Origin: Alicyclobacillus hesperidum
GTDB taxonomy: Bacteria > Bacillota > Bacilli > Alicyclobacillales > Alicyclobacillaceae
Length of the DNA stretch: 55,290 nt
Direction: 5' to 3'
Assembly: GCF_900107035.1 (NCBI RefSeq)
Contig: NZ_FNOJ01000019.1
Span: 1-55,290 of the forward strand
In this document: one piece after another, positions 1 through 55,290 of the stretch
Numbering within the stretch: the first letter of the stretch is position 1
How the letters are laid out: each line of letters starts with the position of its first letter
Notes under the pieces: generated by a model
The model's database searches: none
Told to the model about the DNA's origin: nothing
Seen by the model: only the letters and a program-made list of their open reading frames with translations
Translations under genes and position numbers: made by a program

Positions 1-105
1 GGTCACTTGAAATCTTCTCGAAGGTTGGGGTGAAGTCCTTTTTCATGTCTTCACACCCCTTGTCCTACAAGGCCTTATAAATCTGCAAAACGCTCGCTTC
101 CGTAT

Positions 106-786
106 GTGACCTCGGTGAATCTCGCCTGTGGCTTACATGCAGGAGATCCGCATGTCATGTGGACGAGCGTCAACCTCGCCATCGATGCTGGGGTCGCCAT
201 CGGCGCTCATCCTGGATACCCTGATTTACAAGGCTTTGGGCGACGAGACATGGGACTTTCGGCCAAGGAAGTGTACGTCTATGTGCTCTACCAAATCGGG
301 GCCCTCTCGGGCTTCCTGCGCTCCGCAGGCACGACCTTGCACCACCTGAAGCCGCACGGCGCTTTATACAATCGCGCGGCTGTCGATCCGGAGATCGCTC
401 ACGCCATTGTGCAGGCGGTCGCCGATTTTGATCCGGCGCTCGCCTTGTACGCGCCATTTGCCAGTTGCATGGCAAACGCGGGAGGGGAGTCCGGCCTGAC
501 CGTCTGCCACGAAGTCTTTGCGGATCGGCGTTATGAGGCGGACGGACGACTGACACCGCGCCGGCACCCAGATGCGCTCATTGAAGATCCGGAGGAAGCC
601 TGTGAACAGGTACTAACCATGATTTGTGACGGGAAAGTGCGTGCCCGAACCGGCGAATGGGTCGAGGTGCGGGCAGACACGGTTTGTCTTCACGGCGATG
701 GGACGGGGGCATTAGCCTTTGCCAAACGCATTCGCGACCGCCTCGCGGCAGCAGGCGTGCGCGTAGCGACATACACAAACGCTTAA
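106..786 (+). pseudogene. pxpA: 5-oxoprolinase subunit A (PxpA, LamB/YcsF family), 5'-truncated
   Basis: The frame matches the PxpA/LamB-YcsF family from the segment LPYVTSVNLACGLHAGDP onward, including the HLKPHGALYN and CLHGDG motifs, to the normal C-terminus. PxpA works with PxpB and PxpC to open 5-oxoproline with ATP. The family normally begins with about 30 more residues carrying a conserved DLNCDxGE motif. Here the same frame is closed by TGA at 31-33, and I cannot find that motif in any frame of bases 1-105. The only initiation codon near the edge of similarity is GTG at 106, with no clear ribosome-binding site. No pxpB or pxpC lies beside it. I therefore read it as a decayed or rearranged remnant. 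A short open frame from position 3 to a TAA at 78-80 could be the tail of an upstream gene. Confidence 0.65.
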
Positions 787-806
787 TCGAAGGGATTGGG
801 GAAGAG

Positions 807-1595
807 ATGGAAGCCTCGTTTATCAGTTGGCGTGTCGAAAGTGAAGTCGGCGTCTTGACGCTTAACCGGCCGCAGTCGCGCAATGCCCTGAGCCGGGCCG
901 TGTTGTCGGAGCTTGGCGCACACCTCGCGATGTTGGTCGGCAATTCGGAAGTCCGCGCTCTGGTCATTCGCGGCGAGGGAAAAATGTTTTGCGCGGGGGC
1001 GGACATCGGGGAGATGCAAGGGCTCTCTCCTGCGGAGGCAGAGTCGTTTGCACGACTCGGCCAACGGATTTTTTCCGCACTTGAGCAGTTGCCTATTCCG
1101 GTTGTCGCACTGGTGCACGGTGGGGCCTTCGGCGGCGGACTGGAATTGGCGCTTGCCTGTGATATCCGATTTGCTGCTACGGGTACGCAGTTTGCGCTGC
1201 CTGAGGTTGGGCTTGGCATCAATCCCGGCTTTGGTGGCACATTCCGCCTGCCGCGCACGATTGGACTCGGCCGTGCACTTCCGATGATGCTGCTCGGGGA
1301 GCGCATCACTGCCGACGAGGCGCTGACTTATGGCCTTGTGTCGCGGGTCGTGCCGGAAGAAGAACTCGTTATGGCAGGCATGGAACTGGCGAAGCGACTT
1401 GCAGGTCAGTCGGCGTCGGCGGTGGCGGCCATCAAGCGCCTGGCTTACCTAGGTGCAGGTAGCGATCCGCAGCGGGCACAGACCCTGGAGGCTGCGCAGT
1501 TTGGCCTGTGTTTTGCGACGCCCGATGCCCGCGAAGGCATGGCGGCATTTCGCGAGAAGCGCAAACCAGAGTTCGGCGGATCGAAACCGATGTGA
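807..1595 (+). CDS. enoyl-CoA hydratase/isomerase family protein
   Basis: A 262-residue crotonase-fold protein, the usual length for enoyl-CoA hydratases, which add water across the double bond of 2-enoyl-CoA in beta-oxidation or related acyl-CoA pathways. The oxyanion-hole segment CAGADIGEM lies at residues 62-70. Both glutamates used by true hydratases are present: Glu113 in GGGLELALACD and Glu133 in LPEVGLG. The frame is open further upstream, but ATG at 807 has a purine-rich AGGGATTGGGGA before it and gives the normal family N-terminus. It starts 20 bases after the pxpA remnant on the same strand. Substrate chain length cannot be read from the sequence. Confidence 0.88.
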   Translation: MEASFISWRVESEVGVLTLNRPQSRNALSRAVLSELGAHLAMLVGNSEVRALVIRGEGKMFCAGADIGEMQGLSPAEAESFARLGQRIFSALEQLPIPVVALVHGGAFGGGLELALACDIRFAATGTQFALPEVGLGINPGFGGTFRLPRTIGLGRALPMMLLGERITADEALTYGLVSRVVPEEELVMAGMELAKRLAGQSASAVAAIKRLAYLGAGSDPQRAQTLEAAQFGLCFATPDAREGMAAFREKRKPEFGGSKPM

Positions 1596-1745
1596 GCAGT
1601 TGTCTGTCGCGTAGCTTTGTACAGGCCAGGCCATTGTGTGGATGTACCTATAGTTGGGTAAAATGGTTGCAGAAACTGACGGGTGAACCGATTTCAGAGG
1701 CCGATTTGGTGGTCTAAACACATAGCGTCACCACATTGGCTGTGC

Positions 1746-1751
1746 TATAAT
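1746..1751 (+). promoter_or_regulatory. rpoE promoter, -10 element
   Basis: A perfect TATAAT lies 64 bases upstream of the rpoE start codon, in the only intergenic stretch before it. The region 17 bases further upstream (TAGCGT) is a poor -35 match, so the assignment rests on the -10 box and its position. Confidence 0.5.
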
Positions 1752-1815
1752 CCATGTATTTGTGATGGGTAGGCGTGGTTGGTGTAGCAGCCCGGTGAGA
1801 AGGGAAGGTCGTAAC

Positions 1816-2337
1816 ATGGCAATTGCGTTGGCGCGGCCGGATCACGAGATTCAGCAAATGCCTTTGGTCGAACTCGTGTACGAGATTCTCAAGGCCCGCA
1901 AGGAGCCAATCTATTTTCGTGAAATCATGAAGGAAATTCAGGACTTGCGCCACATGTCGGACGATGAAGTCAAAGAGGTCATCGCGCGAGTCTTTACGGA
2001 GATCAACATCGATGGGCGGTTTGTCTGCATCGGTCAGAACATTTGGGGGCTTAACCGCTGGTATCCGACTGACAGAACGGCAGAACGCCTCGGCGGCAAG
2101 AAGTTCATCCGCAAGACGGGCGACGCTTTCGGTGACGAGGACGAAGACGAAGAAGAATTTGAAGATAGCGTGCTCGATGAAGAGAGCGAGTACGAAGAGA
2201 TGCCGGTTGACGAGGAAGTTGGGTTCGACGAAACAGTCGACGAAGACGAGGAAGAAGTACTGGCAGAAGATGAAGACTATGAAGAATCACCGCTGTTCGA
2301 CGAGGATGAGGATGACGAGGAGGAAGAGGAGGACTGA
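1816..2337 (+). CDS. rpoE: DNA-directed RNA polymerase delta subunit
   Basis: A 173-residue protein. The N-terminal half (about 1-95) is the HARE-HTH-like delta domain, with the typical PIYFREIMKEI and IGQNIWGLNRWYP segments. The C-terminal 70 residues are almost entirely Asp and Glu. This basic-domain plus polyanionic-tail design is diagnostic for the delta subunit of Firmicutes RNA polymerase, which increases recycling and sensitivity to initiating nucleotide levels. ATG 1816 follows GAGAAGGGAAGG; the open frame starts at 1762 but lacks a ribosome-binding site there. It precedes pyrG as in B. subtilis. A long run of GA-rich codons at the 3' end makes shadow frames in this stretch unreliable. 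Confidence 0.95.
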   Translation: MAIALARPDHEIQQMPLVELVYEILKARKEPIYFREIMKEIQDLRHMSDDEVKEVIARVFTEINIDGRFVCIGQNIWGLNRWYPTDRTAERLGGKKFIRKTGDAFGDEDEDEEEFEDSVLDEESEYEEMPVDEEVGFDETVDEDEEEVLAEDEDYEESPLFDEDEDDEEEEED

Positions 2338-4053
<1,716 letters not shown>

Positions 4054-4113
4054 CGCAGACGGCCGCAGGACGACGGTCAACCCTTGATCTGGTTTCGCCA
4101 GAACAGGCTTGAC

Positions 4114-4140
4114 AGGAGTTCTTTTCAGGTGTGCCGAACA
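4114..4140 (+). promoter_or_regulatory. possible sigma-H promoter and Spo0A box upstream of spo0F
   Basis: AGGAGTT (4114-4120) and GAACA (4136-4140), 15 bases apart, resemble the sigma-H pattern AGGANNT and GAAT. TGCCGAA at 4132-4138 fits the Spo0A box TGNCGAA. In B. subtilis, spo0F is under sigma-H and Spo0A control. Both matches are short, so this is tentative. Confidence 0.35.
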
Positions 4141-4179
4141 ATACTCATGACGAGTTGAGCTAACGAAGAGGGTGTTTGC

Positions 4180-4542
4180 ATGGCGTACAAGGTACTGGTT
4201 GTCGACGACCAGTTTGGCATCCGAGTCCTTCTTCAAGAAGTGTTGCAGCGGGAAGGATATGAAATTTTCCAGGCGCCAAACGGGGTAACTGCGCTGCAAA
4301 TCGCGGAGCAAGAGAAGCCTGACCTGATCCTGCTGGACATGAAGATTCCCGGCATGGATGGGCTCGAGATTTTGCGCAACATCCGGAAACTCGAGCTGGA
4401 CTCCAAGGTCATCATGATGACGGCGTACGGCGAATTGGATTTGATTCATGAAGCGATGGAAATGGGCGCTGTCGCGCATTTTACGAAGCCATTTGACATT
4501 GATGAATTGCGCCGCGCTGTTCGATCGCAATTGGACAGTTAG
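4180..4542 (+). CDS. spo0F: sporulation initiation phosphotransferase Spo0F
   Basis: A stand-alone receiver domain of 120 residues with no output domain, as expected for Spo0F, the phosphorelay intermediate that accepts phosphate from sporulation kinases and passes it to Spo0B. The acidic pocket Asp9-Asp10, phosphoacceptor Asp53 in [13 protein letters not shown], Thr81 and Lys103 (FTKPF) are all present. Its place between pyrG and tal matches the B. subtilis locus, although fbaA, which normally follows, is absent. The start is ATG 4180, preceded by AACGAAGAGGGTG. Confidence 0.93.
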
Positions 4543-4709
4543 CGAGGCGAGTTTTACAATGGACAAGGCTGCTTCGGAGAGATGATCCCGCGTGAACATG
4601 GTATGATATATCCGTAAAGAAGTCGTCCGGCGGTTCATCTCGCATGAGGCGGGCGGCCGCAGAACCCTGCGGGCGGCTCCATAAACAGTCTAGGAGAGGA
4701 TGAGGAGCA

Positions 4710-5357
4710 ATGAAGTTTTTCATTGACACCGCGAATGTCGACGAGATCCGTCGCGCGGCGGAGATGGGGATTTTGAGCGGCGTCACGACCAACCCGAGCC
4801 TCGTGGCGAAAGAGGGTCGCGATTTCGTTCAAGTGTTGAAGGAAATCGTCGAGATCGTCGACGGGCCCATCAGCGCAGAGGTTGTCAGCCTCGATGCGAA
4901 GGGCATGGTGGAAGAAGCGCTCCCACTCGCGGAGATTCATAAAAACATTGTCATCAAGGTGCCGATGACGGTCGAGGGCTTGAAGGCCGTGCATCAATTG
5001 GCTCAACGCGGCATTCGCACCAACGTCACCTTGATTTTCAGCGCGAACCAAGCGCTGATGGCAGCACGTGCAGGTGCGGCATTTGTCAGCCCGTTCATTG
5101 GCCGTTTGGACGATATCAGTGTCGACGGCGTCGAGTTGATTGCGGACATCGCTCAGATTTTCGATATTCACGGCATTGAGACTGAAATTATTGCCGCAAG
5201 CGTACGCCATCCGATGCACGTCACGCAGGCTGCAAAAGCAGGCGCTCATATCGCGACGATTCCATTTGCTGTGTACGACCAAATGGTCAAGCACCCATTG
5301 ACGGATCGCGGTATCGAACGCTTCCTGGCAGACTGGAGCAAACTTCAAAAGAAGTAA
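4710..5357 (+). CDS. tal: transaldolase (small type) / fructose-6-phosphate aldolase-like
   Basis: A 215-residue TIM-barrel enzyme of the short transaldolase group (YwjH type), acting in the non-oxidative pentose phosphate pathway. It starts [13 protein letters not shown], contains [13 protein letters not shown], and carries the Schiff-base lysine Lys83 in NIVIKVPMT. The usual GRLDDI segment follows near residue 130. ATG 4710 follows TAGGAGAGGATGAGGAGC. It lies downstream of spo0F and ends in a clear terminator, so it probably ends a transcription unit. The small family also contains fructose-6-phosphate aldolases, which cannot be separated here by eye. Confidence 0.93.
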
Positions 5358-5364
5358 AGCCGAT

Positions 5365-5394
5365 GGGCACCGGGTTCGCCGGTGCCCGATTTTG
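5365..5394 (+). terminator. rho-independent terminator after tal
   Basis: A perfect 9-bp stem GGGCACCGG/CCGGTGCCC with loop GTTCG is followed by GATTTTG, 8 bases after the tal stop codon. Confidence 0.88.
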
Positions 5395-5666
5395 TGTACT
5401 CTTCGCGACGATACACGTCCACCGCTTGTGAAACGGCCCGCAGCTGTTTATACTACATATAGCCGCAGAATCATTCGATTCCGTGGGGGGATACGCTTCA
5501 TCTTCCGTGCACCTCATCATTGGCGCACACGTACACCTCTCTCATCTCGTTTCCTGATGTGCTGAATCGGACAATGAAAGAGTGTAGCTAGAACGCCTCA
5601 AACATGCGAAAAGCCAATCCGGTCCCCAGAAGTACATGGATACAAACGCTTGCATACAAACGGCTG
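5395..5666. other. intergenic region without a recognised gene
   Basis: About 270 bases between the tal terminator and the rho promoter. I see no credible coding frame: the longest minus-strand frame here has no ribosome-binding site and runs into rho. No structured RNA was recognised. Confidence 0.5.
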
Positions 5667-5695
5667 TTAACAGGGCAGTCGGTTTGTTTGATATA
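5667..5695 (+). promoter_or_regulatory. sigma-A-type promoter for rho
   Basis: TTAACA (5667-5672) and GATATA (5690-5695) are separated by 17 bases and lie about 60 bases before the rho start codon. These are good -35 and acceptable -10 matches at ideal spacing. Confidence 0.6.
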
Positions 5696-5756
5696 GATGT
5701 GCAAATGTAGATCGAGGTTGATATGAGACAGCGTAAAAAGAATGTGAGGGACGATT

Positions 5757-7052
5757 TTGGATATTCGTGAACTCGAAGAGAAAAAGCTGACGGAGTTATA
5801 CAAGTATGCGAAAGAGTTTCAAATCCCGTATTACGGGACCATGAAGAAAAAAGAACTCATTTTTGCCATTCTTAAGGCGCAAGCGGAGCGCGACGGCCTG
5901 ATGTTTGCGGCTGGCGTCCTCGAAATCATGCCGGATGGTTACGGCTTTTTGCGGCCAGTTGGATACCTTCCGAGTCAGGAAGACATCTATGTGGCGGCGT
6001 CGCAAATTCGCCGTTTTGACCTGCGCACCGGTGACCTCGTCAGTGGCAAGGTTCGCCCGCCCAAGGAGAATGAACGATATTTTGGCCTGCTTCACGTCGA
6101 AGCTGTCAACGGCTATAGTCCGGAAGCCGCTGCCGAACGCCTGCACTTCCCGGCACTCACGCCACTCTTCCCAAGTGAGCGCATCATCATGGAGACAACT
6201 CCCGAAAAACTTGCGACGCGCGTGATTGACTTGTTTGCGCCTATTGGATTCGGGCAGCGCGGACTTATCGTGGCGCCGCCAAAGGCGGGCAAGACGGTAC
6301 TTCTCAAGGAGATTGCAAATAGTATCGCGGCCAACTACCCAGAAGCGCATTTGTTTGTCCTTTTGATTGATGAACGCCCGGAAGAAGTCACAGACATGCA
6401 AAGGTCCGTGAAAGGTGAAGTTGTGGCGTCCACGTTTGACGAACTTCCTGAAAATCACATTAAGGTCTCCGAACTGGTACTTGAACGAGCCCTTCGCCTC
6501 GTTGAGCACAAGCAAAATGTGGTTATCCTCCTCGACAGCTTGACTAGGCTTGCGCGCGCATATAACCTTGTCGTGCCTCCGTCTGGACGCACGCTTTCTG
6601 GTGGTATTGATCCCGCTGCATTTCACAGGCCGAAGCGATTCTTCGGTGCAGCCCGCAATGTCGAGGAGGGTGGCAGCCTGACCATTCTGGCGACCGCCTT
6701 GATCGATACCGGATCGCGCATGGACGACGTCATTTACGAGGAATTTAAAGGTACCGGCAATATGGAATTGCATCTTGACCGGAAGTTGGCTGAAAAACGT
6801 GTCTTCCCGTCGCTCGATATCCGCCGCTCGGGCACGCGCCGCGAGGAGGCTTTGATGCCGAAAGATGAGTTGGAGAAGGTTTGGGCAATTCGTAAGTCGA
6901 TGGGTGACAACCAGGACTTTACAGAGATGTTTTTGCGCAAGTTTAAGCATTACAAGACGAACAAAGAGTTTCTTGATAGCTTATCTCTCAACCGTCCTGC
7001 GGAGCGCAAGCCCGCTACGTCAGCAAATCCACCGGTCGGAGCGCAAAGCTGA
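5757..7052 (+). CDS. rho: transcription termination factor Rho
   Basis: A 431-residue Rho helicase. The N-terminal Rho_N helical module (about 1-45) is followed by the cold-shock-like RNA-binding domain ([15 protein letters not shown]). The RecA-like ATPase core has Walker A APPKAGKT at about 173-180 and Walker [17 protein letters not shown]. The hexameric enzyme unwinds RNA-DNA hybrids to end transcription. The start is TTG 5757: an in-frame TGA at 5745 excludes anything upstream, and GTGAGGG lies 8 bases before it. The 20-residue tail after LSLNRP is Pro/Ala-rich. B. subtilis has murAA and glpX between tal and rho; both are absent. Confidence 0.96.
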
Positions 7053-7113
7053 TTTCGCCTGTTTGTCCCGATGATATCCCGTTAAGTGATCAGTACGGTC
7101 GAACGTACGTCGC

Positions 7114-7145
7114 AAAAAAGCCCACAGGCGGGCAGGCCCGTGGGC
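7114..7145 (-). terminator. rho-independent terminator of the secreted peptide gene
   Basis: GCCCAC/GTGGGC forms the outer stem, with an additional inner GG/CC pair. Read on the minus strand, the hairpin is followed by a run of six T (AAAAAA at 7114-7119 on the plus strand). It lies 26 bases after the stop codon of the minus-strand gene at 7171-7356. On the plus strand it lacks a T-run. Confidence 0.75.
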
Positions 7146-7170
7146 AATTCTGGCGGGTGTCATACACGGC

Positions 7171-7356
7171 TTACTCCCAATCGTCATCCGGCCAATCAGG
7201 CAGGAAGCCAAATGACGGGATGGCTGTAGACGTTGTGGTTGCAGCGGTTACGGTGCCAGGTGCATTGTGGCTGGCAACCGCGGCGTACGCCGGGCTTGCC
7301 ATGACAAACAATGAACCTATGACGCCCAGACAGGAAATCACGAATTTGTTCTTCAT
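7171..7356 (-). CDS. small secreted peptide precursor, function unknown
   Basis: A 61-residue protein with a clear Sec signal peptide: positively charged start (MKNK), hydrophobic core, and a likely AxA cleavage site SPAYA/AV near residue 25. The mature part would be about 36 residues, with a Thr/Ala-rich middle and the acidic, tryptophan-rich C-terminus PDWPDDDWE. ATG 7356 is chosen over ATG 7362 because AAAGGA lies 9 bases before it. The gene is opposite in direction to rho and rpmE and has its own terminator, which argues that it is real. I do not recognise the family; a signalling or surface peptide is possible but unproven. Confidence 0.7.
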   Translation of the reverse strand: MKNKFVISCLGVIGSLFVMASPAYAAVASHNAPGTVTAATTTSTAIPSFGFLPDWPDDDWE

Positions 7357-7537
7357 CTGCATCCATCCTTTGCATTGTGTTGTGCTGCGAGTTCAGGATA
7401 CTGGGCATCCGAGTTTGTCTCCATAACGGGCAGAAAACATTTGATTCATATCGAAAAAGTTCTCCAAAGTTATATGCGTGATCGCCAACTGTAAAATGGC
7501 GTGCATGTATATTCCAAAAGGCAGATGGCCATATTGC

Positions 7538-7566
7538 GTGACATATCACTGCATCTTTGTTATAAT
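7538..7566 (+). promoter_or_regulatory. sigma-A promoter for rpmE
   Basis: GTGACA (7538-7543) and a perfect TATAAT (7561-7566) with a 17-base spacer, 39 bases upstream of the rpmE start codon. Confidence 0.8.
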
Positions 7567-7605
7567 TCATTGCAGTGTGTTTTAACGAGATAGGGGTGAA
7601 CAAAT

Positions 7606-7815
7606 ATGAAAACGGGTATTCATCCGTCCTACCATACAGTCACCGTGACGTGTGCTTGCGGCGAAACGTTTGAAACGGGTTCGACCAAAGAGGCGATTCG
7701 CGTAGAAATTTGCTCGAAGTGCCATCCGTTTTTCACGGGCAAGCAGAAGTTGATCGACGCGGGCGGCCGTGTGGACAAGTTCAACAAGAAGTACGGTTTG
7801 CAAACACAGCGGTAA
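7606..7815 (+). CDS. rpmE: 50S ribosomal protein L31, zinc-binding form
   Basis: A 69-residue L31 protein starting [10 protein letters not shown]. It carries four cysteines, Cys16, Cys18, Cys36 and Cys39 (CACG and CSKCHPF), so it is the zinc-containing C+ form rather than the zinc-free YtiA-type paralogue. AGGGGTG precedes ATG 7606. It has its own sigma-A promoter and lies between rho and prfA as in other Bacilli; the usual tdk is missing. Confidence 0.96.
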
Positions 7816-7828
7816 TGAGCGTGCAGCG

Positions 7829-7900
7829 AAAAAGCCATGGTTGGCTCCATGGCCGCCCGGCGACGGCGCGGCGTTTGGCGGAGTTGACTTTGGCTTTTTT
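7829..7900. terminator. candidate terminator between rpmE and prfA
   Basis: AAAAAGCCA (7829-7837) is complementary to TGGCTTTTT (7891-7899), enclosing GC-rich inner hairpins. A GCCATGG/CCATGGC hairpin sits at the left end and would read as a terminator with TTTTT on the minus strand. The long imperfect stem ends in six T on the plus strand. Confidence 0.45.
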
Positions 7901-7954
7901 GTCGTGCACGCATTTTCGTTATTTCGATGAGGCATGAGGCGGGAGGTGATGGCG

Positions 7955-9025
7955 ATGTTCGAACGTTTGGCAAGCATGGAGGAGCGCTATGAGCACCTGA
8001 GCGATTTGCTCTGTCGCCCTGAGGTGATGAACAACCCCGCCGAGCTGCGCACATACGCGAAGGAACAGGCGGATTTAGCGGAGACTGTTGCGGCGTATCG
8101 CCAGTGGAAGCAGGTTGGCGGCGCGATCGAAGAGGCGAAGGCGATGCTGCAGGAGAAGCTGGACGAGGAGATGCGCGAATTTGTGCGTGCAGAACTCGAC
8201 GAATTGCAGGCCGAGCGGGCGAGGCTCGAGGAACAACTGCAAATCTTGCTTTTGCCGAAAGACCCAAATGACGATAAGGACGTGTTTCTAGAAATTCGGG
8301 CGGCGGCTGGCGGCGAAGAGGCAGCTTTGTTCGCCGGCACATTGTTGCGCATGTACCAACGTTATGCGGAAGCAAATGGCTGGAAGGTGGAAGTCATCGA
8401 CGCCAACTACACCGACATGGGCGGCTTTCGCGAAGTGACGATGGCCATCCATGGCAAGGGCGCGTTTTCCAAATTGAAGTTTGAGAGCGGGACGCATCGC
8501 GTGCAACGGGTTCCCGTTACGGAGTCGGGCGGTCGCATCCACACGTCGACGGCGACGGTCGCTGTCTTGCCCGAGGTGGAAGAGGTCGAGATCGACGTCC
8601 AGGAGAAAGACATTCGCATCGACACGTTTTGCTCCACGGGGCCCGGTGGCCAAAGCGTGAACACGACGCAATCGGCCGTGCGGATCACGCACTTGCCTAC
8701 GGGCATCGTCGTCTCGTGCCAAGATGAGAAATCGCAGTTGAAAAACCGCGAGAAGGCGATGCGCGTCCTGCGCGCCCGGCTGTACGAAAAGGCGATGCGC
8801 GAGCAGCAGGAGGAACAGGCGGCGGCGCGCCGGAGCCAGGTCGGGACAGGGGACCGCAGTGAACGCATCCGCACGTATAACTTCCCGCAAAGTCGTGTCA
8901 CGGATCACCGGATTGGCCTGACGCTGCACAGATTGGAGGCCGTCCTCGACGGCGACTTGGACGAAATCATTCAAGGGCTCATCGTCGCGGATCGGGCCGC
9001 CATGTTGCAGGCGGAAGAGGCATGA
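7955..9025 (+). CDS. prfA: peptide chain release factor 1
   Basis: A 356-residue class I release factor recognising UAA and UAG. The catalytic Gly-Gly-Gln lies at residues 231-233 ([14 protein letters not shown]), and the stretch [18 protein letters not shown] is typical of RF1. The frame has ATG codons at 7934, 7949 and 7955; GGGAGGTG at 7941-7948 fits only the last at normal distance and gives the standard start [12 protein letters not shown]. Its stop codon overlaps the prmC start (ATGA), so the factor and its methyltransferase are translationally coupled. Confidence 0.96.
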
Positions 9026-9936
9026 CGAAGTCCGTGCACGTCGCGGCGTTGTTGCGCAGGCTGGCGGAGCAGTTGTCCAGGTCATCCGCCTATGTCGATC
9101 TCGCCCCTGACGAGCGTGTCCACCAGGCGCAGAATGAGGCGGAGCAAATCCTGCGCAGTGTTGCAGGTTGGACGCGTCTACAACTGCTTCAATCGCTACA
9201 GGAAGATGTCGATCCTAAGCTTGCCCGGTTGGTGGCCGAGATGGCGGCACGTAGGGCCTTCGGCGAGCCCATCGCCTATATCCTTGGCCGTGCCGACTTT
9301 TACGGCCACACCTTCGCCGTCCGTCCGGGGTGCCTCATCCCGCGCCCGGATACCGAAATCTTGGTGGACGCTGCCGTGTGCTTTTTACGCGCGTTGCCCG
9401 TGGGCGCGCAGGTTACGGACATCGGAACGGGCTCTGGTTGCATCGCCATCTCCATGCAGCTTGCGTGCCCGCAGGCGCGCGTGACTGGGGTCGATCGCGC
9501 CGCAGACGCGCTTGCCATCGCGAGAGAAAATGGGGAACGCCTAGGGGCCGACGTCGAGTGGGTGTTGGCTGATGGGCTAGAATGGTTGATTGCACAGGCT
9601 GCAACAGGGCGTCGATGGCACGCCATCGTCTCGAATCCGCCGTACATACCGAGTGCCGACATCGCTGGCCTGGAGCCGTCCGTGTCCGCATATGAACCGC
9701 GCCTCGCGCTCGATGGCGGCGCAGATGGGCTGATATTCTACAGGCAGTTTGCCGCCTTGCCACAAAGCGTGTTCGCTACCGGCAAGGCAGGATTGTTCCT
9801 TGAAGTCGGCTGCGGACAAGCGCCCGAGGTCGCAGATCTCTTTGCGCATTGGCGGGCAGATGGCTTTGCCATCGAAGTGACTCGCGATCTCCGCGGGATC
9901 GAACGCGTGGTGAAGATTGTTCGCCACGCGACCTAA
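9022..9936 (+). CDS. prmC: release factor glutamine methyltransferase
   Basis: A 304-residue SAM-dependent enzyme that methylates the glutamine of the GGQ motif in release factors. The N-terminal helical domain (about 1-95) carries [15 protein letters not shown]. The Rossmann domain has the SAM-binding [13 protein letters not shown], and the NPPY active-site motif lies at residues 205-208. It overlaps prfA by four bases, the usual arrangement. The start is ATG 9022 within the prfA stop. Confidence 0.95.
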
Positions 9937-9992
9937 GGCAGGGAACGGGGCCTCACAGCCTTCGGCGAATCTAGCATTTTTTCTACCAGCCT

Positions 9993-10022
9993 GTTTAACT
10001 TCGCTAGCCTCTGACCATACTG
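9993..10022 (+). promoter_or_regulatory. sigma-F promoter for spoIIR
   Basis: GTTTA (9993-9997), a 15-base spacer and GACCATACTG (10013-10022) fit the sigma-F pattern GYWTA-N15/16-GGNNANANT with a single mismatch. It lies 30 bases before the spoIIR start, and spoIIR is a sigma-F gene in B. subtilis. Confidence 0.7.
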
Positions 10023-10051
10023 ACTGCTAGAGAATGCAGGAGGGATGGCAG

Positions 10052-10744
10052 ATGGGAGTCGCGAAGCGCTGGGTTGGGTTCTTGATGGCGGCGGCGTTGT
10101 GTATCGGAGCAGGGCGGACGGTGATGGCACATACAGCAGGCAGCGAGGCAAGCGACAACCTGTTGCATGGCATCGCGACGCCGCATGCCACGACGATTCC
10201 GCAGGACGCGTTGCGCTTGCGCATCATCGCAAACAGCGACAGTGCAGCAGACCAGACATTGAAGCTGGAGATTCGCAACGCAGTCGTGGAAGAAGTCGGC
10301 CAGCTCGTGCAGCATGCGACATCGGCCGCCGAGGCGAAGCAAATCGTCGAGGCGCATTTGGATCAGATTCGCGCGACTGCCGTTGCGGTGGAGCACCAGC
10401 ATGGCGTTTACGAGCCCATCTCGGCGAATGTTGGTGAGGTGCCGTTTCCAACCAAAATCTACGGCAACGACGTGTACCCTGCCGGCAATTATGACGCCTT
10501 GCGGATCATCATTGGCAAAGGGCAGGGGGCCAACTGGTGGTGTGTGCTCTATCCACCGCTTTGTTTCGTCGATATCACCGAGGGGGATGCCGTTCCCAAT
10601 ACCGGATCGTTCCCGGACTTGCCGCCGCTGGAGACCATTGATGTGCCGACGGCTTCGGGCAAAAAGCAACCTGTACAGGTGCGGTTGTGGACGGTCGATC
10701 ACGGTGAAGAAATCTACCATGCATTGACCCACATGTTTCACTAA
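10052..10744 (+). CDS. spoIIR: stage II sporulation protein R
   Basis: A 230-residue secreted signalling protein made in the forespore. In B. subtilis SpoIIR crosses the septum and triggers SpoIIGA to process pro-sigma-E in the mother cell. A signal peptide covers about residues 1-27 (ending TVMAHT). The family core includes LRLRIIANSDSAADQ, LKLEIRNAV and NWWCVLYPPLCFVD. ATG 10052 is preceded by AGGAGGG (10038-10044) at 7 bases; ATG 10034 lies before that site and is not the start. It sits between prmC and ywlC as in B. subtilis. Confidence 0.94.
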   Translation: MGVAKRWVGFLMAAALCIGAGRTVMAHTAGSEASDNLLHGIATPHATTIPQDALRLRIIANSDSAADQTLKLEIRNAVVEEVGQLVQHATSAAEAKQIVEAHLDQIRATAVAVEHQHGVYEPISANVGEVPFPTKIYGNDVYPAGNYDALRIIIGKGQGANWWCVLYPPLCFVDITEGDAVPNTGSFPDLPPLETIDVPTASGKKQPVQVRLWTVDHGEEIYHALTHMFH

Positions 10745-10801
10745 GAGATCATCAACGGCTCATCGCGTATGACAGATTTTGAAGGGCAGAGGAGGTTGGC
10801 C

Positions 10802-11890
10802 ATGAACAGGTGTGCAATCGACGATTTGCGCGACGTCGCTCAACTGCGTCGACGCGTAGCGGCAGCGGCGGCGAGCTTGCGGACAGGTGGCTTGGTTGCA
10901 TTTCCGACGGAGACGGTGTACGGCCTTGGCGCCAACGCGTTTGACGACACGGCGGTGCGCCGTATTTTTGCGGCCAAACAAAGGCCCGTCGACAACCCGC
11001 TGATTGTCCACATTGCGAACGGAGACCAACTCGAAGCTTGTTTACCAGTTGGCTATCATCTGTCTCCGGACGAACGCAAGTTGATGCAGACTTTTTGGCC
11101 TGGACCCTTGACCTTGCTCCTGCCGGCGGGGCCGCAGATTGCGCCAGCGGTGCGACCCGGACAAGAGCTCGTTGGCGTGCGCATGCCCAATCACCCGGTT
11201 GCGCGCGCGCTCATCGCCGAGGCCGGCGTCCCCGTTGCCGCGCCCAGCGCCAACATCTCCGGCCGTCCCAGTCCGACTGTAGCCGACGCAGTGGCCGCAG
11301 ATTTGGAGGATGCCATCGATTGGCTCATCGATGCCGGGCCGAGTGCCATCGGTGTCGAGTCTACCGTGTTATTGCTTGAGCCAGACTGCGCACGCATACT
11401 GCGCCCAGGGGGCATCACGCAAGAGATGATCGCCAAAACCATACAGCGTCCCGTTCTGTTTGCGGCCGACGTGTTTGATCTCGATGCCGCCCCGCTTTCG
11501 CCTGGCATGAAGTATCGCCATTATGCGCCCAATGCGCGGGTTCATGTATGGTGGGGTGAGGAGGCGGCAATCGCGTCTGCCATGCGGGCATTTCTCGAGG
11601 GGGAAGGCGATGGGGCGGATGCGGCAACGACGATTCCGGCGCTCATCGCGCCACAGGACTTCGTCAGCCGCTTTGAATGGCACCTGCCGCCAGTGCGCAT
11701 GGCCGCGCTTCCCGCAGACGACTATGCTACAAACTTGGCGCATGCACTTTACGATTTGTTGCGCAGGTTCGATCAGGTCGGGGCAACGGATATTTTGGTA
11801 TATGGGGTCGATCCCGCGCATGGCATCAGCACAGCCGTCATGAATCGGTTGCAGAAAGCTGCATCGGGCCGCGTGCGGAGAGTCGAGTGA
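10802..11890 (+). CDS. ywlC: L-threonylcarbamoyladenylate synthase (Sua5 type)
   Basis: A 362-residue enzyme that makes threonylcarbamoyl-AMP from threonine, bicarbonate and ATP, the first step of the tRNA t6A37 modification. The YrdC domain occupies about residues 15-215, with FPTETVYGLGANA, the KQRPVDNPL motif and the APSANISGRPSPT segment. The extra Sua5 domain occupies about 240-362 after a linker containing SPGMKYRHYAP. The start ATG 10802 follows AGAGGAGG, whereas the frame is open from 10769. Locus position matches ywlC. Confidence 0.94.
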   Translation: MNRCAIDDLRDVAQLRRRVAAAAASLRTGGLVAFPTETVYGLGANAFDDTAVRRIFAAKQRPVDNPLIVHIANGDQLEACLPVGYHLSPDERKLMQTFWPGPLTLLLPAGPQIAPAVRPGQELVGVRMPNHPVARALIAEAGVPVAAPSANISGRPSPTVADAVAADLEDAIDWLIDAGPSAIGVESTVLLLEPDCARILRPGGITQEMIAKTIQRPVLFAADVFDLDAAPLSPGMKYRHYAPNARVHVWWGEEAAIASAMRAFLEGEGDGADAATTIPALIAPQDFVSRFEWHLPPVRMAALPADDYATNLAHALYDLLRRFDQVGATDILVYGVDPAHGISTAVMNRLQKAASGRVRRVE

Positions 11891-12026
11891 GCCCCCCTTC
11901 GCGCGTCCGGTGCCTGTACGAATTGGTTGTTCCAGGGGTTTGAGTAAATGACATCCATATGTGTGGCGAAACTTCGGCGCCGATTCGAACAAAGTGCGAC
12001 AAGTGGATTGAATCCGTTTTCATCGC

Positions 12027-12055
12027 CTGACTCGTGCAAGAACAGCCGATATAAT
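12027..12055 (+). promoter_or_regulatory. sigma-A promoter for the small membrane protein
   Basis: CTGACT (12027-12032), a 17-base spacer and a perfect TATAAT (12050-12055), 43 bases before the start codon at 12098. Confidence 0.6.
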
Positions 12056-12097
12056 GGCCTTGCAAAGCAGGAAAGATGCAAACGGGGGATGAGAAGC

Positions 12098-12262
12098 ATG
12101 CAGATCGTTTTGACGGTCATCACTGTTGCGTTGATTGTGGTTGTGGGCACAGCCTTGTTGATTGGAAACAAACTCGTCGACAAGATGGTGCATAAGGATT
12201 CCGAGGAAGCTGAAGCGTTGTTGGCGCAAGCGGCGGCAAAAGGTCAGCGCACATCAGCTTAA
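12098..12262 (+). CDS. small single-pass membrane protein, unknown function
   Basis: A 54-residue protein: one hydrophobic segment (about residues 2-26, IVLTVITVALIVVVGTALLI) and a charged, Ala-rich cytoplasmic-type tail with DKMVHKDSEEAEALLAQ. ATG 12098 is preceded by GGGGG at about 9 bases; ATG 12089 would be too close to it. It has its own promoter and is followed by a strong terminator, so it is a monocistronic unit. No family recognised. Confidence 0.65.
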   Translation: MQIVLTVITVALIVVVGTALLIGNKLVDKMVHKDSEEAEALLAQAAAKGQRTSA

Positions 12263-12346
12263 CCAGTTCAGTTATACGGCCTTCATCATTCGGTTTGCAT
12301 TGATATAGATTGTCTGGATGTGTTGATGTGTTTCAAAAGAAAGTGT

Positions 12347-12384
12347 AAAACCCAGTGCGAGTTGTTAATCGCACTGGGTTTTTG
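12347..12384. terminator. bidirectional rho-independent terminator
   Basis: AAAACCCAGTGCGA and TCGCACTGGGTTTT form a perfect stem with an 8-base loop, flanked by A's on the left and T's on the right. It can end the plus-strand small gene and the minus-strand CoA-transferase operon. The stem overlaps the last codons of the transferase. Confidence 0.88.
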
Positions 12385-13582
12385 TGTTTGATAGGTCCCC
12401 GGTTTCATTCAAGGCTTGGATTTGTGTGGGGGACAGACCCAAGTCACGAGCCAAGACAGCAAAAGTATCTTGGCCCACGACGGACGGCCCTGTCCAATGG
12501 ATGGTTGGCTTTGACCGCGAGAATTTTGGGAAAACGCCCGTCATGCGCATCGGTCCAATATCTGGATCATGTACAGTGACTACCGATTCCCGAGCTTGGA
12601 TTTGTGGGTTTTTCAGCATGCTGTCCACCGTTTCAAGCGGGCCCACTGCACATCCCATGTTTGACAGTTCTTCAATCGCTTCATCCCGCGTCCGCTCTTT
12701 GCACCAGGCTTCAATAAGGGCATCGAGTTCATCTGCATGTTGCACACGGTCCAAGTTTGTGCGAAAACGCGGGTCGCGGACGAGAGTCTCGCCGCCAATC
12801 GCTCGCAACACGCGTTCTGCAACCGGTTGTGTACTACCGGAAAGTGCCATCCAGCGGCCGTCCGAGCAGAGATAGGCGCCGCGCGGGGCGGTATCTTGCA
12901 ACTGATTCCCCTTGCGCTTGTGCAATGTCCCGTTTTGGTCAAACTCCAAAATCTGAAGTTCGATGACTTTCATCAAGGCCTCATAAATCGCGAGATCGAT
13001 AATCTCTCCTTCGCCTGTTTGCTGGCGCTTGTACAATGCGGCGAGTACAGCAGCCGAACCCAAGTAGCCAGCGACGACATCGGCGAGCGGGAACGCGGGC
13101 AACAGTGGTGGCCGGTCATCATATCCGGTAACGGCGGCCACACCCGTCATGGCCTCAGCTAAGGTTCCGAAGCCTGGCCTGTCTCGATAGGGGCCTTGTT
13201 GTCCATAGGCGGTCACGCGCAAGATGACAAGGCCAGGATGAATGTCCAGCAGTGTGTCCGGGCCTAGGTTCCATTTCTCAAGTGTACCCGGGCGGAAGTT
13301 TTCGATCACGACGTCGAATGACGTGATCCAGCGCTTGATGAGCTGTTGTACACCTGGCAAGTGAAGGTCGAGCGCCACGCTGCGTTTATTGCGGCTTAAC
13401 GTCTTCCAGTAGAGTCCGTGCCCTTGCTTCTGGGCGCCAAATGTACGAACAAAGTCACCACGGCCAGGCTGCTCGACCTTCACGACCTCCGCCCCGTAGT
13501 CCGCCAATAAAGACGCAGTCGTCGGGGCGGCTATCATCGTCGACATGTCTAGGACGCGTATACCATCGAGTAAAGCCTTCAT
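12365..13582 (-). CDS. CaiB/BaiF-type (class III) CoA transferase
   Basis: A 405-residue family III CoA transferase, which moves CoA between carboxylic acids through an aspartyl-CoA anhydride. The N-terminal LLDGIRVLDMSTMIAAP, the RNKRSVALDL segment and NFRPGTLEKW are typical. The catalytic aspartate is expected in FPLADVVAGYLGS. It is the last gene of a minus-strand unit and overlaps the CitE-like gene by four bases, so the two are translationally coupled. The pairing suggests that the transferase activates a hydroxy-acid as its CoA ester for cleavage by the lyase. The exact substrate cannot be read. Confidence 0.88.
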   Translation of the reverse strand: MKALLDGIRVLDMSTMIAAPTTASLLADYGAEVVKVEQPGRGDFVRTFGAQKQGHGLYWKTLSRNKRSVALDLHLPGVQQLIKRWITSFDVVIENFRPGTLEKWNLGPDTLLDIHPGLVILRVTAYGQQGPYRDRPGFGTLAEAMTGVAAVTGYDDRPPLLPAFPLADVVAGYLGSAAVLAALYKRQQTGEGEIIDLAIYEALMKVIELQILEFDQNGTLHKRKGNQLQDTAPRGAYLCSDGRWMALSGSTQPVAERVLRAIGGETLVRDPRFRTNLDRVQHADELDALIEAWCKERTRDEAIEELSNMGCAVGPLETVDSMLKNPQIQARESVVTVHDPDIGPMRMTGVFPKFSRSKPTIHWTGPSVVGQDTFAVLARDLGLSPTQIQALNETGDLSNTKTQCD

Positions 13583-14433
13583 GCGTGCATCTCCTCATAC
13601 CGTGCAACAATTTGCCGTGCTCGCTGAAGAACTGGCTCATCGACCAATTGACCGTCCATTTGTAAGGCGCCGTTGTCTTCCATGGCAGCGAGTATATCCT
13701 TGGCCTTCGTATATTCGGCCTCTGAAATCCGATAGACGTCGTTCACAACTTCAATTTGGGACGGATGAATCACATGTTTACCTTGAAAACCTAGTCGTTT
13801 GCCAATCTGCGTGTCCTTGCGCAGCGCCTCCGGATCGTCCAGCTTCATAAATACCGAATCCCAAGGCGGGGAGAGATGCAACTTCCTCGAGACCAAGGCA
13901 AGTTTTTCACGTGCACTCACGAGCAGTGGGCTGGGCGCAAGACTGAGATCTTCCCATGAGGTTCCGAGATCGAGCGCCAGATCTGCCATACCGATGGCCG
14001 CTGCTGAAATGAGGGGAGAGGAGGCCAAGATGGCCTCCATATCCATAATGGCTGTGGCTGTTTCGAGCAGCGGTAACCAATGAATTGGGAAGTCTAGAGG
14101 ACCCTGATTGGCTTGTAACGTTTTCACGTACTCATCAAGCGTCCGCAATGTGTGTTCCGCCTTGGGAACAACAATTCCATCCGGACGAATCCGCATTGCG
14201 CTGGACACATCATCCTGCCAATACGAGGTGTGCAGTCCGTTGATGCGAACGTAGAGTCGTTTACCCGCAACGCGGTGTTTCCCCACCGCCTCGAGCATGG
14301 CGTGCCGTGCAGCTTGCTTCTGCGATGGGTGGACGGAATCCTCGAGGTCCAAAATGACACCGGAGCAAGGAAGTTGCATCGCCTTTTGCAACTTGCGTTC
14401 ATCGTGAGCCGGAACGAATAGTAAACACGCCAT
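13579..14433 (-). CDS. CitE-like HpcH/HpaI aldolase/citrate lyase family protein
   Basis: A 284-residue TIM-barrel lyase of the CitE/malyl-CoA lyase group. Visible signatures are LLFVPAHDERKL, the acidic GVILDLEDSVHPSQK, YVRINGL, and the metal-site glutamate in LLETATAI. These proteins split acyl-CoA esters of 3-hydroxy acids such as malyl-CoA or citramalyl-CoA. No CitD or CitF partners are present, so it is not a classic citrate lyase subunit. The start ATG 14433 follows AAAGAGGAGG; the frame is open 13 codons further. Its neighbours are a CoA transferase and an MFS carrier. Confidence 0.87.
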   Translation of the reverse strand: MACLLFVPAHDERKLQKAMQLPCSGVILDLEDSVHPSQKQAARHAMLEAVGKHRVAGKRLYVRINGLHTSYWQDDVSSAMRIRPDGIVVPKAEHTLRTLDEYVKTLQANQGPLDFPIHWLPLLETATAIMDMEAILASSPLISAAAIGMADLALDLGTSWEDLSLAPSPLLVSAREKLALVSRKLHLSPPWDSVFMKLDDPEALRKDTQIGKRLGFQGKHVIHPSQIEVVNDVYRISEAEYTKAKDILAAMEDNGALQMDGQLVDEPVLQRARQIVARYEEMHA

Positions 14434-14475
14434 ACTGTCCGCCTCCTCTTTCCGCAGCATGCAGCCAAGCATAAG

Positions 14476-15747
14476 TTACATATGGAGACCGCTCTCCGAG
14501 GCAATTACATCCGTCGTTTTGGAGGATGGCAGAAGTATGAAGTAACAGAGGGCTCCAACGACGGCCAGGGCGCCAGAGAGTACGAGTGCGCTGACAAAGT
14601 TGCCTGAGTTTTGAACGAGGATACCCGTTAGGAGTGGGGCAAAGTACCCTCCGACGTTCCCGCCAAAGTTCTGCATTGATGCGACAGAACCTGCTTGGCC
14701 GCGCGGGGCAATTTCGGAACAAGCACCCCATGCGGCACCATTGCTAAACATGATGCCGGACTCAGCAATCGTTAGGAACACGAGAGCCCATTGCCATGCA
14801 CTGACGAATACGGCAGGGATGACGGCCACACCGCAAATCAGGCCGATAACCATCGCATATTTGCGGCCGTTGCGATTTACTTTAACCCACTGATCGGAGA
14901 GGACGCCGCCGAGGAATGCGAAGACAGCGCCGAAAATGAATGGCAACATGCCATAGATACCGGTCTTCAAAAGGCTCATGTGGCGCGCCGTGACCAAATA
15001 ACTGGGCAACCAAGTGATAAATACGTACATGATATACACTTGGCAAAAGTACCCTAGCATCAGTCCCCACGTCGATTTTCGCCCAAACAATTTAGCGTAG
15101 GGGACTTTCTGTTCTTCAATCAGCTCGTTCTCTGTACCGGCGTCAATCAAAGCTTGTTCTGCGGCGTTCACACGAGGATTCTGATGGCGATCCTTATAGA
15201 AAATCAGCCAGAAAATCAGCCAAACGAAGCCGAGTAACCCCGTGACGATGAACGAGGTGCGCCAACCAAACGCCGTGACAATCCATGCGACGAGCGGCAG
15301 TGCGACTGCGGAGCCGACGTTGACGCCGGCTGTAAAAAATCCGGTCGCAATGCCACGCTGTTTGCGAGGGATCCAGTCGGCTGCCGTTTTCGTAGCCGCA
15401 GGAAACGCCGGGGCCTCGCCGACGCCGAGAATCAAGCGAAACAGGTAGAGAATGCCGAAGGAATTGGCGATGGAAGTCGCCATCGACGCCAAGCTCCAAA
15501 GGATGATAGACCAGATATAAGTCAATCTGGTCCCTAATTTGTCAATGAGTGCACCAACAGGGAGCTGTAAAAGACCATAGGATAGCAAGAATGCAGAAGA
15601 AATGGCGCCCATGGCAGCAGGTCCCCAGTGCAAATTTGCTGCGATTTTGGGGAGTGCCACAGAAAGGTTTGTGCGGTCCAAATAGTTAATGGTTGTTGCA
15701 AAGAATAACAGTGTGATAACGCCCCATCGAACGTTACTCGGCTTCAT
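14476..15747 (-). CDS. MFS transporter, anion:cation symporter family
   Basis: A transporter of 423 residues with about 12 membrane segments, beginning NVRWGVITLLFFATTINYLDR, the hallmark start of the anion:cation symporter group (glucarate, hexuronate, tartrate and similar acids). The motif YGLLQLPVGALIDKLGTR after helix 2 also fits. ATG 15747 is chosen because AGGGGG lies 6 bases upstream; GTG 15777 and ATG 15768 are in frame but less likely. It is the first gene of the unit carrying the CitE-like lyase and CoA transferase, so it probably imports their organic acid substrate. Confidence 0.88.
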   Translation of the reverse strand: MKPSNVRWGVITLLFFATTINYLDRTNLSVALPKIAANLHWGPAAMGAISSAFLLSYGLLQLPVGALIDKLGTRLTYIWSIILWSLASMATSIANSFGILYLFRLILGVGEAPAFPAATKTAADWIPRKQRGIATGFFTAGVNVGSAVALPLVAWIVTAFGWRTSFIVTGLLGFVWLIFWLIFYKDRHQNPRVNAAEQALIDAGTENELIEEQKVPYAKLFGRKSTWGLMLGYFCQVYIMYVFITWLPSYLVTARHMSLLKTGIYGMLPFIFGAVFAFLGGVLSDQWVKVNRNGRKYAMVIGLICGVAVIPAVFVSAWQWALVFLTIAESGIMFSNGAAWGACSEIAPRGQAGSVASMQNFGGNVGGYFAPLLTGILVQNSGNFVSALVLSGALAVVGALCYFILLPSSKTTDVIASESGLHM

Positions 15748-15790
15748 GCCGATCCCCCTTTTGCTCATCGCCTTCACCTGGTTCAGGAAA

Positions 15791-15804
15791 GGTAAGCGCT
15801 TTCG
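15791..15804. promoter_or_regulatory. cre site (CcpA operator)
   Basis: GGTAAGCGCTTTCG matches the catabolite-responsive element pattern with its central palindrome AAGCGCTT and differs only at the outer bases. It lies between the operator and the start of the transporter gene, a position suited to glucose repression by roadblock. Confidence 0.6.
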
Positions 15805-15835
15805 TTCCAGGTGAAGAAAAGAAGTTGGTTTGATG

Positions 15836-15847
15836 ATGATATATCAT
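15836..15847. promoter_or_regulatory. operator palindrome in the transporter promoter
   Basis: ATGATATATCAT is a perfect 12-base palindrome. A related half-site GTATATCAT lies at 15902-15910. On the minus strand the palindrome overlaps a TATGAT -10-like box (15843-15848) for the transporter operon. It is the likely site for the adjacent FCD-type GntR regulator. Confidence 0.5.
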
Positions 15848-15936
15848 ACTGCTTTCCTTTCTAAATTAACACCCTATTTTTAAATATCTGAGTTTCAAAT
15901 CGTATATCATCTGTGGAGTTTCCGTACGGAGAGTAG

Positions 15937-16635
15937 TTAAATGGATCGATTGTCTTTCATGAGCTGGATCACATGTCGTTCGTAGTTGTCGATGTGCGTC
16001 ACCATGTAGGAACCTGCTAAGAGCGCATCGCGGCGCACTAAGGCTTCAACAATGCGCTGATGTTCCTCCATGGAGGTTTTCATGCGGTCGACAGAGAGGC
16101 CGAAAACACCGCGCGGAAACATTCGCCAATGTGTTTCGATTAACTCTGTCAATCTCGGATTTCCGGCCGCGGTGTAAATTTCCATGTGAAAGGCGTGGTT
16201 GGCTTCTTGATACGCGTGGGGATCTCGCGATGTGATGGCATGATGCATATTTTGCATAGAGCGATCGATGCTGGTAAAGTGCTCTGGTGTCAACACCGCA
16301 CAGGCCTGCTCGATGGCATACCTTTCTAGCACTTTGCGGATGGCGTACACTTCTTCGACGGAGCCTGTCGAAATTTGCGCTACGATGACACCAGCATACG
16401 GACGGCGAATGAGGAGGCCTTCACTGATTAACAACATAAAAGCCTCCCGCACAGGGGTGATGCCGAGACCCAAATCCTGCACCAATTCACTTTGACGCAA
16501 ACGCATCCCTGCCTTGTACACTCCTGTAAGGATACGGTGGCGGATCTGCTGAACCGCCACATCGGTCTTCGTTTGTGCGACATTTGGGTCATCCGAAGCG
16601 GGGTTGGTCTGTTTGCGATCACGCATTGTACTCAT
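15937..16635 (-). CDS. GntR-family (FadR/FCD subfamily) transcriptional regulator
   Basis: A protein of 232 residues. The N-terminal winged helix (about 25-90) reads GVYKAGMRLRQSELVQDLGLGITPVREAFMLL in pieces typical for GntR. The C-terminal helical FCD domain has the metal-site-like residues in NHAFHMEIYTAAGNPRL. It lies immediately upstream of, and on the same strand as, the transporter-lyase-transferase unit, with an operator-like palindrome between, so it most likely senses the transported acid or its CoA ester. ATG 16635 is placed 9 bases after AAAGGG; ATG 16656 is an alternative. Confidence 0.87.
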   Translation of the reverse strand: MSTMRDRKQTNPASDDPNVAQTKTDVAVQQIRHRILTGVYKAGMRLRQSELVQDLGLGITPVREAFMLLISEGLLIRRPYAGVIVAQISTGSVEEVYAIRKVLERYAIEQACAVLTPEHFTSIDRSMQNMHHAITSRDPHAYQEANHAFHMEIYTAAGNPRLTELIETHWRMFPRGVFGLSVDRMKTSMEEHQRIVEALVRRDALLAGSYMVTHIDNYERHVIQLMKDNRSI

Positions 16636-16673
16636 CGCATTCATCCCTTTTGGCATGTCATGGCGTTTCTAGG

Positions 16674-17468
16674 TTAACTCGCAGGCGAAAGCGCTTGCCC
16701 AGAAGCCGTATTGCTTGCGGTGCCGGCGGTGGACCCCGATGTCGCCATCGGGGTTTCTGCTGATCCGCTCCTATTGCCAGTTGCCGAGGTGCTAGTCTGC
16801 ACGCCGGTTGCTGGGGGAGTGGCACTGGTTGTATTGGTATTCGCAGCAGATCCACCCGTTGTTGTTCCCGCGGATCCGCCTAACGCCGTGCTATTCGATG
16901 ACGATGCCGCAACACCGGAGTTCGATCCAGACGAGCTATTCGTCGGTGCAGGCGCAGTGCTGGACGTACCATTTCCTGCCGCGTTGGTCAAACTCGAATT
17001 GTTCGCAGGCGGGGTACCAACTGTATTATTTGTTGCGGTTGCATTCGTCCCGGTTGTATTGCTTGTACTCGTCACATTTGTCGTGTTGGTTGTTCCGGTC
17101 GTGTTTGTCGGCGAGCTCACGCTGACAGATCCTCCGCTTGGGCTCGTCCCAACACTGGCTTGTGTGCTCGAGGAACCGCCTGAACTGGCAGTTTGCGTCG
17201 TTGTCGACACATTCGGCTGTGACAACAGAGGATTGGTAGCCGCGTTCGTCACCTGTTCATTCGGAGACCAAGCAGGTTCATTCGTTGGTACGAGATGAAC
17301 TGGCGTTGTGGCCGTGGTCGCGGCAACGGTCGTTCCCGTGTTCTCCGCCTGTGGCGTTTTGCCGCTTACATCCCACCAAGCGCAGAGCGCAACGGCGATG
17401 GCAGCCGCGGCGCCAATCCCAGCTTGCCAATATCGTCTTCTATTTAATGTGAATGGCCGTTTAAGCAT
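16674..17468 (-). CDS. membrane-anchored Ser/Thr/Asn-rich protein, unknown function
   Basis: A 264-residue protein. A basic N-terminus (MLKRPFTLNRRRYW) is followed by a single hydrophobic segment at about 15-34, an uncleaved anchor or signal peptide. The remainder is almost wholly Ser, Thr, Asn, Gly and Ala with no Lys and almost no charge, like a glycosylated or wall-spanning linker. ATG 17468 follows GAGGCGAT. The opposite strand also has a long open frame here, produced by the low-complexity composition. It lies 38 bases upstream of the GntR gene on the same strand. No domain is recognised. Confidence 0.7.
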   Translation of the reverse strand: MLKRPFTLNRRRYWQAGIGAAAAIAVALCAWWDVSGKTPQAENTGTTVAATTATTPVHLVPTNEPAWSPNEQVTNAATNPLLSQPNVSTTTQTASSGGSSSTQASVGTSPSGGSVSVSSPTNTTGTTNTTNVTSTSNTTGTNATATNNTVGTPPANNSSLTNAAGNGTSSTAPAPTNSSSGSNSGVAASSSNSTALGGSAGTTTGGSAANTNTTSATPPATGVQTSTSATGNRSGSAETPMATSGSTAGTASNTASGQALSPAS

Positions 17469-17644
17469 GGCCTATCGCCTCGTTTTGTCAAATTTATAGT
17501 CATTATCCCGCATTTCGTCGAAGATTGCGAGGGGAATTCGCCAGTGGATGCGTGGTATGATAGAGCAAAGATCGAGGAACTGACGAAATTTTCTTCCAAT
17601 GCCGTTTTGACATACGACGACGCATGAGAGGTGTGAGAGGTTCT

Positions 17645-18385
17645 GTGCTGAACATGTCAACCACGCGCGTGCTGTTAATCTTGTTGACCGTGGTTTCGGG
17701 TTGTGTGGACGCCATCAGCTTCCTGCGGCTGGGTCAAGTCTTCACTGCCGCCATGACCGGCAACACAGTTCTTTGCGGCATTGCCGTCGCCGGCGGGCAC
17801 GGCGGACTCGCGGTGCGTTATGCCGTCGCACTCATCGGGTTTGCCGTCGGTGCGGCGGGCGCGGCTCTGGTCATGACCGGCCATCGGCGTGAAACTGGCT
17901 GGAGCCGCGCCGTGACTGGCACTCTCTGCCTCGAATTGGCCGCCTTGTTCGCGTTCTGGCTGTTGACGCAGTGCCTGCCGGCCACAGAACAGAAGCGTAT
18001 CGTCAATGTGCTTTTATTCGTCTTGGCGTTCGCCATGGGTGTACAAGGCTCGACTGCGCGCCGGGTCGGGATCAATGGGATCACGACGACCGTCATTACG
18101 AGCACGTTGACGGGATTGGTCGAAACCGCCGTGTGGAAAGCTGTTGGTAAGGTGCGCTCCCACGCTGTCACGACTGACGGCAAGGCGTTCGAGCCGACGG
18201 CCGCCGCGCTCGTCTGGATGTGGCTTTCGGCCATTGTCGCGTATGGCATTGGCGCCGCCATGTCGAGTGCCATCATCGCCAAATGGTCCTATGAGGTGGT
18301 CTGGGTCCCAATAGCCATCGTCGTGATTGTCCTTCTGACAGGCCACCTGCAAGGCCGTTCGCAGAGCCAACAGATGTCCATGTAA
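17645..18385 (+). CDS. YoaK/DUF1275 family membrane protein
   Basis: About 246 residues with six or so hydrophobic segments. The family signature VVSGCVDAISFLRLGQVFTA and AAMTGNTVL sits at the N-terminus, and a second half carries FAMGVQGSTARRVG and GITTTVITSTLTGL. Function of the family is not established. The start is unsure: GTG 17645 lies 4 bases after GAGAGG and ATG 17654 lies 13 bases after it. It is divergent from the Ser-rich gene and convergent with the P60-like gene. Confidence 0.82.
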   Translation: MLNMSTTRVLLILLTVVSGCVDAISFLRLGQVFTAAMTGNTVLCGIAVAGGHGGLAVRYAVALIGFAVGAAGAALVMTGHRRETGWSRAVTGTLCLELAALFAFWLLTQCLPATEQKRIVNVLLFVLAFAMGVQGSTARRVGINGITTTVITSTLTGLVETAVWKAVGKVRSHAVTTDGKAFEPTAAALVWMWLSAIVAYGIGAAMSSAIIAKWSYEVVWVPIAIVVIVLLTGHLQGRSQSQQMSM

Positions 18386-18399
18386 TCCTCATCTTCGTG

Positions 18400-19305
18400 T
18401 TAATAAAGCCGCCGGACGTCTGCAATGCGCTTGCCCCAATTGCTCTGTGGACCAATGGATACCCGAGCGACGGCGCCCAACTGGGCGTCGCAAGCGATCA
18501 TCTGATCGTCACCACAATAAATACCTACCACCGAGCCGCTGTCGAAAAACACAAGATCGCCAGGGTGCAAATCCCAAACCGGTACACTGACACCAACCGT
18601 ATCCCACAACTGCATGAGATCGTCCGGCAAGATGTAGCCGAGCGCATGATGGTACACGTAGGCGACGAATGTCGCCGGATCGCATCCTCGTTCGCCCGCC
18701 TCGGGACTGGCTCCCCAAACGAGCGGCTTGCCAATCAGACTCTCCGCTGCGCCGATGACGGCCGATGTCTTTACCTCATCGGGCGCAGACAAGCTAGCTA
18801 TCGGTTGTCGTTGCGGATCGAGTTCCGTGCCAGGAGGTGGCAGGGGCAGGGATTGGCCCAATGACAACTCGGCGCTTTCGTCGTCGACGTCCGCGGCTAC
18901 TCGCCGGGGCTGACCGACGTTTGCAAAAGCGACGATATGCCCGTCTTGATCCACGGCAACGATGCGCATGGTTGCTGGGTTCGCGTCTTTCGGCCGATGT
19001 GCGTGCGCGTAATTGGCTAATCCCGCGCGGTGCCTAATGTCGATCGCGCCGTCGCCGTGCTCGCCAGCTGCCGTGCGGGTGACGATGAGCACCAGCGAGT
19101 TGTCCGCCGGATCGACACGCGTGGCAACGACGTGCACGATGTGGGCTGCGGCTGCAGACGTCACCTGCGGTTGGGCAGGCCGCACCTGTGCTGCCGTTGT
19201 CGCAGCGCTGGCATGTGGTGCGCAAAGGGCGAGCGAAGACGCGTAAAGACACAGTGCGAAGGCCATGGTTGCGCGTCTTTGAAATCGCTGCAACTCGGAC
19301 ACCAT
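18400..19305 (-). CDS. secreted NlpC/P60-like protein lacking catalytic residues
   Basis: A 301-residue exported protein with a signal peptide (about 1-34, ending PHASA). The C-terminal 120 residues follow the NlpC/P60 fold pattern: AAESLIGKPLVWG, then an AYVYHHALGYILPDDLMQLW stretch, then LHPGDLVFFDSGSVVGIYCG. In active family members the segment is DCSGLVQYVY with catalytic Cys, followed by HVGIY with catalytic His. Here the aligned positions read DPATFVAYVY and VVGIY, so both are changed; a cysteine sits one residue early. It may be a binding-only pseudoenzyme. The middle region (35-180) is not recognised. It converges with the YoaK-like gene. Confidence 0.8.
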   Translation of the reverse strand: MVSELQRFQRRATMAFALCLYASSLALCAPHASAATTAAQVRPAQPQVTSAAAAHIVHVVATRVDPADNSLVLIVTRTAAGEHGDGAIDIRHRAGLANYAHAHRPKDANPATMRIVAVDQDGHIVAFANVGQPRRVAADVDDESAELSLGQSLPLPPPGTELDPQRQPIASLSAPDEVKTSAVIGAAESLIGKPLVWGASPEAGERGCDPATFVAYVYHHALGYILPDDLMQLWDTVGVSVPVWDLHPGDLVFFDSGSVVGIYCGDDQMIACDAQLGAVARVSIGPQSNWGKRIADVRRLY

Positions 19306-19468
19306 CTTCCTATAAGTGGAATGTATACACAGGTTGTGTGGAACCGGCGCCGATTATGCTTCTTCTAACGGTGCTTGGTCGTTAGCTTTACATCGGATGT
19401 GAGCTTGCCCGCATGAGTCCGCCAGGCGACGCATACACATGGGACTAGTTAGCAAAGGAGGCGCCGCT

Positions 19469-20023
19469 TTGTCTCATGTGGACGATCTCTTGGAAATCAT
19501 GATGATGTCCTTTGCCTTAGGCATGGATGCGCTGTCTTTGAGCATTGGGGTCGGCCTTGGCTCCATATCACGTAGGACGGCGGTGCAACTATGCGCCTTT
19601 ATTGGTGTCTTCCACGTTGCACTGACGCTCATCGGCATCGGCTTTGGCGATTGGATTGGCGATTATTTAGGGGCCGTCGCGAAGTGGTTTGGCGCTTTGC
19701 TCATCATTGGCCTTGGCGTACATATGGCGTATCACACGCTGTTCTCAAAAGAAGAGAAGCGTCCGCGCACCATCGATAGCCTGCTCTCACTGGCGGTATT
19801 TGCGGCAAGTGTGTCGATCGACGCGCTCTCGGTGGGCTTTAGCCTCGGACTTCGCAGTGTTGCTTACGGGGCCGCGTCGGCCATCGCGTTTGGCGTGGTC
19901 AGTTGTTGCATGTGTGGGGCTGGCCTTGCCATTGGGCGCAAATTCGGCCAGGCCATCGGTCATTATGGCGAGTTGGCGGGCGCGTGCATCCTTATTCTTT
20001 GTGGTATCGGCTTTTTGCACTAA
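19469..20023 (+). CDS. mntP: manganese efflux pump MntP
   Basis: A 184-residue inner-membrane protein with six predicted helices in two repeated halves. Each half carries an acidic motif: SFALGMDALSLSIGVGLG in the first and ASVSIDALSVGFSLGL in the second, as in MntP/YebN. It exports Mn(II). The start is TTG 19469, seven bases after AGGAGG; the frame is open from 19439. It occupies the ywlD position between ywlC and ywlE. No yybP-ykoY manganese riboswitch is visible upstream. Confidence 0.92.
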   Translation: MSHVDDLLEIMMMSFALGMDALSLSIGVGLGSISRRTAVQLCAFIGVFHVALTLIGIGFGDWIGDYLGAVAKWFGALLIIGLGVHMAYHTLFSKEEKRPRTIDSLLSLAVFAASVSIDALSVGFSLGLRSVAYGAASAIAFGVVSCCMCGAGLAIGRKFGQAIGHYGELAGACILILCGIGFLH

Positions 20024-20125
20024 CGGTGGACGTGGGCGTTCATTGCATCGGCGAATCTGGCACGGATATACTGAAAATAGAATCCTAAAGCACATGAGCT
20101 GAACGCCATAATCTAGGTGACGAAG

Positions 20126-20620
20126 ATGAACATTTTATTTGTTTGCACCGGTAACACGTGCCGCAGTCCGATGGCTGCGGCCTTCCTGCGCCATCTGGCG
20201 GCACAGGAAGGCGTCTCTTGGACCGTCGATTCAGCAGGTTTGTACGCTTTGGACGGTCAGCCTATGACGCGGCATGCCGTCGACGCGTTAATTAGGCGAC
20301 ATGTCGTTGCGCCGACACATGCCGCCAAGCGATTGACGCGCGAATTGCTGTTGCAGGCTGACGTCGTCCTCGTCATGACTCATGGTCATCTGCAGGCCTT
20401 GCGCGACATGTTTCCAGAGGTTGCGCACAAAGTTTATACGCTCACCGCGTTTGCTCACCGTCAGGCGGAGGAGCAGGCAGGCGACGTGATGGACCCGTTT
20501 GGCGGTGACGAACACGCGTACGAGGCTTGTGCCGATTCCTTGTTCGCGCTGGTGGAAAAAGCGTTTTTGCGGTTGCGGGAGGAGGCTTCGCGCGATGGCG
20601 GATCTAACCAAGCCAACTGA
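20126..20620 (+). CDS. ywlE: protein arginine phosphatase YwlE
   Basis: A 164-residue low-molecular-weight phosphatase. The P-loop CTGNTCRSP puts Cys7, Thr11 and Arg13 at the same numbers as B. subtilis YwlE. Thr11 is the residue known to favour phosphoarginine over phosphotyrosine, so the expected role is to reverse McsB arginine phosphorylation in stress control. The general acid lies in VMDPFGGDE. ATG 20126 follows AGGTG at 6 bases; GTG 20117 is inside that site. It overlaps ywlG by 26 bases. Confidence 0.93.
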   Translation: MNILFVCTGNTCRSPMAAAFLRHLAAQEGVSWTVDSAGLYALDGQPMTRHAVDALIRRHVVAPTHAAKRLTRELLLQADVVLVMTHGHLQALRDMFPEVAHKVYTLTAFAHRQAEEQAGDVMDPFGGDEHAYEACADSLFALVEKAFLRLREEASRDGGSNQAN

Positions 20621-21251
20621 GGCCGCATTCGACAAGCAAGCCTGGGCCATCGAACAGGTGCGCCGCGATTTGCCCATTGTGCTGGCTGATCTGTACCGGA
20701 CGGCGCGCATCGGTCGTGACACGCTTTTGGTGATTGGCGCCTCCACCAGTGAAGTCGTGGGCGAACACATCGGCACCGCGACGTCGATGGCCGTAGGGCA
20801 GGCCATTGTCGACGTCGTTCAGGCGTTTGCGGCTGAGGCGGGGTGCGAAGTCGCATTCCAATGTTGCGAACACCTTAACCGCTCGCTTGTCGTCTCCGAA
20901 GCGTACGCAAAACGGCGCGGATGGCGCAAAGTGTCTGCGATTCCGGTGCCGGGGGCGGGCGGCGCGGTCGCGGCCGCGGCGTATTGGGCCATCGCGGACG
21001 CCTGTCTCGTCGATGCCGTCGAAGCAGACATGGGCGTGGATATCGGCGATACGTTGATTGGCATGCATTTGCGTCCAGTGGCCGTGCCTGTGCGCAGCCA
21101 GGTGCGGGAGATTGGTAAGGCGCATGTGACGATGGCGAGATCGCGCCCGCCACTCGTGGGGGGGACGCGCGCTGTGTACGATCGCGATGAAGCACGTAGG
21201 CGCGCGGGGCTGGATGGTTCTCACCATGCTTCTGCAGATATCGACAATTGA
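20595..21251 (+). CDS. ywlG: YwlG/UPF0340 family protein
   Basis: A 218-residue member of the UPF0340 (TIGR01440) family, recognised from LLVIGASTSEVVGEHIGTAT, FQCCEHLNRSLVVSE and GDTLIGMHLRPVAVPVR, and from its place after ywlE. The molecular function is not established. ATG 20595 is preceded by GGAGGAGG inside the ywlE reading frame. The B. subtilis rpiB gene that normally lies between ywlE and ywlG is absent. Confidence 0.9.
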   Translation: MADLTKPTEAAFDKQAWAIEQVRRDLPIVLADLYRTARIGRDTLLVIGASTSEVVGEHIGTATSMAVGQAIVDVVQAFAAEAGCEVAFQCCEHLNRSLVVSEAYAKRRGWRKVSAIPVPGAGGAVAAAAYWAIADACLVDAVEADMGVDIGDTLIGMHLRPVAVPVRSQVREIGKAHVTMARSRPPLVGGTRAVYDRDEARRRAGLDGSHHASADIDN

Positions 21252-21362
21252 CAAAACTCCCCTTGTGCACTCCGCTCGCGAACCGTAAGATGAAGATGAA
21301 ATCGAACAGGGCTTGTGCTGCACGCCAATTTGCGTGCGCCAAGAGTGAAAGGAGTGCGCAAA

Positions 21363-22619
21363 TTGTCGACAAATCTGCAGCGCTTTGACGCTGAGGTCGC
21401 GGCTGCCATGGAGCAGGAATTAAAGCGACAACAAGGGAACATCGAACTGATTGCATCCGAAAATTTCGTGAGCGAGGCGGTGTTGACCGCGCTCGGCTCG
21501 GTGTTGACGAATAAATACGCCGAGGGCTATCCTGGTCGCCGCTACTACGGCGGCTGTGAGTATGTCGATGTCGTCGAGAAACTGGCCATTGACCGCGTCA
21601 AGCAACTGTTTGGCGCAGAACACGCCAACGTGCAGGCACACAGCGGCGCGCAGGCCAATATGGCGGTCTACTTCAGCGTGCTCAAGCCCGGTGACACCGT
21701 TCTGGGCATGAACCTGGCGCACGGCGGTCACTTGACACACGGTAGCCCGGTCAATTTTTCCGGTCAACTGTACAAGTTTGTCGCCTATGGTGTCGACGAG
21801 ACGACACACCGCATCGACTATGACGAAGTGCGCAGGCTGGCTATTGAACACAAACCGCGCATGATTGTCGCTGGCGCAAGCGCCTATCCACGCGTGATCG
21901 ACTTCGCACAGTTGCGCGCCATTGCGGACGAGGTCGACGCCTACTTGATGGTTGACATGGCGCACATCGCGGGTTTGATTGCGGCAGGTTTGCACCCATC
22001 CCCGGTGCCGCACGCACATTTTGTGACATCGACGACACACAAGACTTTGCGTGGCCCGCGTGGCGGCCTCATCCTCTGTAAAGAGGAATTTGCTAAGGCC
22101 GTTGATAAAGCCATTTTCCCAGGCATTCAGGGGGGGCCGCTGATGCACGTGATCGCGGCCAAGGCGGTTGCGTTTGGCGAAGCGCTAAAACCCGCGTTTC
22201 GCACGTATCAGCAGCAGATCATCAAGAATGCGCAAGCCCTGGCGACCGCTCTGCAACACCATGGCTTCACGCTCGTGTCAGGTGGCACGGATAACCACTT
22301 GATGCTGATTGACGTGCGCAACGTCGGTCTCACGGGCAAGGAAGCGGAAAAGCGGCTCGATGAGGTGGGTATCACGGTGAACAAAAATGCGATTCCGTTT
22401 GATCCTGCAAGTCCGATGGTGACCAGTGGCATTCGCGTCGGCACGCCGGCGGCGACTTCGCGCGGTATGGACGTTGGGGCGATGATGGACATCTCGCACA
22501 TCTTCAAACTCGTCTTGCAAGGCGATTTCACGGACGAGGTCAAGGCGCAAGCGCGGGAACAGGTGGCCGAATTGACGGCGCGCTTCCCGCTGTATCCGAA
22601 CCTGTCCTATGTAGAATAA
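21363..22619 (+). CDS. glyA: serine hydroxymethyltransferase
   Basis: A 418-residue PLP enzyme that interconverts serine and glycine with tetrahydrofolate. The N-terminal [13 protein letters not shown] and YPGRRYYGG motifs are present. The PLP-binding lysine is Lys227 in [14 protein letters not shown]. The start is TTG 21363, eight bases after AAAGGAG; the longer frame from 21315 lacks a ribosome-binding site. It follows ywlG and precedes upp, as in B. subtilis. Confidence 0.96.
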
Positions 22620-22643
22620 CGAACATGTAACAGACTTTGCGAG

Positions 22644-22661
22644 CCGCCCGGGAACGGGCGG
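22644..22661 (+). repeat. hairpin between glyA and upp
   Basis: CCGCCCG and CGGGCGG form a perfect 7-bp stem closed by the tetraloop GGAA. There is no T-run, and it lies just before the upp ribosome-binding site, so it could stabilise the transcript rather than terminate it. Confidence 0.5.
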
Positions 22662-22687
22662 TGAACTTGCGTAAAGGGGCGTTCCGA

Positions 22688-23317
22688 TTGGGACAAGTCC
22701 ACGTATTGGACCATCCACTCATCCAGCACAAGTTGACACACATTCGGGATAAGCGCACGGGCACGAAAGAGTTTCGAGCGCTTGTGCAGGAAGTGGCCAT
22801 GCTCATGGTATACGAGATCACGCGGGATTTGCCTTTGACCGAGGTCACGGTGGAAACGCCTGTGGCCACGGCCAAGACAAAGGTGATTGCCGGTAAGACT
22901 TTGGCGATTGTGCCAGTCTTGCGAGCCGGGCTCGGCATGGTTGAAGGTATTTTGAACTTAATCCCTGCGGCGAAAGTCGGTCATATTGGCCTGTACCGCG
23001 ACCCGGAGACACTGCAGCCCATCGAGTACTACTGCAAATTGCCGGCGCACGTTTCGGACCGCGATGTCATTGTGGTCGATCCGATGCTTGCGACGGGCGG
23101 ATCGGCCGCAGCCGCACTGACGGCCGTCAAACAGCGCGGTGTGCGCGAACCGAAGCTGATGTGCTTGGTCGCCGTGCCGGAAGGCATCGCGACGGTGCAA
23201 GAGCAGCATCCGGACGTCGAGATTTACGTGGCGGCGGTGGACGACCATCTTGATGACCACGGCTACATCGTGCCGGGGCTGGGTGACGCGGGGGACAGGC
23301 TGTTTGGCACGAAGTGA
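22688..23317 (+). CDS. upp: uracil phosphoribosyltransferase
   Basis: A 209-residue salvage enzyme making UMP from uracil and PRPP. The N-terminus [20 protein letters not shown] and the PRPP loop [12 protein letters not shown] are diagnostic, as is the C-terminal uracil site near [21 protein letters not shown] 22688 is chosen: AAAGGGG lies 8 bases before it and no better start is in frame. Confidence 0.96.
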
Positions 23318-23375
23318 AACCCTGCTTGGACTCCCAGCTCGCGGTGGGCCATGCAGGGCGAAGGAGGAACCACAT

Positions 23376-24542
23376 TTGAGTACAGCGCCAGTGCGCGTCA
23401 TGACCGTATTCGGCACGCGCCCGGAGGCCGTGAAGATGGCGCCCTTGGTCAAGGCCCTCGAAAGCCACCCGGACATCGAGTCGCTCGTCTGCGTCACCGC
23501 TCAGCATCGTGAGATGCTGGACCAGGTGCTCGAGGTCTTTGGCGTCAAAACGGATGACGATCTCGACATCATGGAACCGAATCAAACGCTTGCCACCATC
23601 ACCACCAAATCTTTGCGCGGGCTTGAGCGGGTGCTGGCGGAGCGCAAGCCCGACATCGTGCTTGTGCACGGCGATACGACGACGACGTTTGCGGCTGCGC
23701 TTGCCGCGTTTTACCAACAGATTGCCATTGGTCACGTTGAGGCGGGATTGCGGACATATCAAAAGTACAGCCCATTCCCGGAAGAGATGAACCGCCAATT
23801 GACCGATGTGTTGGGCGACTTGTTTTTTGCGCCGACCGATTTGTCCGCGGCCAACCTGGAGCGCGAAGGGCGACCGGCCAGCGCCATTTTTATCACGGGC
23901 AACACGGCCATCGACGCGATGCGCACGACGGTGCGTGAACATTATCGGCATCCGGTGCTCGATGCGATGCCGGCGGAGCGCAGGCTCATTTATATGACGT
24001 CCCATCGCCGTGAAAACTGGGGCGAAAAGTTGGAGAACATCTGTCGAGCCGCGCGCCGTGTGGTGGATCTCGCCGATGATATTCACCTTGTCTATCCGGT
24101 GCACCTCAATCCGACGGTGCGCGATACGGTGTTTACTATTCTCGGCGGCCACCCGCGCATCCACTTGCTCGATCCGCTCGGCGTTGTGGACAACCACAAT
24201 TTTATGGCGAGATCGACACTCATCCTGACCGACTCTGGCGGCATTCAGGAAGAAGCGCCGTCGCTCGGCGTGCCCGTGCTCGTTTTGCGCGATACCACGG
24301 AGCGGCCGGAGGGCATCGAGGCGGGCACCTTGAAGCTCGTCGGGACCGACGAAGACGCCATCTTTCAGGAGGCGCGCACCTTGTTGACCGATGCCGCCGC
24401 ATACGCGGATATGGCGGGGCGGAAGAATCCATACGGCGACGGTCGCGCCTCTGAGCGGATTGTGCAGGCGATTTTGCATCATTTCGGGCGTGCACAACGG
24501 CCAGAGCCGTTTCGCTATTTAGAGGGCGAACGACTCTTTTAA
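23376..24542 (+). CDS. mnaA: UDP-N-acetylglucosamine 2-epimerase (non-hydrolysing)
   Basis: A 388-residue GT-B-fold enzyme interconverting UDP-GlcNAc and UDP-ManNAc for teichoic acid linkage units or capsule. Family motifs include FGTRPEAVKMAPLV, VHGDTTTTFAAAL, GHVEAGLRT, TSHRRENWGE and TDSGGIQEEAPSLG. TTG 23376 lies 8 bases after AAGGAGG; the frame is open from 23250, inside upp. It sits before the atp operon as in B. subtilis. Confidence 0.94.
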   Translation: MSTAPVRVMTVFGTRPEAVKMAPLVKALESHPDIESLVCVTAQHREMLDQVLEVFGVKTDDDLDIMEPNQTLATITTKSLRGLERVLAERKPDIVLVHGDTTTTFAAALAAFYQQIAIGHVEAGLRTYQKYSPFPEEMNRQLTDVLGDLFFAPTDLSAANLEREGRPASAIFITGNTAIDAMRTTVREHYRHPVLDAMPAERRLIYMTSHRRENWGEKLENICRAARRVVDLADDIHLVYPVHLNPTVRDTVFTILGGHPRIHLLDPLGVVDNHNFMARSTLILTDSGGIQEEAPSLGVPVLVLRDTTERPEGIEAGTLKLVGTDEDAIFQEARTLLTDAAAYADMAGRKNPYGDGRASERIVQAILHHFGRAQRPEPFRYLEGERLF

Positions 24543-24595
24543 GGAAAGGGGCGTTGCTTGCGCTTTCAATTCCAGATATGGGGCAGGAATAAAGG

Positions 24596-24624
24596 GGCGG
24601 CCAATCGGATTTGACTTGGCCGCC
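24596..24624 (+). terminator. hairpin after mnaA, probable terminator
   Basis: A perfect 9-bp stem GGCGGCCAA/TTGGCCGCC lies 53 bases after mnaA. It is followed only by GAATTG, so termination without a T-run is uncertain and may depend on Rho. Confidence 0.5.
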
Positions 24625-24685
24625 GAATTGTGAACAAACGTAGAAATCCTGTCGTGATCGGCGATGTCGAAGCCTGGTATAGCCG

Positions 24686-24715
24686 TTGACATCGAATTTC
24701 GCGCTAGTGTACTAT
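24686..24715 (+). promoter_or_regulatory. sigma-A promoter of the atp operon
   Basis: A perfect TTGACA (24686-24691), an 18-base spacer and TACTAT (24710-24715). It is the best promoter in the 340-base gap between mnaA and the first atp gene, leaving a leader of about 160 bases. I see nothing else in this gap beyond the hairpin and the promoter. Confidence 0.78.
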
Positions 24716-24881
24716 AGGCGAGGGTTCTGGCATTTCACCGTAAAAACCGGGTGTTTCACACTACGAGACAGGTGAGCTAGCGCATCCGTTTCTGGAAACG
24801 CCTACCTTCGTATGGTTATCCTGGCTTGCAAACGGTAATCATATGAATAATGGTTGGTGAAATCGCACAACCAACACCGCG

Positions 24882-25193
24882 ATGAGACTACATTCATCAA
24901 TTTATGTCCCTCTCTTCATCCTGTACTGGGTGGTGTGTGCGTTCGCAGACGAACAGCGTCAAAAGGCGCGCGGTGCGCGTCAAGAACCTAGTGTCTGGAA
25001 AACGTTTGCTGTTTTCTCTGGAGCCATTCTACAACTTGGCGGTAGCATTGTCGGGTTTGGCATCCTCGGACACTACATCGGCGCACAGACCCATCACGTC
25101 TGGCTGACGATTCTCGGGGTCATTGTCGGTGTCGTCGTCGGTGCTTCGGGGCTTGCGTTCCTCGCCAAACAGATTCTAGGAGACAGGCCATGA
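24882..25193 (+). CDS. atpZ: AtpZ/AtpI-family membrane protein
   Basis: A 103-residue protein at the head of the atp operon. The C-terminal half has two hydrophobic segments, one with the family pattern GILGHYIGAQTHHVWLTILG, as in AtpZ proteins that accompany F-type ATPases and assist Mg2+ uptake or rotor assembly. It overlaps atpI by four bases (ATGA). The start ATG 24882 has no good ribosome-binding site, and in-frame GTG codons near 24930 are alternatives, so the first 20-25 residues are uncertain. Confidence 0.72.
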   Translation: MRLHSSIYVPLFILYWVVCAFADEQRQKARGARQEPSVWKTFAVFSGAILQLGGSIVGFGILGHYIGAQTHHVWLTILGVIVGVVVGASGLAFLAKQILGDRP

Positions 25194-25591
25194 ATGTAGA
25201 ACGGTTGAACAAACGCCTGCGCGCCATTACCGTCTCTTGGTTGGTGTTTATGGGCCTGACTGCAGTATGTTTGGGTGTTCTAGGTGGGTTGCGGACCATC
25301 TTCAGCGGACTCCTGCTTGGAGAGTTCGGCGGTCTGTTTGTCGTGCTCAGCATGATTCGCCAGGGACATCACAACGACAACATGCAAGGGCCGGCTCTGT
25401 TTGCGTCAGGGATGCTGGGGATGTTCTCGCGCCTCGTGCTGATCGTCCTCATCATGATCATTTCCCTGAAATTTAAAACGCTGTTCAATCCGTACACTGC
25501 GCTCGTTGGGTATGTGCTGGGGTTCGCCTTCGTATTTGCCGGATTGTACAGTTATGCCAGGAACCCGAGTGACCAATCCACAGAAAAGTAG
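25190..25591 (+). CDS. atpI: ATP synthase subunit I (AtpI)
   Basis: A 133-residue protein with four hydrophobic segments, typical of AtpI, which helps assemble the c-ring. It starts within the stop codon of the preceding gene and ends 8 bases before atpB. Sequence conservation in the family is low; the assignment rests on size, topology and position. Confidence 0.82.
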   Translation: MNVERLNKRLRAITVSWLVFMGLTAVCLGVLGGLRTIFSGLLLGEFGGLFVVLSMIRQGHHNDNMQGPALFASGMLGMFSRLVLIVLIMIISLKFKTLFNPYTALVGYVLGFAFVFAGLYSYARNPSDQSTEK

Positions 25592-25599
25592 GTGAGACA

Positions 25600-26364
25600 G
25601 TGCCGGTATTCCCAACGCTATTCGCGGGGACGATTTGGCAGACCAATGTCACGGTGATCGCCACCATTATTCTGACGGGGCTGATTATTTTCGTCGTGTT
25701 GCGTGTGGGCCTGGCTCGCATGGACATGCGGCGGCCGCGCGGCTTGCAGAATCTGATTGAATGGGCGGCTGAGTTTGCGACCAACATGGCGCGCGAGACG
25801 ATGCCAACCGAACAATCGGTCAACTTCATTCTGCCCCTGGCGTTTGTCATGCTGCTCTTCTTGTTCGTCGCGAACTGGCTCGGGCTCATTATGAGCATCA
25901 CGGTGCACTTCAATCCGCATATCTCCGTGTGGGGATTGACTCCGTCAGATCTCGCTGGTTCCAAAGGCGATATCGAATTGTTTGACTCGCCGACATCGAA
26001 CATGAGCATGGCACTCGCTTTGGCGATTATGGTCTGGGTCATCAGCCATGCGCGCGGCTTGCGCCATCCGAAACAGTGGCTGCGCCATTTCTACTCCCCA
26101 TCGCCGCTGGCGGTGATTGAAGAAATCACGAATCCGTTGACGCACGGCATGCGACTTTACGGCAACATCTTTGCCGGTGAAGCGCTACTTGGCATCATGT
26201 TGCGCGCGCCATTCGCGTTACACTGGATTCCGTGGCAGTTGCCGCTGATCGTGTTGTGGTTGTTCTACAGTGGGTTTGTCGCAACGATTCAAGCGTATGT
26301 GTTCTCCATCCTGATGTGTCTGTACGTCGGCAACAAATCGTTCGAAGGCCACGCTCACCATTGA
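25600..26364 (+). CDS. atpB: ATP synthase subunit a
   Basis: A 254-residue Fo subunit forming the proton half-channels next to the c-ring. The essential arginine is expected in the conserved helix around MRLYGNIFAGE, and the C-terminal helix contains FVATIQAYVFSILMCLYVG. The start is GTG 25600 after AGGTGAG. The protein begins directly with a hydrophobic segment, as in Bacillus AtpB. Confidence 0.95.
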   Translation: MPVFPTLFAGTIWQTNVTVIATIILTGLIIFVVLRVGLARMDMRRPRGLQNLIEWAAEFATNMARETMPTEQSVNFILPLAFVMLLFLFVANWLGLIMSITVHFNPHISVWGLTPSDLAGSKGDIELFDSPTSNMSMALALAIMVWVISHARGLRHPKQWLRHFYSPSPLAVIEEITNPLTHGMRLYGNIFAGEALLGIMLRAPFALHWIPWQLPLIVLWLFYSGFVATIQAYVFSILMCLYVGNKSFEGHAHH

Positions 26365-26365
26365 C

Positions 26366-26388
26366 GACCGCCGTTTACCCGCGGCGGT
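26366..26388 (+). repeat. intercistronic hairpin between atpB and atpE
   Basis: ACCGCCG and CGGCGGT pair around a short loop, with no T-run, 1 base after atpB. Such structures between atpB and atpE may help set the high level of subunit c; this role is inferred. Confidence 0.4.
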
Positions 26389-26494
26389 TCGGACATGCAT
26401 ACCCGTATGTGAGAGAGTATTGTCGCGCAAACCGCGATGTTACCTGCACAATGTGCGCAGTGTTGGCGCAATTCATACCATACACAGCGACTAA

Positions 26495-26758
<264 letters not shown>

Positions 26759-26838
26759 GTTCGCCGTAGGAGCGATTCCACGGCGTGGCTGGGCCCTGGC
26801 GAAGCGCGAATCCATAGCAGAAGGGAGTGTCGTCGCAC

Positions 26839-27326
26839 ATGGGTGGCGTCTTTCAGGTCGGGACGTTTATCTTTTCCATTATTTCGTTCCTGATTGTGTT
26901 CTTCTTCATCCAGCGGTTTGCGTTTAGACCGTTGGCGAAAATGTTAGAGCAGCGCAGACAACACGTTGAATCGCAGATTACCGAAGCGGAGAAGAGCCGC
27001 GAAGAAGCGGCCAGCCTGTTGGCAGAGCAACGTCGGTTGCTCGACGAGGCCCGCAAGGAAGCCAAGAACCTGCTTGATGCGGCGCGCGTGCGCGCAGATG
27101 AGCAGGCGAGAGAGATTTTGTTGAAGGCGGAAGAAGAAGCCTCTCGCATTCTGGAGGAGAATCGCCAAGCTATCGTTCGCGAGCGCGACGAAGCTTTGGC
27201 AGCCGTCACACAGCGCGTTGCAGAGTTGTCTGTCGAGCTGACGGCGAAACTGTTGCATAGCCACGTGTCGCCAGAACTGCATCGCGAAATGGTGGCCGAG
27301 GCAGAAAAGCGGTTGGGTGAACTCGT

Positions 27327-27333
<7 letters not shown>
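26839..27333 (+). CDS. atpF: ATP synthase subunit b
   Basis: A 164-residue peripheral stalk subunit: one N-terminal membrane helix (about 7-27, TFIFSIISFLIVFFFIQRF) followed by a long charged helix. ATG 26839 is preferred to GTG 26827 because GAAGGGAG overlaps the latter too closely. It overlaps atpH by 7 bases. Confidence 0.93.
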
Positions 27334-29395
<2,062 letters not shown>

Positions 29396-29418
29396 CGGAT
29401 AGAACGGTGACGTTGTCG

Positions 29419-29445
29419 GCGCGGCCCGCATATTTCGGGCCGCGC
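29419..29445 (+). repeat. 10-bp perfect hairpin between atpA and atpG
   Basis: GCGCGGCCCG and CGGGCCGCGC pair perfectly around the 7-base loop CATATTT. There is no T-run, so it is more likely a transcript-stability or processing element than a terminator. Confidence 0.6.
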
Positions 29446-29502
29446 GGCGCGAGTGCACGATACGGGGTCGGCGACGACCTCCCAAGGTGGTGAATTCGGA
29501 CA

Positions 29503-30363
29503 ATGCCACAAAATATGCGCGACATCAAGCGCCGCATCAAAAGCGTGCGCAACACGTCGCAGATCACGAAGGCGATGGAGATGGTGGCGGCAGCGAAACT
29601 GCGCCGCGTCCAAGATGCTGTTCAGCAGTCGAAGCCGTATTTGGCGAAGATGCAAGACATGCTCGCCAACCTTTCGCAATCGGCGCGCCACGTCAAGCAT
29701 CCATTGCTTGCGTCTCGCCCTGTGAAACGCACGGGTTATCTGGTCATTACCGCGGATCGCGGGTTGGCTGGACCGTACAACGCACAGGTCGTGCGTGCGG
29801 CGATGCAAGAGTTCGGCAAAAAGGACAAGGCGTCGTTCGCCATTTATGCGGTCGGCAAACGCGGCCGTGACTACTTCCGCCGCCGCGGCTTCCCTGTCGC
29901 CGCCGATGTGGTCGATCTCGCGGACTCCCCGACATATCACTCCATCCGCCATCTCGCAGAGGCGGTTGTCAGCGCGTACGAGCGCGCGGAGTTCGACGAG
30001 TTGTACTTCATTTACAACGAATTTATCAACGCGGCGTCGCAGCGCCCCATCGTGAAAAAGGTGCTGCCGCTTGACAGCCTCGCGGACGAGGCGAAAGGCC
30101 CGCGTCGGATATATGAGTTTGAACCGGATGAAGAAGCGGTGTTGGCCGCTCTGTTGCCGCGTTATGCGGAAACGCTCGTCTACCAGGCTGTGCTGGACGC
30201 CAAGGCGTCGGAACACGCAGCGCGCATGACGGCGATGGGCAACGCGACCGACAACGCGAAGGAACTCATCTCGGACCTGACGCTCTCGCTCAACCGGGCG
30301 CGGCAGGCAGCCATTACGACACAGATTGCGGAAATCGTCGGCGGCGCGGAGGCATTGCGCTAA
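29503..30363 (+). CDS. atpG: ATP synthase subunit gamma
   Basis: A 286-residue central shaft subunit. The N-terminal helix DIKRRIKSVRNTSQITKAMEM and the C-terminal SLNRARQAAITTQIAEIVGG form the rotating coiled coil; VITADRGLAGPYNAQV marks the globular domain. ATG 29503 follows AAGGTGGTG. A 107-base gap with a strong hairpin separates it from atpA. Confidence 0.96.
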   Translation: MPQNMRDIKRRIKSVRNTSQITKAMEMVAAAKLRRVQDAVQQSKPYLAKMQDMLANLSQSARHVKHPLLASRPVKRTGYLVITADRGLAGPYNAQVVRAAMQEFGKKDKASFAIYAVGKRGRDYFRRRGFPVAADVVDLADSPTYHSIRHLAEAVVSAYERAEFDELYFIYNEFINAASQRPIVKKVLPLDSLADEAKGPRRIYEFEPDEEAVLAALLPRYAETLVYQAVLDAKASEHAARMTAMGNATDNAKELISDLTLSLNRARQAAITTQIAEIVGGAEALR

Positions 30364-30389
30364 TGCCCGCCCTGCGGCGATGTGCGTAA

Positions 30390-31808
<1,419 letters not shown>

Positions 31809-31841
31809 GATGGCGACGTCTCGGAGAGGTAGGTGAGCGGG

Positions 31842-32288
31842 ATGATAACCGTACCGTTGGAGATTGTGACGCCCGAACGCATGGTGCTGGCGATGGATGT
31901 GCGCATGGTGACCTTGCAGGGTGGTTACGGTGAGCTCGGCATCCTGCCGCGCCATATGGCGCTCGCAACCGCGGTCAAGCCTTGCCTTGTGCGCATCAAG
32001 CTCGAGGACGGGCGCGAGGATGTCGTGCCGGTCAGCGGCGGCTTTGTCGAGGTGTTGCCGGACAAAATCACGCTGCTCGCCGATACGGCGGAACTGCCAG
32101 CGGATATCGATCCGGCGCGCGCCCAATTGGCGAAGGAGCGCGCGGAAAAGCGCCTTGCGCAAAGTGGCGAAGGCGCGGAGGCGGAGCGCGCACGCGCTGC
32201 CTTGGTACGCGCCAACCTGCGTCTGGAAGCCATCGCTGAACACCATCGTTTAAATGGATTTTTGACGGCGACACCAGCGCGTGCCTAA
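31842..32288 (+). CDS. atpC: ATP synthase subunit epsilon
   Basis: A 148-residue subunit with the N-terminal beta-sandwich (TVPLEIVTPERMVL, GELGILPRHMALATAV) and a C-terminal two-helix domain that can inhibit rotation. ATG 31842 is placed after AGGTGAG; GTG 31833 would overlap it. It is the last structural gene of the ATP synthase. A long imperfect stem (AGGCCG with GCGGCCT) lies at about 32314-32361 without a T-run. Confidence 0.94.
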   Translation: MITVPLEIVTPERMVLAMDVRMVTLQGGYGELGILPRHMALATAVKPCLVRIKLEDGREDVVPVSGGFVEVLPDKITLLADTAELPADIDPARAQLAKERAEKRLAQSGEGAEAERARAALVRANLRLEAIAEHHRLNGFLTATPARA

Positions 32289-32400
32289 GATGTGGTAGGA
32301 TTGAGATAGAGACAAGGCCGTCTCTCGCAGAATCGACATAGATACTGCGTTGGGGCGGCCTGTTCTATTCACGCTGCAGATGGAAAGGGGAGCCTTCCCT

Positions 32401-32664
32401 TTGAACACGACGATGCCAGGGACCGCGCACGTCAATGTGACGCTCGCGGCGGATGGGATGCTTGTGTTGTTGCTGTTTTTCATCGGCGTGATTGGCGTCT
32501 GGTGGGCGCTTGGCAGTCTGAAGTGGGAGAACATTGTACGGCAGCCCCTCAGTGGGCAGGCACAGTTGCTTCGCTTTTTTCTGGCCTTGGTTGGCGGCAT
32601 TCTCACTGTGTTGGTCGCGGTGTTGCTCCTTGGCTCCATTCAACTCCTCAACGGCAGTTTGTGA
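32401..32664 (+). CDS. DUF1146 family (YwzB-like) membrane protein
   Basis: An 87-residue protein with two hydrophobic segments (ADGMLVLLLFFIGVIGVWWAL and the C-terminal LALVGGILTVLVAVLLLGS), separated by LKWENIVRQPLSG. This fits YwzB, found directly after atpC in Bacillus. The start is probably TTG 32401 after AAAGGGGAG; ATG 32380 lacks a ribosome-binding site. The function is unknown. Confidence 0.83.
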   Translation: MNTTMPGTAHVNVTLAADGMLVLLLFFIGVIGVWWALGSLKWENIVRQPLSGQAQLLRFFLALVGGILTVLVAVLLLGSIQLLNGSL

Positions 32665-32736
32665 CGATTTGCGTAAGACGGACGACTTTCCGAAACCATC
32701 TACGAAACCTATCAAAGTTCGTGTTTCGATGTTTAG

Positions 32737-33705
<969 letters not shown>

Positions 33706-33770
33706 TACGACACGTCCACGTAACGCTTCGTGACGAGGATGTCGAAGAGAGCCTTTGCGGAGGTTACGGC

Positions 33771-35066
33771 ATGGCAAAAATAGTGATTCAAGGCGGGTGC
33801 CCGCTTGAGGGCACGGTTCGCGTCAGTGGGGCGAAGAATGCGGTATTGCCGATTTTGGCCGCCAGCCTGCTCGCGGAGCATGGCGTGAGCCAAATCGAGG
33901 AAGTCCCGCACCTGCTCGACGTCGAAAACATGGCCAATACGGTGGCCGCGCTTGGCGCCAAAATCGACTGGAAGGGAACGACGGTCCGCGTCGATGCGCG
34001 CAGCCTGTATAGCGTGACGCCCCCGGCGGAGCTCGTCCGCCGCATGCGGGCGTCGTTCGTCGTCGCCGGGCCGCTTTTGGCGCGCTTTGGCGAGGCGATG
34101 ATTGCGTTGCCGGGCGGCTGTAACATTGGACCGCGCCCGGTCGATTTGCACATTAAAGGGCTTGAGGCTTTAGGTGCGACGAGCGTCGTGGAGAACGGGT
34201 TTGTCCATTTGCGGGCGCCCCGCGGCGGCCTGCATGGTGCGCGCATTTATCTCGACGTACCGAGTGTCGGCGCGACGCAGAACATCATGATGGCGGCGAC
34301 GTTGGCAAAAGGTCAAACCATCATCGAGAATGCAGCCAAGGAACCCGAGAATGTCGATCTCGCCAATTATTTGAACGCGATGGGCGCACGCGTTCGCGGT
34401 GCCGGTACGGATATCATTCGGATTGACGGCGTGGATACGCTGAGTGGGGCGACGCATGCGGTGATTCCGGATCGGATTGAGGCGGGGACATTCCTCGTTG
34501 CCGCCGCGCTGATTGGGCGTGGCGTGTATGTCGAAAACGCGCTGTCTCACCATTTGATGTCGCTCATTGCGAAGTTGGAAGAGGCGGGAGCGACCATCGA
34601 AGATCGAGTGGACGGCATCAAGGTTTGGCCATGTCCAAGCGGGCGCATGCGGCCGTTGGACGTCAAAACGCACTATTACCCGTCTTATCCGACGGATATG
34701 CAGGCGCAAATCGTCGCGGCGCTGACGGTGGCGCAGGGCACGAGCATGGTCACCGAGACGGTCTTCGAGAACCGCTTTATGCATGTCGCCGAGTTGCAGC
34801 GCATGGGCGCCAACATTCATATCGAAGGGCGCACGGCGGTCATTGACGGCGTGGCACGCCTGTCTGGGGCGCGTGTCACCGCGACAGATCTGCGTGCGGG
34901 TGCGGCCCTGGTCATCGCCGGCCTGATTGCGGAAGGCGAGACGGAGGTTCATGGGTTGCATCACTTGGACCGCGGCTATGATAATCTCGTCGCGAAGTTT
35001 AAGCGGCTCGGTGCGGCCATCGAGCGCTTTGAGGACATCGGGCAATCGGCAAAATCGGTCGGCTGA
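33771..35066 (+). CDS. murA: UDP-N-acetylglucosamine 1-carboxyvinyltransferase
   Basis: A 431-residue enzyme catalysing the first committed step of peptidoglycan synthesis, transfer of enolpyruvate from PEP to UDP-GlcNAc. Lys22-Asn23 in [13 protein letters not shown] and the active-site Cys117 in [11 protein letters not shown], the residue attacked by fosfomycin, are present. It occupies the position of the second B. subtilis murA, before spoIID. ATG 33771 follows GCGGAGG. Confidence 0.96.
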
Positions 35067-35110
35067 ACCGCGTTTCTTCAAGCGGATGGCTGGACAACGG
35101 TATATCGTCG

Positions 35111-35143
35111 ACGCTCTTGGCGACTCTGCCAAGGGCGTTTTTT
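35111..35143 (+). terminator. rho-independent terminator after murA
   Basis: ACGCTCTTGGC and GCCAAGGGCGT form an 11-bp stem with one T-G pair, loop GACTCT, followed by TTTTTT. Confidence 0.88.
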
Positions 35144-35175
35144 CTGTATGAAGTCGCGATTTTTTCGTTGACGTG

Positions 35176-35204
35176 GCATATTGGGCGGCTGTTTGGCATA
35201 TCTC
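35176..35204 (+). promoter_or_regulatory. sigma-E promoter for spoIID
   Basis: GCATATT (35176-35182) matches the sigma-E -35 pattern KMATATT exactly. CATATCTC (35197-35204), 14 bases later, is a partial match to CATACANT. spoIID is sigma-E dependent in B. subtilis. Confidence 0.55.
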
Positions 35205-35279
35205 TTGGCAACAGGTTGTCCGCTGTGCGGCACACACAAAGCCTTGTCGCAATCCGTACGCAGAGAGGAGACCCAGCCC

Positions 35280-36311
35280 ATGCCCCAGCCCACGCCGCAT
35301 CATCCGTCGCGAGCCAACGGCCCCTTGCAATTTGCCGTGCGCGTCACGCTCGCGTTTATCGCGATGATTCTTTTGCCCATCGGGATCGCCAAACTGTTTC
35401 AACGCAGCCCAATGCCCAACATCGGGGCCTGGATCCAAAGTCCAGACGCTACTATCGATATTCGCGTCTATGATCCGTCGCTTAATCAAGTTTCTACCCT
35501 CCCGCTCAACTCGTATATTTTAGAAGTGATGAGCGCCGAGTGTTCGCCGGATGCACCGTTGGCAAGCCTGGAGGCGGCCGCTGTGGCGACGCGCACCTAC
35601 GCGGAGCGGGCCATCGCAAATCCAGCCGCACTCGCCCGTAAGCACGGGGCGGAACTGACCGACGATCCGGCGCTGGATCTGCCTGTGGCCACGGAAGACG
35701 AGTTGGAATCGGCCATCGGGACGAGCCGAGCCTTGGCGTTCATCACGCGCATCCAAACCGCTATTGAAATGACGGGCGGGCGCATCTTGACGTTCAATCA
35801 GCAGCCTATTCTCGCCTTTATGTGCGCCATCTCGACGGGGCGTACGCGCACGGGGCTGGCAGCCCTCGGTCAAGACATACCTTATTTGCAGGCTGTCGCT
35901 TGCCCCGACGATGAGGAAAGCCCCAGCGATACGGCAACCAACACGTTTTCCATCGCGGCGCTCAACCAAGCCCTAGGCACCCATATCACCACCACAGCTT
36001 CGCTACAGGTGCAACGAGGGGCAGATGGCTTTGTCACCGCCGTGCGGATCGGCGACAAGACGCTGTCCGGTCAGACGTTCGCCAATCTACTCCAACTCCC
36101 ATCGAGCGACTTTGTCTGGCATCTAACACCGCAGAGTGTGACCATCACGACCTATGGGCGTGGAAACGATCTCGGGATGAGCCTGCATGAAGCTTCGTTG
36201 CTCGCGGCCAAAGGGTGGACGTGGCAAGCGATTCTTGCGCACTTTTACCCTGGCGCCAAGCTCTCGCAAACCGCTATCGGTTCGAGTCTGCTGTCTGGAA
36301 GTAATAGGTAA
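35280..36311 (+). CDS. spoIID: stage II sporulation protein D (peptidoglycan lytic transglycosylase)
   Basis: A 343-residue mother-cell membrane enzyme that degrades septal peptidoglycan with SpoIIM and SpoIIP during engulfment. One membrane segment lies at about 17-38 (FAVRVTLAFIAMILLPIGIA). The SpoIID domain begins with LNSYILEVMSAECSP, containing the catalytic glutamate, then LEAAAVATRTYAERAI. ATG 35280 follows AGAGGAG; the frame is open from 35181 without a ribosome-binding site. It precedes spoIIQ as in B. subtilis. Confidence 0.93.
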   Translation: MPQPTPHHPSRANGPLQFAVRVTLAFIAMILLPIGIAKLFQRSPMPNIGAWIQSPDATIDIRVYDPSLNQVSTLPLNSYILEVMSAECSPDAPLASLEAAAVATRTYAERAIANPAALARKHGAELTDDPALDLPVATEDELESAIGTSRALAFITRIQTAIEMTGGRILTFNQQPILAFMCAISTGRTRTGLAALGQDIPYLQAVACPDDEESPSDTATNTFSIAALNQALGTHITTTASLQVQRGADGFVTAVRIGDKTLSGQTFANLLQLPSSDFVWHLTPQSVTITTYGRGNDLGMSLHEASLLAAKGWTWQAILAHFYPGAKLSQTAIGSSLLSGSNR

Positions 36312-36340
36312 GTAAATCTAGCCAAATTTTTTGTCCCTAG

Positions 36341-36369
36341 GTATAGACTCTAGTTTTCGTGGCGAGACT
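36341..36369 (+). promoter_or_regulatory. sigma-F promoter for spoIIQ
   Basis: GTATA (36341-36345), a 15-base spacer and GGCGAGACT (36361-36369) match the sigma-F consensus GYWTA-N15/16-GGNNANANT at every defined position. It lies just 22 bases before the spoIIQ start, and spoIIQ is a sigma-F gene in B. subtilis. Confidence 0.82.
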
Positions 36370-36390
36370 CACTACTGAGGTGAGCGCCAC

Positions 36391-37080
36391 ATGGATGATA
36401 AACAACATCCAAATCAAGAAAATCAGAAGCCGGACGCACCAAACGGGCGCCCGAGCAATGCGAAGCGATGGATGTCCAAGCGTTGGTTGTACCCAGCCAT
36501 TTATCTCGGTGCCGCAGCTGTCATCATTGGCCTGATGTATGCAAAAAGCCAGTCTGGCAGCACGCAAACATCTGTCCAACCGACCGAGACCAACACCACG
36601 TCACAAACGACTACCCAGACGACATCGGCAGGTTTGGAACCCTGGCTGTGGCCGTATCAGGAAGGCACCGACGCCGCGGTGACGATGGGCTTCTATCCGA
36701 TTCACGGCACGGCAACACAGCAGGAAAACGCACTCGTGGACTACGACAACACGTACTATCCGCACAAGGGTATTGATATTCAAGCCAAAGGCGGACAGAC
36801 CTTCACCGTCGTCGCTGCGCAAAAAGGAACCGTAGAGTCTGTATCCAATCAGCCCTTGTATGGCTATGAAGTCGTCGTCAACTCTCCAGATGGTTACACA
36901 GAGACGTACCAATCGCTCGGATCGGTCGATGTGAAGCAAGGTCAGAGCATCGAGGCGGGAGACACCATCGGCACTACGTCGACCAATGTGTTTGAGCAAA
37001 GCCAAGGCAATCACTTGTATTTCCAAGTTAATCTCAATGGTTCGCCTATCGATCCTGAGACGGTATTGCCGAAGCAATAA
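36391..37080 (+). CDS. spoIIQ: SpoIIQ-like LytM/M23 domain protein
   Basis: A 229-residue membrane-anchored protein: cytoplasmic tail of about 30 residues, membrane segment (about 32-51), Thr/Gln-rich linker, and a C-terminal LytM domain. SpoIIQ in the forespore membrane binds SpoIIIAH to hold the engulfing membrane and form the feeding channel. The first zinc motif HKGID is kept, but the second reads NHLYFQV, so the final zinc ligand of the HxH motif is Tyr; peptidase activity is doubtful. ATG 36391 follows GAGGTGA. It is located between spoIID and spoIIID. Confidence 0.88.
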   Translation: MDDKQHPNQENQKPDAPNGRPSNAKRWMSKRWLYPAIYLGAAAVIIGLMYAKSQSGSTQTSVQPTETNTTSQTTTQTTSAGLEPWLWPYQEGTDAAVTMGFYPIHGTATQQENALVDYDNTYYPHKGIDIQAKGGQTFTVVAAQKGTVESVSNQPLYGYEVVVNSPDGYTETYQSLGSVDVKQGQSIEAGDTIGTTSTNVFEQSQGNHLYFQVNLNGSPIDPETVLPKQ

Positions 37081-37109
37081 TGGCAATTCGGGCCGTGCCA
37101 GCGGACCTT

Positions 37110-37136
37110 CCGCCCGTTCCATTCGGGCGGTTTTTT
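37110..37136 (+). terminator. rho-independent terminator after spoIIQ
   Basis: CCGCCCG/CGGGCGG stem with loop TTCCATT, followed by six T, 30 bases after the stop codon. Confidence 0.9.
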
Positions 37137-37366
37137 CTTGTTTTCACGCGGATTTTAGCGATCGCGCCGGTTCGTCACAACTCGTCTCTAGCCTCTCTAT
37201 TTCCCGGAAATTCGACCTCGTTTGCCTCACCTAGGTTATTTCCCAGGAAGTATTGTGTCGAATATACACAGACAATTCGAAATGGCCAGGCCTCCTGCGC
37301 ATACGGTGTACACCCCCTCATATACATGTAACAGACCAACTGACCTGCAGTGGGGAGGCGAGGGGA

Positions 37367-37675
37367 GTGCATGATTACATCAAGGAGCGTACTCTTAAGA
37401 TTGGAGAGTACATTGTCGAGACGCGCAATACGGTGCGTACCATCGCGCGCGAGTTTGGGGTCTCGAAGAGTACCGTGCATAAGGATCTGACTGAACGCCT
37501 GCCGGAAATCAACCCTGATTTGGCGAACCGTGTCAAAGAGATTCTCGAGTACCATAAATCCATTCGCCATTTGCGCGGTGGCGAGGCGACGAAAATGAAG
37601 TATCATAGGGAAGAGGAAGCGCAGGCGGGGTCGAAAAACTTCGAAACGCGCAGAGGAGTTTCAAGCGGGCTGTAG
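37367..37675 (+). CDS. spoIIID: sporulation transcriptional regulator SpoIIID
   Basis: A 102-residue DNA-binding protein of the mother cell. Residues 1-80 are nearly identical in pattern to Bacillus SpoIIID: HDYIKERTLKIGEYIVETRN, the helix-turn-helix TVRTIAREFGVSKSTVHKDL, then LPEINPDLANRV and HKSIRHLRGGEATKMKY. The start is GTG 37367 following GGAGGCGAGGGGA. It precedes mbl, the same order as in B. subtilis. A perfect Spo0A box TGTCGAA lies at 37256-37262 in the 230-base upstream gap. Confidence 0.95.
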   Translation: MHDYIKERTLKIGEYIVETRNTVRTIAREFGVSKSTVHKDLTERLPEINPDLANRVKEILEYHKSIRHLRGGEATKMKYHREEEAQAGSKNFETRRGVSSGL

Positions 37676-37769
37676 AACTACATCCTTGCATTCCCACTCT
37701 ATATGTTCGAGGATACGAACGTCTTTCCCTCAATCATGCACGCTCTAATCTTAGGAGGACTCGCCGCAA

Positions 37770-38789
37770 ATGTTTTCTAGGGATGTTGGTGTCGACTTGG
37801 GAACCGCGAACGTGCTCGTGCACGTCAAAGGACAAGGGATTGTACTCGATGAACCTTCCGTCGTTGCGATAGATCAGGTGACGAAGCAAGTGGTTGCGGT
37901 CGGCGAAGAGGCTCGTCGCATGCTGGGGCGCACGCCGGGCAACATTGTGGCCATTCGGCCGTTGCGCGAAGGGGTGATCGCAGACTTTGAAATCACCGAG
38001 ATCATGCTTCGCCACTTTTTGAATAAAACGGTAGGCAAAAGCATGTTTGGCCGACCGCGCGTCATGATCTGCGTACCGGCTGGTATAACGTCGGTCGAGC
38101 AGAAGGCCGTGCGCGAAGCGGCTGAAGCGGTTGGCATTCGGCAAGTGGATCTCATTGAAGAGCCCAAGGCTGCCGCCATCGGAGCTGGACTGAACATTTT
38201 TGAACCGAGCGGCAGCATGGTGGTCGATATCGGCGGCGGTACGACCGATATCGCGGTCTTGTCGCTCGGCGACGTCGTTACATCGACGTCGCTGCGCATT
38301 GCCGGGGACAAGCTGGACGAGGCCATCGTCAAGCATATTCGCCGCGAATACAACTTAATGATTGGTGAACGTACGGCAGAAGAATTGAAGAAAGAGTTGG
38401 CGACGGTCTATCCGGGCGGGCGCACCAACAGCACCGACGTGCGTGGCCGGGATATGGTGACGGGACTGCCGAAGACCATCACGGTGCACGCGGAGGAACT
38501 GCGCGAGGCATTGCAGGAACCGGTCATCGCCATCGTACAGGCCACCAAGTCTGTGCTGGAACAGACGCCGCCGGAACTCGCTGCGGATATTTTCGATAAA
38601 GGTGTCATGTTGACCGGAGGCGGGGCGTTGGTCGACGGACTGGACAAGCTCATGAAGGATGAATTGCAGGTGCCGGTGCATATTGCGGAAAATCCGATGC
38701 ATTGTGTCGTGATTGGCACAGGGCGAGTGCTGGAAAGTCCGGAATGGAACAGGTATCGCGATAAGGGGCGCAAACGGGCGCGCCGTTGA
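37770..38789 (+). CDS. mbl: MreB-like rod-shape protein (Mbl)
   Basis: A 339-residue bacterial actin that guides lateral wall synthesis. It has the actin-fold phosphate loops VGVDLGTANVLVHVKG and VVDIGGGTTDIAVLSL, plus LIEEPKAAAIGAGL and MLTGGGALVDGL. The position after spoIIID and before flagellar rod genes identifies it as Mbl rather than MreB itself. ATG 37770 follows TTAGGAGGA. Confidence 0.93.
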   Translation: MFSRDVGVDLGTANVLVHVKGQGIVLDEPSVVAIDQVTKQVVAVGEEARRMLGRTPGNIVAIRPLREGVIADFEITEIMLRHFLNKTVGKSMFGRPRVMICVPAGITSVEQKAVREAAEAVGIRQVDLIEEPKAAAIGAGLNIFEPSGSMVVDIGGGTTDIAVLSLGDVVTSTSLRIAGDKLDEAIVKHIRREYNLMIGERTAEELKKELATVYPGGRTNSTDVRGRDMVTGLPKTITVHAEELREALQEPVIAIVQATKSVLEQTPPELAADIFDKGVMLTGGGALVDGLDKLMKDELQVPVHIAENPMHCVVIGTGRVLESPEWNRYRDKGRKRARR

Positions 38790-38833
38790 GCCTGCGCGCA
38801 GCCCGAAGGGCTCCCGAATGAGGAGGTTTTGGC

Positions 38834-40045
38834 ATGATTCCGGGACTTACAACAGCGTCGGCCGGGATGGATGTGGACGAGCGGTTGGAGCAGCTTCTTT
38901 CTAATAACTTAGCCAACCAAGAGACACCTGGCTTCAAGGAGTCGCTCGGTGAATTCATCGAAGACCCCGTGCAGAACATGGAACACGTGAGCTACGGTTC
39001 TGGAGCCAGTGGCACCTACATTGGGCAGATGGGCACGGGTGTCGTCTTTCAGGAAGGCGTCCCGGTATTCTCCGAAGGTGCGGTGCAGTCGACAGGCCGT
39101 GCGCTTGATCTCGCGATTATCGACTCGTTGCCCGCGGGGCCGATGGCGTATGTGGTAGGAGCCAGCGGTGCGCAACCGACATCGGGGCCGGTGAGCGTCG
39201 GCCCGAACAATCGCCTGTCGGTCAATGGCCAGCCGCTTGCGGTTTACGATGCGAATGGCCAACAGGTGACAGGCCTCTACGCTGTGCGCAACTCCAAGTA
39301 TCAGGGCAATGAACTGGTCGGAACAGACGGATCTCCCGATTATGACGCGGGTGGCAACCCGTCGTACGTGATCGCAAACGCACAGGGGCAAGTGGTGTAC
39401 ACCCCTGGTGCACTGACGACTGATCCATACTCGATTCGGGTCGGTACGACGGACAACATGGGTTACCACTCCTTTTTCCCGGTCAACTACACGGATGCCA
39501 ACGGCAACAAGGGCATTGCGGTCACGCGCGATGGCGCTTTGCAACTGGATGCCAATAACAACCTTGTCGATGCTGCAGGTCATACCATCATGCCGATTGG
39601 CGCGAATGGTCAGCCCATTGTGGGCGGGCGCATCGAAATCAATCCTGCGTATCAAGGGACGCAGTTGTTTGGTGCAAACGGACAAGCCCTCGTCGACACA
39701 AGTGGTCAGCCATCGTATCGCGTCTACAATGCGAATAACCAGATTGTGCCGGGGGCGCACCTAGGGCTGGTCAATGCGGATGTGACCCACGTGTCTCCGC
39801 TTGGCGAAGGTGAGTTGATGGTCGGCAATGGCTACAGCACGGCGGGTGTGCTTCCGCTGTTACAAACGGGGACAGGCCACCTGCAAGCGGGTGCCCTCGA
39901 ACAGTCCAATGTCGATCCGACGACGACCATGACGCAAATGTTGAATGCGGTGAATCTCTATCAGGCCAATCAGCGGGTGGTGCAGACGGTTGATTCACTG
40001 CTCAATACGGCGGTCAATGACATCGGCAAGGTGAATGGTGCGTAA
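38834..40045 (+). CDS. flhO: flagellar hook-basal body (rod) protein FlhO-like, extended
   Basis: A protein of 403 residues. The N-terminal LSNNLANQETPGFKESL and the C-terminal LNAVNLYQANQRVVQTVDSLLNTAVNDIG are the coiled-coil ends of the FlgF/FlgG rod family. Rod proteins of this type are usually about 260-280 residues; the extra 120 or so form a Gly/Asn/Gln-rich middle with two related modules starting near residues 129 and 256, each containing NGQP, a KYQG or AYQG segment, a PSY segment and a PGA end. It is followed by flhP. GAGGAGG precedes ATG 38834. Confidence 0.87.
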   Translation: MIPGLTTASAGMDVDERLEQLLSNNLANQETPGFKESLGEFIEDPVQNMEHVSYGSGASGTYIGQMGTGVVFQEGVPVFSEGAVQSTGRALDLAIIDSLPAGPMAYVVGASGAQPTSGPVSVGPNNRLSVNGQPLAVYDANGQQVTGLYAVRNSKYQGNELVGTDGSPDYDAGGNPSYVIANAQGQVVYTPGALTTDPYSIRVGTTDNMGYHSFFPVNYTDANGNKGIAVTRDGALQLDANNNLVDAAGHTIMPIGANGQPIVGGRIEINPAYQGTQLFGANGQALVDTSGQPSYRVYNANNQIVPGAHLGLVNADVTHVSPLGEGELMVGNGYSTAGVLPLLQTGTGHLQAGALEQSNVDPTTTMTQMLNAVNLYQANQRVVQTVDSLLNTAVNDIGKVNGA

Positions 40046-40136
40046 TGCCGGACGGACTCACCGACGACGTTGATGGAACCGGGGCCTTCATCGGTTTGGA
40101 CGGATGCATGGTAGAGGCACAACGAGGGAGCGAGAG

Positions 40137-40925
40137 ATGATGGGGCAGACCTTGTACAACGGACTCAGCGGGCTGACCGCGGCGAATCAGTGGCTTGACC
40201 GAATTGGCGACAACCTCGCCAATCTCGAAACGCCTGGCTTTGCGCAGGATCAGGGAACCTTCGCTGACGCATTGACCATGCAGGTCTATGGCAATCAGAC
40301 GGGGCCCATTGACGCCAACCGCGTGACGCCGCCAGGGTGGCGCGGTGGGACGGGCGTGATAGCCGAGAGCGAGGGCCGGGATTTTACCAATATGAACGAA
40401 ACGACGGGCAACCCGATGGATGTGGCCATCAATGGTCCTGGCTTTTTTGTCGTGCAAGGCCCGCAGGGCAAGCTGTATACGCGAGCTGGCGATTTCATTT
40501 GGAGCAAGCGACCGGACGGCACATTCCAACTGGCCACGCAAGCGGGCGATCCGGTGCTGTCCACGACCGGACAGCCGATTATCAAGCCTGCGAATGCGAC
40601 GTCGTTCTCGGTTGCCGCAAACGGTCAAATCTCCTATGGGACGCAGGTAGGGCCGCGTATCGCCTTGGTTGAGATTGGGGAACCGTCGGCGCATTTGATT
40701 CCGGAAGGTGACAATCTCTATCAGCTTGCCGCTGGCGGGCAGGCGAAGCCAGCGGTTCAATCGCAGTTGGTGCAAGGCGCATTGCTGACGAGCAACGTCA
40801 ACGAGTCACAACAGATGGCCAACATGATTGAGGCGCAAAATCTCTACCAGGAAAACGCGGAGAGTGTATCCATAGCCAATCAAATGTTGACTATTGCGGA
40901 TACCATCCGCCAAAACGGCGGTTGA
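40137..40925 (+). CDS. flhP: flagellar hook-basal body (rod) protein FlhP-like
   Basis: A 262-residue rod protein of normal length. NGLSGLTAANQWLDRIGDNL and LANLETPGFAQDQGTF form the N-terminus, GNPMDVAINGPGFFVVQGPQG is the typical FlgG-family centre, and LYQENAESVSIANQMLTIAD closes the C-terminus. ATG 40137 is placed 6 bases after GAGGGAG; ATG 40140 is also possible. It pairs with the longer flhO gene 91 bases upstream. No other flagellar genes are in the window. Confidence 0.9.
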   Translation: MMGQTLYNGLSGLTAANQWLDRIGDNLANLETPGFAQDQGTFADALTMQVYGNQTGPIDANRVTPPGWRGGTGVIAESEGRDFTNMNETTGNPMDVAINGPGFFVVQGPQGKLYTRAGDFIWSKRPDGTFQLATQAGDPVLSTTGQPIIKPANATSFSVAANGQISYGTQVGPRIALVEIGEPSAHLIPEGDNLYQLAAGGQAKPAVQSQLVQGALLTSNVNESQQMANMIEAQNLYQENAESVSIANQMLTIADTIRQNGG

Positions 40926-40966
40926 TCGGGAGGTGAGTCGGGAGGCTCCTGCCATCCGGCTCGCCT

Positions 40967-40994
40967 TTGTCCTTCTAGCAGCCATTGTTATAAT
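40967..40994 (+). promoter_or_regulatory. sigma-A promoter for pgsA-fabZ
   Basis: TTGTCC (40967-40972) and a perfect TATAAT (40989-40994) with a 16-base spacer, 60 bases before the pgsA-like start. Confidence 0.6.
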
Positions 40995-41054
40995 GGGGAT
41001 GCTGGCCAGGTGCTGGCAGACGGCCAATTGCGGCCCGAGGGGAGGGGAGAACGC

Positions 41055-41594
41055 GTGAATTTGCCAAACTTGCTCACCTTGCTTCGCATGGTCCTTATTC
41101 CTTGTTATGTCTGGTCCTTCTATGCCACTCCAAGTCCTCATAAGATTGTCGCGCTCTGTGTCCTCCTGTTTGCCGGTTTGACCGATGTCCTCGACGGGTA
41201 CATCGCCCGCACATACAAGCTGGAAACGTACACGGGTCAATTGCTCGATCCGCTTGCGGACAAGTTGATGATGGTGGCAGTCCTGTTCACTTTGATCGCG
41301 TCTGGCCGCGTGCCATGGCTTGTGGCAGGCTTGCTTGTGCTGCGCGATGTGCTGATGATTCTTGGCGCTGCCTATTTCTACTTTCGGGGTAAACGCGCGG
41401 TGCCGAAGGCGAACGCCTGGGGCAAGGTTACGACCTGTTTTTATTACATCGCCATTTGTTCATCCATCTTGGCGTGGCCAACGCTGCAAAGCGGCGAGAT
41501 CGTCTTATGGTTCACGGTTGCGCTGTCCTATGTCACCACGATTCGCTATGTGCTTGGTATGGAAATCATCGCGGTGCGCCGCCGCGTCTATTGA
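41055..41594 (+). CDS. pgsA: CDP-alcohol phosphatidyltransferase, PgsA type
   Basis: A 179-residue polytopic enzyme. The family signature D-x2-D-G-x2-A-R-x8-9-G-x3-D-x3-D is complete in DVLDGYIARTYKLETYTGQL followed by LDPLADK. The N-terminus NLPNLLTLLRMVLIP is typical of phosphatidylglycerophosphate synthase, which makes PGP from CDP-diacylglycerol and glycerol-3-phosphate. GTG 41055 follows GAGGGGAGGGGAG. It forms a two-gene unit with fabZ. A second pgsA could exist elsewhere, since this is not the usual recA-pgsA locus. Confidence 0.88.
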   Translation: MNLPNLLTLLRMVLIPCYVWSFYATPSPHKIVALCVLLFAGLTDVLDGYIARTYKLETYTGQLLDPLADKLMMVAVLFTLIASGRVPWLVAGLLVLRDVLMILGAAYFYFRGKRAVPKANAWGKVTTCFYYIAICSSILAWPTLQSGEIVLWFTVALSYVTTIRYVLGMEIIAVRRRVY

Positions 41595-41608
41595 TGGAGG
41601 TCGATGAA

Positions 41609-42052
41609 TTGGAACTGTCATTGCCGTTGTATGTCGAGGAGATTCAAAAGATCCTGCCGCACCGTTATCCGTTTTTGTTGGTCGATCGCGTTACGGAGAT
41701 CGATGGCGGCAAGGTGAAGGGGTACAAACTGGTCACGGTCAATGAGCCGCACTTCACGGGGCATTTTCCGGAGTATGCCATCATGCCGGGGGTGCTCATT
41801 GTCGAAGCCATGGCTCAACTTGGGGGCGTGGCTATCCTGTCGCAGCCTACATTTGCAGGCAAGCGCCCATTGCTGTCGGGTATCGATGGCGCGCGTTTTC
41901 GCGGTCAAGTGCGACCTGGGGACAAGTTGGACATGGAAGTGGAGATTGACCGCCTAAAGGGTCGCATTGGCCGTGGCATTGGCAAGGCGTATGTCGATGG
42001 CACATTGGTTGCTGAGGCGACGATTTTGTTTGCCTTGGTTGACGCCGAGTGA
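41609..42052 (+). CDS. fabZ: 3-hydroxyacyl-[acyl-carrier-protein] dehydratase FabZ
   Basis: A 147-residue hot-dog-fold enzyme dehydrating 3-hydroxyacyl-ACP in fatty acid synthesis. LPHRYPFLLVDRV begins the fold; the catalytic His52 (FTGHFPEYAIMPG) and Glu66 (LIVEAMAQ) are present. TTG 41609 lies 7 bases after GGAGGT; ATG 41594 overlaps the pgsA stop but has no ribosome-binding site. Confidence 0.95.
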   Translation: MELSLPLYVEEIQKILPHRYPFLLVDRVTEIDGGKVKGYKLVTVNEPHFTGHFPEYAIMPGVLIVEAMAQLGGVAILSQPTFAGKRPLLSGIDGARFRGQVRPGDKLDMEVEIDRLKGRIGRGIGKAYVDGTLVAEATILFALVDAE

Positions 42053-42070
42053 AGCAAGTGTATGTGTGGG

Positions 42071-42108
42071 CAGCCTGCGCGTCCTGAAGAGGACGGTGCA
42101 GGCTGTTT
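42071..42108 (+). terminator. rho-independent terminator after fabZ
   Basis: CAGCCTGC and GCAGGCTG form the outer stem, GTCCT and AGGAC the inner one, followed by TTTTG. The convergent sigma-factor gene ends 36 bases further on. Confidence 0.82.
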
Positions 42109-42143
42109 TGCTTGCCCATTCAGATTGGTTGCAACGTGCGTTG

Positions 42144-42761
42144 TCAGAGGATATCGCTTGCTGTTAAGCCTGCCTTTGTGGCAGCGCGGCGCATTTTGCC
42201 AATTGCACGGCGTTGCCACGTCTTTGCCGTGTCATAACTGACTCCGTGCACCTTTGCAAGTTCGTCAAGCGGTTGACCCTTGCGCGCCGCCTCCAACCAC
42301 ATGCGCTCGCGAGCGGAGAGCGCTGCGCATGCCGCCAAGCGTTCCACGGCATCCTGCAGGAGGTACTTGTCGACCGCTTGGTCGGATGCAGCTTTCCCTT
42401 GCCCTGCGGCATACACATGGATGAGTGTAGCGCCGATCTCGCTTTCATCGCCATCTTGGGTGGTAGGCCGTGCAAATGCCTGCCGCTCAGCCGCCGTCCA
42501 GAGCCGGCGCATGGCGGTGCGCACGTCACCGTGTACGCGCGCCTTTGCGTAGGCCGGAAACGGCCCCGTCTCGGGTTGATAGGTCGCAATGGCGCGCAAC
42601 AGTGCAACACACGCCTCTTGATAGGCTTCCTCATAGCCTGCCACATGTTGATACGTGCGCGCCACACGCCGCAAAAGGGGTGCAAACGCAAGAAATACAT
42701 CCTGTCGCTCCCGTTCGCCACACGGACGCTGTGCCATGCGCACGGTATTCGTCAAATCCAT
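42144..42761 (-). CDS. small sigma-70 family sigma factor, unassigned
   Basis: A protein of 205 residues containing a sigma region 2-like segment (FLAFAPLLRRVARTYQHVAG, then EEAYQEACVALLRAIATYQ) and a C-terminal region 4-like helix-turn-helix (LSARERMWLEAARKGQPLDE, then LAKVHGVSYDTAKTWQRRAIG). No anti-sigma gene is adjacent. The start is uncertain: ATG 42761, TTG 42755 and ATG 42737 are possible, and the frame is open to 42914. It is divergent from a ComK-like gene, and the two share a 330-base control region. It resembles competence or stress sigma factors of Bacilli, but I cannot place it in a named group. Confidence 0.75.
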   Translation of the reverse strand: MDLTNTVRMAQRPCGERERQDVFLAFAPLLRRVARTYQHVAGYEEAYQEACVALLRAIATYQPETGPFPAYAKARVHGDVRTAMRRLWTAAERQAFARPTTQDGDESEIGATLIHVYAAGQGKAASDQAVDKYLLQDAVERLAACAALSARERMWLEAARKGQPLDELAKVHGVSYDTAKTWQRRAIGKMRRAATKAGLTASDIL

Positions 42762-42981
42762 CTCCAGCCAGTCCACACAAGCCTCATTTCTCCAGGCCGG
42801 CCTGGTTGCGATTGCATGCAGGACAAGTGTAGCGGGGCTGGCGACGTCCTGCAGGTGACGACCGCTAGCGCAGACTTCGCGGCAACACGCGTCAGGGCAC
42901 GGATGGGATGGCACGCTGCATGGACGTGGAGCGAGTTTGCAGGAAGTCTCCTATTGTAATAATTCAAATACAAAGAATAAA

Positions 42982-43009
42982 TTGACAATATTGGACAAGA
43001 TGCGATAGA
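42982..43009 (+). promoter_or_regulatory. promoter for the ComK-like gene
   Basis: A perfect TTGACA (42982-42987) and a weak GATAGA (43004-43009) with a 16-base spacer, about 85 bases before the start codon, in an AT-rich stretch that stands out from its surroundings. Confidence 0.5.
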
Positions 43010-43093
43010 CTTTGTGGGTAGTAAGGATTGCCAACGTTGTTAGTGTTGCGCGACCTTGGGAAAGGGATGTCATATGGGAGAGGAGATTGTCGT

Positions 43094-43645
43094 GTGAGGA
43101 CGAATGTTGACCACGCCACCGCGCACCCCGTTGCCGACGCGACGGTGTTTGGGCGGGACGACGCGCCAGGCATCGCACAACTGGCGGAAGATTTGTTGGC
43201 CTTTATTCCTGTTTACTACAATGGTAACCGCACTCTGGTGGTGACATCCCAAGGTATATTCTATCTACCTTGGCGCTGTCAGTGGGTGAAGACGAATGTT
43301 TTGCAACATTTCGCGATTTCACAGCGCGATCTGCGCCGGGCCTGCGAACAGGATTTGAATCTGTCTCTGTTCACGCCTCTTGTCATCACGAGCGCGAAAG
43401 TGGTGTATGCACCCATGAAGGTGCGTGAGCCCATCAGCCGCAACGATGGCGCTCACGGTTATTTTCGGATTGACGCGATTCGTTCCGCTGATTCCATCTC
43501 GCCAAGCGCCACGCGGCTCGGCATTGGCGACATCGCCAGCATCGACATTTTGATGCCGCGGCCGAAGGTGCTGACACGCGTGCACGAAGCGAGATCGTCC
43601 CTGATTTTGCAGGAAGCGCGCAATGTGCCATACCCGAGTCTGTGA
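43094..43645 (+). CDS. ComK-like competence regulator (tentative)
   Basis: A 183-residue protein, close to the length of ComK (about 190). The segment NRTLVVTSQGIFYLPWRCQW resembles the early ComK strand pair. PLVITSAKVVYAPMKVREP resembles the ComK stretch around PPIMVDPSNQIFLFPTLSSTRP, where a P-hydrophobic-x-D/S pattern leads to an FxP motif. Overall identity is low, so this is a fold-level suggestion. ComK activates DNA-uptake genes. The start is GTG 43094, eight bases after GAGAGGAG. A sigma factor gene is divergent upstream and a YigZ gene converges 8 bases downstream. Confidence 0.5.
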   Translation: MRTNVDHATAHPVADATVFGRDDAPGIAQLAEDLLAFIPVYYNGNRTLVVTSQGIFYLPWRCQWVKTNVLQHFAISQRDLRRACEQDLNLSLFTPLVITSAKVVYAPMKVREPISRNDGAHGYFRIDAIRSADSISPSATRLGIGDIASIDILMPRPKVLTRVHEARSSLILQEARNVPYPSL

Positions 43646-43653
43646 GTGGGACG

Positions 43654-44322
43654 TTACGAGGGCGGATCCACCCATACGTCGTGGACAATTTCGCCGTTTG
43701 GCGTAAGGCCCATGTATGCAGCGGGATGCATGTCACATCGCGCTTGGCCGCTGGTCCAATCGGCAAACTGCTGCGCGACTTGTTCGGCATCCCCTTCGGG
43801 CACGATGACGTGAAATGTGACGGCATCGGCGAACGTGGGTTCTCGCATGGCGATCTCGGCCTGCGCGAGTTGGTATTCCAGCTTGCCGTAGTGGCTGTAG
43901 TCACAGGTAACCACGATTTTCACCATCGGCTGGCAGTGCAGTTTAGGCGCGTCTGTGAGCGCTGCCGCCGCCGCTTCGGTATAGGCGCGGACAAGCCCGT
44001 TCGCGCCAAGCAAAATTCCTCCGAAGTAGCGGGTGACGACCACCAAGACGTTGTCGATGCCCTGCCGACGCATCACTTCCAGCACTGGACGGCCGGCGGT
44101 GCCGGACGGCTCGCCGTCGTCCGAGAAGCGTTCGTATGGCACGCCGACACCGATGCGATACGCATATACATGGTGGCGCGCGGTTGGGTGCGCCTCACGA
44201 ACCGTCGCAATGGCCGTTTCCGCGTCAGTCACGGACCGGATGGGAAACGCGTCGGCGATAAAGCGCGATTTCTTTTCGATGATTTCGGCCGTGTACCTGG
44301 CCGCGAGTGTCATATATTCCAT
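43654..44322 (-). CDS. YigZ/IMPACT family protein (YvyE-like)
   Basis: A 222-residue two-domain protein. The N-terminal UPF0029/IMPACT domain has EKKSRFIADAFPI, then RHHVYAYRIG, the signature SDDGEPSGTAGRPVLEVM and TRYFGGILLGANGLVRAY. The smaller C-terminal DUF1949 domain starts near residue 140. A role in ribosome or translation-stress regulation is known only for eukaryotic IMPACT. ATG 44322 lies about 10 bases after GGAGGG. It converges on the ComK-like gene. Confidence 0.9.
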   Translation of the reverse strand: MEYMTLAARYTAEIIEKKSRFIADAFPIRSVTDAETAIATVREAHPTARHHVYAYRIGVGVPYERFSDDGEPSGTAGRPVLEVMRRQGIDNVLVVVTRYFGGILLGANGLVRAYTEAAAAALTDAPKLHCQPMVKIVVTCDYSHYGKLEYQLAQAEIAMREPTFADAVTFHVIVPEGDAEQVAQQFADWTSGQARCDMHPAAYMGLTPNGEIVHDVWVDPPS

Positions 44323-44610
44323 TTGGGCAACGCCCTCCGCCTTCGAATGTAGCAGGAATTCAAGTGTGGATCAAAAAAGTTGATTGATGATGAAACGAAA
44401 GCAGGGTGAGCGCCGTCTAATACGGTGGATGTGGGGGGGCGGTGCAAACTTGAATATCTGCTGGTTCTAGCGAAATGCATCGGAAAATTTTTAACGGCAC
44501 CCACAAATATCAGTTGCCTAGCGAATACATTAGCAGGGTTTCAAATGGCGCGCCAAACTTTGACGATCGCTGGAAAATTTGCTGATGGCGCTACAACTCC
44601 TACCACATAC
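44323..44610. other. AT-rich intergenic region
   Basis: Nearly 290 bases between the YigZ gene and the promoter at 44611. I see no credible gene. The sequence GGAAAATTT occurs twice (near 44472 and 44571), but no larger repeat or structured RNA was recognised. Confidence 0.5.
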
Positions 44611-44639
44611 TTTACTTGTGCGGGAAGAAAGCGTATAAT
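44611..44639 (+). promoter_or_regulatory. sigma-A promoter of the S-layer-like gene
   Basis: TTTACT (44611-44616) and a perfect TATAAT (44634-44639) with a 17-base spacer. The start codon is about 360 bases downstream, giving a very long leader. Confidence 0.65.
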
Positions 44640-44645
44640 GCGGCA

Positions 44646-45000
44646 CTGAGGCCTTGTCTTGGGATACATAATCTTCTAAGCGTGTGCTTCAGGCATGAGG
44701 TTAATTCAATATTCTTTCGATGTTTTTTTGGTAACATCGGAAGCTGATGGATTAGGTATAAGAGATAGACGCGGGTGCTCATGCACTGAAGGGAGGGATG
44801 TCTTCCTGTGGGTCGGAATTGTCGAGTTTGGTAGATCTATGGATGCCTAACACATGGAACGAAATCTTGTGGTGGGGTCTATGGGTCTTCGGTAGTCGAC
44901 ATGGGCGCGCAGGGACAGTGACGATGGCCAGTGGAAGGTGACCTTCGTCACCAATCTTCAGTACTCATCTCACTTGTTGGACATGGGAGGAGAATTTAAC
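44646..45000 (+). other. long 5' leader of the S-layer-like gene
   Basis: About 355 transcribed bases without a credible frame. Long leaders that raise mRNA stability are known for S-layer genes of other bacteria; here this is an inference. A second possible start point lies near GGTATAAGAG (44755-44764). GGGAGGAGAA precedes the TTG start. Confidence 0.5.
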
Positions 45001-47703
45001 TTGAAACGTGCACTGACAGGTTTCGCTGCGGCAGCGGTTGTTTTGGGCATGGCTTCACCGCTTGCATTTGCAGATACGTCCTCGAGCACTGCTTTGACCT
45101 CGGTTGGTCAGGTAGCTTTCAGCTTCAACGGTTCTACGGTCTCGAATCCGTACATCATGGACGGCCAAGACTCTGGCAACACAACGGCTTTTGCTCCTAT
45201 CTATTACTTTGATCAGCTGCTTGCAAAAGCGGGCATCACGGCTACCTGGAATGGCGCTACCCACACGTGGGCATTGACCGACTCCAGCTTAGATGCAGCA
45301 ACGGTTGCCGCGAACATCGCTGGTGGCGTGGGCACGGGTAACACGACGATCACCCTCAATGGTACGGTGATTAAGAAGATTAACACGCAAGTCGCGAAGG
45401 ATCCGGCTGGCGGAGCCAAAGCGCAGGCAACCACGTACTTCCCGGTATATTATGTTCAAACGTTGTTTGCTGCTATTGGTATCAATACTTCGTGGAACGG
45501 TGCGACAGGCTTGTCCGTAAGCTCGTCTGCTGCAACGGCGAAGCTTGCTAACTTGGTATTCTCGGGCGCCTCAATGGGGTCTGGCACACAGTCGTCTCCT
45601 GCAGTTGGCGTTAACGGGACGCCTGTTACGGCATCGACCACATTGACGGATGCGAACGGTAATCCGGTTGCGGGTATCAACGTTACCTTCGATATTGTTG
45701 GCAGCAGTCTGCCTGTTGTTACGTCCAACGGCGTAGCCCAAACGGTTAGTGGCTCTGGTACAGCTATGAGCCCATACACTGTTTCGGTTGCTACAAATGC
45801 AGCTGGTATTGCTTCTATCACGATTTCGTCCTCAAATGCTGTATCTTACACGGTTCAGGCTGTAGCTCCGTATAGCCAGAATGGTATTAGCGTGACGTCG
45901 AACACGGGTTACGTTGAGTTCGGCCAACCCGGTAATTTGTTGCTGACGCCCGTAGGCTCAGTCAGCGAGGCTTTCTCTACATCAAGTAACAGTGCAGGGT
46001 TGGTTCCCGTTACGGCTACTGTCATTCCAACAGCTTCTGGCGTTTCGGTGGCGAACATTCCTGTTCAATTTAGCGTAACTGGTTCGAACGCGTACCTTGC
46101 GACGTCGTCGGGTTCTTACCTTCAACCTTTAGGCGATCAAACCGTCTATACGAACGCGAACGGGCAGGCTACGATTTATGTGAATGCTACTCAGCAAGCG
46201 AATGTTACTGTGTCTGCCTCTGCGACTGTGAACGGCGTTCAAGAGACCTCGGCTACGACCAATATTAATTGGCAGGCTTCCGGTACGCCGGCTAGCATCT
46301 CTAACACCCCGACGGGAACAATTGCTGCTGCAACGGGCACCAACGTGACCATCAGTGGGACAGTAGAGGATTCGCTTGGTAACCCAGTACCAAATGCACA
46401 AATTTTAGTTAGTGGCTATGACAAGGGCAATGGTGACCTTGACTACGTAGCAGGTGGTACGTCAACGGCGTTCCCGAATGTGGGTAACGGAAGTCTTAGC
46501 GGCGCAGATGCAGCTTCGGCGTTCGGTGATCTGATTACCACGGATGCGAATGGGAATTTCTCTTTGACGGTTTCGGACAGCAGTGCAGAGACGGGTAACC
46601 TTTACGTCTATGCGGTGCAAAATGGTCAACTGGGCAGCCAGATTGGTCAGTACACGATAAACTTTACAAGCACTACGAGTGGTCTCAGCGCATCTTATGT
46701 TGATACAACCGCAAGCGGCCTGGGCACGACTTCTGCAAATGACGAGTACACGAAGTTGACTGGCCTCAACTACCAAGAGGGCGGTTCTACGACACAGGCT
46801 CCGATTTACGTGGGTGCGTTCTCTGGTTCGACACCGTTTACCTCTGGAGTGGTGCAGTATACCGTCACGTCGAATAACAAGGGTTATGTCGCTGCGGTTG
46901 ACGGTGTGGCTCTGAACGGCACCAATGCGCTTCCTAATGATCCATCTAGCGCAATAATTGACGTGACATATTCTGCCGGGGCGGTTTCGAATGTCACCGT
47001 TGATGGTACGTCAATCACGAAGTTGACGGGTTATTCGGCTCCTACTGCAGGTACGTTCACCTTCGTGCCTGGCGATAACAACGTTGAAAATGACACGTTC
47101 ACCGTTACGACTGGCAGCTTAAGCGATACGGTGGGTGCAAACTTCGTTGCAGGTGCTCCATCCGAAATCAGTAATGCAGGGTCGTTCACTGTGAGCCCAG
47201 GTCAAAGTCAAACGATCTCGTTTACAGTTGAAGATTCGAACGGCAATCCCGTTCCATACGGTGCTGTGTCACTCGCGTCGGATCTCAATACGAATAATCT
47301 GTGGATTACTGCTGTGAACGGCCAGCAACTGGCACAAACCGTCTATAGCGGTGGCACCAGCTATGGGACTCAGCCGACGCCAATTCCGCTCTTTACCTTC
47401 AGCCCTGCGAACAGTGGTAGCCTTGAGTCAAGCATCTACTTGAGTGGTGCTGTGTCCGCGACTGGCGTTGGAACAAACTCGCAAAATGTCACCGTTTATG
47501 CGAACCAGTCGGGTCAAGTATCTATTACGTTTACCGCAGGCGGCAACGGTTACTGGGATGCTACATCCTCGAACCCGGGTGTGGTTGGATCTCCGATTGC
47601 AAGCTCAGGCTCTGTGGCATACTTCTCATACGGAAGCAATGGCACCATCAATGTTAGCAGCACAGCGCCGGCAAGTGACGGCATTGGATCTCTCACCTAT
47701 TGA
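45001..47703 (+). CDS. S-layer-like secreted surface protein with Ig-like repeats
   Basis: A 900-residue secreted protein. The signal peptide is residues 1-24 (KRALTGFAAAAVVLGMAS, cleavage after AFA). Two copper-amine-oxidase-N/stalk-like repeats follow at about 40-92 and 115-172 (YYFDQLLAKAGITATWNG and YYVQTLFAAIGINTSWNG). Bacterial Ig-like units then recur with DANGNPVAGINVTF, DSLGNPVPNAQILV and DSNGNPVPYGAVSL. I see no cysteine and only one arginine, and the protein is very rich in Ser, Thr, Gly, Asn and Val, as in S-layer proteins. No SLH domain or LPxTG anchor is visible. The start is TTG 45001 after GGGAGGAGAA. Codon use is more AT-rich at third positions than in the housekeeping genes. 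It is monocistronic. Confidence 0.82.
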   Translation: MKRALTGFAAAAVVLGMASPLAFADTSSSTALTSVGQVAFSFNGSTVSNPYIMDGQDSGNTTAFAPIYYFDQLLAKAGITATWNGATHTWALTDSSLDAATVAANIAGGVGTGNTTITLNGTVIKKINTQVAKDPAGGAKAQATTYFPVYYVQTLFAAIGINTSWNGATGLSVSSSAATAKLANLVFSGASMGSGTQSSPAVGVNGTPVTASTTLTDANGNPVAGINVTFDIVGSSLPVVTSNGVAQTVSGSGTAMSPYTVSVATNAAGIASITISSSNAVSYTVQAVAPYSQNGISVTSNTGYVEFGQPGNLLLTPVGSVSEAFSTSSNSAGLVPVTATVIPTASGVSVANIPVQFSVTGSNAYLATSSGSYLQPLGDQTVYTNANGQATIYVNATQQANVTVSASATVNGVQETSATTNINWQASGTPASISNTPTGTIAAATGTNVTISGTVEDSLGNPVPNAQILVSGYDKGNGDLDYVAGGTSTAFPNVGNGSLSGADAASAFGDLITTDANGNFSLTVSDSSAETGNLYVYAVQNGQLGSQIGQYTINFTSTTSGLSASYVDTTASGLGTTSANDEYTKLTGLNYQEGGSTTQAPIYVGAFSGSTPFTSGVVQYTVTSNNKGYVAAVDGVALNGTNALPNDPSSAIIDVTYSAGAVSNVTVDGTSITKLTGYSAPTAGTFTFVPGDNNVENDTFTVTTGSLSDTVGANFVAGAPSEISNAGSFTVSPGQSQTISFTVEDSNGNPVPYGAVSLASDLNTNNLWITAVNGQQLAQTVYSGGTSYGTQPTPIPLFTFSPANSGSLESSIYLSGAVSATGVGTNSQNVTVYANQSGQVSITFTAGGNGYWDATSSNPGVVGSPIASSGSVAYFSYGSNGTINVSSTAPASDGIGSLTY

Positions 47704-47718
47704 TTTAACGTTCATTAG

Positions 47719-47747
47719 GCACCGGACGTCCTTGTCCGGTGCTTTTT
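47719..47747 (+). terminator. rho-independent terminator after the S-layer-like gene
   Basis: Perfect 9-bp stem GCACCGGAC/GTCCGGTGC with loop GTCCTT, followed by TTTTT. Confidence 0.93.
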
Positions 47748-48257
47748 CATTTTGATGGGTCAGTGTTTGTGAAATACTTGCGTGCAGGCAAATGGCAAAG
47801 CACTTCGCAAGCTCATAAAACGAAAGGCTTGCTGCTGCTAGCTAGCGGGTTACTGGCATAATGTGTTTATCGAGTCGGAGGATATTTAGGTATTGCGGAT
47901 ATTTGATTGATGATAGATGTGAAATCGGAACGGAAAGGGTTTGCGCCGCAGGGCAAGGCTGAACAACAGTGAGAAAGCACAAGTCGCGAAACGCGACTCA
48001 TAGATGCATTACAATGGATTATCTTATTCGAAATAAATGCACTGGGTTAGCTAGCGATGGTGCGACAGGCGTGACTGTTGCAATTTGAGGGAGAATAAAG
48101 GGCGGTGTGGTGTGCTTTTGCGAAGAATACTTGTATCGCTTGTGCGAATCAATGGGTCAAGTTCGGACTTCGGACCAGGTCACCAATTGCTCAAATGATT
48201 CTATAAGGTCTACATTGATCGGCGCAATGAGTAATCGTAATCGAGATTTTAAAGCGA
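47748..48257. other. intergenic region without a recognised gene
   Basis: About 510 bases. The only marked structure is a perfect hairpin AGTCGCG/CGCGACT with a three-base loop at 47982-47998, without a T-run. The plus-strand frame starting at 48107 runs into the terminator and coding region of the minus-strand lipoprotein gene and is not credible. A small RNA cannot be excluded. Confidence 0.45.
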
Positions 48258-48259
48258 GG

Positions 48260-48292
48260 AAAAAGAGAGGAAGCCAGTGGAATAGCCTCCTC
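48260..48292 (-). terminator. rho-independent terminator of the TPR lipoprotein gene
   Basis: On the minus strand GAGGAGGC pairs with GCTTCCTC around a 10-base loop and is followed by TCTTTTT. The stem overlaps the stop codon region. Confidence 0.78.
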
Positions 48293-48908
48293 ATTTGTTG
48301 GATTCAAGTTGCTTTTCTTCTTGTTTCAGCACAGCATAGTCTGGATTCGAGGTGCTGACCTTCTGCAGACCCTCAGCAATCACGGACTTTGCTTCCGAAG
48401 TATTGCCAACCTGCGCTTCTGCAACGGCCAACTGGTACCATCCAAAGGCGTAGCTAGGGTCAGCGGTGGTTGCTTTTTGGTAGAAAGGAATCGCGCTTTT
48501 TGGGTCGTTCTTCATTTCTCGATACACGTTTCCGAAGGCTGTGAGGTAAACCGCGGACTTTGGCTGTAATGCAATCGCCTTTTTATAGTACGTAATCGCC
48601 TCTGACGAGTTTCCGTTCATAAACGCACTTTGCGCCGCATTCACTTGTGCCTGAACATTGTTGGGCTCCTTCAAGGCCGTGGCAATTGCCTTCTTCAAAT
48701 TCGCTTCACCAGCCAACGTTGCAGATCCCTGAATCAGGGAGTTGTTGTGCTTAACAATCACCGTGCTATTACTTGTAGATTTTCCGTGAGCAGCACTTGA
48801 ATTGCTGGTGCTTGCCGTATTGGAAGTGGTGTTGGTCTGCCCGCAGCCTGCAAGTGCTAATGTACCCAATATGGTTGACGTTAACGCAAGCGTAGCAAGT
48901 CTATTCAT
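48291..48908 (-). CDS. TPR-repeat lipoprotein
   Basis: A 205-residue lipoprotein: lipobox LALAGC places the lipidated cysteine near residue 22. A Ser/Thr/Asn-rich linker (about 23-55) follows, then two or three tetratricopeptide repeats, for example NSSEAITYYKKAIALQPKSA and DPKSAIPFYQKATTADPSYA. TPR domains mediate protein contacts on the outer face of the membrane. ATG 48908 follows AGGAGGG. It stands alone, opposite in direction to the surface protein and exporter genes on either side. Partner unknown. Confidence 0.87.
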   Translation of the reverse strand: MNRLATLALTSTILGTLALAGCGQTNTTSNTASTSNSSAAHGKSTSNSTVIVKHNNSLIQGSATLAGEANLKKAIATALKEPNNVQAQVNAAQSAFMNGNSSEAITYYKKAIALQPKSAVYLTAFGNVYREMKNDPKSAIPFYQKATTADPSYAFGWYQLAVAEAQVGNTSEAKSVIAEGLQKVSTSNPDYAVLKQEEKQLESNK

Positions 48909-49272
48909 AAAATACCCTCCTAATAGTGACGCGAGACGAAGTGACTTGTCCCACGATGAACAACTATGAAGTTCGAGACTCATGATTCGTGACGTTCAGG
49001 TATGACTATGGGTGATTATTTCATGAACCTGTCCTTCGTTCAAGAGTCAAAACAGGAAGGGTATGTAAAATAAAGCATGAAAGCGTATTGATGAGATACT
49101 TTTATGGCTATCACGCAAACCGAGCAATACACAATGTTCTTGCTATAAATGGTTCAAGATTAACTCGGTAAAATTTCAAGCTCAATTCAATCTTACAAGA
49201 GTAATGATTGGATGAACCACCAGGCTGCGAGCGAAATGGTCTTGGCAGGTTGGGTGCGTAGACGACTGGAAA
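48909..49272. other. intergenic region before the exporter operon
   Basis: About 360 AT-rich bases between divergent genes. An extended -10-like TGCTATAAA at 49141-49149 may serve the plus-strand exporter operon, but its -35 is poor. No gene or structured RNA recognised. Confidence 0.4.
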
Positions 49273-51798
49273 GTGAGTGAACGAAATATGGGGATCACCC
49301 CTGAGCCGCGGTCAGAACTGACAAAATTTAAGTTCCATAAACGGGGGAGAAAGTGGCTATACGCTTCGGCGGCAGTTGTAATCGTTCTCGGAGCGGGCAT
49401 TCCAATTACTTTAAAAAGCTTAGGGAACGGTGCGTCGGTTGCTTCAAGTGAACTGTATACCGTTGGGTACGGCAACCTCGTAGAGTCCATCGATACATCA
49501 GGTACAATCGTCGCGCCGAGCCAGTATAGCCTAAGCTTTCAAGGAACGACTGCGCCTGTCACTGCTATTTATGTGAAGGTAGGTCAGTCTGTCAAGGCTG
49601 GTCAGGTGCTTGCGAGGATGGATGACAGTTCGGAACAGGTCGAGCTTCAGCAAGCTCGTGCAAGCGTTACCGAGGCCCAAGCTTCTCTCGAGTCGGCACA
49701 AGCAAAATTGGAGCAGGACGAGCAGGGAACCACGCCATCAACCATTGCGATGGACAAGAACGCGATTGCGGACGATGAGACCGCCGTACACGAGGCGAAG
49801 CAAGCCTATCAGCTGGCGCTGGCGCAGTATAACGACAGATCAAGTGAGGAGCAGGCTGTACAAACAGCAGAGGATAACCTCGCGGAGGCAAAGCAGCAGC
49901 TAGCCACTGCAACTGATTCAGTCGCGCTGGATCAACAACAAATTGCCAGCGATGAGGCTGCTATCAAGAATGCACAGCAACAGTTGAGCGAAGATCAACA
50001 ATCGACGCAGACCTCGGTTTCCGAGGCTGAGCAATCCCTTGCGGCAGACCAGCAGACGCTGGCCGATGATCAGCAAACGTTGTCCCAAGATGAACAGACC
50101 TTGCAGTCTGATGAGGCCAATTTGCAGACCGTGGAGCAGGAAAATGACAACGTGACGCAGGCACAGGTCGAACAGGCGTATGAGAAGTACGAAACAGAAC
50201 TCGGTTTTTCTAACAGTTGGATCGAGGGAGGATACACCGGAACGAATCCATACTCCTCGGCTGTAGCGAACTACCAGTCTATCTACGAGAATCTGAATAA
50301 TGAATACCAAGCAATTCAAAGCGCACAGAACACTGTGACATCGGATCAGACAAAGGTGACGAATGACGAAAAGGCCATCCAGCAGGATCAAAACAACATT
50401 GCGAAGGATCAGGACGAGATTGCCCAGGCGCAAACGAGTGCGCAGCAAACGGTGAATAAAGATCAACAAGCGGTGAGCAGCGACGAACAATCCCTGCAGA
50501 ATGAAGAGATTGTTCTAAAGAGCGACGAAGCGCAGGCGAAGTTGAATCAGCAAAAAGATCAGGATGCCGTCACCCAGGACGAGCAGGCATTGCAAGCGGA
50601 GGAAGAAGCATATAACAATCGAACCTCGGCGCAACAGACGCTCGATAATGCGAAGAACGCCGTGACACAATCGGAAGAATCACTCAGAACAGCTCAGTTG
50701 CAGTTGGAAAACGACCAACAACCAGCAACAAAGGCGACTATCGCATCGGACGAAGCATCGGTGACCAACGCGCAAGGCCAGTTGCAGACGGCAAAAGCCA
50801 ATTTGCAGTCTGCCGAACAGGCTGAATCAGAGACGATTTTGCGTGCGCCCATCGACGGTGTGATTACGGCTGTTAACGGTGAGATCGGTGAGCTACCTGG
50901 AGAAGGTGGTAGCAGTGCTTCGGCGAGTACATCTGCCTCTTCGGGAACGAGCAGTGGGTTTATCCAGTTGCAGGACTTGAATGCAAAGGATCTTGAAGTT
51001 GATCTTGAGGTTAGCGAATCTCAAATCGGAAGTATTCAGGTAGGGCAGAAGGTTTCCTTTACGGTACCTGCATATCCGAACAGCACGTACAATGGAACCA
51101 TTACGCAGGTCTACCCAACGCCAACGACTACCTCTGATGTAACACAGTATGAGGTGGTGGCGACGGTCGATAATTCCTCCGGGCAACTGAAGCCGGGTAT
51201 GACCGCGAGCGCGGTGATTCAAACCGCCTCAGTCACCCATGTGATCACGGTCCCTGCCATCGCTTTGCACCAGATAGGCAGCGTCGAGGGAGTATTTGTG
51301 GAAGGCAAGCGGCCAAGCGGGACAGCAGTCACATCCGCGGGGAAGACAGGTGGAAGCGTACATGGCAACGGTACATGGAAATCCAACGGCACCTCGAATG
51401 GCTGGAGACCCAGCAGTAAGGGCACTGGTATCACTGGCGGGACGAGTGGGAGTGCAGGCGGTGCGACTGCAACCAATACGTCAAGTGCGTGGGCAGCGAT
51501 GAGGTCCTCTTCTTCTGCGGCGTCCGGAACCATTCCTGCAGGTACGTATTTCCAACCTGTGCAGGTTGGTTTGATGGGCACAAGCGAAGTGGAGATTACA
51601 AGCGGTTTGACAGTTGGAGAAAAAATACTCATCACACTTCCTAGTAAGACTGCGACAGCGCTCGTTCAGAGTGAAAGTAGCGGCACCGGATTTGGGCATG
51701 GCTTTGGTGGCTTCGGTGGAGGCGGATTTTCCGCAGGAGGATTTACGGGAACAGGCCGCGGTGGTTATGACGCATCCGCCGGAGGTGGTCAGCAGTGA
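49273..51798 (+). CDS. HlyD/MacA-type efflux adaptor with very long coiled coil
   Basis: An 841-residue membrane fusion protein. A single membrane segment lies at about 27-47 (WLYASAAVVIVLGAGIPITL). The first lipoyl half-domain follows (about 60-115). About 400 residues of heptad-repeat helix follow, such as LAADQQTLADDQQTLSQDEQ, broken once near 295-345 by NSWIEGGYTGTNPYSS. The second lipoyl half (ILRAPIDGVITAVNGEIGE) begins near 520, then a beta-barrel to about 680. A Ser/Gly-rich insertion and a Gly-rich tail end the protein. Typical adaptors have 350-450 residues. The start is GTG 49273 or ATG 49288; neither has a good ribosome-binding site. It overlaps the ATPase gene (GTGA). Confidence 0.88.
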   Translation: MSERNMGITPEPRSELTKFKFHKRGRKWLYASAAVVIVLGAGIPITLKSLGNGASVASSELYTVGYGNLVESIDTSGTIVAPSQYSLSFQGTTAPVTAIYVKVGQSVKAGQVLARMDDSSEQVELQQARASVTEAQASLESAQAKLEQDEQGTTPSTIAMDKNAIADDETAVHEAKQAYQLALAQYNDRSSEEQAVQTAEDNLAEAKQQLATATDSVALDQQQIASDEAAIKNAQQQLSEDQQSTQTSVSEAEQSLAADQQTLADDQQTLSQDEQTLQSDEANLQTVEQENDNVTQAQVEQAYEKYETELGFSNSWIEGGYTGTNPYSSAVANYQSIYENLNNEYQAIQSAQNTVTSDQTKVTNDEKAIQQDQNNIAKDQDEIAQAQTSAQQTVNKDQQAVSSDEQSLQNEEIVLKSDEAQAKLNQQKDQDAVTQDEQALQAEEEAYNNRTSAQQTLDNAKNAVTQSEESLRTAQLQLENDQQPATKATIASDEASVTNAQGQLQTAKANLQSAEQAESETILRAPIDGVITAVNGEIGELPGEGGSSASASTSASSGTSSGFIQLQDLNAKDLEVDLEVSESQIGSIQVGQKVSFTVPAYPNSTYNGTITQVYPTPTTTSDVTQYEVVATVDNSSGQLKPGMTASAVIQTASVTHVITVPAIALHQIGSVEGVFVEGKRPSGTAVTSAGKTGGSVHGNGTWKSNGTSNGWRPSSKGTGITGGTSGSAGGATATNTSSAWAAMRSSSSAASGTIPAGTYFQPVQVGLMGTSEVEITSGLTVGEKILITLPSKTATALVQSESSGTGFGHGFGGFGGGGFSAGGFTGTGRGGYDASAGGGQQ

Positions 51799-52541
51799 CC
51801 GAATATGACTCTGGCGCGCGCGCAAGCAGGGATTTAATCGTGATCGAGAATCTCGTGCGAGAGTACCAGGTAGGTGGGCAAACCATCCGTGCCCTCGATG
51901 GTGTTACGCTTACCATTCAGCACGGAGAGTTTGTAGCCATCATGGGACCATCGGGATCTGGCAAGTCAACGATGATGAACATGATTGGGTGCCTTGATAC
52001 GCCCACGGCGGGGCGGTATTGCCTCGACGGGTTTGATGTGGCGCATCTTTCCGAGGATGACCTCGCGATGCTTCGAAATCAGAAAATAGGATTTGTGTTT
52101 CAAAGCTTCAATCTTCTGCCGCGGACGACAGCCTTGGAAAACGTTGAGTTGCCTATGATGTATCTCGGTGTACCGAGTAAAATTCGCAAGCAACGGGCAC
52201 TGGAGGCACTTCAGCGAGTGGGATTGGCGGAGCGCGTGTACAACAGGCCTAATGAATTGTCCGGGGGACAACAACAACGTGTCGCGATTGCACGCGCGCT
52301 GGTCAACAACCCCGTTTTAATTCTTGCGGACGAGCCAACTGGCGCGTTGGACAGTCGGACGACTGAGGATATCCTGAATTTGTTCGAAGAACTACACGCA
52401 CAAGGCAACACCATTGTTCTCGTTACGCATGAAGATGAAGTTGGCCGCCACGCGAAGCGGATTGTCCGATTTCGTGACGGTCGAGTAGAGCTTGACACGG
52501 GAGCGCAGCGGAAAGTGGGGGTGCCAAAGCATGTGGATTGA
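51795..52541 (+). CDS. ABC transporter ATPase, MacB/LolD type
   Basis: A 248-residue nucleotide-binding subunit. Walker A is GPSGSGKST (about residues 56-64), the Q-loop lies in FVFQSFNLLPRTTALENVEL, the signature is LSGGQQQRVAIARAL, Walker B is LILADEPTGALD and the switch histidine lies in VLVTHEDEV. The NxxLP sequence after the Q-loop is typical of the MacB/LolD group. GTG 51795 overlaps the adaptor stop codon. It overlaps the permease gene, so the three proteins are made together as a MacAB-like exporter. Confidence 0.94.
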   Translation: MTEYDSGARASRDLIVIENLVREYQVGGQTIRALDGVTLTIQHGEFVAIMGPSGSGKSTMMNMIGCLDTPTAGRYCLDGFDVAHLSEDDLAMLRNQKIGFVFQSFNLLPRTTALENVELPMMYLGVPSKIRKQRALEALQRVGLAERVYNRPNELSGGQQQRVAIARALVNNPVLILADEPTGALDSRTTEDILNLFEELHAQGNTIVLVTHEDEVGRHAKRIVRFRDGRVELDTGAQRKVGVPKHVD

Positions 52542-53748
52542 GATCATGCGTGTAGCGTGGAGGAGTGTGCGGGCGAACAAGATGCGCTCATTCCTGACGA
52601 TGCTTGGCATCATCATTGGCGTTATGGCAGTGGTACTCAGTTCAGCCATTGGTCTGAGCGCGAAGGCAGGAGTCACAAAACAGGTTGAGAACCTTGGCAC
52701 CAACGTTCTGACGGTGATGCCTGGATCCGCATCCTCCGGAGGCATTAGCCGCGGTTTCGGCTCCGCCTCAACGCTCACGACTTCAGATGCTACGGCGATT
52801 GCGGAGCAGGATCCTGATGTTCAGTACGTGGCACCGCTCGTATCTTCGGATCAACAGGTTGTATATGGGACGAATAACACCAACACAGCCATCGAAGGCA
52901 CCAATGCTGAATATCCGGATATAAAGAACCTCACGATGGCTGAGGGACGATTTTTTCTGGAATCAGAGGTCAACAGTGCTGCGAACGTTGCTGTTTTGGG
53001 GAGCCAGGTAGAGGAGACGCTTTTTTCCGGCGAACGTGTTAACCCAGTAGGGCAGACCATTGACATCGGTGGGATTCCCTTCACAGTGGTAGGGGTGGCG
53101 GCGAGTCAAGGAACCAGCGGATTCTCAAACCAAGATGACGCCATCGCCATTCCGATTACCACGGCGATGAACTTATTCACAGGATCCGATACCGTAAACC
53201 AGATCCTCGTCTCAGCAAAGTCGCAGGACGTGATGGATCAAGCGCAACTGGAAGTCGAGTCAACCTTGCGTGTCCAGCACCAACTGAGCGCAGCAACGGC
53301 GGATGACTTTCAGATTAGCAATCAAGCCACCATTTTAAATACGTTAAGCGGTGTGGACAGGATCTTGACGCTTTTGTTAGACGGGATCTCAGCAATATCG
53401 TTGCTCGTGGGCGGAATTGGAATCATGAACATCATGCTCGTGTCCGTTACGGAGCGAACTCGCGAAATTGGTATTCGCAAGGCGATTGGAGCCAAGCGAA
53501 GCGTCATTTCCATGCAGTTCCTGCTAGAATCGTTGATGTTGAGTGTGTCAGGGGCAATTGTCGGGCTGATATTGTCCTCCATCGGCACGGAGATTGTGTC
53601 GAAATTGACGCAGGATGGAAACTTGCTTTCTCCAGTCGCAGTGGGTGCATCGATGGGATTTTCCGTCGCAATTGGGCTGATCTTTGGTGTGTATCCTGCA
53701 CGCAAGGCGGCAAACCTCAAGCCAATTGACGCGCTGCGCTTCGAATAG
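52531..53748 (+). CDS. ABC transporter permease, MacB/FtsX family
   Basis: A 405-residue permease with the MacB layout: N-terminal helix (NKMRSFLTMLGIIIGVMAVV), a large extracytoplasmic domain (about 45-275), then three membrane helices containing SLLVGGIGIMNIMLVSVTER, TREIGIRKAIGAKR and the C-terminal GVYPARKAANLKPIDALRFE. In Gram-positives such systems export peptides or sense antimicrobial peptides. ATG 52531 is 8 bases after GGGGGTG and lies inside the ATPase gene. Confidence 0.94.
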   Translation: MWIEIMRVAWRSVRANKMRSFLTMLGIIIGVMAVVLSSAIGLSAKAGVTKQVENLGTNVLTVMPGSASSGGISRGFGSASTLTTSDATAIAEQDPDVQYVAPLVSSDQQVVYGTNNTNTAIEGTNAEYPDIKNLTMAEGRFFLESEVNSAANVAVLGSQVEETLFSGERVNPVGQTIDIGGIPFTVVGVAASQGTSGFSNQDDAIAIPITTAMNLFTGSDTVNQILVSAKSQDVMDQAQLEVESTLRVQHQLSAATADDFQISNQATILNTLSGVDRILTLLLDGISAISLLVGGIGIMNIMLVSVTERTREIGIRKAIGAKRSVISMQFLLESLMLSVSGAIVGLILSSIGTEIVSKLTQDGNLLSPVAVGASMGFSVAIGLIFGVYPARKAANLKPIDALRFE

Positions 53749-54002
53749 TGGAGTCCTAATTGTGAGTTGGGTGATCTCTGCAGCCGTATGGTTGCCGGGG
53801 TCACCCTTTCGCATCCAGGAGCGATAGTTGCCGTCTTGCGGAAACGGATGAAACGAGATGTTGCAATGAGAGGACGACGCCCCTCCCCCGTTTTCTCACC
53901 CCAAACATAGCGGTGGTCATGCGTGCGACACAACGCTTTGGTAATCATCCCCTCAACCCCCGCAGTTTTTTCGAATCTCTCGAATCCTCTCGTAGGTAGG
54001 TC
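53749..54002. other. intergenic region upstream of the riboswitch
   Basis: About 250 bases after the permease gene. No gene or clear sigma-A promoter is visible, though the riboswitch transcript must begin here or be read through from the exporter operon. A short inverted repeat TTCGA/TCGAA lies at 53970-53984. Confidence 0.4.
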
Positions 54003-54078
54003 AAAGGCAAACCATGTGAAAGCATGGGACGCAAAGCTAAAGGGGCTTGGCCAAGTGGCCGTGCCAGCCAGCTGCCCG
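54003..54078 (+). ncRNA. cyclic di-GMP-I (GEMM-I) riboswitch
   Basis: The aptamer core matches the GEMM-I consensus. P1a pairs GGCA (54006-54009) with TGCC (54073-54076). P1b is CCATGT/GCATGG closed by the GAAA tetraloop (54018-54021). The invariant joining sequence GGGACGCAAAGC lies at 54026-54037. P2 is the GGCC/GGCC-centred stem at 54044-54065, followed by the GCCAGC strand returning to P1a. It lies 50 bases before the start codon of a secreted protein gene. No terminator follows, so control is probably at translation. Confidence 0.92.
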
Positions 54079-54127
54079 CTTGGGCCCAATGACCACCAGA
54101 CAGAGCATTTATGGGAGGAATTCAGGA

Positions 54128-54889
54128 ATGGGCCGTTTTACAAAGAAGTCTATCATGTCTATCGCAACTGCCGCTGTCGTTACGCTATCCGCGACCTCCA
54201 TGGTCTATGCAGCCGTACGCGGGGATATCCATCGCGCGAATCCTGGCCACAACAGAGGCTGGAGCTTCTCGGCCGATGCGAATGAAAGTGACATGACCAA
54301 TGTTACGGTCGGCAATTCAACTGCGACTGTCGCGACGAACTCGACGGCCAATTCGAGCGGGGAGAATCAGCAAGGGCCATGGGACAAGCGTGATCGCGAC
54401 GATAGAAAGGATGCGGACGACAAGCATCAGAAGAAACCTGATGTAGATAAGCAGCAAGTTGTGCTGATGCAAGCAGCGCATCGCCTTTCGGCGGAGGTCA
54501 ACGTGAAACTCGCACTGGCGCATGCGCAGCTTGAACGAGCAATTGCGAAGGCAAAAGGCAATGAAGCGGCCATCACGGCAGCCATCGCGGCGTATGAAAC
54601 GGAGGTTCAAAAAGCACTTGCACAGTTGCAAACAGGCTGGAGCAAGGCTGAGACGACGGTTCAGACGACCACGACCGCAAGCACGAGTGGTAACACCACG
54701 GTGAGCACGACAAACGGCACTGGCGATGTCGCAGGGAATTCGACAAGCAACACCGCTACGGCATCGGGTAGCAACGCCACGGCAAATGACACGAGCAACA
54801 GCACAGGCGGTGTCACGGTGACGACAAGCAATGCCACGGCCAATACTACGTCGAATACCAGCACTGTATCAAATGGCACCACCAATTGA
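54128..54889 (+). CDS. secreted Ser/Thr/Asn-rich protein under c-di-GMP riboswitch
   Basis: A 253-residue secreted protein. The signal peptide is about 1-29 (KKSIMSIATAAVVTLSATS, cleavage near VYAA). A short linker and an acidic/basic stretch (DKRDRDDRKDADDKHQKK) precede a helical segment (about 115-180, VVLMQAAHRLSAEVNVKLAL and onward) that recalls DUF5667-type domains. The last 70 residues are a Thr/Ser/Asn repeat like a glycosylated stalk. ATG 54128 is 9 bases after GGGAGG. The riboswitch upstream implies c-di-GMP control, so a role in adhesion, biofilm or the motile-to-sessile change is likely but unproven. The family is not recognised. Confidence 0.82.
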   Translation: MGRFTKKSIMSIATAAVVTLSATSMVYAAVRGDIHRANPGHNRGWSFSADANESDMTNVTVGNSTATVATNSTANSSGENQQGPWDKRDRDDRKDADDKHQKKPDVDKQQVVLMQAAHRLSAEVNVKLALAHAQLERAIAKAKGNEAAITAAIAAYETEVQKALAQLQTGWSKAETTVQTTTTASTSGNTTVSTTNGTGDVAGNSTSNTATASGSNATANDTSNSTGGVTVTTSNATANTTSNTSTVSNGTTN

Positions 54890-54919
54890 GTGGCGTATCA
54901 CCCAAACGTGTCAATATAG

Positions 54920-54946
54920 AGCCCGCTTTTTCCAAGCGGGCTTTTT
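54920..54946 (+). terminator. rho-independent terminator after the secreted protein gene
   Basis: AGCCCGCTT/AAGCGGGCT stem with loop TTTCC followed by TTTT. It is also the insertion target of the group II intron that begins 4 bases later. Confidence 0.92.
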
Positions 54947-54949
54947 GTA

Positions 54950-55290
54950 GTACGCCCAGCATGGGCGGAATCTTTAGGGTGTAAGTCCCGAACGGGGGTT
55001 GGCGACATACCTACCGTTAGCCAAGAGCAAGGGTGTCCACCGTGAGGTGGAATCTGAAGGAAGCTGGAGGCAAACCCTCGACCTGAGGTACACGAATCGC
55101 ATTTGAGGCTGTCATAGTTGGACGAGTTGCCTACACACAACGAAGTCCTAAGTCGCCAAGAGCTACGGCAGTAAACTGCGGCAGGTACGTGAGGGGAAAG
55201 AGTCCGTTCTTATCTGGGGAGACCTGTCTGCGCGCTAGCAAGGCTAGTAACCGTCATCGAGAGGTGACGCTGAACAGGCAGGGGTCAGCA
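54950..55290 (+). mobile_element. group IIC intron, 5' part (runs off the window)
   Basis: The sequence from GTACGCCCAGCATGGG onward follows the 5' region of bacterial group IIC introns such as the Oceanobacillus iheyensis intron: AGGGTGTAAGTCCCGAAC, CCGTTAGCC, GCAAGGGTGTCC, GGTGGAATCTGAAGGAAGC, GGCAAACCCTCGACCTGAGG, ACACGAATCGCATTTGAGGC, ACGAAGTCCTAAGT and GGGGAGACCTGTCTG. This covers domain I and the beginning of what follows. The first bases read GTACG instead of the usual GTGYG. Insertion directly behind a terminator hairpin is the known habit of class C introns. The reverse transcriptase gene and the 3' end would lie beyond the window. Confidence 0.9.

Follow-up and report, generated by a model that had tools for sequence, protein, structure and literature searches.

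A c-di-GMP-I riboswitch aptamer and a putative sigma-I promoter upstream of a secreted-protein gene in Alicyclobacillus hesperidum

The leader and its secreted-protein gene

The window analyzed here is a 55,290-nt stretch of the Alicyclobacillus hesperidum assembly GCF_900107035.1 (contig NZ_FNOJ01000019.1). Near its 3' end, on the forward strand, an aptamer of the c-di-GMP-I (GEMM-I) class lies directly ahead of a gene for a predicted secreted protein (Table 1). A covariance search (cmscan) matched RF01051 over its full length, model positions 1-87 of 87, at 63.7 bits (E 3.4e-10) against a gathering score of 35, which confirms the complete c-di-GMP-I aptamer described in a first-pass annotation of this DNA. 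The start given there, 54003, lies seven bases inside the matched span. The window shares with RF01051 the conserved core, the tetraloop hairpin and the receptor arm. It differs in that P1 closes 13 nt farther downstream on the 3' side and that a competing hairpin extends into this 13-nt segment; the Rfam structure line itself is without P1 pairs. If Vc2 numbering falls on the Rfam model as we assume, the bases expected at G20 and C92 are both present (G54006 and C54076). By its sequence the aptamer belongs to the regular c-di-GMP-I riboswitch class, with c-di-GMP as the predicted ligand, and it stands before an uncharacterised secreted-protein gene. Five c-di-GMP-I aptamers were identified in the genome as a whole (2.86 Mb in 53 contigs).

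Table 1 Features of the leader and gene, in window coordinates
Feature	Position	Strand	Basis or remark
Putative sigma-I -35 element, ACCCCC	53956..53961	+	Exact ACCCCC-N19-CGAA
Putative sigma-I -10 element, CGAA	53981..53984	+	Placed at -14 to -11 following PMC10575876
Predicted transcription start (+1)	53995..53995	+	From placement of CGAA
Extended P1, 5' strand (GGU a GGUCA)	53995..54003	+	Minimum-free-energy structure, enforced folds
c-di-GMP-I (GEMM-I) aptamer	53996..54079	+	RF01051 match above gathering score
G at the presumed Vc2 G20 position (ligand selectivity)	54006	+	Rfam alignment
Competing hairpin GCCC-GCUU-GGGC	54074..54085	+	Captures aptamer 3' strand including presumed C92 equivalent, 54076
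13-nt segment, pocket to P1 3' strand	54077..54089	+	
GGCCCA, candidate anti-start element	54083..54088	+	Kept in A. tengchongensis and A. sacchari
Extended P1, 3' strand (UGACC ACC)	54090..54097	+	Minimum-free-energy structure, enforced folds
Shine-Dalgarno sequence GGGAGGA	54113..54119	+	By reading
Secreted Ser/Thr/Asn-rich protein, 253 aa, signal-peptide-like start	54128..54889	+	Helices 106-142, 146-183
TGGGCC at start codon, partner of GGCCCA	54129..54134	+	By position
Terminator-like hairpin GCCCGCTT/AAGCGGGC + T5, after gene	54921..54946	+	By reading

By reading, the product begins with a signal-peptide-like segment and ends in a tail rich in Ser, Thr and Asn, in line with the secreted Ser/Thr/Asn-rich protein of the first-pass annotation. 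Its AlphaFold model is mostly of low confidence (mean pLDDT 46.9) and contains two helices, with a block of pLDDT 74-86 for residues 111-170. No Pfam family exceeded its cut-off for this product, no NCBIfam family matched at E 0.1, and no sequence relative was found in the PDB at E 0.01; two NCBIfam families each weakly match one other family member (0.0026 and 0.024). Kinship to DUF5667/RsgI-type proteins, suspected from a resemblance, was not supported, given the Pfam result for the window protein and given that DUF5667 is absent from the 21 Pfam families matching any of the six members at E 5. The MacAB-like ABC exporter encoded before the gene (49273-53748) was rejected as a partner, since tblastn at 1e-10 finds none in five 14-kb homolog stretches from four relatives.

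A simple scan of the + strand found no intrinsic terminator between the aptamer and the gene, in agreement with the first-pass annotation. The whole leader is no more stable than its shuffles (z +0.71). At the terminator-like hairpin behind the gene, the scan lists a hairpin on the - strand only. A group II intron domain (RF02001, 135 bits, window 55036-55208) is found about 90 nt past this hairpin and ends 82 nt short of the contig end. Group IIC introns insert behind terminators, and this element may be such an insertion.

When 61 genomes (own and relatives) were searched with the protein, seven had matches, two of them weak and dropped; a profile search across 41 genomes of the family identified six loci, which belong to five genomes of a single genus. 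These are the window locus, its two nearest orthologs in Alicyclobacillus tengchongensis and A. sacchari, two loci in a genome designated G014 (G014a and G014b), and one in a genome designated G001. A c-di-GMP-I-type aptamer lies just upstream at all six, which indicates that the link between gene and riboswitch is conserved. The aptamer of G014a scored 60.3 bits with the related model RF03167 and 63.2 bits with RF01051. Of the protein matches, the two weak ones (G031, E 7e-5; G006, E 0.001) were rejected, their loci being without an aptamer match and their genomes without a profile match at 1e-6. A protein-only scan of genome contigs with the window protein gave no relatives; the alignment scan found two.

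The predicted sigma-I promoter

An exact ACCCCC-N19-CGAA motif lies upstream of the aptamer. The sigma-I consensus described for Bacillales is ACCCCC--AA 15(N) CGAA----T (PMC4711584), with which the window shares the -35 element, the spacing and the -10 element; it differs in having AG for the AA extension and C for the T after the -10. The CGAA of sigma-I promoters sits at -14 to -11 (PMC10575876), and the predicted +1 therefore falls on the first base of P1. A sigI gene is present in the genome (SigI, 223.6 bits against a cut-off of 185); what reads as an RsgI-like ORF follows it, and an exact copy of the sigma-I consensus precedes it. Across the genus, the exact 19-nt-spaced motif stands before sigI in 11 of 15 genomes. 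Both features that we take to mark a sigma-I regulon member, the upstream motif and a sigI gene in the same genome, are thus present for the window gene.

The exact motif occurs five times in the genome: before the window gene, before sigI and at three sites not properly before a gene, two of which lie inside ORFs and the third of which overlaps a hairpin-like stretch where a gene ends (by reading). A reversed-motif control occurred ten times genome-wide, so the motif is not enriched by count, and for the sigma-I reading it is the position before the aptamer that counts and not the number of motifs. Leaving G001 aside, all five loci place CGAA 22-25 nt ahead of the aptamer core, and their spacers have diverged. 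At a distance of exactly 19 nt upstream of CGAA stands a hexamer that agrees with ACCCCC in 6, 6, 4, 5 and 5 of six positions, being exact at two of these loci and degenerate at three. With a matrix built from 11 sigI promoters, the window site ranked second of 110512 window positions, and first when the promoters of A. hesperidum, A. tengchongensis, A. sacchari and G014 were left out of the matrix. Among 27934 positions, the ranks were 1 for A. tengchongensis, 26 for A. sacchari, 14 for G014a and 16 for G014b; G001 had no such site (rank 376 of 27934). A variable-gap version of the pattern search was rejected as too noisy for use.

The motif might instead be a chance match, with the promoter depending on another sigma factor, a question that is independent of how the switch works. 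The degenerate -35 hexamers at three of five loci, the departures from consensus beside both elements and a count no higher than that of the reversed control are all consistent with this. We consider it unlikely, in view of the near-fixed place of the motif before the aptamer across diverged spacers, the top rank of the window site under a matrix excluding the genomes concerned, and a simple scan of the + strand that found no sigma-70-type promoter between 53700 and 55290. A sigma-I input would, by analogy, correspond to envelope or heat stress. With this promoter, the predicted 5' end of the RNA is a single defined base. Among the open-licence papers searched, judged from titles and the opening lines of abstracts, no report linking a c-di-GMP riboswitch to SigI was found, and a search there for c-di-GMP riboswitches in Alicyclobacillus gave only work on a mycobacterial potassium transporter.

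A second sigma-I-like site is located at window 44497-44530, about 440 nt before the gene for a secreted Big_1-domain protein (44938-47703). It scored 16.6 bits (rank 1) with the 11-promoter matrix and 12.6 bits (rank 3) with a 7-promoter matrix. No RNA family was found between 44300 and 45100 at E 1.

The ligand-selectivity position

In the Rfam alignment, the window carries G at the G20-equivalent position, against A in A. tengchongensis and A. sacchari, and the five other aptamers of those two genomes carry G. A partial reading also showed an A at this position in L035 and L106, two aptamers that relatives carry elsewhere in their genomes. Position 20 has been described as a selectivity factor (PMC9262584), and a G20A aptamer as able to bind cGAMP (PMC7288161). 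Compared with the GEMM-Ib (3',3'-cGAMP) riboswitches of Geobacter, the two orthologs share the A, whereas the window has G and so falls outside the GEMM-Ib subclass. Of 24 GGDEF hits in A. tengchongensis and A. sacchari, 20 carry Asp at what we take to be the place of the Hypr signature within the GGDEF motif; the remaining four comprise two second domains not read separately and two degenerate ones. Hypr-type GGDEF proteins are distinguished by a Ser/Asp signature (PMC6456294), and with Asp in these 20 no Hypr-type cGAMP synthase was seen among the hits of either genome, a further difference from Geobacter. The A in these two species may tune c-di-GMP sensing only.

Start-codon pairing and the direction of switching

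The first-pass annotation proposed that GGCCCA, just after the aptamer, pairs with TGGGCC at the start codon, so that ligand binding masks or frees the start. Both elements are where it placed them, and TGGGCC includes the last two bases of the ATG (54128-54130). Among 5000 dinucleotide shuffles, however, a fraction of 0.178 gave a match of at least 6 bp between such segments, as did 0.090 of the 7858 pairs of window segments with equal spacing, and the TGGGCC half also encodes a conserved Met-Gly-Arg. The complementarity was thus observed correctly but, taken by itself, lacks significance. A. tengchongensis and A. sacchari retain GGCCCA, TGGGCC and P1 but differ in the spacer that separates the two halves, and all three species have the identical 18-nt block behind the aptamer (CGCTTGGGCCCAATGACC) beside a spacer that diverges. 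The pairing is invariant in the three of six loci that carry it, and therefore shows no covariation. Comparison across relatives, which the annotation had put forward as a check, bears out the complementarity in the two nearest orthologs and finds it missing from G014a, G014b and G001. Of the annotation, the aptamer, the lack of a terminator in the scan and the secreted protein are supported, as is a conserved link between gene and aptamer; the pairing, by itself within chance, is only a candidate for the switch. We regard a start-codon mask in the window as a possibility.

Three features go beyond that annotation, namely the P1 extension, the competing hairpin and the predicted sigma-I promoter. 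The extended P1 is part of the minimum-free-energy fold of the window, but its 3' side lies 13 nt downstream. A contiguous-run test of P1 was not significant (0.61 in A. hesperidum, 0.32 in A. tengchongensis and 0.62 in A. sacchari); P1 of A. sacchari has GGC...GCC against GGU...ACC in A. hesperidum, a two-sided change. The sequence of the hairpin is identical in the two orthologs. In the modelled ligand-free ensemble, taken at three 3' ends, P1 and the competing hairpin occur together at 79-81% in A. hesperidum, 55-78% in A. sacchari and 9-39% in A. tengchongensis.

Our best explanation, which as a whole we hold tentatively and at a little under an even chance, combines a sigma-I promoter with a translational OFF c-di-GMP-I switch. 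A sigma-I-dependent promoter would transcribe the gene from the first base of the riboswitch, and the leader would act on translation. Without ligand, P1 and the competing hairpin would form together, the hairpin holding the aptamer 3' strand. Binding of c-di-GMP would draw this strand into the pocket and open the hairpin, and the GGGCCCA so freed would pair across the start codon as a pseudoknot, lowering translation. Ligand binding, use of sigma-I, the start-codon pseudoknot and the OFF direction are the parts of this model that we infer. Vc2 of Vibrio cholerae is a translational OFF GEMM-I switch (PMC9262584, citing the primary paper), and the window shares with it the aptamer class and the proposed masking of the translation start, but differs in platform sequence and gene, its direction being predicted only.

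Should the extended P1 close, the start-codon pairing could only be a pseudoknot. In the fold model, the open-pocket state lies about 7-8 kcal/mol above the free ensemble. With an assumed pseudoknot penalty and stacking summed by hand, pairing after opening was favourable in nine of nine combinations of species and length at a penalty of 7 kcal/mol, and in five of nine at 9.6 (A. hesperidum at +30, all three for A. tengchongensis, and A. sacchari at +12). Nested folds with the aptamer and P1 enforced gave no change in ribosome-site accessibility in A. hesperidum when the RNA ended at +12, +30 or +60 nt of coding sequence: for the Shine-Dalgarno sequence the values were 0.64, 0.43 and 0.34 both free and bound, and for the AUG they were 0.01, 0.20 and 0.15 free and 0.01, 0.19 and 0.15 bound. 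When the aptamer was enforced without P1, the expected pairs between the freed segment and the ribosome region rose from 0.25 to 12.07 at +30, from 0.01 to 1.57 at +12 and from 0.00 to 0.09 at +60, but AUG accessibility at +30 went up, from 0.20 to 0.42, and not down. With nested folds unchanged when P1 is enforced and the AUG more accessible at +30 when it is not, our lean to the OFF direction is only weak. The unchanged accessibility and the minority state of the hairpin in A. tengchongensis also temper our confidence in the explanation as a whole. Given a working switch, we would put OFF at roughly an even chance.

The G014 orthologs point the other way. In both, by reading, an anti-Shine-Dalgarno element CCTCC(A), complementary to GGAGG, overlaps the P1 3' strand. 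Each P1 5' strand (AGGUCGG:CCGACCU in G014a, AGGCUGGA:UCCAGCCU in G014b) pairs with its own partner over 7 and 8 bp, respectively, against 3 and 4 bp with that of the other locus (values from shuffles, 0.0020 and 0.0132). With the aptamer and P1 enforced, modelled Shine-Dalgarno accessibility at +30 rises from 0.12 to 0.59 in G014a and from 0.29 to 0.88 in G014b. The effect depends on the 3' end chosen, the corresponding changes being 0.00 to 0.20 and 0.18 to 0.21 at +60, and 0.54 to 0.94 and 0.93 to 0.94 at +12. These models predict ON switches in G014, the opposite of what we propose for the window. Were the window switch also ON, ligand would stabilise P1 and keep its 3' strand off the ribosome site, translation would rise with c-di-GMP, and the GGCCCA/TGGGCC match would be incidental or act only when P1 is open. 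Orthologous riboswitches usually retain one polarity, which favours an ON switch here too. However, reading of the window clade revealed no strong anti-Shine-Dalgarno element, its P1 3' strand (54090-54097) and GGCCCA (54083-54088) do not overlap, and the G014 effect itself varies with the 3' end. We regard ON in the window as somewhat unlikely, yet as a serious rival to the weakly favoured OFF direction.

It is also conceivable that the aptamer binds its ligand and that the switch lies elsewhere, in mRNA stability, Rho-dependent termination or ribosome standby, with no base-paired mask of the start. This would agree with a complementarity that is within chance, with the unchanged accessibility of A. 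hesperidum in nested folds with P1 enforced, and with G001, where, by reading, a terminator-like hairpin with a T run takes the place of the start mask. The identity of the 18-nt block in three species beside a diverging spacer speaks against this, however, and we judge a switch located elsewhere to be quite improbable.

For Alicyclobacillus-type bacteria, the locus supplies a specific candidate for control of a surface gene by c-di-GMP. Two signals may control this one gene, since its riboswitch leader is apparently transcribed from a sigma-I promoter; if both inputs act, an envelope-stress sigma factor would be tied to second-messenger control at a single gene. The sigma-I promoter and the changes of platform among orthologs are the part of most interest. 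A broader proposal, which we rate as unlikely, is that this secreted-protein family is under two stacked inputs, sigma-I for transcription and a cyclic-dinucleotide riboswitch for translation, and that polarity changed within the family (a start-codon mask, OFF, in the window clade; an anti-Shine-Dalgarno element, ON, in G014; a terminator in G001) while two species changed the ligand-selectivity base. With polarity and that base both changing within the family, the evolution of riboswitch logic could be read in one orthologous set. The orthologs have three different platforms and a G/A change at the base for ligand selectivity, and so lend themselves to direct tests of how platform and ligand use evolved.

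Three other aptamers of the A. hesperidum genome lie beside genes of recognizable type. One c-di-GMP-I aptamer (in L003, region 1501-2213, from G000:C32:246041 on) is found about 30 nt before a SinI-like ORF, which scored 31.3 bits against a cut-off of 31.4 and is followed by a SinR-like gene; a putative c-di-GMP riboswitch has been described before sinI in Bacillus methanolicus (PMC4342826). Two more (L002 and L004) precede PAS/GGDEF-type genes, an assignment that rests on Pfam for the gene of L004 only, and by reading are followed by terminator-like hairpins. A role of these two aptamers in feedback on c-di-GMP turnover is possible.
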